A stretch of DNA of 32,279 nt, from the NCBI GenBank assembly GCA_010672165.1, contig JAAHHN010000061.1, positions 1 to 32,279 of the forward strand, given 5' to 3'. Below, in pieces: positions 1-32,279 of the stretch. The position numbers were made by a program, and so were the translations under genes. The number at the start of each line of letters is the position of its first letter. Position 1 is the stretch's first letter. The stretch comes from Spirulina sp. SIO3F2. Lineage in GTDB: Bacteria; Cyanobacteriota; Cyanobacteriia; Cyanobacteriales; Spirulinaceae. Under the pieces are notes generated by a model, which was not told the origin of the DNA, did no database searches, and was given only the letters and a program-made list of their open reading frames with translations.

Positions 1-104
1 GCCGTCACGGAAATGGATGGGGGGGACGCAGGGCTGGAAGCAGGTGGCAGGGTTTTATGGGCGGTTGAGGGATTGTTTAGAAAGATGAGAAGGAAGTGAC
101 ATTG

Positions 105-163
105 CTAGGGACTGTCGTCAGTTAGGCTTTGAACTCTTGCGATGACTGACTTAGAGCTCCTAG
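105..163. repeat. Hairpin repeat element, copy A
   Basis: An imperfect inverted repeat. The outer arms are CTAGG (105-109) and CCTAG (159-163); the inner arms are GTCAGT (117-122) and ACTGAC (145-150). The loop resembles those of two other copies at 8502 and 17062, in the same orientation. The right arm contains the stop codon of the HxlR gene on the minus strand. Unlike the other copies it has no T-run, and its flanks do not match theirs. Confidence 0.7.
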
Positions 164-522
164 AGATCATGCTCCTCTGCCCAAGTCTTCATCTGCTCTA
201 ACACCCCTAACGCTGTGCGTCCAAACTCCGTAATTTCATAGGTTACAGCGATCGGCCGTGTGCTCAACACCTGCCGTTGAACTAACCCGGCTGTCTCCAT
301 CTCCTTAAGGCGCTGGGTCACCATCTTTTTGCTCGCCCCCCCTAACTGCCGTGTTAGGTCATTAAAACGCACAGGGCCATCCTTGAGATGCCAGAGAATT
401 GAGCCTTTCCACTTACCACCAATAATCCGCATTCCCCGTTCAATGGGGCAGGGGCCAAGGCAGGGTTCTACTGCGCTTTTACGGCCTGCGGGATCGGTTT
501 GGATTTCAACAATGGTGCTCAT
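160..522 (-). CDS. HxlR-family transcriptional regulator
   Basis: A 120-residue single-domain winged-helix protein of normal HxlR/MarR-like length. The core has the family landmarks: a CP dipeptide at Cys25 just before the first helix, GGKWKGSILWHL, the recognition region around VRFNDLTRQLGGASKKMVTQRLKEM, and a beta-wing ending in YEITEFGRTAL. Several HxlR members (YodB, HypR, QorR) sense quinones or disulfide stress through the equivalent conserved cysteine. A second cysteine, Cys21, lies four residues upstream. The gene is divergent from a glutathione S-transferase/FrnE-like pair, so repression of both directions and release by electrophiles is the natural model. That model is inference. 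The start ATG (520-522) lies 6 bp from a candidate operator. Confidence 0.9.
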   Translation of the reverse strand: MSTIVEIQTDPAGRKSAVEPCLGPCPIERGMRIIGGKWKGSILWHLKDGPVRFNDLTRQLGGASKKMVTQRLKEMETAGLVQRQVLSTRPIAVTYEITEFGRTALGVLEQMKTWAEEHDL

Positions 523-528
523 TATCCT

Positions 529-547
529 AGGTTACAAAAAGTATACT
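529..547. promoter_or_regulatory. Candidate HxlR operator in divergent promoter
   Basis: AGGTTACAAAAAGTATACT is an imperfect palindrome: 7-base arms, five of seven positions symmetric, around an A5 spacer. It lies in the 85-bp gap between HxlR and the GST gene. On the minus strand it contains TATACT, a good -10 hexamer for HxlR. TTGACT at 550-555 could be a -35 for the GST gene, though the matching -10 is weak. A site here would control both directions. Confidence 0.5.
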
Positions 548-607
548 GGTTGACTATCGTAACTTGAGATTTGTACCGTAGCAATAGCAACACCTCTCAT
601 TTCACCC

Positions 608-1327
608 ATGGCCACCCAACCTGACATTCATCTCTACACTGCTTCTACTATGAATGGCTGGAAGCCTACGATCTTCCTGGAAGAAGCCAAGATTGACTAT
701 GAACTCACTGCTATCGATCTGGGCAAGAAAACTCAAAAATCCGACTGGTATCTTAAACTCAATCCCAACGGACGCATCCCGACGATCGTCGATCGCGGCA
801 ATGATGACTTTGTGGTCTTTGAATCGGGCGCAATTCTTTGGTATCTCGCGGAAAAATACAATAAGTTCTTGCCTCAGGGAGAGAAGGCGCGATCGCAGAC
901 TTTGCAATGGCTGATGTTTCAAATGGCGGGGATTGGCCCCATGATGGGCCAAGCAATGTATTTCCAGCGGATCGCTGCTCCCCAAGGTCATGAAGAAGCA
1001 TTCTCAATTAATCGCTACGTGACTGAGTCTCGTCGTTTATTAGAAGTTTTAAACACTCAACTCAAAGGACAAGATTATCTTGTGGGTGACAAATTCACTA
1101 TTGCAGATATCGCGACCTATCCCTGGGCGCGATCGTACTACTGGGCCAAGGTCTCTGTTGCAGGTCTCGATAACTTGCAAGCTTGGTTCAATCGCATCGA
1201 TGCCCGACCCGCAACCCAACGAGCCTTAGAAATCCCGAAACCCTATTGGGCCTTTTTCGGCAAGAGGGATATTGCCGCCCAAGAAGCGGAAAATGCTGAA
1301 CGCTTCAAAAGTGATGTTAAATCGTGA
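608..1327 (+). CDS. Glutathione S-transferase (Nu/Ure2p-like)
   Basis: A 239-residue two-domain GST. The N-terminal thioredoxin-fold begins with LYTASTMNGWKPTIFLEEAK, the pattern of the Nu/Ure2p-like class where Thr/Asn around residues 13-17 replace the classical Tyr or Ser. It continues to LNPNGRIPTIVD (cis-Pro) and FESGAILWYLAEKY, where Glu-Ser binds the gamma-glutamyl group. The all-helical C-terminal domain carries the DKFTIADIATYPWARSYYW motif (N-capping box, IADI). It is a cytoplasmic enzyme for conjugation or peroxide/disulfide reduction with glutathione. The stop codon is 10 bp before the next gene and they form an operon. The ATG at 608 is the only sensible start. Confidence 0.92.
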   Translation: MATQPDIHLYTASTMNGWKPTIFLEEAKIDYELTAIDLGKKTQKSDWYLKLNPNGRIPTIVDRGNDDFVVFESGAILWYLAEKYNKFLPQGEKARSQTLQWLMFQMAGIGPMMGQAMYFQRIAAPQGHEEAFSINRYVTESRRLLEVLNTQLKGQDYLVGDKFTIADIATYPWARSYYWAKVSVAGLDNLQAWFNRIDARPATQRALEIPKPYWAFFGKRDIAAQEAENAERFKSDVKS

Positions 1328-1337
1328 GGAAACTATC

Positions 1338-1991
1338 ATGACACCCCCAACAATTCGCATTGATATTGTTTCTGATATCGTTTGTCCCTGGTGCATTATT
1401 GGTTATAAACGCTTAGAAAAAGCGATGCAAGAATTCACCGATCACGTCAGTTTTGATCTCCATTGGCATCCCTTTGAACTCAACCCTAAAATGCCAGAGG
1501 GTGGGCAAAATTTACGGGAGCACCTGGCTCAGAAATATGGCACAACCCTAGAAGGTAGTATTGCTGCTCGCAAACGTTTAACCGAGATGGGGGCGGCTTT
1601 AGGTTTTACCTTTAACTATTATGACGAGATGCGGATGTATAACACTTTCAAGGCCCATCAGTTGTTGCATTGGGCAGGTGGACAAGGTAAGCAAACGGAG
1701 TTGAAGCTGCAATTATTTACCACCTATTTTTCTGAGCAACAAGCCGTAGACCAGGTCGAGGTGTTGTTAAATGCAGTGCAAGCTGTGGGCTTAGATGTAA
1801 ATGCAGCTCGAACTGTTCTAGAAAAAGGTTCTCAGGTTCAGGCGGTCAGAACGGCTCAGTCCCAATGGCTGCAGCAGGGAATTCATGCTGTGCCTGCGTT
1901 TATCTTCAATGAGCAAGATCTGCTCTCAGGAGCACAAAGCACTGAAGTGTTTAAAGCTCAGATTGCGGCTTTGGCATTGCAGGCGGCTTGA
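1338..1991 (+). CDS. FrnE/DsbA-like oxidoreductase, CPWC active site
   Basis: A 217-residue DsbA-family protein of the FrnE / 2-hydroxychromene-2-carboxylate isomerase-like group. The active site Cys16-Pro-Trp-Cys19 follows the first strand, and the cis-proline loop is in HAVPAFIF near the C terminus, with the long helical insertion between. There is no signal peptide, so it is cytoplasmic. An in-frame ATG at 1272 exists, but 1338 is preferred: it follows GAGGA at 1326-1330, avoids overlap with the GST gene and starts directly at the fold. Cotranscription with a GST under an HxlR regulator suggests thiol/disulfide repair or detoxification of electrophiles; the substrate is unknown. Confidence 0.9.
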   Translation: MTPPTIRIDIVSDIVCPWCIIGYKRLEKAMQEFTDHVSFDLHWHPFELNPKMPEGGQNLREHLAQKYGTTLEGSIAARKRLTEMGAALGFTFNYYDEMRMYNTFKAHQLLHWAGGQGKQTELKLQLFTTYFSEQQAVDQVEVLLNAVQAVGLDVNAARTVLEKGSQVQAVRTAQSQWLQQGIHAVPAFIFNEQDLLSGAQSTEVFKAQIAALALQAA

Positions 1992-2165
1992 GGCGATGCC
2001 AATGCTCCAATCCCTGCCGATGCACCGAATCTGATGGATCAGATTTGGTAGAGCGTGCCGGAATGGGCGGTGGTTTACATTCAGTCCTGATGAATAAATA
2101 ATAAATATAAATTCTGAAATTGCCTCGATTCTGAGGTTGCGGGTAATGCGTATATCCTGATTTAG

Positions 2166-2191
2166 AGAGTATGCACAAATGTGTATACTCT
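2166..2191. terminator. Terminator-like hairpin
   Basis: GAGTATGCAC and GTGTATACTC form a 10-bp stem with one G-T pair around AAAT, extended by an A-T pair and followed by TTT. The T-run is short and the stem AT-rich, so it may be a weak terminator or a regulatory hairpin insulating the STAND cassette from the GST operon. Confidence 0.35.
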
Positions 2192-2248
2192 TTAAACTAA
2201 ATCCTCACTATTGTGCAGGCATGAGCTATCGCTCTGAACTTAGAATTA

Positions 2249-2323
2249 GTAGATAAGTTAGGTGAATCCCTGTGATGCGCCATGCAACATTTAATTGTAG
2301 AAGTTTGCCTATCTTACGATCAG
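2249..2323. repeat. Diverged dispersed element, copy 1
   Basis: This stretch aligns with 7462-7535 over about 75 bases. The best blocks are TGTGATG, TAGAA, TTTGCC and CTTACGAT at matching spacing, and most differences are transitions. It begins about 210 bases upstream of the STAND start codon. Function is unknown: a shared regulatory element or an old repeat. Confidence 0.55.
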
Positions 2324-2461
2324 TTTCGCCAATTCCGTCTCCAGGAGATAAGTTGTGAATATACAGAAGTTCTATGCATCAATTTATCTCTTTTATGCAG
2401 AACACTTGGACGAAGATTGTAGTGATTCCAATCAGTTCCCTGAAAATGCCTAGAGGTAGTG

Positions 2462-5116
2462 ATGGCCCAAGCAGTTCAAGCCGCTACAACAAATCAACTT
2501 AAGTTAGCTAAGCAAGGGCATCCAGACGCGATCGCAGCCCTGATTAACCGGTCCTTGCGCACGAAGAAGATAAACGTGCAGGTGAGCCGAAATGCAGACT
2601 GCTTAGTACTCATGCTACGTGCAGATGTGTTGCCTGCTCCTGCCAAATTGGTTCCTTGGTTAGAGCGAAACTTGTCTGCCCTCAAGATTCCATCACTCCA
2701 ACAAGTGCAGATTATAGGGTGGCAAACTCATGCAAAATTACCAGTATGGACTCAGGAGATCACGACTCGAGCGGGAAAGCCTATATCCACTGACCCGAAA
2801 CATTCTCCTGAGAATGGTGTACCCCCTCAAACACCGTGCAGAATTGAGGCCAATATTCAAGCAAGAGATGTTCCCGGACAGGTTACTGTTGGCCACAACA
2901 ATACTATCGTTGGTGAAAATGGAAGTTTAGTTATAAATCAGCTTCCGGCCAATCAAAAGCCCACGATCACACCCATCGCTGTTGGAGATGACTTTAAGCC
3001 TCCAAAATTCCCTCACTTATTAGATCGCCTTAATGCATCACAGCAGATTAAGGAAATCCTACAGGCATCTCAGAACGTCGAATGTTATGGCTCTCAAGGG
3101 TTGGGTAAAACTGCGCTACTTCGATTTTCTGCCCATCGAGATGATATTACGCCTTTGTTCCCAGATGGCATTATCTATCTGTCTGCACGCAACAAATCTG
3201 TTGACGATCTATTGCAATCGCTATTTGAGGCGTTTTACGAAACTGATATTCCGTTTAAGCCTGCAACAGAAATGCATTTTCGCCGTATGTTGCGGAATAA
3301 AAAGTCATTGGTTCTGCTTGACAATATAAATGGTAGCCAGATCGATATCGAGTACCTCTTGAGTTGTGCTCCTGACATCAAGTTCTTATTAGCATCCCAG
3401 CAGCAAAATCTTTCAGAATCTGATGCAACTGCATTGCCTCTCAGCGGATTACCCATGCCCGATGCGATCGCTTTATTTGAGCGATCGTTGGAGCGATCGC
3501 TGCAACCCATTGAGCAAAAAGCGGTCAGAGAATTGTGTGCTCACTTAAAAGGACATCCGTTGCAGATTAAGCAGATAGCCAGTCTAATCCGGCATCAAAA
3601 GATTGCAGTACTGGATAAAGTCAAGCACGTTTTAGCGACCCAATCACCTGAGCAGGTCACTGTGGAAACGGCTAAAGAGCTTCTTGATTCAGCCCAGCAA
3701 GCACTTCCAGTGCTAGGGCTCTTAGCTGGAGTACCTTTGCCAGCTAATGCTCTGGCTGAGATTTCTGGCACCACTAATATCAATGCCACCTTGGCTTTGT
3801 TAGAGGATTTGAGTTGGCTTTCTACCAATGGTACGCAATATTGTTTAGCCGAAAATTTAGTCACACCACTAAAACAGATTTGGGATTGGAGTGGGTGCTT
3901 ACCTCGATTGGTTAACCATATAACAAGATGGAGTGAACGTTATGCACAAAACTCTACAGAAATCTTAGAGTGTGCTGATGCCGTTCTCCAAACGCTAAAA
4001 CTTGCAGCAGAAGCAGGGCAATGGTCTGAAGTGTTGTACCTGAGCCAACTATTCGACAAGCCACTATGGTTAAGTCGTCAATGGGGCATGTGGGAACAGG
4101 TTCTGCAATGGCAACTACAAGCGGCTCAGGTTATAGGCAACCCAACTGCGACAGCACTAGCCCTACATCAATTGGGAACTCGTTCACTCTGTCTTGATGA
4201 TTCACTCTCAGCGAATGCTTATTTGCATCAGGCATTAGAGCTTCGTGAAGCGATTGGCGATAACGTTGGTGCAAGCATCACACGCCATAATCTGGGATTG
4301 CTGCTTGGCGACATTGAACCAATAGCTGAAAGCGTGTCAGATGTAATAACGCCAACCCCCCCTAGCCCATCACCTTGGCCGCGTCTTGCACTGGTTGCCA
4401 TGCCGATTTTAATCGGGGCAATAGTTGGTGGTTATGTCACATTACAGAACATTAATATTAGTACACCGACGTCTAATGGGTCTCCCAATCCTGAGCCTAG
4501 TCCATCTCCAAGCCCTGAACTTAGTCCATCTCCCAATCCTAAGCCTACTCCGTCTCCAAGCCCTGAACCTAGTCCATCTCCCAATCCTAAGCCTACTCCG
4601 TCTCCAAGTCCTAAACCTACCCCGTCTCCAAGCCCTAAACCTACCCCGTCTCCAAGCCCTGAGCCTAGTCCATCTCCAAGCCCTGAACCTAGTCCATCTC
4701 CCAATCCTAAGCCTACCCCGTCTCCAAGCCCTGAACCTAGTCCATTTCCCAACCCTGAGCCTAGTCCATCTCCAAGCCCTGAGCCTACCACCATACTTCC
4801 ACCCAATGTGAGTCCAACCAACATAGACTTTGAAGATGACACTAAAACACCTAGAACAATAACTATTAGGCTTGATGGGCGAGGAGAGTCAACAATAGGC
4901 AAAGTTGATGTTGTAGGGGAATATCCCAAAGCCTTCAAAATCATAGATGACCAATGTTCTGGTAAAACTTTAAGGTCTCAGCAGAATTCTTGTGTTATCC
5001 AAGTGCAGTATATAGCGGGTTACCCTACAACGCGAATAGAAGCTCAACTTTTAATTCCGAATAATTCTTCTAGTAATCCCAAAGTAGTCGATTTAGCGGG
5101 TTCCAATTTAATTTAA
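2462..5116 (+). CDS. STAND (NB-ARC-like) NTPase with TM, Pro-rich stalk and ASH-like domain
   Basis: 884 residues from ATG 2462 (GTG at 2459 also possible; AGAGG at 2452). Residues 1-100 form an N-terminal module that I recall from other cyanobacterial signalling proteins; it has no name I can give. Residues 131-147 carry the motif NI[15 protein letters not shown], shared with the next gene. The NTPase spans about 180-480: Walker A GSQGLGKT (K216), Walker B SLVLLDN (D287), and GHPL near 364 as in NB-ARC GLPL. LLASQQQ stands where sensor-1 usually has an arginine (Q313). A short TPR-like segment (about 568-617) precedes one TM helix (641-661). A Pro-X stalk (675-776) and a C-terminal domain (784-884) with the choice-of-anchor/ASH pattern and Cys832/Cys844 follow. 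Arg just before the TM suits an N-in topology, putting the stalk and sandwich outside. Likely a conflict or programmed-cell-death sensor. Confidence 0.85.
4484..4789 (+). repeat. In-frame minisatellite encoding Pro-X stalk
   Basis: Tandem units built from 6 bp (Pro-X dipeptide), nested into 18-, 24- and 48-bp repeats of CCTAGTCCATCTCCAAGC-like sequence. They encode [16 protein letters not shown]-type protein of about 100 residues. All length steps visible keep frame. Near-identical neighbouring units indicate recent slippage or unequal recombination, so length probably varies between strains. Confidence 0.9.
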
Positions 5117-5136
5117 GTAAGTAAGCTGCAGAAACT

Positions 5137-5850
5137 ATGAACAAACAAGAGCAATCTTCAAGATCAATCTCTTTGAATATTACAGCCCGTGATATTCCAG
5201 GGCAAATCAATGTAGGAGAGAACAATCAGCAAATACAACAGCAGATAGGAATATCACAACTCGAACAAAACGCCCGAAAAACCATCTTGTTTTTGGCAGC
5301 CGATCCAACTAATATTTCACGATTGAGACTGGGGCAAGAACTACGAGAAATTCAGGAAAGATTACAGCTATCAAAAATGCGTTGTCAATGTAGACTGGTG
5401 CAGCGCATGTCAGTTCTCCCTGTAGATATTAGTCAAGCACTTTTAGATGAGGAGCCTAAAATTGTTCACTTTTCTGGTCATGGAACAAATTCAGGAGCTT
5501 TATGTTTTGAGGATGAGATAGGAGAATCGAAACATGTCTCGACTAACGCTTTGTCATCTTTGTTTGAGTTAGTGAAAGATCAAGTCGACTGTGTGTTGCT
5601 GAATGCGTGTTATTCAGAGATCCAGGCACAAGCCATTGCGCATCATATTAGCTATGTCATCGGAATGAATGATGCGATCGGGGATAAGGCTGCCATCTCA
5701 TTTTCGATTGGCTTTTATCAAGCACTTGGAGCTGGTAAATCCATAGAAGATGCTTATAAACTTGGCTGTGTTCAAATAAGTCTACAAGGTATTCCTGAAC
5801 ATCTCACACCCGTTCTTATAAAATATCCCGGAACGAAGCTTTATCAATAA
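5137..5850 (+). CDS. CHAT-domain (caspase-like) protease effector
   Basis: 237 residues. Residues 14-30 repeat the motif found in the upstream STAND protein (NI-x-ARD-I-PGQ-I-x-VG-x-NN), followed by a Gln-rich linker. From about 47 comes a CHAT/caspase-like fold: strand TILFLAADP, helix with RLGQELREIQERL, KIVHFSGHGT (catalytic His115) and VDCVLLNACYS (catalytic Cys158). The late VIGMNDAIGDKAAISFSIGFYQALGAGKSIEDAY segment is also typical of CHAT. There is no signal peptide or TM, so it is cytoplasmic. It starts 20 bp after the STAND gene in the same direction, with no strong ribosome site of its own. The likely role is a protease switched on when the STAND partner oligomerises; substrate unknown. 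Confidence 0.88.
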   Translation: MNKQEQSSRSISLNITARDIPGQINVGENNQQIQQQIGISQLEQNARKTILFLAADPTNISRLRLGQELREIQERLQLSKMRCQCRLVQRMSVLPVDISQALLDEEPKIVHFSGHGTNSGALCFEDEIGESKHVSTNALSSLFELVKDQVDCVLLNACYSEIQAQAIAHHISYVIGMNDAIGDKAAISFSIGFYQALGAGKSIEDAYKLGCVQISLQGIPEHLTPVLIKYPGTKLYQ

Positions 5851-5854
5851 TAGC

Positions 5855-5876
5855 CAAGCCGTTGTGAATCGGCTTG
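5855..5876. terminator. Hairpin between convergent genes
   Basis: CAAGCCG and CGGCTTG form a perfect 7-bp stem around an 8-base loop, right after the CHAT stop codon and 40 bp from the end of the convergent amidase gene. There is no T-run on either side, so intrinsic termination is possible but not certain. Confidence 0.4.
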
Positions 5877-5915
5877 AGTCGAGAAGGGTGAGCAATGTCC
5901 ACTTTACTGTCTCAA

Positions 5916-7391
5916 TTAATCTATAGGGCGACGGAAAGCCCCCATTACCGCGTCAATGTCCTGAGCGATCGCCAGCAACTCCAGCTCTCGCCAGCGCTGA
6001 CCAACAATCTGCATCCCAATGGGCAGCCCATCTTGAGTCTGGCCAATCGGGATCACCACTACCGGATGTCCTGTCAGATTAAACGGCACAACATAGGCTC
6101 CTGATGCGAGTGAGTAGGGTACGTGGGAGTCATCTACCTCAATCGCAGCCCCTCGCTGACAATGGGGAAAGGCGGGTGTCATCGCTACTGGACAGAGCCA
6201 AGCATCCCACCCCGCCAGCGCTTGATCCAGTTGAGCCGTTAACCGATCCCGCTCCGTTAACGTTTCAAAATAGCCCTTTAAAGTGGGATTTAAAGAAATA
6301 GGCATTCCAATGCTCGCCATATTACCAAGCTGACGGAAAGCGCGATCGCCTTGGGTCGCATCCCGAAAAAGAAAAGCCAGATTCTTCCACACCTCACCCA
6401 GCGTCAAAGACCGTGCATACAGTAGATTGTAAGCAGCCAGTTTGTAATAGGCTCGCCAAGCCACTTGAAAATCAAAATCGGGAATCCAGCTTTCAACCGT
6501 AACGCCAGCTTCAATCAAGCTCGTTGCCACCGACTGCATTGCAGATTTAATATCTGCGGCAACCGGATAGGCTGACCATTGATCGCTCCAAGCAATCCGT
6601 TGCGTTTGCAGTGGGCGATGGCTAGGCTGATCAAGTGGGGCAGCCGTAATATCGGGCTGAGCAGCATCCGCACCCGCGATTGTTTGCAGACAAATAACTA
6701 AATCCTGAATCGATCGCGCTAGCCCCCCCACTGTTAACATCTGGCGCATACAGCGGGGTAAGCTGGGAGCTTCAGGAATATGCCCGATTGTAGGCACGCG
6801 GCGATCGGTTGGCTTGATGCCATAAATCCCGCAGAAGTGAGCAGGCTGACGGATTGACCCGCCAAAATCAGAGCAGAGATCAAGGGGTGAGAGTCCTGCC
6901 GCGATCGCTGCGGCACTGCCACTTGAGGTGCCGCCAGGGGTATAGTCCATATGCCAAGGATTATTCACCCGTGGGAAGATATCATTTAGCCCCTGATACC
7001 CACCCGCTAAATCACCAACATTAGTCTTACCGAGGAGAATTGCCCCGGCAGTACGTAGTCGGCTGACCGCAATCGCATCGGTTTGGGGTTGATAGTTTTG
7101 CAGCGATATTGATCCCGCAGTGGTACGCAGCCCAGCGGTTTCAAAAACATCTTTGAGCGTAATAGGAACACCATGCAAAACACCCCAATTTTCCCCTCTG
7201 GCTAATGCGGCATCCGCTTGAGCTGCCTGCTTATAGGCGTTCTCTGCATCTAATGTGCAGATGGCATTGAGCTGTGGATTATATTGCTCAATCCGTTCTA
7301 GATGAGTCGTGAGAACATCCACCGCAGAGACTTGACGCTCTTGGATCAGTTGAGCAAGCTGATAGGCAGGCAGAAAACACAAATCATCCAT
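5916..7391 (-). CDS. Amidase signature family hydrolase
   Basis: 491 residues, normal for the amidase signature family. The Ser-cisSer-Lys triad is complete: Lys80 in HGVPITLKD, the cis-Ser Ser157 in PGGTSSGSAAAIAAG, and the nucleophile Ser179 in DFGGSIRQPAHFCGIYGIKPT. The N-terminal helix pattern (LAQLIQERQVSAVDVLTTHLERI) also fits. It hydrolyses an amide to acid and ammonia in the cytoplasm; the substrate cannot be read from sequence. GatA, the Glu-tRNA amidotransferase subunit, belongs to the same family, but no gatB or gatC is nearby and the central region differs from canonical GatA, so a general amidase is preferred. It is convergent with the CHAT gene and divergent from the SDR gene. 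Confidence 0.92.
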   Translation of the reverse strand: MDDLCFLPAYQLAQLIQERQVSAVDVLTTHLERIEQYNPQLNAICTLDAENAYKQAAQADAALARGENWGVLHGVPITLKDVFETAGLRTTAGSISLQNYQPQTDAIAVSRLRTAGAILLGKTNVGDLAGGYQGLNDIFPRVNNPWHMDYTPGGTSSGSAAAIAAGLSPLDLCSDFGGSIRQPAHFCGIYGIKPTDRRVPTIGHIPEAPSLPRCMRQMLTVGGLARSIQDLVICLQTIAGADAAQPDITAAPLDQPSHRPLQTQRIAWSDQWSAYPVAADIKSAMQSVATSLIEAGVTVESWIPDFDFQVAWRAYYKLAAYNLLYARSLTLGEVWKNLAFLFRDATQGDRAFRQLGNMASIGMPISLNPTLKGYFETLTERDRLTAQLDQALAGWDAWLCPVAMTPAFPHCQRGAAIEVDDSHVPYSLASGAYVVPFNLTGHPVVVIPIGQTQDGLPIGMQIVGQRWRELELLAIAQDIDAVMGAFRRPID

Positions 7392-7461
7392 CGCTTATTC
7401 GCACCTGACGCATAGCCTCTGAAGCTCGATCAATCTTAATTATATTCACTTGTATCGTCGA

Positions 7462-7535
7462 GTAGTGAAGTGAGCATGATTTTGTGATGTGTTATTCAAT
7501 ACTAAGTCATAGAAATTTGCCCACCTTACGATTAG
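7462..7535. repeat. Diverged dispersed element, copy 2
   Basis: Partner of 2249-2323. Shared blocks in the same order are GTAG, TGTGATG, TAGAA, TTTGCC, CTTACGAT and a final AG, separated mainly by C/T and A/G changes. It ends about 115 bases upstream of the SDR promoter. Confidence 0.55.
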
Positions 7536-7649
7536 GAGTACGCTGTTTGAAAGCTATGATTGTAAAAAAAAATCTTTTGATCTCGAGTGATTCCGTAATG
7601 CATTATTTTGACAAGTTGCAGGATTGATTATTCTTATTTTAACAAGGAT

Positions 7650-7678
7650 TTGCGATCACAAAAAAGCTCGATTAAGAT
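7650..7678 (+). promoter_or_regulatory. Sigma-70-type promoter of the SDR gene
   Basis: TTGCGA (7650-7655), a 17-bp spacer and TAAGAT (7673-7678). Transcription would begin near 7685, giving a leader of about 35 bases before the ATG at 7720. Confidence 0.6.
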
Positions 7679-7719
7679 AGAGAGCAAGACTGTTATTGAA
7701 ATATCAAAGTAGACTTTTT

Positions 7720-8478
7720 ATGGGACGATTAAAGGATAAGGTTGCTATCGTTACAGGCTCGGCTTCAGGAATTGGCGCGGCAACCGCAAAACTATTTGCT
7801 CAAGAAGGAGCTAAAGTTGTTATTGCTGATATCAAAGCAGATGATGCGAACAAACAGGCTGCTGAAATTTGCGATCGTGGTGGAGAAGCGATCGCCATTC
7901 CTGTGGATATTTCCGATTGTGAACAAGTTAAAGCGCTGTATGAACAAACAATTACAGCATTTGGCAAGTTAAATATCCTACATTGTAACGCTGGTGTTTT
8001 AGTGGTGGGTTCTGCTGATATATCAGATGATGATAGCTGGCATAAAACGCTAGCCGTCAACCTAACGGGACAATATTATTGTGTTAAATATGGCATCCCT
8101 AAACTCAAGGAAGCTGGCGGTGGTGCGATCGTGATTACGACTTCGATTTCAGGAATGATGGGAGATCCTGATTTAATGGCTTACGATACCAGTAAAGGCG
8201 GATTAATTAATCTAACACGTCAACTTGCTGTTGATTATGCCAAAGATGGCATTCGCGTGAATAGTGTTTCACCCGGTTGGATCGATACACCATTCAATGA
8301 TCCTGTTTACGAAATGACGCCATTAGATGAATCATCGCTCGATGCCACTATTCCTCTAGCACGTCAAGGCACTCCAGAAGAAATTGCTCCCGCCGTTTTA
8401 TTCTTAGCATCAGATGAAGCCTCATATATTACAGGGCACAATCTTGTTGTGGATGGTGGTTTAACGATTAAGATTTAG
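7720..8478 (+). CDS. SDR-family oxidoreductase
   Basis: 252 residues, a classical short-chain dehydrogenase/reductase. The cofactor motif TGSASGIG is at 12-19, acidic Asp37 ends strand 2 (VVIADI), NAG is at 90-92, and the catalytic set is Asn114, Ser142, Tyr155 and Lys159 (YDTSK). The PGWIDTPF and ASDEASYITGHNLVVDGG segments near the C terminus are the usual substrate-loop and dimer signatures. Asp37 suggests NAD(H) over NADP(H). The substrate is unknown; the sequence resembles 3-oxoacyl-ACP reductase/glucose-dehydrogenase-like members. A TTG at 7696 is in frame, but the ATG at 7720 places the fold correctly. It is probably monocistronic, ending at hairpin copy B. Confidence 0.93.
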   Translation: MGRLKDKVAIVTGSASGIGAATAKLFAQEGAKVVIADIKADDANKQAAEICDRGGEAIAIPVDISDCEQVKALYEQTITAFGKLNILHCNAGVLVVGSADISDDDSWHKTLAVNLTGQYYCVKYGIPKLKEAGGGAIVITTSISGMMGDPDLMAYDTSKGGLINLTRQLAVDYAKDGIRVNSVSPGWIDTPFNDPVYEMTPLDESSLDATIPLARQGTPEEIAPAVLFLASDEASYITGHNLVVDGGLTIKI

Positions 8479-8501
8479 CTTAAAGTTTTAATCTTTGAAC
8501 T

Positions 8502-8618
8502 AGGGGCTGTTGTCATTTAAACTTCAAATTCTTGTGATGAATGACTTACAGCCCCTTTTCTTGTTTTTGGAGTCGGCACTCTCTCCCTTGTCCCATTATA
8601 CTTCTGGTGTTAACTGAC
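8502..8618. repeat. Hairpin repeat element, copy B, with transposon-like flank
   Basis: A perfect 9-bp outer stem, AGGGGCTGT (8502-8510) with ACAGCCCCT (8548-8556), plus an inner stem GTCATT (8512-8517) with AATGAC (8540-8545). A T-rich run at 8556-8567 makes it a plausible terminator for the SDR gene. Bases 8556-8618 align without gaps to the flank of copy C at roughly 70% identity. Read on the minus strand, both flanks encode a related short tail (VNTR...GQ...QKQ...L, stop), suggesting the decayed 3' end of an insertion sequence. Confidence 0.6.
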
Positions 8619-8824
8619 GAAATTTTGTCGATTATGGCAGACGTTGAGAGATAAAGCCCAGGCGTTGCAGACAACAATGTTGAAGACGTGATAATATCCA
8701 AATCCCTATGATTAATCAGCGTTATGTGTTATTGGGGAAGACTGAGGGATGTTGTGTTGACAACTATAACGATGGACTACCACAAAAATCTGAATCGGCT
8801 GATAGGATTACTGACTCCCTTGTT
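8619..8824. other. Intergenic, possible insertion-sequence remnant
   Basis: About 200 bases between hairpin copy B and the end of the REC-kinase gene. The minus-strand frame that matches copy C is interrupted upstream, and no intact gene is present. A 48-codon plus-strand frame near 8709 runs into the kinase gene and was not accepted. Confidence 0.35.
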
Positions 8825-10180
8825 TTACGCCGTGAACGCTTCTCGGAGTGAATCTCTAAGAGAGTTGGGGGAGCATGACTCTGCATGTGAAGATTGATGA
8901 ACAGGAATCTCAATCAAAAATTCTGTACCTTCTCCAACTTGAGAAGAACAGGTCAGCGTTCCTCCATGTTTTTCAGTGACAATCTTATAACTAATAGACA
9001 ATCCTAACCCCGTTCCCTTCCCAATCGGTTTCGTGGTAAAGAAGGGATCAAAAATTTTGTCACGAATTTCATCTTTAATGCCTGTACCTGTGTCTTTGAT
9101 GCGAATTTGAACATGAGTCTCCTGAACTGGACAGGTCTGAATTATGATCTGACCCGGTTGATTGGTCTCTTCAATTGAATCAATTGCATTACCCACAAGG
9201 TTCATAATCACTTGATTCAGCGCTCCCGCATAGCATTCCACGTTGGGTAACTTGCCATAATCTTGAATGATTTCAATTTTGGGCCGATCGGGATGCGGCT
9301 TAAAACGATGCTGTAGAATCAACAATGTGCTATCAATTCCCTCATGAATATTGACTGGTTTCATCTCAGCTTCATCGTGGCGAGAGAAGTTACGCAAACC
9401 GGTCACAATTTCGCTAATCCGCTGGATACCCAAGCGCATTGAGGACATAACTTTGGGGAAATCTTCTTGGAGGAAATCCAGTTCTATGTCCTCAGCAAGT
9501 TCTTCGATTTCCGCGTCGCCGTTAGGATAATGGGTTCGGTAGAGCTCCAAGAGTTTGAGCGCACCCTCAGCATAGTCTTCTAAATGTGCCATGTTGCCAT
9601 TGATGAAGTTAACTGGATTGTTGATCTCATGGGCTATCCCAGCAACAAGTTGTCCCAAGCTTGACATTTTTTCGCTTTGAACAATACTCAAATGTGCTGC
9701 TTTCAACTCTTCCAAGGCCTGAGTCAAATCCGCAGTTCTCACTTGAACGCGTTCCTCAAGCTGAGCTTTCTGAGCGGCTAGTTCTTGGGTGACTTGGTGC
9801 AGTTGCAGATGAACTTGGATGCGTGCGATAACCTCTTCCTGCTGAAAGGGTTTGGTAATATAATCCACTGCCCCCAATTTTAATCCTCTAACTTTATTTT
9901 CGGTCTCGGTGAGGGCGGTCATAAAAATAACCGGAATCTCTCGGGTTGTGGGATTCTCTTTGAGAATCTGGCAGGTTTCAAACCCATTAATTCCTGGCAT
10001 CATGACATCTAAAAGAATCAAATTTGGCTTATTGGTCTGAGCCTGCTCAATGCCACCATGGCCATCCATCTCAACTAAAAGTTCATAGCCCTGACCATCT
10101 AGAGCACCACATAAGACCTCTAAGTTGGTGGGATTGTCGTCAATCACTAGGATTTTGGAAGTTGATGCTGTGCTAGACAT
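8825..10180 (-). CDS. REC-histidine kinase (response-regulator/kinase fusion)
   Basis: 451 residues from ATG 10180. The in-frame TTG at 10216 adds 12 unlikely residues; neither has a clear ribosome site. The N-terminal receiver domain has the acidic pair in LVIDDN, phospho-acceptor Asp58 in LLDVMMPG, and Lys110 in ITKPF. A coiled coil (about 128-170) leads to the HisKA box SLGQLVAGIAHEINNP (His184). The ATPase domain has LVGNAID (Asn331), DTGTGI (Asp363), FDPFFTTKPIGKGTGLGLS and a closing GGT...GEGTEF. There is no TM, so it is soluble. It lies 88 bp downstream of the membrane hybrid kinase in the same direction and probably receives phosphate from it in a relay; the output is unknown. Confidence 0.93.
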   Translation of the reverse strand: MSSTASTSKILVIDDNPTNLEVLCGALDGQGYELLVEMDGHGGIEQAQTNKPNLILLDVMMPGINGFETCQILKENPTTREIPVIFMTALTETENKVRGLKLGAVDYITKPFQQEEVIARIQVHLQLHQVTQELAAQKAQLEERVQVRTADLTQALEELKAAHLSIVQSEKMSSLGQLVAGIAHEINNPVNFINGNMAHLEDYAEGALKLLELYRTHYPNGDAEIEELAEDIELDFLQEDFPKVMSSMRLGIQRISEIVTGLRNFSRHDEAEMKPVNIHEGIDSTLLILQHRFKPHPDRPKIEIIQDYGKLPNVECYAGALNQVIMNLVGNAIDSIEETNQPGQIIIQTCPVQETHVQIRIKDTGTGIKDEIRDKIFDPFFTTKPIGKGTGLGLSISYKIVTEKHGGTLTCSSQVGEGTEFLIEIPVHQSSHAESCSPNSLRDSLREAFTA

Positions 10181-10268
10181 AAATCTGATGTTGATGTGAT
10201 TGTTGGATATATACAAAAATATTGAAGTAGCGTCACTTCATCCCAAGGCTTATTCTCAAACAGAAACT

Positions 10269-13064
10269 TCAAGCCAAAAACTGCCGAATCTTTTTGATAT
10301 TGAACGTTTTAACCAATTTATTGAGCTCCTCGACAAAGGGTTGATAACTCGAATCCAGTTGGGCAATTTTACTCAGTTCACTTTTGATTGCATTAATACT
10401 GCCCTGCTTCGCATGAGCCCGTAAATCAGCCAGCACATCCTGAGGGGGGACAATCAGTTCTGACTCGGTCTCAGCACCTGGAGCAGCCTGAGTTTCTGAC
10501 AATTCTTCATAGAGCCAAGTGAGTTCAAGATGCTTTGCCAACATCTGATAGAGTCCTTCCGCTTCAACCGGCTTGGCTAGAAAATCGTCGCCCCCTTCAT
10601 CAAGACTTCGTTGCACGTCCGTGTCAAACACACTAGCAGAGGAGACCAAAATCCGGTGGTGTTTGAGACGTTCAGTCGTCCGTACCTGTTTAAGAAAGGC
10701 CCAACCATCCATCACCGGCATTTGTAAGTCGGTGATGGTGATGTCCACAGCATGGGTTGTCAGTTTCTCCAATCCCTCCTTGCCATCTTCCGCTTCAATA
10801 ACAGTGAAACCGAGCGGTTCGAGCAAATTAAAGAGAACCGAGCGATTTTCCCAACGATCATCAATTATTAAAATAGTTTGTCGGTCACCGACATAACCTG
10901 TCACTTTACCCTGACGGGTTAGACGACTCTCTGTACGCCAATCTTGCGACAAAGGACATTCCATCGTGAACGAGAAAATACTGCCCTGATTCATCTCACT
11001 TGATACTTCGATTGCTCCCCCCATAAGATCAACAATCTTACGGCTAATCGTCAGTCCCAAACCTGTTCCCTCAGATTTGCGTTGGTTCTCACCAACCTGT
11101 TCAAAAGGTTTAAAAATGTGCTGAAGTTGTTCAGCATCCATTCCAACCCCTGTATCTTTCACCGCAAACGTTAAACGAGTGAGGTTTGGAGCGGCAGCAG
11201 ACTCGACAGTAATGTCTAACCTCACATATCCTGCATCTGTAAACTTGACCGCATTGCCCAGTAAATTGATCAGCACCTGACGTAACCGCTTTTCGTCGCA
11301 AGTAATCCCGTCGGGTAGGTTTTCCGGCGGTTGATAGTGAAAGTCAATTCCCTTCTTATCAGCACGAATACGGCAGATCTCAACAATATTTTGCAGAAAA
11401 GAGGGTAAATAGACATCATGGGGATGAAGTTCTAACTTCTGGGCCTCAATCTTGGAGATATCAAGAATATCGTTGATTAAGGTCAGAAGGTGCGACCCAC
11501 ATTGATAAATGATCTGTAACCCATGGCCTTGTTTTTCATTTCCAGATGACTGCCGTTGTAAAACCTGGGCATACCCCAGGATGCCATTGAGGGGGGTGCG
11601 GAGTTCATGGCTCATATTCGCCAAGAATTCACTTTTGGCTTTATTGGCGGTATCGGCAACTTCTTTGGCTTGTTCTAGCTCGGCCGTCCGTTCTTGAACC
11701 CGAACTTCCAGATCCTGATTCGTTCTGGCCAGAGCGGCAAAGGACTCGCGTAATTGCTGGGCCATGGTATTGAACAGAGACGCCAGTCGGCCCAATTCGT
11801 CCTGCCGTTTTGCATCCAGATCGACTTCCAAATTGCCGGAGGCAATACTCTCGGTCGCCACCATCAACTTATTGAGGGGATCTTTAATTTTGCGGCTCAG
11901 GATAAAGAAGATCATCCCCACTTCCACAAAGAGGGACGCAACGCCAATCAAGAGAATCAAGCGAGCGGTGGCAAAGGCCTCTTTTTGAACGAGCGATTTC
12001 GGCACCACAGTCACCAGGTACCATCCTGGCTCATCAATCGTGGTAACGGCTAAATATTCTTGACCCGCCTCATTCTCGACAGTCACCTGACTGGCTGATT
12101 TGGTTGTCGCAAGGGTAAAGATTTCACGAAGATTGTCATCTTCAGCGTCTGCAATAGAGTAAGTTCCACTCGTCTCTTGAATCCGATCAATGAGTTCTGT
12201 GCTGGAATGGGCAACCAAGCGTCCATCCGCCCGAAAAATCATCGAGTCCATGCCTTCTAGGTTATCTCGCGCAATACGCTCCCTTAATTCATCAATGAGG
12301 ATGTCATGCCCCAGGGTTCCCACATGCTGTCCATTAAGATCCAGGGGGGTTACGCAGGAGACCATCCAAGCTTGGGCGACTTGATCATAATAAATGCCAG
12401 TCCAAACCGTTTCCCGCTGAGGATTGTTTTCGCGATCGGTAATGTAAAACGATTCATCATCCGTGACCCGAAAAGTAGAATCTGAAGGTGCACTTTCCGT
12501 CCAGGCATAGGTAGGCATGTGAATGGCAATGCCATTTTCCGGAATCTGAATGTAGGTGTTGACAAAACGATTTTGCCAAGCCGAGCCATAAGCATCGAGT
12601 GTGTCAAGATACGTTGCTACACGACTCTGCATCTCAGCATTGACATCCACATTCGCGCCCAGAAAGATGCCAGGAAACTCGGTATAGTCAAATACGGCTG
12701 GCTGATTGCGAAAGGTGCCATCGGGCATCTGGGTCACGAGCTGCTCGAATTCGGCTGTTAGTTCCTCAGTTTGGCGATTCTTGAGGCGCTCTAGAATTAC
12801 TGGTTTCAAGAGTTCGTGGTTATCCTCAGCTAGGGTAAAGATGGCACGCTCCCGTTGCGCTCGTAAGACAGTATATTTTTCCGCTTGGTCGAGTTTCTCA
12901 TGGGTAATTCGTGCAATCACCTGGAAGTAACCAATCCCCGTCGAAGCCACAATAATAGCCGCAATGCTCAATGCAATAGGCATTAGGGTTTGCCGGGTTA
13001 GGGAGGCCTGATACTCACTATCAGACGAAGACAAATTTGAGACGCCAAGCCATTTTTTCAGCAT
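10269..13064 (-). CDS. Membrane hybrid histidine kinase (dCache-HAMP-HK-REC)
   Basis: 931 residues. TM1 at about 27-50 and TM2 at about 367-390 enclose a periplasmic double-Cache-like sensor (about 55-360). A HAMP domain (391-443, IKDPLNKL...[13 protein letters not shown]) and coiled coil follow. HisKA is around [16 protein letters not shown] (His486). The ATPase domain has LLGNAVKF (Asn604), DTGVGM (Asp637), FKPFEQ and [10 protein letters not shown]. The receiver domain has IIDD, phospho-acceptor Asp779 in [11 protein letters not shown], and Lys831. The last ~90 residues ([21 protein letters not shown]...IKKIRQFLA) form a helical tail I recall from many cyanobacterial hybrid kinases; it may act as a phosphotransfer-like or dimer segment. 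The dCache domain suggests a small extracellular ligand. Confidence 0.93.
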
Positions 13065-13464
13065 AAATCCTTACCCAAGAGAACCAGAACAAAAAATAAA
13101 AGTAGAAGGTGCAACAGTTTACATGGAATCAATACCTAAATTGGAAGATGATTGGTCAAATAACCCATAGTGGTATGCAGTGCAGATAACCACAATCAAG
13201 AATACTACTAACCTTTTTAACCTTTTTATTCAGACGGAGCAATACCTAGGAGAAACAGTTCATCTGAATGTACTTAATGACGGTGAATACCGATATAAAT
13301 TGATACGGTGGATGATCAGGGGAGCGTTTATGTCATGATGATTGGCTTTGTGTCACGAGTATTACAGTTGAAAGCTCTTGGTTGATGGAAAAAAGTTGGC
13401 GTCATGAATATATTTGTCGCGCTAGTTCGCGCTTCAAACGCTGTGTAATGAGCCATATTAGCCG
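13065..13464. other. Intergenic region between kinase and A-T-R genes
   Basis: 400 AT-rich bases holding the 5' region of the hybrid kinase and the 3' end of the A-T-R gene. An imperfect 21-base palindrome lies near 13288-13308 (ACCG...CGGT), and a short GCGC/GCGC inverted repeat near 13419-13432. No open frame or clear terminator was found. Confidence 0.4.
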
Positions 13465-16400
13465 CTAACATACAACAGTTTTAGATTCTCGATTTAATTT
13501 AGTAACTTTTGATTTTTGGGGTTTAACAGGAGGAGGCAGAAAGGCGATCGTTTTGAGGTAATCAAAGTAGGTTCCGAATACATGATCGCCATCGGGAAGC
13601 TGACAGGATGGCTTGGTCGCCAAGGTCTGCTCAACCTTATGGGTATCCCAGGTAAATGGCCCCAGCAAGCCCTGAATCAGGATGGGATTTTTTAGGATGG
13701 GGGTCAATGAAGCCAGCGTATTTTCTGTCTGTGCGCCAGACTCAGAGACCGTTTGAGCTAACTGCTCATACCAAGCTTCATAGGAGGTGAGTTGAATGTC
13801 ATAGCCCAGCTGTTGCAATCGAGCAACTAATTCTGACCAAGAGATGGCATTAGGGTTGACCAAATTAAAGGCTTGACCCACGGCTGGAGCAGGCGAGGAG
13901 AGCGAAACGATCGCACGGCTGACATAATCTACCGGTACAATATTCAGGTTCATGGGGAGATCCGGGGCTAGACCCATTTGTAGACAACCTTGCAACATTT
14001 TGGCGACAAAATCGCTGGTTTGGCTAATCCCAGTTTTGCTATGACCGACAATATTACCGGGACGATAAATAGCCATCGGTAAACCCCGCGATTGTGCTTC
14101 TTTGAGCAACTGTTCGGCCACATACTTGCTCCGAGCATAGCCAGTGAGCAATTGTTGACTCGGCCCAATGGGATCATCTGCACAAATGGGATTGAGTACC
14201 TTATCGGCGTCAACACCAAATACATCAATCGTAGAAACAAAATGTAACGGTTTAACCTTGGTTCGGCTGGCTAAACGAATCACTTCTTGGGTTCCCTTAA
14301 CGTTGATGGCTTCTAATCTGGAATAGGGATAAATAAAATTTACCCAAGCGCCACAGTGATAAATTAGATCAATTTTTTCACTCAGCCGCTCGAACTGTTG
14401 GGGTTGAATCCCTATAAGGGGCTGACTTAAGTCACCGAGGATAATAAAAATGCGGTCCTCAAACGCTTGCTCCCAGGCAGAATAGCGATTGAGCTGACGT
14501 TGAATTTTAGCTCGAGCCTCGGCTTTACTGGTCGCCCGAACCAGACAGTAGATATCTGCCCGCGTCTGCTGCAACAGTTCATAGAGGATGCCCCCCCCTA
14601 AAAAACCGGATGCTCCAGTTAGGAAAATGGAAGGAATCACACCTTGCAAATGGGTCTCAGGATAAATGACCGGATCGAGTCGGGTACTAAGGTCGATTCG
14701 AGGATAGATGTCCACTTGACCCTGACGCACAATCTCGATGGTTGTGGCCAGACCCACTAAAGTTGAGTTTTCGAGAAAGGCTTCGAGGGGCACTTCAACC
14801 TGGAGAGATTCCCCCACCTGGGCTAGCATCGGCAGCACCAGCAGGGACGTGCCTCCCAATTCTTCAAAACTGTCGTAGACGCTGATTTGAGCAGCATCCA
14901 TCTCCAGTAACTCACTCCAGATTTTAACCAGTGCTTCCTCAATTTCTGTCGTTGCTGGCTGATAGGTCTGATCATCTGAGCGCAGCCATTGAGGAACGGG
15001 TAAGGCTCGCCGGTCAATCTTGCCATTGAGGGTCAAAGGAAGTTCGTCCAGAATGACAAATTCCGTCGGGATCATATAGTTCGGTAATTGCTGTTTGAGC
15101 GTGTCTCGCAAGGTGCGGACGGTGAGCTGAGAGGTAGAGTTAATGGGCTTAAGCTTTGGGACAACATAAGCAACTAGTAGAGTTTCGCGATCGGGGTTGT
15201 CTTTACGTGCCAGCACAACACTCTGACGCACTTGCGCTTCCTGATTTAATACAGCTTCAATTTCACCCAATTCAATGCGAAAACCTCGAATCTTCACTTG
15301 ATGATCGATACGTCCCAAACATTTGAGATTTCCGTCTGGTAGATAAACTGCGAGATCACCAGTCTTATAAATCCGTGCATTTGCTGTATTGCAAAAGGGG
15401 CTGGGGAGAAACTTTTCAGCCGTTAGCTCAGGACGATTTAAATAGCCGCGTGCTAGACCTGCGCCACTGATATAGATTTCGCCCACGGAGCTATCCGCGA
15501 CAGGATTCAGATGATCGTCTAACAGATAGATCTGAGTATTTGAGATGGGACGACCGATAGGGGGAATTGTCGTTGAGCCTTTGGGAATACGGGCAACGGT
15601 GGAGTAAGTGGTATCCTCACTGGGTCCGTACAAGTTGAAAACATGATCCACAAAGTCGAGAGCATAGAGTGCCTGAACAAGATTGTTCTGGAGAGGCTCC
15701 CCGGCGAGGTTAATCGTATGAGCGGAGTCGGGAATTCCTTGGGTACGGAGTAAGGCAGCGATCGCCGAAGGCACTGTATTAATTAAGGTCACTTGCCCCG
15801 CAGCCGGTAGCTCTGGCAACTCCAACGCATTTTGAGCAAGAATAATTGTCCCACCACAGCTTAAGGTCACAAAGAATTCAAAAACCGAGAGGTCAAAACA
15901 CAGGGAAGTGGAGGCTAAAACGCCCTGCAGTTGCTCAGGTGAAAAGAAGCTTCGCGCCCATTCAATAAAGGCGACGGTATTACGATGCTCGATCGCCACC
16001 CCTTTGGGTTTACCTGTTGAGCCAGAGGTGTAGATGACGTAGGCTAGATTGTTGCAGGTGACGGGACTGCCCGGATTAGTCATGGGCGATGCTGTTGCTT
16101 CGAACCAGTTCACATCCATATAGAACGGTTGGATAGAGGCGGCCTGAGCGATCGCGCTGGCTAAATTACCCTTCTGATGCTCATCCCCTTGTCGCTCTGT
16201 TAAAACGACATTCAATTGCGTATCCTCGATAATGAAGCCGAGGCGCTCTGCAGGGTAGCTAGGATCGAGAGGCACATAAGCCCCGCCAGCTTTGAGGGTT
16301 GCAAGCAAGGCAATCGGCATATTGAGTGACCGATCTAAGCCAATACCGACAAAAACTTCTGGGCCCACCCCTAACTGTTGCAAGTAATGGGCCAACTGAT

Positions 16401-16590
16401 TGGCTTTCTTATTGAGTTGGCGGTACGTCAACTGTTGCGTACCAAAAATGACCGCGCAGCGATCTGGCGTTTTCTTGGATTGTGCTTCAATCAATTGATG
16501 AATGCATTGCCCTGAATCCGAATAACTGAGCCCGCGTTCATCAGTACTTGCTTTCTTCGATACTGCTTGAACATCTGGTGAATCGCTCAT
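13465..16590 (-). CDS. NRPS-like protein: adenylation, carrier and thioester-reductase domains
   Basis: 1041 residues. The A domain (about 28-535) has LTYRQLN, YTSGSTGKPKG (188-198), FDLSVFEFF, NLYGPSEDTTYS, YKTGDL, GRIDHQVKIRGFRIEL and NGKIDR (Lys523). The carrier domain (about 545-620) has Ser582 in ELGGTS for phosphopantetheine. The reductase domain (from about 655) has TGASGFLG, then YARSK (Tyr818/Lys822) of an extended SDR fold. No condensation domain is present. The protein should activate one amino or carboxylic acid, hold it as a thioester and release an aldehyde or alcohol with NAD(P)H. A by-eye specificity code is D-L-F-A-N-A-L-T-Y-K, one change from a code I recall for alanine in cyanobacterial NRPSs; treat as tentative. 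It stands alone, with no biosynthetic partner in the window. Confidence 0.92.
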   Translation of the reverse strand: MSDSPDVQAVSKKASTDERGLSYSDSGQCIHQLIEAQSKKTPDRCAVIFGTQQLTYRQLNKKANQLAHYLQQLGVGPEVFVGIGLDRSLNMPIALLATLKAGGAYVPLDPSYPAERLGFIIEDTQLNVVLTERQGDEHQKGNLASAIAQAASIQPFYMDVNWFEATASPMTNPGSPVTCNNLAYVIYTSGSTGKPKGVAIEHRNTVAFIEWARSFFSPEQLQGVLASTSLCFDLSVFEFFVTLSCGGTIILAQNALELPELPAAGQVTLINTVPSAIAALLRTQGIPDSAHTINLAGEPLQNNLVQALYALDFVDHVFNLYGPSEDTTYSTVARIPKGSTTIPPIGRPISNTQIYLLDDHLNPVADSSVGEIYISGAGLARGYLNRPELTAEKFLPSPFCNTANARIYKTGDLAVYLPDGNLKCLGRIDHQVKIRGFRIELGEIEAVLNQEAQVRQSVVLARKDNPDRETLLVAYVVPKLKPINSTSQLTVRTLRDTLKQQLPNYMIPTEFVILDELPLTLNGKIDRRALPVPQWLRSDDQTYQPATTEIEEALVKIWSELLEMDAAQISVYDSFEELGGTSLLVLPMLAQVGESLQVEVPLEAFLENSTLVGLATTIEIVRQGQVDIYPRIDLSTRLDPVIYPETHLQGVIPSIFLTGASGFLGGGILYELLQQTRADIYCLVRATSKAEARAKIQRQLNRYSAWEQAFEDRIFIILGDLSQPLIGIQPQQFERLSEKIDLIYHCGAWVNFIYPYSRLEAINVKGTQEVIRLASRTKVKPLHFVSTIDVFGVDADKVLNPICADDPIGPSQQLLTGYARSKYVAEQLLKEAQSRGLPMAIYRPGNIVGHSKTGISQTSDFVAKMLQGCLQMGLAPDLPMNLNIVPVDYVSRAIVSLSSPAPAVGQAFNLVNPNAISWSELVARLQQLGYDIQLTSYEAWYEQLAQTVSESGAQTENTLASLTPILKNPILIQGLLGPFTWDTHKVEQTLATKPSCQLPDGDHVFGTYFDYLKTIAFLPPPVKPQKSKVTKLNRESKTVVC

Positions 16591-16626
16591 TCCTGTTCCA
16601 AACTCCGTAGATATTGGCCAATGCCC

Positions 16627-16643
16627 AACCCGTTGAACGGGTT
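16627..16643. promoter_or_regulatory. Perfect palindrome upstream of the A-T-R gene
   Basis: AACCCGTTGAACGGGTT has perfect 8-bp arms around one base. It lies 37-53 bases upstream of the A-T-R start codon, where an operator would be expected. No regulator gene is adjacent. Confidence 0.4.
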
Positions 16644-17061
16644 AGACAATCAGTTATGGTTACGACAGAGCATGACTGCTGCTGTCGAGTTTAGATAACA
16701 CCACTGAACAGGTTAGTTACATAACAAATAGCTCGAATCTTGGGTCACTGAATAAGTAGACCAGGGTAGAACAGCTTAGGTAGATTGCAAAACATAAATG
16801 TAACTGCATCCCTTGTGCGGCAAGGGTTTTCGGCTCTTTTACAAACAGAAACATAGTTGACCATTCCAAGGCTAACCCACTTAGTCAAGCCATTATATTT
16901 TTTTGTATCATACATCACAAATTGCCTCCGTATTTTACTTCTTGCGAGAAGTACGATGGTGAAGCTACTGTAAAGAAATCGTTTTTTTCTGTAAAATTTC
17001 AGTGAATTTACTGAGAGCGAATGCTCTTCTTCTATTTGCGCTCTGGCAGTAAAAAATAATG
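16644..17061. other. Intergenic region upstream of the A-T-R gene
   Basis: About 420 AT-rich bases, no gene seen. It holds a perfect 18-base palindrome at 16936-16953 (TACTTCT-TGCG-AGAAGTA) and a small AGAGC/GCTCT hairpin near 17014. It ends at hairpin copy C. Confidence 0.4.
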
Positions 17062-17180
17062 CTAGGTGCTATCATCAGTTAGACTTCAAACTCTCGCTGT
17101 GACTGACTTACAGTTCCTTTTTTTGTTTTTGGTTCGGGCGCTCAATTGCTTGTCCAATCAGGTTTCTGGTGTTCACAGAT
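17062..17180. repeat. Hairpin repeat element, copy C, with transposon-like flank
   Basis: The inner arms are ATCAGT (17073-17078) and ACTGAC (17102-17107), with a degenerate outer stem and a T-rich run at 17118-17130. The flank to about 17180 aligns with copy B. On the minus strand the flank reads through VNTRNLIGQAIERPNQKQKK and stops just before the hairpin, like the C terminus of a transposase followed by an element end. No intact transposase is present upstream of it. Confidence 0.55.
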
Positions 17181-17344
17181 AGACGCGCCCGAGTCTGCGG
17201 TAATAGCCAGTTTGTTGGGAAGCGGCGTGAACGAAACGGACGCTTGCTCCAGTGTCCAAACCCTGATCAACTTTGACTCAGAGCAGCATCTGCCTTGGTT
17301 TTCTTGAGCAAGACAGTTGAGTATTGCTCAGCCCCGCCAGCCCC

Positions 17345-18511
17345 ATGACCAAAAAGCTTAAACAACATATCCGCCCGCTCATTGCCCGCGATCGCTACGA
17401 GCCCCACCGAGCTGCAACCCAACTTGAACTGCTGTTTGATTTAGCGATCGTGATTGCGATCGCGGCGGCGGCGCATGGTTTTGCCCATGAGATTTCTGCG
17501 GGACATTTGGGGAGCGGCATTGTGAAATTCCTGATGGCATTTCTGGCGGTTTGGTGGCCGTGGAACTTGTTTACCTGGTTTGCCACCAGCTTTGATAATG
17601 ACGATGCCATCTATCGCATCAATGTGATGGTGATGATGTTTGGGGCGTTGTTTGTGGCGGCGAATCTTCCGATCTTCTTTAAGGAGGATACGCTCACATA
17701 TACATTTGTGGGCTACGTCATTATGCGTCTAGCCTTTGCGGTGCTCTGGCTGCGGGTGGGCATGGCGAATGTAGACTATCGCATCACCGCCGCCCGCTAT
17801 GCCTTGGGACAAATTGTGTTGCAAGGGGTTTGGGCGTTGGTTATTTTTATCCTGGCGTCTGGAACACCGCTGTTTTTTGCCGCCTATGCCATTGCAATCT
17901 TGGCAGAACTCTGGCTACCTTGGTATGCCGAGCAAGCCGCCAATACGCCGTGGCATCGTCATCATGTGATTGAACGGTTCGGCTTGCTCAATATTATTGT
18001 TTTGGGGGAAGTGATTTTAGGTAGTGCCAACGCTCTACAGGTGGAGTTTGAGGAGGGGTTCGAGGGGGCATTATTGAGTATTGCGATCTGTGCAGCAGCG
18101 ATCGCGTTCTCAATGTGGTGGCTCTATTTCTGTGAAGAAGAACATTTGGAAAACATTGAAGTCAAGCGGGCGTTTATCTGGGGGTATGGTCACTTTTTTG
18201 TGTTTGGTGCGGGGGCGGCTGTGGGGGCTGGTTTGGATGCAATGGTGGAGGCGATCGCCGAGCAGCATGGCACGGTGCAGGTGGCGAGTTTGACTGTTGC
18301 CATTGCGATCGCGCTCTATATTGTGGGGTTATGGATTGTGCGCGATCGCTATGCGCTGCATCAACCGCATGGAGCAGTTTTGCTCTTCTTCGCTACGATC
18401 ATCGCCCTCAGTGGTTTTCTACCCTATCCACCTATTCCTGCCACAATTTTGTTGATAATTTGTCTCATCGCTCGGCTGTGGAGTCGCAGGCGATTTTCAA
18501 CTGGAAGCTAG
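17345..18511 (+). CDS. ltrA: LtrA family membrane protein
   Basis: 388 residues from ATG 17345; the TTG at 17324 adds seven unlikely residues. The N-terminal signature EPHRAATQLELLFDLAIVIAIAAAAHG matches the LtrA (low temperature requirement A) family, whose members carry an E-L-F-F-D-L type motif. About ten hydrophobic helices follow, with a conserved EQAANTPWHRHHVIERFGLLNIIVLGEVILG block in the middle. It is an integral cytoplasmic-membrane protein. The family was named from a Listeria mutant unable to grow in the cold; the molecular role is unsettled. The stop codon is 3 bp before the next ATG, so the two genes are probably translationally coupled. Confidence 0.9.
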   Translation: MTKKLKQHIRPLIARDRYEPHRAATQLELLFDLAIVIAIAAAAHGFAHEISAGHLGSGIVKFLMAFLAVWWPWNLFTWFATSFDNDDAIYRINVMVMMFGALFVAANLPIFFKEDTLTYTFVGYVIMRLAFAVLWLRVGMANVDYRITAARYALGQIVLQGVWALVIFILASGTPLFFAAYAIAILAELWLPWYAEQAANTPWHRHHVIERFGLLNIIVLGEVILGSANALQVEFEEGFEGALLSIAICAAAIAFSMWWLYFCEEEHLENIEVKRAFIWGYGHFFVFGAGAAVGAGLDAMVEAIAEQHGTVQVASLTVAIAIALYIVGLWIVRDRYALHQPHGAVLLFFATIIALSGFLPYPPIPATILLIICLIARLWSRRRFSTGS

Positions 18512-18514
18512 ACC

Positions 18515-19330
18515 ATGCTGACCAAAGCAAAAATCATTGAATTATTTGGCTATGGTGAAAGCGATAACTTCGTTGAGATTTCATCGACTCGTTTGCAAGA
18601 GTTAGGTTTACTTGATGAAGTTCAAACATTGCTACCTGATCTCTGCTTTCCCTACAACTTCAGACATTTCTGTTTCACGATGGACTTTACACCATTATCT
18701 GAAGATTATCTCTTTAAATCTTTCCCAGGATTAGCTAGGGAGCAGGGTATTTATGTTATTGGACATCTGCCCTTTAATCCATTGCATGGTCTTCCTCTTG
18801 GTATAGCGAGAGAGTTTAATGATATTCATTGGTTTGATGGGGGTTTCCCGAGTAATGCTAGCTTGTATGAATTAGGTAATCATGCGATGGACCTCTTAGG
18901 AGGTGAGCTAGACTTCAGCGTAAGAGATTGGGATGATTTGAGCAATGCTGAGTTGAATCAGTTAAATGAGGATGAGCAGAAACGGATGCGAGTCATTTTT
19001 ACACAAGCAGCAAAAGAGGAAATTCTTGATGCTAGTCGGATATTGATTGACTTAAATGGTCAAGGTCAAATCATAATGCTTGATGCTGGTTTCCGAGGGC
19101 TTAAAAATTTACGGACTTTTCAGTTTTTCAACTCCAGTCTGCGCCAGCTTGTTGACTCTTTGATTGCTTGTCAGCATTTCCTAGATCAGGATCATGAAGA
19201 GTATACATTGATTGATATGTCACCGCTCAAGAGTGAACTAGAACGCATTGATCCAAGATGTGTGGGTGATGAGACTACAGTCTGGACACGGATCATAGAT
19301 TGGATTCAAGATGATATTTTTGGATTCTAG
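18515..19330 (+). CDS. SUKH-4-like (immunity-type) protein
   Basis: 271 residues, soluble and acidic, no signal peptide. The N-terminal part (FGYGESDNFVEISSTRLQELGL...LLPDLCFPYNFRHFCF), a central GIYVIGHLPFNPLHGLPLGIAR...DIHWFDGG (the IG...G-P-I-W-x-D pattern) and NSSLRQLVDSLIACQHFL near residue 207 match the SUKH-4 immunity family as I remember it. There a phrase like F-V-N-S-S-L-x-Q-F-x-x-C-L is typical. SUKH proteins usually bind and neutralise polymorphic nuclease toxins, but many are orphans. No toxin is in the window. GGAAG at 18503-18507 precedes the ATG. The middle section is longer than in a minimal SUKH domain, so the call is moderate. Confidence 0.55.
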   Translation: MLTKAKIIELFGYGESDNFVEISSTRLQELGLLDEVQTLLPDLCFPYNFRHFCFTMDFTPLSEDYLFKSFPGLAREQGIYVIGHLPFNPLHGLPLGIAREFNDIHWFDGGFPSNASLYELGNHAMDLLGGELDFSVRDWDDLSNAELNQLNEDEQKRMRVIFTQAAKEEILDASRILIDLNGQGQIIMLDAGFRGLKNLRTFQFFNSSLRQLVDSLIACQHFLDQDHEEYTLIDMSPLKSELERIDPRCVGDETTVWTRIIDWIQDDIFGF

Positions 19331-19388
19331 ATGTGTGGGGTGAATTTTATTTGATTCAATCCTAGGCTTCAGCGTTGATAATGAATGG

Positions 19389-20075
19389 TTATATCGTGTC
19401 TTCTGCCTCCAATGCTGCCTTCTGAGCTTTGAATTTCTGTAATGGAGATACACCCCAAAGCATCCCAAGTAGGATCAGGATTTTAAAGGAAATAATCGAA
19501 GTGCCGCCACTGCTGTTGCTTTGGACAACATCCATGATATTAAGACCAATATTGGCGGTTTGGAGCGCGATCGCAACAATTAATACAAGCATCGATACAT
19601 ACTTTGAGAGCCAATAACTCAGACCCAGAAAGATAAGACCTTCAACAGTTGTACTGAAGGCAAGGGCGACTAAGTTAGGGGGAACCACCCCCAAATTCGC
19701 AAAAACATTAATGCCAAAAATAACATCTAATATGATTAAGATCAGCGCCACTAAAGTAAAGAAGAGATTAATGATCCCAGCAGCGGCAACGGCAATAATT
19801 GCGATATGGGCATTTCCTTTGGAATAATCTGATGAGCCAGGAATTGGCTTGCCATTACGACGAATTCGGAGACCCGACTTCAGTAGTTTGACATCAAGCA
19901 CCAAGTCATCCTGTAGTATGAAGCGATCGCCTTTTTTGAGGGCTTTTTGATTCGCAAAGGTACCAACTGTTGTATCGTCAATTGTTAAAACGGTGTTTTG
20001 CCATTTCCCCTCATGGGTTAAATAGAGCCGCTTGGGCCCACCTTGTCGCAATGCATATTTAAGTGTAAACATCGG
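19389..20075 (-). CDS. Uncharacterised membrane protein, four TM helices
   Basis: 228 residues from ATG 20075. ATG 20105 gives 238; the frame is open to 20588, but that part overlaps the divergent ATPase gene and has unlike composition. 20075 is chosen because GAGGTG lies about 10 bases upstream. A soluble N-terminal part of about 95 residues (TIDDTTVGTFANQKALKKGDRFILQDDLVLDVKLL) looks like a small beta-rich, FHA- or PH-like module and ends in RIRRNGKPIPGS. Then come about four TM helices: AIIAVAAAGIINLFFTLV, LVALAFSTTVEGLIFLGLSYW, VSMLVLIVAIALQTANIGL and FKILILLGMLWGV. I do not recognise a named family. It may share a divergent promoter with the ATPase gene. Confidence 0.75.
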   Translation of the reverse strand, partial: PMFTLKYALRQGGPKRLYLTHEGKWQNTVLTIDDTTVGTFANQKALKKGDRFILQDDLVLDVKLLKSGLRIRRNGKPIPGSSDYSKGNAHIAIIAVAAAGIINLFFTLVALILIILDVIFGINVFANLGVVPPNLVALAFSTTVEGLIFLGLSYWLSKYVSMLVLIVAIALQTANIGLNIMDVVQSNSSGGTSIISFKILILLGMLWGVSPLQKFKAQKAALEAEDTI

Positions 20076-20219
20076 TTCAAAAACACCTCGAACAACTGCC
20101 ACCATAGGGTGTATTCGTAGCCAATCGTTATGGATTCGGGCTACGCTGTCAAGCGGCCTTAACCTCAAGCTTCGTGGTACTGTGCCCAGAGAAAAAAACA
20201 GGAACTGTGACCTGCAACC

Positions 20220-21926
20220 ATGCCTTCTCACCAACACTTGCGCCAAACTCTTCACCGCCTTGATGGCGGCAGCTACAAAGCCTATAAAGACATCAAAGGA
20301 GCCTATCAATTTCCCAACTTCACGCTCTATATCGACTATGTTCAGGGCGATCCCTTCGCCGCCCCCAGCCGTGTGCGGGTGCGTGTTTCTCAATCCGTTG
20401 CTCAGTTTCCCCCTACGCTGTTTTGCTCTCCCAGCCGGGCGATCGCGCTGCGGGACTATCTCACCCGCCAGTTTGACCAAGCTGCTGCCGAGCTGAGTAG
20501 CTATCGCGGCTCTGGTAAGAGCGGCTTGATTGAAGTGACCCGCCTGGGTCAAGAAATTCTCGATCGCTCCGCTGCTCTGGTTAATCAAGACTGGCTAGAA
20601 CTGCGGTTTGTAGTGGGTTTACCTGCGCGGGGGCGACGTATTTTGGGGCGTCAGGCAGCTGGGCTACTCTGTGAAGATGTAACTAAGTTGGTGGAGCAAG
20701 CCCTGATTTATAACAACCTCAACCCTGAGCCATTGGTGCAGCAGGTGGAAACGGCGGAAGATGCCGATACTCTGCGTGATCAAGTTGCTGAGCAAGGATT
20801 AATTGCCTTTGTGGCCAATGGTGCAATCTTGCCCCGTCGCAGTGGCGTAGACGATCGCCCTCTCCAAGACCAAGCGATCGCCTTTCAATCGCCGCCAGAA
20901 CTGGAAGTCGAGCTAACCTGCCCTAATCGTGGCTCGGTACGTGGTATGGGGATTCGCCAAGGGATTACCCTGATCGTTGGCGGGGGCTACCACGGTAAAT
21001 CAACGCTGCTGCGGGCGTTGGAGCGGGGTGTTTATAACCATATTCCGGGGGATGGCCGGGAGTTTGTGGTAACAGATCCGGCAGCAATGAAAATCCGTGC
21101 CGAAGACGGCCGGGCGGTGACGGGTGTAGATATTTCGCCCTTTATTAACCAATTGCCCCAAGGCCGCACCACCACATCATTTTCCACACCCAACGCCAGC
21201 GGTAGTACGTCCCAAGCGGCGAACATCATCGAAGCGCTCGAAGCTGGTGCGACGGTGCTCTTGGTAGATGAAGACACGACAGCGACGAACTTTATGATCC
21301 GCGATCGCCGGATGCAGCAACTCATCCACAAGTCCCAGGAGCCGATTACGCCCTTTATCGATAAGATTCAACAGCTTAAGCAAGATTACGCGGTCTCGAC
21401 GATTCTGGTGATGGGGGGCAGCGGTGATTATTTTGAAGTGGCGGATACGGTGATTACCCTAGCGCAGTTTGTGCCAGCGGATGTGACGGCGGAGGCGCAC
21501 CAAATTGCTCAGGATTATGCTAGCGATCGCCAGCCAGAGGGAGGCAAAACCTTCGGCACAATCACGCCCCGTATTCCCCTGCCCCAGAGCATTGACCCCA
21601 GCCGCGGCAAACGGGATGTGAAGCTAAAGGTGCGGAATGTGGATGGGATGGGGTTTGGTAATGAGGAGATTGACCTCAGCGCGGTGGAGCAGTTGGTGAG
21701 TCCAGATCAGTTACGAGCGATCGCGGCAACCTTGGTCTATGCCAAGCAGCACCAGATTATTAATGGTCGGCGGGATTTACCTGCAATCCTCAACGCAGTG
21801 ATGGTGGATTTGGCAGAAGAGGGATTAGATATTTTGCATTCTTCGCCCCACGGGGATATGGCGATGTTTCGAGGTTTGGAGTTGGCAGCGGCGTTGAATC
21901 GGTTGCGGAGTTTGGCGGTGAAGTGA
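20220..21926 (+). CDS. ABC-class P-loop ATPase (COG3044 type)
   Basis: 568 residues, soluble. It fits the predicted ABC-class ATPase family (COG3044): the N-terminal part begins LHRLDGGSYKAYKDIKGAYQF...LYIDYVQGDPFA...RVRV, and ELRFVVGLPARGRRILGRQA is characteristic. The ATPase core has Walker A VGGGYHGKST (253-262), a signature-like ASGSTSQAANIIEALEAGA (326-344) and Walker B VLLVDED (346-352). Cellular role is not established; the domain resembles ABC ATPases acting on nucleic acids more than transporters, and no permease is linked except the divergent unknown membrane protein. The ATG at 20220 is the natural start. Confidence 0.85.
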   Translation: MPSHQHLRQTLHRLDGGSYKAYKDIKGAYQFPNFTLYIDYVQGDPFAAPSRVRVRVSQSVAQFPPTLFCSPSRAIALRDYLTRQFDQAAAELSSYRGSGKSGLIEVTRLGQEILDRSAALVNQDWLELRFVVGLPARGRRILGRQAAGLLCEDVTKLVEQALIYNNLNPEPLVQQVETAEDADTLRDQVAEQGLIAFVANGAILPRRSGVDDRPLQDQAIAFQSPPELEVELTCPNRGSVRGMGIRQGITLIVGGGYHGKSTLLRALERGVYNHIPGDGREFVVTDPAAMKIRAEDGRAVTGVDISPFINQLPQGRTTTSFSTPNASGSTSQAANIIEALEAGATVLLVDEDTTATNFMIRDRRMQQLIHKSQEPITPFIDKIQQLKQDYAVSTILVMGGSGDYFEVADTVITLAQFVPADVTAEAHQIAQDYASDRQPEGGKTFGTITPRIPLPQSIDPSRGKRDVKLKVRNVDGMGFGNEEIDLSAVEQLVSPDQLRAIAATLVYAKQHQIINGRRDLPAILNAVMVDLAEEGLDILHSSPHGDMAMFRGLELAAALNRLRSLAVK

Positions 21927-22038
21927 GGCAGATTCTGTCTCGTAGTTTGGCGTATTACGATAGAGCGGTAAACGCATTTATCGGTTTATTCGTATGTCTA
22001 CCGTCAGGCTTGGAACACGATAAAAAAATTAAAGATAA

Positions 22039-22275
22039 ATTGTAAAATTAATAAAAAATGTCAATGCCTTAGATATATTAGAGCGTCACCCCGAAAAAGT
22101 CAGCGGTGCATGGGTGTTTAAAGGAACCCGAATTCCAGTTTCAGCTTTGTTTGAAAACCTCAAAGATGGTGCTTCGATTGACCAGTTTCTAGAATGGTTT
22201 CCAGGGGTCTCTCGTGCCCAAGTAGAAGCATTGCTAGATTATGAGCTGACTACGCTGGAGCAAATGGCGAGTTAA
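22039..22275 (+). pseudogene. DUF433 (antitoxin-like) frame lacking a start codon
   Basis: The frame reads LDILERHPEKVSGAWVF, then KGTRIPVSALFENLKDGASI, then EWFPGVSRAQVEALLDYE, ending with the stop at 22273-22275. This is a nearly complete DUF433 domain, a small helix-turn-helix family often found as antitoxin to PIN-like DUF5615 toxins. The frame opens after a stop at 22036-22038 and contains no ATG, GTG or TTG before the domain. ATG at 22058 and 22064 lie one frame away and stop at once (TAG 22070-22072); a single inserted base between them and the domain would restore a normal start. So it is either frameshifted or begins at a rare ATA/ATT codon. No DUF5615 partner follows. Confidence 0.65.
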
Positions 22276-22299
22276 TTCAGACAGTCAACATGACGGTAG

Positions 22300-22470
22300 C
22301 TAAAACACCGCGATCAACAACCCACCCACCAAAACGATCGCCAACACCAACGCCAGAAGCCGTCGGGAGCGATCGCCACTCCGACCCCGCCAAGGATATT
22401 CACAAATCATGCAAATTTCGGTTTGATCACTGGTCTGGGAGCCACAGACTTTGCACTGTACTAATGCCAT
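22300..22470 (-). CDS. Small zinc-ribbon membrane protein
   Basis: A 56-residue frame starting at ATG 22470. Two CxxC knuckles (Cys6-K-V-Cys9 and Cys20-M-I-Cys23) form a compact zinc ribbon (MALVQCKVCGSQTSDQTEIC). A basic stretch RGRSGDRSRR follows, then one hydrophobic helix (about 38-56) reaching the C terminus. The Arg cluster predicts the ribbon stays in the cytoplasm. It lies 21 bp downstream of the dehydrogenase in the same direction. AGGAGG at 22488-22493 overlaps the dehydrogenase stop but is 17 bases from the ATG, rather far. The coding pattern (paired cysteines, clean TM) supports a real gene; function unknown. Confidence 0.72.
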   Translation of the reverse strand: MALVQCKVCGSQTSDQTEICMICEYPWRGRSGDRSRRLLALVLAIVLVGGLLIAVF

Positions 22471-22491
22471 ATCAACTGTCTTTATTTCCTC

Positions 22492-23490
22492 CTAAGGTGC
22501 TGCGATCGCATTTTTACAGGGCCGACCCGCAGCAAAATCATCTAGGTTGGCGATCGTCGTCGCACAAATTTGGGAAACGGCATCAGCAGTCAGAAAAGCC
22601 TGATGCCCGGTAATGATGACATTAGGGAACGATTGCAAAAGCTGGAAGGTATCGTCTTGAATCACGGTATCAGATAAATCCTGGAAAAAGATGCCGCGCT
22701 CATCTTCATAGACATCAATACCCAAGTAGCCAATTTGACCGGATTTGATCCCTGTGATCACGGCCGGAGTGTCAATTAAACCGCCCCGACTGGTGTTGAT
22801 TAACATGGTGCCTGGCTTCATCTGTGCGATCGTCTCAGGATTGATCAGATGATGATTTTCCGGCGTCATGGGGCAATGCAGTGAAACAATATCTGCTTCA
22901 GCCAAAAGCTGCGGCAGCCCCACATATTGGGTGTCTCCTAGGGATTCAAAATCTGGATGGGGATAAGGGTCGTAGCCCAGGATACGACAGCCAAAGCCGT
23001 GGAGAATCTTCGCCACAATGCGGCCGATTTTACCCGTGCCAATAATTCCTGCGGTGCGACCATGAAGGTCAAAACCCATTAAGCCATCCAGGGCAAAATT
23101 ATCATCCCGCACGCGGTTATACGCCCGATAGAGCTTACGATTGAGCATCAGCATCAGCGCTACGGTATGTTCTGCCACCGAATAGGGCGAATAGGCCGTG
23201 ACACGGGCCACTTGAATCCCCAGTTCAGCCGCCACTGGCAGATCCACATTGTTAAAGCCTGTGCAGCGTAGGGTGACAAACTTCACGCCCAAAGCAGAGA
23301 GCTTGTGGAGAGTTTCGGCCCCGAGATCATCATTCACAAAGACACAAACTGCACCACAGCCCGCTGCCAAGGGTGCAGTTTTGGCTTCTAGGCCAGTTTC
23401 AAAATAAATAAATTCATGGTTGCTGTGGGTGTTGGCAGCATTGAGGAATTGGCGATCGTAGCCGCGGGCATTGAAAATAGCAACTTTCAT
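22492..23490 (-). CDS. ldhA: D-lactate dehydrogenase (LdhA-like D-2-hydroxyacid dehydrogenase)
   Basis: 332 residues, close in length and pattern to E. coli LdhA. The Rossmann motif GIIGTGKIG (148-156) is followed by acidic Asp174 (GYDPYPHP), indicating NADH. Catalytic residues are Arg235 (NTSRGG), Glu264 (DVYEDE) and His296 (ITGHQAFLT). The N-terminal catalytic domain carries LRCTGFNNVDL, and SVAEHTVALMLMLNRK precedes the cofactor domain. It reduces pyruvate to D-lactate in dark fermentation; Synechocystis Ddh (slr1556) is the known cyanobacterial counterpart. Likely cotranscribed with the small zinc-ribbon gene. Confidence 0.9.
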   Translation of the reverse strand: MKVAIFNARGYDRQFLNAANTHSNHEFIYFETGLEAKTAPLAAGCGAVCVFVNDDLGAETLHKLSALGVKFVTLRCTGFNNVDLPVAAELGIQVARVTAYSPYSVAEHTVALMLMLNRKLYRAYNRVRDDNFALDGLMGFDLHGRTAGIIGTGKIGRIVAKILHGFGCRILGYDPYPHPDFESLGDTQYVGLPQLLAEADIVSLHCPMTPENHHLINPETIAQMKPGTMLINTSRGGLIDTPAVITGIKSGQIGYLGIDVYEDERGIFFQDLSDTVIQDDTFQLLQSFPNVIITGHQAFLTADAVSQICATTIANLDDFAAGRPCKNAIAAP

Positions 23491-23730
23491 TTAGGTCGGC
23501 CTCTGATCAAAAAGAGTAAAATGTATGTAGAGCATCGTAATGCCCTCGATCAGTGGAAACTCAGCTTAAGAAAGTCGTCTGAATGAATGTTTCTAACCCA
23601 TCTCAGACAGGATGATCTCCACCTTGAACTTAAGATTAACTTCAAGATTGGCCTTGACTTAAACAACAAAAAAGTTAATTATCTCGGGAATCTTGACTAA
23701 GACGAATTGATCGATTTTGATTTATGCAGA

Positions 23731-24639
23731 TCATTCTGCTGGCAGAAAATCCTCTGGAGGCGAGGTATTTAAGCATTGGATGAGATCTGCCAGAGATGTA
23801 TCAATTTGCTGGAGCAATTCATCTCGAATATTCGTATTGCTTGTGGTTATATTGATTTCAGATCTCAATGTCTTGAGACTAACAATATTTTCATTGATTA
23901 CATCAATATTCTGAGAAGCACAGCCTGTTTCTCGGAGCGTTTCGACTCTCAACCTTGTGTTCGTTGGATTAACAGTGGTGCTGTCTTGTGACACCGCAGG
24001 CAGCTTTGTTCCTAAAACTTCATGAGCTGCTTCATTAATGGTTTCAACTTGGGTTCTTTGGCGTTCGACTTGGTTTTTCTGAAGATCAACCTCAGCTTCT
24101 AGATCCTCGACCTTTTCTTCTTTGGCAATGACCTGCTTTTCCAGGATTTGAATTCTCTCAGTTGTGGAAATACTCTTTTGGGCGATACCGATCGTAACCG
24201 TCAGAAATGTACCAAAAATCACAGACGCCACCAACAGTCGGTTTTTGTTCTGTTTGTTCGGCATCCCAATACTGAGCATGGCGACAACCGGGCCGAGTAC
24301 AGCGCCAACTGAGATGGAAAAAATAAGATAAATAAAAAATTCGGAAATGAACTGACTATTTCCAGGTAAGAATTTAACTTCTCCAGGCAGAAAATCAATT
24401 CTATCTTGATTGCTCGGCACCACAAACTGAATTCCCGTATTGCAGAACCCACCAAGTGCTCCTGCCAGCGCCAAAGGTATCAAGATTTCTTTCTGGGTGA
24501 GATCCAACTCATGGCGAGCCGCGATCGCAGCATTTGTCGATTGCAGCGTTGCATTCGGCTCCTCAGTCAACTCATTTTGAGGTTGATCCGGTTCCGAGGG
24601 CTGTTCAGTATTGAGTGGGGTCGATTCATCCTGAGTCAT
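23731..24639 (-). CDS. Uncharacterised protein with three TM helices and coiled coil
   Basis: 302 residues. An acidic, disordered N terminus (1-40, rich in Glu, Pro and Gln) leads to three hydrophobic helices: about 51-74 (ILIPLALAGALGGFCNTGIQFVV), 96-120 (FFIYLIFSISVGAVLGPVVAM) and 133-152 (LLVASVIFGTFLTVTIGIA). A strongly heptad-patterned coiled coil (about 158-205, ILEKQVIAKEEKVEDLEAEV) and a polar C-terminal region with two cysteines follow. I do not recognise a family. The architecture suggests a membrane-anchored scaffold. It is separated from the dehydrogenase by 240 bp of non-coding DNA, so it is probably an independent transcript. Confidence 0.8.
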   Translation of the reverse strand: MTQDESTPLNTEQPSEPDQPQNELTEEPNATLQSTNAAIAARHELDLTQKEILIPLALAGALGGFCNTGIQFVVPSNQDRIDFLPGEVKFLPGNSQFISEFFIYLIFSISVGAVLGPVVAMLSIGMPNKQNKNRLLVASVIFGTFLTVTIGIAQKSISTTERIQILEKQVIAKEEKVEDLEAEVDLQKNQVERQRTQVETINEAAHEVLGTKLPAVSQDSTTVNPTNTRLRVETLRETGCASQNIDVINENIVSLKTLRSEINITTSNTNIRDELLQQIDTSLADLIQCLNTSPPEDFLPAE

Positions 24640-24841
24640 CGCTATGTATGTCGCCGAGCATTTCTGCTATTTTGCCATCTCAAACCCAAGGCTTTAGGGG
24701 GTGCATACCGTGTGCTTCAGCCCGTGCAACACCACAATACCCAAAAATCCTGGTCTAATAGAATGAATCCGCCACTACAGCGCTTGCCTTTGGCTGTGCG
24801 CAAAGCACAATCGCACTCCTTAACATCCTCAACATCTATCT

Positions 24842-25795
24842 ATGAAAACTCTCGAATTTGCTAATGGTGATCGACTCCCCATGCTGGGCTTAGGCACCTG
24901 GAAGTCTGCACCGGGTGAAGTTTATACTGCGGTTAAGACAGCCCTCAGCCTGGGCTATCGCCACATCGACTGTGCCTTTATCTATGGCAATGAAGCCGAA
25001 ATCGGCAAAGCGCTCAGTGAGGCTTTTGCGGAAGGTGTGGTTCAACGAGAAGATCTCTGGATTACTTCCAAGCTCTGGAATGATTGTCATGCTCCTGCGG
25101 ATGTGGCTTCCGGACTTCAGCAGACGCTCTCTGACCTGCAACTGGATTATCTAGATTTGTATCTGATCCATTGGCCGGTAGCCCTGAAGAAAGGGGTCTT
25201 TTTACCCGAATCGGGAGCGGACTTGGTTTCTCTGGCTGACTTACCCCTGCTGGATACCTGGGGCGCAATGGAAGCTTTGGTTGATCAGGGTTTGTGTCGT
25301 CATATTGGTGTCTCCAATTTCAGCATTAAAAAACTCAGCAATCTGGTTGATCATGCGCGGCTCAAACCCGAGATGAACCAAATTGAGCTGCATCCCTATT
25401 TGCAACAGCCCGCCATGCTGGACTACTGCCAAGCGCAGGGTGTGCCGCTAACTGCCTATTCTCCCCTCGGTTCCCGCGATCGCCCTGAAGGGCTCAAGGC
25501 TGCTGACGAGCCAACGTTGCTCGAAGACCCCGCTGTGGTGGCGATCGCCACCGAGCACAATATTTCGCCTGCCCAAGTCTTGATTGCTTGGGCGCTCCAT
25601 CGCGGCACAGTTGTGATTCCCAAATCTGTTAACCTGGAGCGGCAGGCTCAAAATCTGGCCGCCGCGGATGTCACCCTGACAGATGCAGATATTGAGGCGA
25701 TCGCAAAGCTCGATCGCCACCGCCGCTACGTTGACGGGACATTTTGGGCGCGGGAAGGCAGTGCCTATACCTTGGCGAATCTGTGGGATGAATAA
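24842..25795 (+). CDS. Aldo/keto reductase (AKR3-like)
   Basis: 317 residues, (alpha/beta)8 barrel. The catalytic tetrad is Asp43, Tyr48 (IDCAFIYGNE), Lys77 (WITSKLW) and His110 (YLIHWP). LGLGTWKS opens the barrel, GVSNFSIKKL marks the sixth strand region, and the NADPH-binding IPKSVN...QNLAA motif is near 266-282. It should reduce aldehydes and ketones with NADPH in the cytoplasm. It resembles the Synechocystis enzyme AKR3G1 (slr0942), which acts on a broad range of aldehydes. Its stop is 7 bp from the end of the convergent PEP-CTERM gene. Confidence 0.93.
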   Translation: MKTLEFANGDRLPMLGLGTWKSAPGEVYTAVKTALSLGYRHIDCAFIYGNEAEIGKALSEAFAEGVVQREDLWITSKLWNDCHAPADVASGLQQTLSDLQLDYLDLYLIHWPVALKKGVFLPESGADLVSLADLPLLDTWGAMEALVDQGLCRHIGVSNFSIKKLSNLVDHARLKPEMNQIELHPYLQQPAMLDYCQAQGVPLTAYSPLGSRDRPEGLKAADEPTLLEDPAVVAIATEHNISPAQVLIAWALHRGTVVIPKSVNLERQAQNLAAADVTLTDADIEAIAKLDRHRRYVDGTFWAREGSAYTLANLWDE

Positions 25796-25802
25796 CTCAC
25801 CC

Positions 25803-26645
25803 CTAACGCTGCCGTTTTCGCCACCGCTTAGCTGCCCCACCTAGCCCTAAACAGGCCAACCCAGCTAAGAGCGTTCCGGGTTCAGGCACATTCTGGGTGG
25901 GGGGTACACCATTCCCTTGAGGTATGTTGGCCTCGACTGTTGGCGGTGGTATTGCCCCTTTCACCTGGGCCAGGCTGCCGATGGTCATATTATCGAAGGC
26001 AAAGATATCTACTTCTCCCGGTGCATTGAGGTTAAATGACACACTATTGAAAACTTCGCTAGCATTCTCAGCAATTACCCCAAAATACAAAATCGAACCG
26101 TTGGTATACCCTTGCCAGCCCGGCGTATTGGGAACCAGCATTTGCCGTGTTCCCCCTTGGGCTAGGGTGAGGGTGAGATTAAGCACACCACCAAAATCAC
26201 CAATATCAACACCATAAAAACCAAACGCTGCAACTGACTGGGAAAAGCCAACCCCAAAGTCATGGCCTGAGGCATCAGCTTGCCAAAACTTCGAGCCTGA
26301 TACAGCATAACGACCAAAGTTGGTGTTCTGTTGGGAATTGCTCCTCACCACTCCACCACCTTGGAGTGTAGCAATCCCGGCTGAACCAAAATTCAGATTG
26401 AGAGAACCCGCTGTGCCAGCCCCAAACCCTTCAAAGGTTTCTGTGCCCACATTAGTTAAACCATTCAAGAAGTTGGTTTCGGCGGCTCTAGACTGGGGCG
26501 ATGCCGAGAGCGCATTGGTGGAGCCCAGGTTGAGGTCTTCGCCAAAGAAGATGCGATAGGCCTGGGCGGGGGCAGTTGGGAGTGCGATCGCCAGGCTGGC
26601 AACGGTCGTCGCTAGCAGACGAATTTTAGAGGAAAGAGAGTTCAT
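25803..26645 (-). CDS. PEP-CTERM sorting-domain protein
   Basis: 280 residues. A Sec signal peptide (LLATTVASLAIALPTAPAQA, cleavage after about residue 29) leads to a Gly/Asn/Thr-rich beta-sandwich-like secreted domain. The C terminus has the full exosortase signal: VPEPGT, a hydrophobic helix (LLAGLACLGLGG) and a basic tail AAKRWRKRQR. The body (NFLNGLTNVGTETFEGFGAGTAG, then NSVSFNLNAPGEVDIFAFDN) is typical of cyanobacterial proteins in this class with no known ligand. Exported, processed by an exosortase encoded elsewhere, and likely surface- or matrix-associated. Confidence 0.92.
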   Translation of the reverse strand: MNSLSSKIRLLATTVASLAIALPTAPAQAYRIFFGEDLNLGSTNALSASPQSRAAETNFLNGLTNVGTETFEGFGAGTAGSLNLNFGSAGIATLQGGGVVRSNSQQNTNFGRYAVSGSKFWQADASGHDFGVGFSQSVAAFGFYGVDIGDFGGVLNLTLTLAQGGTRQMLVPNTPGWQGYTNGSILYFGVIAENASEVFNSVSFNLNAPGEVDIFAFDNMTIGSLAQVKGAIPPPTVEANIPQGNGVPPTQNVPEPGTLLAGLACLGLGGAAKRWRKRQR

Positions 26646-26932
26646 GGTGAGTTTGCAACAAAAACGAAGGTGTAGTCATAATCAACATCGCCTGGCCCTT
26701 CACCAATCAAATCTATAGGGTGTTGTTGATTAAGCGCAATTCCAAAATAGACGTCATCCTAACGCTGGGCCATCCCAATCATAATTGAGCTCTGGTTGAT
26801 TGGGGTGTCTCTCCAGTACAAAAAGTTAAGCGATCGTCATTCAGCGACTGCGGACTTTGCATTTTAAATCGCAGGCTAGAATAGGCGTGGTTAAGTTCGG
26901 CACACGTTTGAGTTTTTGAAGGATGGGCACCC

Positions 26933-27892
26933 ATGAAACGATCGGCTTTTATTACCTTAATTGTCCTCAGTAGTTGGCTGGGGTGGAGTCCAATCCGTGC
27001 TGTGCTAGCGCAAACCGAGACCCCCTCAGAAGAGCAAACCGTGGAAACCGTAGAAGAGCAACCTACGGAAACCGTAGAGGCTGAACCCACAGAAACTGAG
27101 TTGGAACCACCCCAGATCGAAGATTTTGATAAACTGGCTGAACAATGCCGTACCCGTACGGGTGAAGTGGGTTTAGCGGCCTGCGATCGCGCTCTCGAAC
27201 TCAATGGACAGGATACTGCCGTCTGGATTAATCGCGGCATTAAGCTCGACCGTGATTTGGCTGACCCCAATGCTGCCCTGAATTCCTATTACCAAGCCGC
27301 TCAGCTAGATATTAACCAAGATTTCTCGCTGGCTTGGTTTAATCAATGTGCGCTGCTGCTCAAGATTGCGCGTAAGCCTAGTGTTGCTGATCCAGCCCAA
27401 CTACAGCCGATCCTGATTGAATTAGAGGTGTTAGCTGAAGAGACGTCCACCTCAGCCACAGATTTAGCGACCCCCAGCGCGACCCTACTCTACAAAGCGG
27501 TTGCGGCCACTTGCGATCGCGCCATCAACGGTGACCAAGACTGGGGTAATGCCACTATTGCCCGTGCCTGGAACAATTTGGGCTATGCCCAGGATGAGCT
27601 AGGGAACTATGGTGCAGCCCTCGACGCTTATGAAGCGGCACTCGCTGAAGACCCGGAACATGTGGGGGTTTGGAATAATAAGGCGATCGCCCTGGAAAAC
27701 TTGCAACGCCCCGCTGAAGCGCTGGCAGCCTACGAGCGTGCCCTAGAAATTGACCCCAACTATTCCCTGGCCCGCCGTAACCGCGCTCGCGTCTTGCAGA
27801 ATCATCCTGAACTCCGCAATCAAACTCCCGCCACAACACCAGAGGAGACAACGGCTGAGGAATCGCCTGAGCAGGTGATCCCGAATCAGTAA
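26933..27892 (+). CDS. Exported TPR-repeat protein
   Basis: 319 residues. The signal peptide MKRSAFITLIVLSSWLGWSP...VLAQ is cleaved near residue 27. A Glu/Thr/Val-rich low-complexity linker (about 28-63) precedes a TPR solenoid. The clearest repeats are near 205-238 (ARAWNNLGYAQDELGNYGAALDAYEAAL) and 239-272 (GVWNNKAIALENLQRPAEALAAYERALEIDPN); weaker repeats are upstream around 78-125. The tail is Thr/Glu-rich and disordered. It is a periplasmic or lipid-free exported scaffold; partners unknown. No operon partner is evident. Confidence 0.88.
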   Translation: MKRSAFITLIVLSSWLGWSPIRAVLAQTETPSEEQTVETVEEQPTETVEAEPTETELEPPQIEDFDKLAEQCRTRTGEVGLAACDRALELNGQDTAVWINRGIKLDRDLADPNAALNSYYQAAQLDINQDFSLAWFNQCALLLKIARKPSVADPAQLQPILIELEVLAEETSTSATDLATPSATLLYKAVAATCDRAINGDQDWGNATIARAWNNLGYAQDELGNYGAALDAYEAALAEDPEHVGVWNNKAIALENLQRPAEALAAYERALEIDPNYSLARRNRARVLQNHPELRNQTPATTPEETTAEESPEQVIPNQ

Positions 27893-27902
27893 CTTGATTC
27901 AA

Positions 27903-28048
27903 CTGTAGGGACAAGTTTTCCCTGCCCTGCATCCGTTGACTTGAATTTTCCTGTAGGGGACGGGTCTCCCGACCCTGCAAACTATTTTGGTATCAAGGTG
28001 TTGGTTGAGTATACGAGTGGGTTGGGGCGCGGAAACCGACGCCCCTAC
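27903..28048. repeat. Cluster of short GC-rich palindromic repeats
   Basis: Three related units: CTGTAGGG...CCCTGC at 27903-27930, a closer match at 27951-27978 (CTGTAGGGGACGGGTCTCCC), and an inverted one at 28022-28048 with GGGGCG/CGCCCC arms ending GCCCCTAC. They resemble small palindromes scattered in many cyanobacterial intergenic regions. They fill the gap between convergent genes. Confidence 0.65.
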
Positions 28049-28121
28049 GGAAGATCTACTAGTTCCTTTCTCTAAAGGATTGTCCCTACCTTGCTGAAGG
28101 GAATGGCAAATACCCTATTTC

Positions 28122-28781
28122 TTAAATAAACGAGGGCCGACTGTCACCGCTACCCTGAGCTTCCATTTTCGCTTTAGCCTTCGCTGCACTCCGGCGCAAA
28201 GATTGCAAACGGGTTTCATACTTTTTTCGCTGCTTACGGTTGGGGGTCTGCTCAATCAGGGTCTTCAGGGCACTACCCAGGCTCTTGTAAGCATTGGGGG
28301 TACTGTAGCCAAAGCGGGTGGCCAGGGCGATCGCTCGTTTATCGGCTTCGAGGCTCTCAGCCAGACGCTTTTCGCCATTGTTTTTCTGCCAGAGTCGGAA
28401 GCCGGAAACCCCACACAGACCAAGTGCCAGTAGCAATAGCAAACCATCTTGAACCCATAGCTCACCCACGGCACCGCCGAGACCGATCGCCAAGGCGGCC
28501 ATTTCCCAACCTTCTTTGGGCACGGTGTCATTTTGGATGCGACCTACTTCATGCCAGAAGAGCAAGTTGCGCTGGTCGATCGCCAAGTTATCCCATTTAG
28601 CTAAATCAATTTGAATCTCGATTTCATCGCGTCCGAGTTCTTCACTCCGTACTAGGGGCGGGTTGACTTCAGCACTCGCTTCCACCATCACCCAGCTTTG
28701 CAACTCGGGGGGCAAGAGGGTTTTTAAGCGTCGCAGCTCACTCATTTCAGCGCGGGCGGAAGCAGCAGAATACGATGTCAT
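28122..28781 (-). CDS. DUF3318 family membrane protein
   Basis: 219 residues. It fits the cyanobacterial DUF3318 family: MSELRRLKTLLPPELQSW near the start, an acidic substrate-like region with EIEIQIDLAKWDNL, FWHEVGRIQNDTVP, and a hydrophobic hairpin (about 93-107 and 112-131, ending CGVSGFRLW). A basic, helical C-terminal part (YETRLQSLRRSAAKAKAKME) follows. The HEVGRIQ segment echoes the HExxH neighbourhood of peptidases but lacks the second His, so no protease activity is proposed. Function unknown; conserved in oxygenic cyanobacteria. Confidence 0.75.
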   Translation of the reverse strand: MTSYSAASARAEMSELRRLKTLLPPELQSWVMVEASAEVNPPLVRSEELGRDEIEIQIDLAKWDNLAIDQRNLLFWHEVGRIQNDTVPKEGWEMAALAIGLGGAVGELWVQDGLLLLLALGLCGVSGFRLWQKNNGEKRLAESLEADKRAIALATRFGYSTPNAYKSLGSALKTLIEQTPNRKQRKKYETRLQSLRRSAAKAKAKMEAQGSGDSRPSFI

Positions 28782-28879
28782 AGATTTTTTCGACGGGAAG
28801 CTAACAATAAAAATTACTCTACTCTATTCTACAACCTGCGTTTTGCATAGGTTGCCAAAGGTGTCAAGATGCGTTGTGC

Positions 28880-29485
28880 TCAATTCCCTGTGATGACGGC
28901 TTCAATCTCTGCCAATGCCGTTTCCAGATCGTCATTAACAATCTGGAAATCAAATTCGGACGCTGCCGCGATTTCGATCTGAGCATGGTCGAGTCGTTTA
29001 GTGATCGCTTCTTCATTGTCGGTGGCGCGATCGCGCAGGCGGCGCTCCAACTCGGCGAGGGAAGGCGGCAGAATGAAAATTCGTTTGGCGTGAGGCAAAA
29101 CCGCTTTAATCGCCCGAGCACCTACCAGTTCAATTTCTAAAATGACCGTCCGGCCTTGAGCCACCTGCTCATCAACGGTGGTGCTTAACGTCCCATAGCA
29201 ATTGCCCGCATATTCAGCCCATTCCAAAAACTTACCCTGCTCCACTTGCGCTGCAAATTCAGCCCGCTCTAGAAACCAATAATGCTGGCCATGCACTTCG
29301 CCAGGACGGGGCGATCGTGTGGTTGCTGAAACTGAAAGGCACAGTTCAGAATTGCGCTTGAGCAGTTCTTTCACCAATGTGCCTTTCCCCACACCGCTGG
29401 GGCCAGTGAAAACGATGAGCTGTCCAGCTTGAGGGTTAGGCTCGGCGTTAGGGGAGATGGAAGGAGCAGGGGTGACAGTCGGCAT
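28880..29485 (-). CDS. gmk: Guanylate kinase
   Basis: 201 residues. After a 20-residue Pro-rich N-terminal extension, P-loop GPSGVGKGT is at 28-36. The GMP-binding SVSATTRSPRPGEVHGQHYWF follows, then EWAEYAGNCYGT and VILEIELVGARAIK. The lid region has RRLRDRATDNEEAITKRLDHA. It phosphorylates GMP and dGMP with ATP in the cytoplasm, an essential step to GTP. One odd point: the usual D-I-D-x-Q-G motif is here E-I-E-L-V-G. The remA gene lies upstream in the same direction, an arrangement shared with Firmicutes. Confidence 0.95.
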   Translation of the reverse strand: MPTVTPAPSISPNAEPNPQAGQLIVFTGPSGVGKGTLVKELLKRNSELCLSVSATTRSPRPGEVHGQHYWFLERAEFAAQVEQGKFLEWAEYAGNCYGTLSTTVDEQVAQGRTVILEIELVGARAIKAVLPHAKRIFILPPSLAELERRLRDRATDNEEAITKRLDHAQIEIAAASEFDFQIVNDDLETALAEIEAVITGN

Positions 29486-29608
29486 GATGAAAAAGAATAT
29501 TAACCAGTAAATCGTCGCTACGAGCGCTTAATAGCAATAATCTAAGCATCAAACTGACGCATTAGTTGCCAAAACCCAACCCACTCCGGTCGGCGCTACG
29601 CTTGACCA

Positions 29609-29624
29609 CCCCTCCCAAGAGGGG
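29609..29624. repeat. Short GC-rich hairpin
   Basis: CCCCTC and GAGGGG form a perfect 6-bp stem around CCAA, within a sequence (ACCCCTCCCAAGAGGGGATT) of the kind scattered in cyanobacterial intergenic DNA. No T-run follows. Confidence 0.5.
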
Positions 29625-29692
29625 ATTCTTCGCTCTGAATCTCTATCTTGGAGGAGTCTAAGGAAAAAAATTTTTCATTTGTTCATCCTTGA

Positions 29693-29726
29693 CGAACTCT
29701 GAACTCTGAACCTTGAACTTTGAACC
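29693..29726. repeat. Tandem heptamer repeat TGAACYY
   Basis: Four to five degenerate copies of CTGAAC / CTTGAAC spaced about every seven bases (GAACTCTGAACTCTGAACCT, then TGAACTTTGAAC), immediately after the remA stop. Such heptamer arrays occur in cyanobacterial intergenic regions. Confidence 0.6.
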
Positions 29727-29727
29727 C

Positions 29728-29994
29728 TCAAGCCGTCATCGTCCCTGCTTCTTTGGGTAACATAAACCGATTGGCCACCGTTTCCGGTTGAATCGCCGAG
29801 AGCACTACATGCTGAGAATCGGTGATAATCACCGCACGCGTGCGTCGGCCGTAGGTCGCATCCACTAAAAAGCCGCGATCGCGGGCTTCTGTAATAATAC
29901 GTTTAATTGGGGCGGATTCTGGGCTGACAATCGCAATCACACGATTGGCCGACACAATGTTGCCAAACCCAATATTGATCAGTTTGATATCCAT
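29728..29994 (-). CDS. remA: RemA family protein (DUF370)
   Basis: 88 residues from ATG 29994. The frame extends to 30057, but the family begins exactly at [38 protein letters not shown] and [18 protein letters not shown] are characteristic, with the conserved Arg residues (RRTR) that in RemA contribute to DNA binding by an arc-shaped oligomer. In Bacillus subtilis RemA activates matrix genes and lies next to gmk. Here gmk is also next downstream, 242 bp away. A matrix or osmotic-response role in cyanobacteria is inference. Confidence 0.9.
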
Positions 29995-30112
29995 TAATTC
30001 GGGGGTGAGGTGTTTGGCATTGGGGCTAAAACGCTGTCCCCCGCCTATGGTATCCACAAAAAAAAGGCTTTACAATCCTACATGCTTTAAATTGGGGCTT
30101 TTGTTGCCTACG

Positions 30113-31861
30113 ATGCAATCTGTTGATTACACGACCTTAGTGGCCATTTGTGCCGAGTTGCAAGACCAATTCATCCCGGCTCGGGTTGAACAGGTCTATC
30201 AACGCGATCGCCACACCCTCTTCATCGCGCTGCGAACGCTCCAAGGTCGGGACTGGCTCACCCTGAGCTGGCATCCCCAAGCCGCCCGTCTGCATATTGG
30301 CTCACCGCCCCCCCGCATTCCGGATACGTTTACCCTCAGCGATCAACTCCGGCATCAGCTCAAAGGCTTGGCGTTAACTACGGTCATCCTAACCCAGCCC
30401 TGGGAGCGAGTGGTGGATTTGAAGTTTGCCCGCAGGCCAGGAGAAGCACCGCTGTGGCATCTCTATATGGAGATTATGGGCAAGTACAGCAATCTGATTT
30501 TGACGGATGCGAATCAACAGATTGTCACGACCGCCCATCAAGTGCGTTCCCATCAATCCACAGTTCGCACAATCGAAACCGGACAGCCTTATAGCCCACC
30601 CCCTTCGCCTCCTGGTTATCTGCCCCGTGTGGATGAAGCTTTCGAGAGCTGGCGCGATCGCCTGGCCTTAATTCCGGGACAACTGGATAAGCAACTTTAT
30701 CAGACCTATCGCGGCGTCAGTCCGGTTGTGGCTCGCACTCTGAGTCAATTGGCTCAATTGCAACCCCGCCAAACCACCGATACCCTCACACCAGAGGATT
30801 GGCAGCAGCTTTGGCAACAGTGGCAGGGCTGGCTCAATCGCCTGGAAACAGCAACATTCACTGCAGGTTTTACCCCCTCGGGCTACAGCGTTCTGTCAGA
30901 TGTGACTAATAACACTTCACCAACAATGCAAGAACTGCTGAATCGGTATTACACCCAGCAATGGAACCAGCAACAGTTTGGTCAACTGCACCATCAACTG
31001 AGCCAACAAGTCCGCAACCAGCTCAAGAAACTCCGGCAAAAAGCCAAGGGGTTTCATAAGCGTCTGGCTCAGTCAGAGGAAGCAGAGACCTATCGCGCCC
31101 AAGCTGACCTGTTGATGGCATATCTGCACCAATGGCAACCGGGTCTGCAACAAATGGTCTTGGCAGACTTTGAGACCGGAGCACCTTGCACGATTCCCCT
31201 CAACCCAGAAAAGAATGCAGTACAAAATGCCCAAGTGCTCTACAAAAAGCACCAGAAGCTAAAGCGATCGCGGGCAGCAATTCAACCGCTGCTCGATGCG
31301 ACCCAAGCGGAGATTGATTATCTCGAACAGGTGGAGTCGGATTTATTGCAAGCAGCGACCTATGAACAACCAGACGATTTGAGCACACTCGAAGAAATAC
31401 GAGAAGAGTTGATTCAACAAGGGTACGGCAAAAGCGATCGCGCTCGTCGCTCGGATCTCAAAACCGAAACCCAACCCCGTTGTTACCAAACCCCTTCTGG
31501 TTTTGAGTTGTGGGTCGGGCGCAACAATCGCCAAAACGATCGCCTCACCTTCCGCACCGCGAACGAATATGATCTTTGGTTCCATACCCAGGAAATTGCG
31601 GGTAGCCATGTGCTGCTACGCCTTGAGCCTGGTGCAGTGCCCGATGCCCAAGATCTCCAGTTTGCAGCGAATTTTGCCGCTTATTACAGCCGGGGACGCC
31701 AAAGTGACCAAGTGCCTGTGGTTTATACCCGTCCGAAGTTTGTCTATAAGCCCAAGGGGGCAAAGCCGGGGGTGGCGATTTATAAGCGGGAGCAGATTAT
31801 TTGGGGGCGATCGCAGCAGGCAGCGGATTTTTTACACGGTCAAGCGGCAAACCCAAGGTAA
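30113..31861 (+). CDS. rqcH: NFACT protein RqcH (Rqc2 homolog)
   Basis: 582 residues from ATG 30113 (an upstream frame to 29945 overlaps remA and is unlikely). The NFACT-N domain starts MQSVDYTTLVAICAEL...ARVEQVYQ and includes MEIMGKYSNLIL. A helix-hairpin-helix segment (GVSPVVARTL) and a long coiled coil (about 290-450, LKKLRQKAKGFHKRL) follow. The NFACT-R (DUF814) domain has GFELWVGRNNRQNDRLT and DLWFHTQEIAGSHVLLRL. It recognises obstructed 50S subunits and recruits tRNA-Ala to add alanine tails in ribosome rescue, as shown for bacterial RqcH. Older annotations call the family fibronectin-binding protein. Divergent from remA. Confidence 0.92.
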   Translation: MQSVDYTTLVAICAELQDQFIPARVEQVYQRDRHTLFIALRTLQGRDWLTLSWHPQAARLHIGSPPPRIPDTFTLSDQLRHQLKGLALTTVILTQPWERVVDLKFARRPGEAPLWHLYMEIMGKYSNLILTDANQQIVTTAHQVRSHQSTVRTIETGQPYSPPPSPPGYLPRVDEAFESWRDRLALIPGQLDKQLYQTYRGVSPVVARTLSQLAQLQPRQTTDTLTPEDWQQLWQQWQGWLNRLETATFTAGFTPSGYSVLSDVTNNTSPTMQELLNRYYTQQWNQQQFGQLHHQLSQQVRNQLKKLRQKAKGFHKRLAQSEEAETYRAQADLLMAYLHQWQPGLQQMVLADFETGAPCTIPLNPEKNAVQNAQVLYKKHQKLKRSRAAIQPLLDATQAEIDYLEQVESDLLQAATYEQPDDLSTLEEIREELIQQGYGKSDRARRSDLKTETQPRCYQTPSGFELWVGRNNRQNDRLTFRTANEYDLWFHTQEIAGSHVLLRLEPGAVPDAQDLQFAANFAAYYSRGRQSDQVPVVYTRPKFVYKPKGAKPGVAIYKREQIIWGRSQQAADFLHGQAANPR

Positions 31862-32062
31862 AGAAGATGTAACGTTTAGTAATCTCTGTTACAATTGGAT
31901 GTGGTTAAGAAATGTAACGAGCACCGTCTTGGTGGCGATGGCTTTGGATGTTTTTTTTAACTAAACGACAAACGACGAACCAAAATTGCCCGGAGTCTGT
32001 GCTCTTGGGTATTTTTTTTGAGCGGGTTGTGCCAGCCATAAAATTCGAGGGTAGATTTAGCC

Positions 32063-32091
32063 TTGCTCTGGTTGCAACATTTTGTTATATT
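32063..32091 (+). promoter_or_regulatory. Promoter of tRNA-Phe
   Basis: TTGCTC (32063-32068), a 17-bp spacer and TATATT (32086-32091). Transcription would start near 32098, about 24 bases before the mature tRNA end. Upstream, 31862-32062 is AT-rich with no gene. Confidence 0.65.
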
Positions 32092-32121
32092 GGTATCCGT
32101 GCTCAAATTTGAGAGCGCAAT

Positions 32122-32194
<73 letters not shown>

Positions 32195-32206
32195 CTCCTA
32201 AAACCC

Positions 32207-32250
32207 TTAACCCGTGAGAGTTGTAGCGATTTACTCTCACGGGTTAATTT
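32207..32250 (+). terminator. Strong terminator-like hairpin after tRNA-Phe
   Basis: TTAACCCGTGAGAG (32207-32220) and CTCTCACGGGTTAA (32234-32247) form a perfect 14-bp stem with a 13-base loop, followed by a short T-run. Confidence 0.8.
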
Positions 32251-32256
32251 TAGCCG

Positions 32257-32276
32257 TTTTGACTATTTTTGACTAT
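32257..32276. repeat. Perfect tandem decamer TTTTGACTAT x2
   Basis: Two exact, adjacent copies of TTTTGACTAT at the window edge, just past the tRNA terminator. The period is close to one DNA helical turn. Whether more copies follow cannot be seen. Confidence 0.6.
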
Positions 32277-32279
32277 CAA

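Follow-up and report, generated by a model that had tools for sequence, protein, structure and literature searches.

A candidate outward-facing NLR/STAND receptor sharing a RHIM/BASS-like motif with an adjacent CHAT protease in Spirulina sp. SIO3F2

The usual picture of an NLR protein is that of a receptor working inside the cell (PMC9815663). A locus in the cyanobacterium Spirulina sp. SIO3F2 raises the question of whether such a protein can read the outside of the cell, and through which partner it would then act inside. The window analysed here is a 32,279-nucleotide stretch of DNA (contig JAAHHN010000061.1, assembly GCA_010672165.1, positions 1 to 32,279), in which a predicted STAND gene lies directly upstream of a gene for a caspase-like protein. 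On balance, we regard it as probable that the two encode a single-pass NLR/STAND receptor with an outward sensor and an adjacent CHAT protease that is recruited inside the cell by motif templating.

The receptor gene (2459..5116, + strand) is an ORF of 885 aa starting with a GTG at 2459, an ATG at 2462 being also possible. Its product carries an NB-ARC domain (aa 198-404, 3050..3670, +) detected by Pfam (E 6.4e-8, 32.6 bits vs. a curated cut-off of 23.5), with an intact Walker A motif, GSQGLGKT (aa 211-218, nt 3089-3112). These two features identify a predicted STAND/NLR-like NTPase, and the family profile also matched solved STANDs, namely PH0952 (E 5.3e-10) and AfsR (E 7e-7), while the best PADLOC match of the receptor had an E-value of 0.012. 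The N-terminal module of about 100 aa (aa 12-112, 2492..2794, +) recurs in ORFs of relatives and is common in cyanobacteria, and the Pfam scan assigned it to no family. Behind the NB-ARC domain is a short TPR-like region (about aa 560-616, 4136..4306, +), a conserved block in the family alignment in which TPR_12 was confined to aa 565-616 and scored 16.9 bits, under its cut-off of 30.1. A scan for promoters and terminators returned sites that were not in excess of those in shuffled sequence.

Relatives of the receptor were collected with two profiles. The first, A1, was built from three receptors (that of the window, L003 and L004); at E 1e-20 it had hits in 17 of the 388 genomes sampled from the order. 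The second, A2, comprised 21 rows and gave hits in 44 of the 388 genomes sampled from the class, the flanks being examined in 34 of these 44. Both genome samples were drawn evenly from larger groups, overlap and include the window's own genome, and up to three candidates were scored per genome. When the full-length receptor served as query, most of the signal came from the stalk and from the widespread N-terminal module, and just two clear relatives were retained. Profile A1 also matched twelve loci in genomes with a name, including Argonema, Nostoc, a Coleofasciculus bin, Scytonema, Brasilonema, Calothrix and one Thermoflexia bin. From 61 loci, the removal of L080 (contig end) and L132 (same ORF as L062) left a comparison set of 59 members; L056, L057 and L064, judged to be duplicates of L032, L065 and L033, stood outside the 61. 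Viral contigs gave 18 stretches that fitted the single peptide pattern used, none of them a relative, which is a weak negative.

The family has a predicted transmembrane helix, located in the receptor at aa 643-662 (4385..4444, +). Its best 19-residue Kyte-Doolittle mean, 2.11, is the maximum of the protein, and no charge occurs within the helix. The helix site is kept in 53 of the 59 members: 52 have a 19-residue mean of at least 1.6 at the same site, to which L143 is added with a helix at aa 509 (1.84). Weak helices (1.08-1.49) were found in five members, and one more (L151) is truncated. For comparison, 30 other NB-ARC loci were taken from 39 related genomes, and 7 of these loci were set aside as too short or devoid of the P-loop pattern; none of the 23 that were judged, 14 of them seen in part, reached 1.6, the best value being 1.58 in a stretch with two charged residues. 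The first-pass annotation, made from the letters alone, had proposed both a short TPR region and a single helix (641-661), and the two were recovered here, its residue numbers being 1 lower than ours because they were counted from ATG 2462 and not from GTG 2459. It had further argued for an N-in topology from charges. This argument holds for the receptor itself, where Arg642 directly precedes the helix and K/R are absent from the following 20 residues, but is weak across the family: among 46 members with tails of at least 60 aa, the K/R counts in the 20 residues on each side of the helix agree with N-in in 23, are balanced in 10 and point the other way in 13, a bias too weak to decide topology. 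In a protein with a single helix whose NTPase depends on ATP from the cytoplasm, the C terminus would lie outside.

What lies behind the helix is consistent with this orientation. The helix is followed by a Pro-Ser/Lys/Glu stalk of 109 residues (aa 675-783, 4481..4807, +), with 52 Pro among the 110 residues at aa 675-784. Its DNA consists of a 24-nt unit repeated in tandem, 12.4 copies in all (4490-4787, 78% matches), so the length of the stalk can probably change easily. The polyproline II helix rises by 0.31 nm per residue, and a stiff stalk of 109 residues would thus extend over about 34 nm and hold the terminal domain in the periplasm or beyond. This terminal domain (aa 784-885, 4808..5113, +) is a predicted beta-sandwich of the ASH/choice-of-anchor-D type containing Cys833 (4955-4957) and Cys845 (4991-4993), 12 residues apart and probably joined in a disulfide bond. 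When taken alone, the receptor tail matched no Pfam family at E 0.001, and NCBIfam choice-of-anchor D reached E 1.8e-4 and 22 bits, under its curated cut-off of 45; an ASH family profile built without the receptor still recognised it (48.5 bits, E 4e-14 at a nominal 1000 sequences), a resemblance beyond chance. AlphaFold, run with 52 alignment rows, returned a confident sandwich (pLDDT 94.8, pTM 0.85), whose structural matches by Foldseek and VIA-align 2 include ASH domains of HYDIN type and of CEP192 (the latter with Z 12.7, 2.1 A, 103 aligned), cilium Ig domains (Z 11.4), the secreted VesB (11.1) and VesC (10.9), and periplasmic chaperones. The modelled domain can therefore be assigned a PapD/HYDIN-like Ig fold, these matches speaking to fold and not to function. 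The Pro-rich stalk (675-776) and the beta-sandwich (784-884, with Cys832 and Cys844) of the first-pass annotation are thus both present, and the structural model that it had called for agrees with it.

Across the family, the regions behind the helix are built from several kinds of modules. A Pfam scan of 46 of the 47 long tails, L143 being excluded, identified HYDIN-type Ig in 23, ASH in 22, DUF1573 in 16, Big_9 in 7 and Cadherin_5 in 7, these families overlapping one another. Iterated searches with ASH recovered 63 copies from 24 proteins. Of these copies 61 are full, and every full one contains exactly two Cys, spaced 11 in 45 of them, although the profile itself holds Cys columns and copies devoid of Cys may be missed. 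Elsewhere in the tails, Cys accounts for 42 of 10,877 residues, and in the cytoplasmic parts for 301 of 35,928. Ectodomains differ in type and copy number between members, from ASH to cadherin-like arrays and stalks alone. The tail of L032 has ASH followed by Big_9-type repeats (Pfam), as does that of L054 by eye, and the Argonema relative combines ASH with three Big_9 domains (E 1.7e-75). CshA-like modules also occur behind the helix in relatives, the Thermoflexia relative has sub-threshold Ig and Fn3 matches only (weak Ig/Fn3 matches being given for L053), and L058-L061 have Pro/Thr tails in which no domain was visible by eye. These modules include parts of a surface type (ASH, Big_9/cadherin-like and CshA-like), and together with the Cys pairs they favour the C-out orientation.

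Two other readings of the helix have to be weighed at this point. The hydrophobic stretch could pack on the TPR region of a protein that is not in the membrane at all, with a cytoplasmic C terminus as in eukaryotic ASH proteins. The ASH domains of HYDIN and CEP192, which are cytoplasmic, are indeed among the best structural matches, but an uncharged helix with a hydropathy of 2.11, the retention of its site in 53 of 59 members vs. 0 of 23 controls (14 of these seen in part), the Big_9/cadherin-like arrays behind it in relatives and the strict Cys pair make such a protein highly improbable. Alternatively, the receptor could be a membrane-anchored NLR that senses inside, its helix, stalk and sandwich being a tether to the wall or outer membrane while the TPR/NB-ARC part reads a cytoplasmic ligand. 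This would resemble Avs-type STANDs, which meet phage proteins in the cytoplasm. Nine members whose neighbouring gene looks nrdR-like by eye have kept the helix with a tail of just 17-31 aa, and several others have Pro/Thr tails by eye, showing that the helix can be retained without an ectodomain. The short-tail group may, however, have changed function, since erosion of its motif (see below) is frequent and the P-loop has disappeared from L163. Moreover, conservation is found in the short TPR block and variation in the ectodomains, the reverse of what a cytoplasmic sensor would lead one to expect, and we consider inside sensing unlikely. With the conserved helix site, the surface-type modules and the Cys pairs found across the family, the outward-looking STAND proposed by the first-pass annotation is well supported as a prediction; what that interpretation had left out is the CHAT neighbour and the motif that it shares with the receptor.

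The neighbouring gene (5137..5850, +) begins with an ATG 20 nt past the receptor stop and encodes 237 aa. Pfam identified a CHAT domain (30.6 bits vs. a cut-off of 24), and PADLOC likewise reported chat (E 9.2e-20) and nothing besides CHAT. The closest solved chain by sequence was 8tl0_A (E 2.3e-11), with the HFSGHG and LNACYSE regions aligned, delimiting a CHAT domain at aa 67-206 (5335..5754, +). This alignment places His115 (5479-5481) and Cys158 (5608-5610), which we take to be the catalytic pair, at the expected dyad positions, and the neighbour is accordingly a predicted CHAT caspase-like protease with its His and Cys in place. Its assignment as an EACC1-type caspase was ruled out (caspase_w_EACC1 scored 11.9 bits vs. 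a cut-off of 140).

An effector gene recognised by homology adjoins the receptor in 15 of the 59 members. A CHAT protein occupies this position in seven (the window, L032, L066, L067, L131, L139 and L143), the one of L143 also carrying a guanylate cyclase and that of L139 a TRADD-like N domain (Pfam), and a protein of 103-144 aa does so in eight (L053, L054, L055, L065, L138, L141, L146 and L152). AlphaFold modelled the small effector with helices from residue 45 on (pLDDT 59.3, motif region below 50), too poorly for any claim on its fold. In L157 and L158, a trypsin domain is fused in front of the receptor, as shown by Pfam for L158, which has a Trypco1 neighbour. No effector was found beside or fused to the other 42 members by CHAT or small-effector homology, neighbours being read in part and Pfam being applied to few. 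Some contigs end close to the receptors in this last group.

The link between receptor and effector is a short motif present in both. In the receptor, this RHIM/BASS-like motif occupies aa 128-163 (2840..2947, +), before the NB-ARC domain, and in the CHAT protein aa 11-35 (5167..5241, +), with the sequence ITARDIPGQINVGENN. Searched in six frames against the whole 7.3 Mb genome, the 36-aa receptor motif found the CHAT neighbour with E 0.001 and, besides the receptor and this neighbour, no further match at E up to 10. Reciprocally, phmmer with the CHAT neighbour as query found the receptor with E 9.7e-6 among 805 ORFs and with E 2.3e-4 in the six-frame translation of its own genome, where three CHAT-type matches were detected elsewhere. 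A similar correspondence was seen in relatives. In L032, CHAT carries the motif N-terminally, in the same class as that of its receptor; in L066, L067, L131 and L143 it is at the CHAT C terminus and of another class (AGDNAIMLGNFGQVGNINL and alike), matched by the adjoining receptor; and in L053, L054, L055, L065, L141 and L146 it is carried by a protein of 140-144 aa, again in the class of the receptor. The Nostoc small effector used as query found the Argonema CHAT protein (E 9.1e-6), a match that we take to run through the motif. The small effector of L152 is on the opposite strand and differs in its C terminus, so its match may also rest on the motif.

This correspondence was evaluated on 14 receptor/effector pairs, L055 being dropped as a near-copy of L054. 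Cognate motif scores summed to 825 vs. 506 +/- 48 after shuffling, and none of 100,000 shuffles was as high, a count that is no true probability because the pairs share descent and the motif windows were picked after the motifs had been seen. The corresponding fractions were 0.00035 for the CHAT pairs, 0.0069 for the small effectors and 0.0003 for the GQxxVG class. The cognate partner ranked first in 6 of the 14 pairs and within the top three in 11; lower ranks were obtained for L065 (6), for L139 (9), in which no motif was visible, and for L138 (11), whose ORF as called has no motif. By sequence, the receptor and its CHAT neighbour form an adjacent pair sharing a short motif, as in BASS two-gene clusters.

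How such a motif would act is a separate matter. It could be an ordinary beta-strand or disordered adaptor that holds receptor and protease in a stoichiometric complex, with no amyloid-like templating. Eight motif peptides searched against Pfam matched no family, RHIM included, and the motif class differs from pair to pair, both of which suit an adaptor. Set against this, the length of the motif, its Gly/Asn turns and its cores resemble RHIM, PP and BASS3, a G-Q-x-x-V-G or [IVL]-Q-[IVL]-G core being present in 36 of 59 receptors (with a loose pattern used without a chance control). In the available text of PMC7885112, the core of RHIM is given as G-(I,V)-Q-(I,V)-G, with BASS3 as a RHIM-related motif. 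Ten BASS families have been reported (PMC8086366, PMC12261475, as far as their accessible text goes), and the accessible parts of PMC7889193 describe NLR pairs of bacteria with BASS motifs in common, in some cases involving CHAT. We therefore judge the adaptor unlikely and retain templating as the preferred reading.

Relatives exchange both effectors and ectodomains. A quick tree of the cytoplasmic core, in which 15 of 56 inner branches are open, requires at least five effector changes among 17 labelled rows, together with five ectodomain changes. L032, with a CHAT effector, groups with the Nostoc members L054/L055, which have the small effector (SH-aLRT 83). The window groups with L137 (97, starred), its closest relative with 45% identity, which has four ASH copies. 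L137 carries the motif IQARDIIGQVVVGNNN; its genome gave no second match to this motif at E up to 10, and no effector was seen adjoining it, its neighbours being read in part.

The computed architecture, the conserved helix site, the fold of the ectodomain, the motif common to the adjacent gene and the exchange of modules suggest how the pair may work, from which we infer the topology, oligomerisation, amyloid-like templating, protease activity, outcome and trigger that follow. The NB-ARC switch and short TPR region would reside in the cytoplasm, with one helix passing through the plasma membrane (the thylakoid membrane being less likely). A change in the ectodomain would cause the NB-ARC heads to exchange nucleotide and to cluster beneath the membrane. 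Clustered heads would align the motif preceding NB-ARC, and the aligned motif would template the N-terminal motif of CHAT, thus concentrating and activating the protease; these middle steps are proposed because of the motif data and the principle published for NLR pairs. The outcome would probably be self-limiting proteolysis or cell death. As for the trigger, recognition of surfaces, walls, kin or neighbouring cells would fit as well as the envelope damage or phage adsorption suggested earlier.

Several known systems share part of this design. In Ser/Thr kinases with PASTA or other ectodomains, a cytoplasmic signalling domain is connected through one helix and a linker to a repeated beta ectodomain, and a kinase stands where the receptor system has an NB-ARC switch and a protease. 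Avs-type and other antiphage STAND/NLR proteins likewise combine a central STAND NTPase with a C-terminal sensor such as TPR and an effector. Avs-type STANDs bind phage proteins, according to the available sections of PMC10907252, whereas the sensor is here predicted to be outside. A further parallel is provided by BASS motifs, which occur in two-gene NLR clusters, mainly of actinobacteria and cyanobacteria, where Bell is the usual partner domain and CHAT or TIR a less frequent one (PMC7889193, available portions). As described there and in papers citing Dyrka et al. 2020, NLR-like and effector genes of these clusters are likewise adjacent and have a short motif in common; in those clusters the effector has its motif on the C-terminal side of Bell domains, and here on the N-terminal side of CHAT. 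The same portions of PMC7889193 mention no outward-facing receptor, whereas the present one is predicted to cross the membrane. The EACC1/EACC2-caspase and GAP1-N2 conflict systems (Kaur et al. 2020, 2021, accessible text) also have caspase-like proteases, effector swapping and variable C-terminal modules, with TM helices linked to periplasmic-binding, CHASE2 or cadherin domains, but in these texts the partner bearing the TM and outer domains is the caspase or GAP1 protein and here it is a STAND. Finally, the DGR-diversified sensors of multicellular bacteria are similarly STAND-linked, and one NACHT/lectin target is predicted to be periplasmic; they are C-type-lectin-like and diversified by a retroelement, and ASH, a stalk or a shared motif are not mentioned in the available text (PMC10907252). 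In the open-licence literature searched, as far as its accessible text extends, no STAND with a membrane-spanning ASH/cadherin build was described, although the tables of Dyrka et al. 2020 may contain members.

Motif-coupled NLR/CHAT pairs are known, and it is the outward-facing pair that has no description in the accessible text of the literature searched. A broader view, which we put forward tentatively and hold with slightly less than even confidence, is that cyanobacteria and at least one Thermoflexia bin possess modular cell-surface NLRs, in which exchanged adhesin-like ectodomains are connected by RHIM-like templating to plug-in effectors: the CHAT protease, a CHAT-cyclase, a small helical protein and a fused trypsin. 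Because the family offers matched motif pairs along with natural swaps of ectodomains and effectors, topology and motif specificity are directly testable. If true, cell-surface NLRs would be the prokaryotic equivalent of Toll-like or death receptors coupled to RHIM signalling, and a family of NLRs reading the cell surface would be evidence that threats, kin or the state of the envelope are sensed by bacteria from outside, in a manner linked to caspase-like effectors.

The N-terminal module of the receptor, a stretch of about 100 aa (window 2492-2794) with the pattern LAKQGxPxAIAALxNRxLxxKGI..., had no family match in the Pfam scan. The same module was found in cyanobacterial ORFs of other loci (L016, L019, L021, L025-L027, L030 and L031), where its partners, named by eye, are WD40-like repeats, hydrophobic segments and other tails.

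Upstream of the receptor and on the same strand, the window carries a DsbA-like thioredoxin gene (1272-1991), and any tie between its product and the disulfide predicted in the receptor's ectodomain is speculation. A separate gene (13465-16590) encodes a 1041-aa protein with AMP-binding, PP-binding and NAD-binding_4 domains, which we take to be carboxylic-acid-reductase-like.

Effector variants were observed among the relatives. These included a fusion of a CHAT protease with a guanylate/adenylate cyclase domain (L143, 4131-5489), whose C-terminal motif matches that of the adjoining receptor, as well as two trypsin-STAND-TM receptors (L157 and L158), the latter with a Trypco1 gene immediately upstream. 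The same receptor type and the small effector are both present in a Thermoflexia bin (L053), which may reflect transfer or a binning error.

In one family member (L074), the P-loop reads GFANS instead of GxGKT, and nucleotide binding has therefore probably been lost. Nine further members (L134-L136, L153-L156, L162 and L163) adjoin a gene named by eye as nrdR-like; they retain the membrane helix and have a tail of just 17-31 aa. The motif shared with the effector is eroded in several of them, and the P-loop is lost in L163. These short-tail members have possibly been repurposed and vertically inherited.
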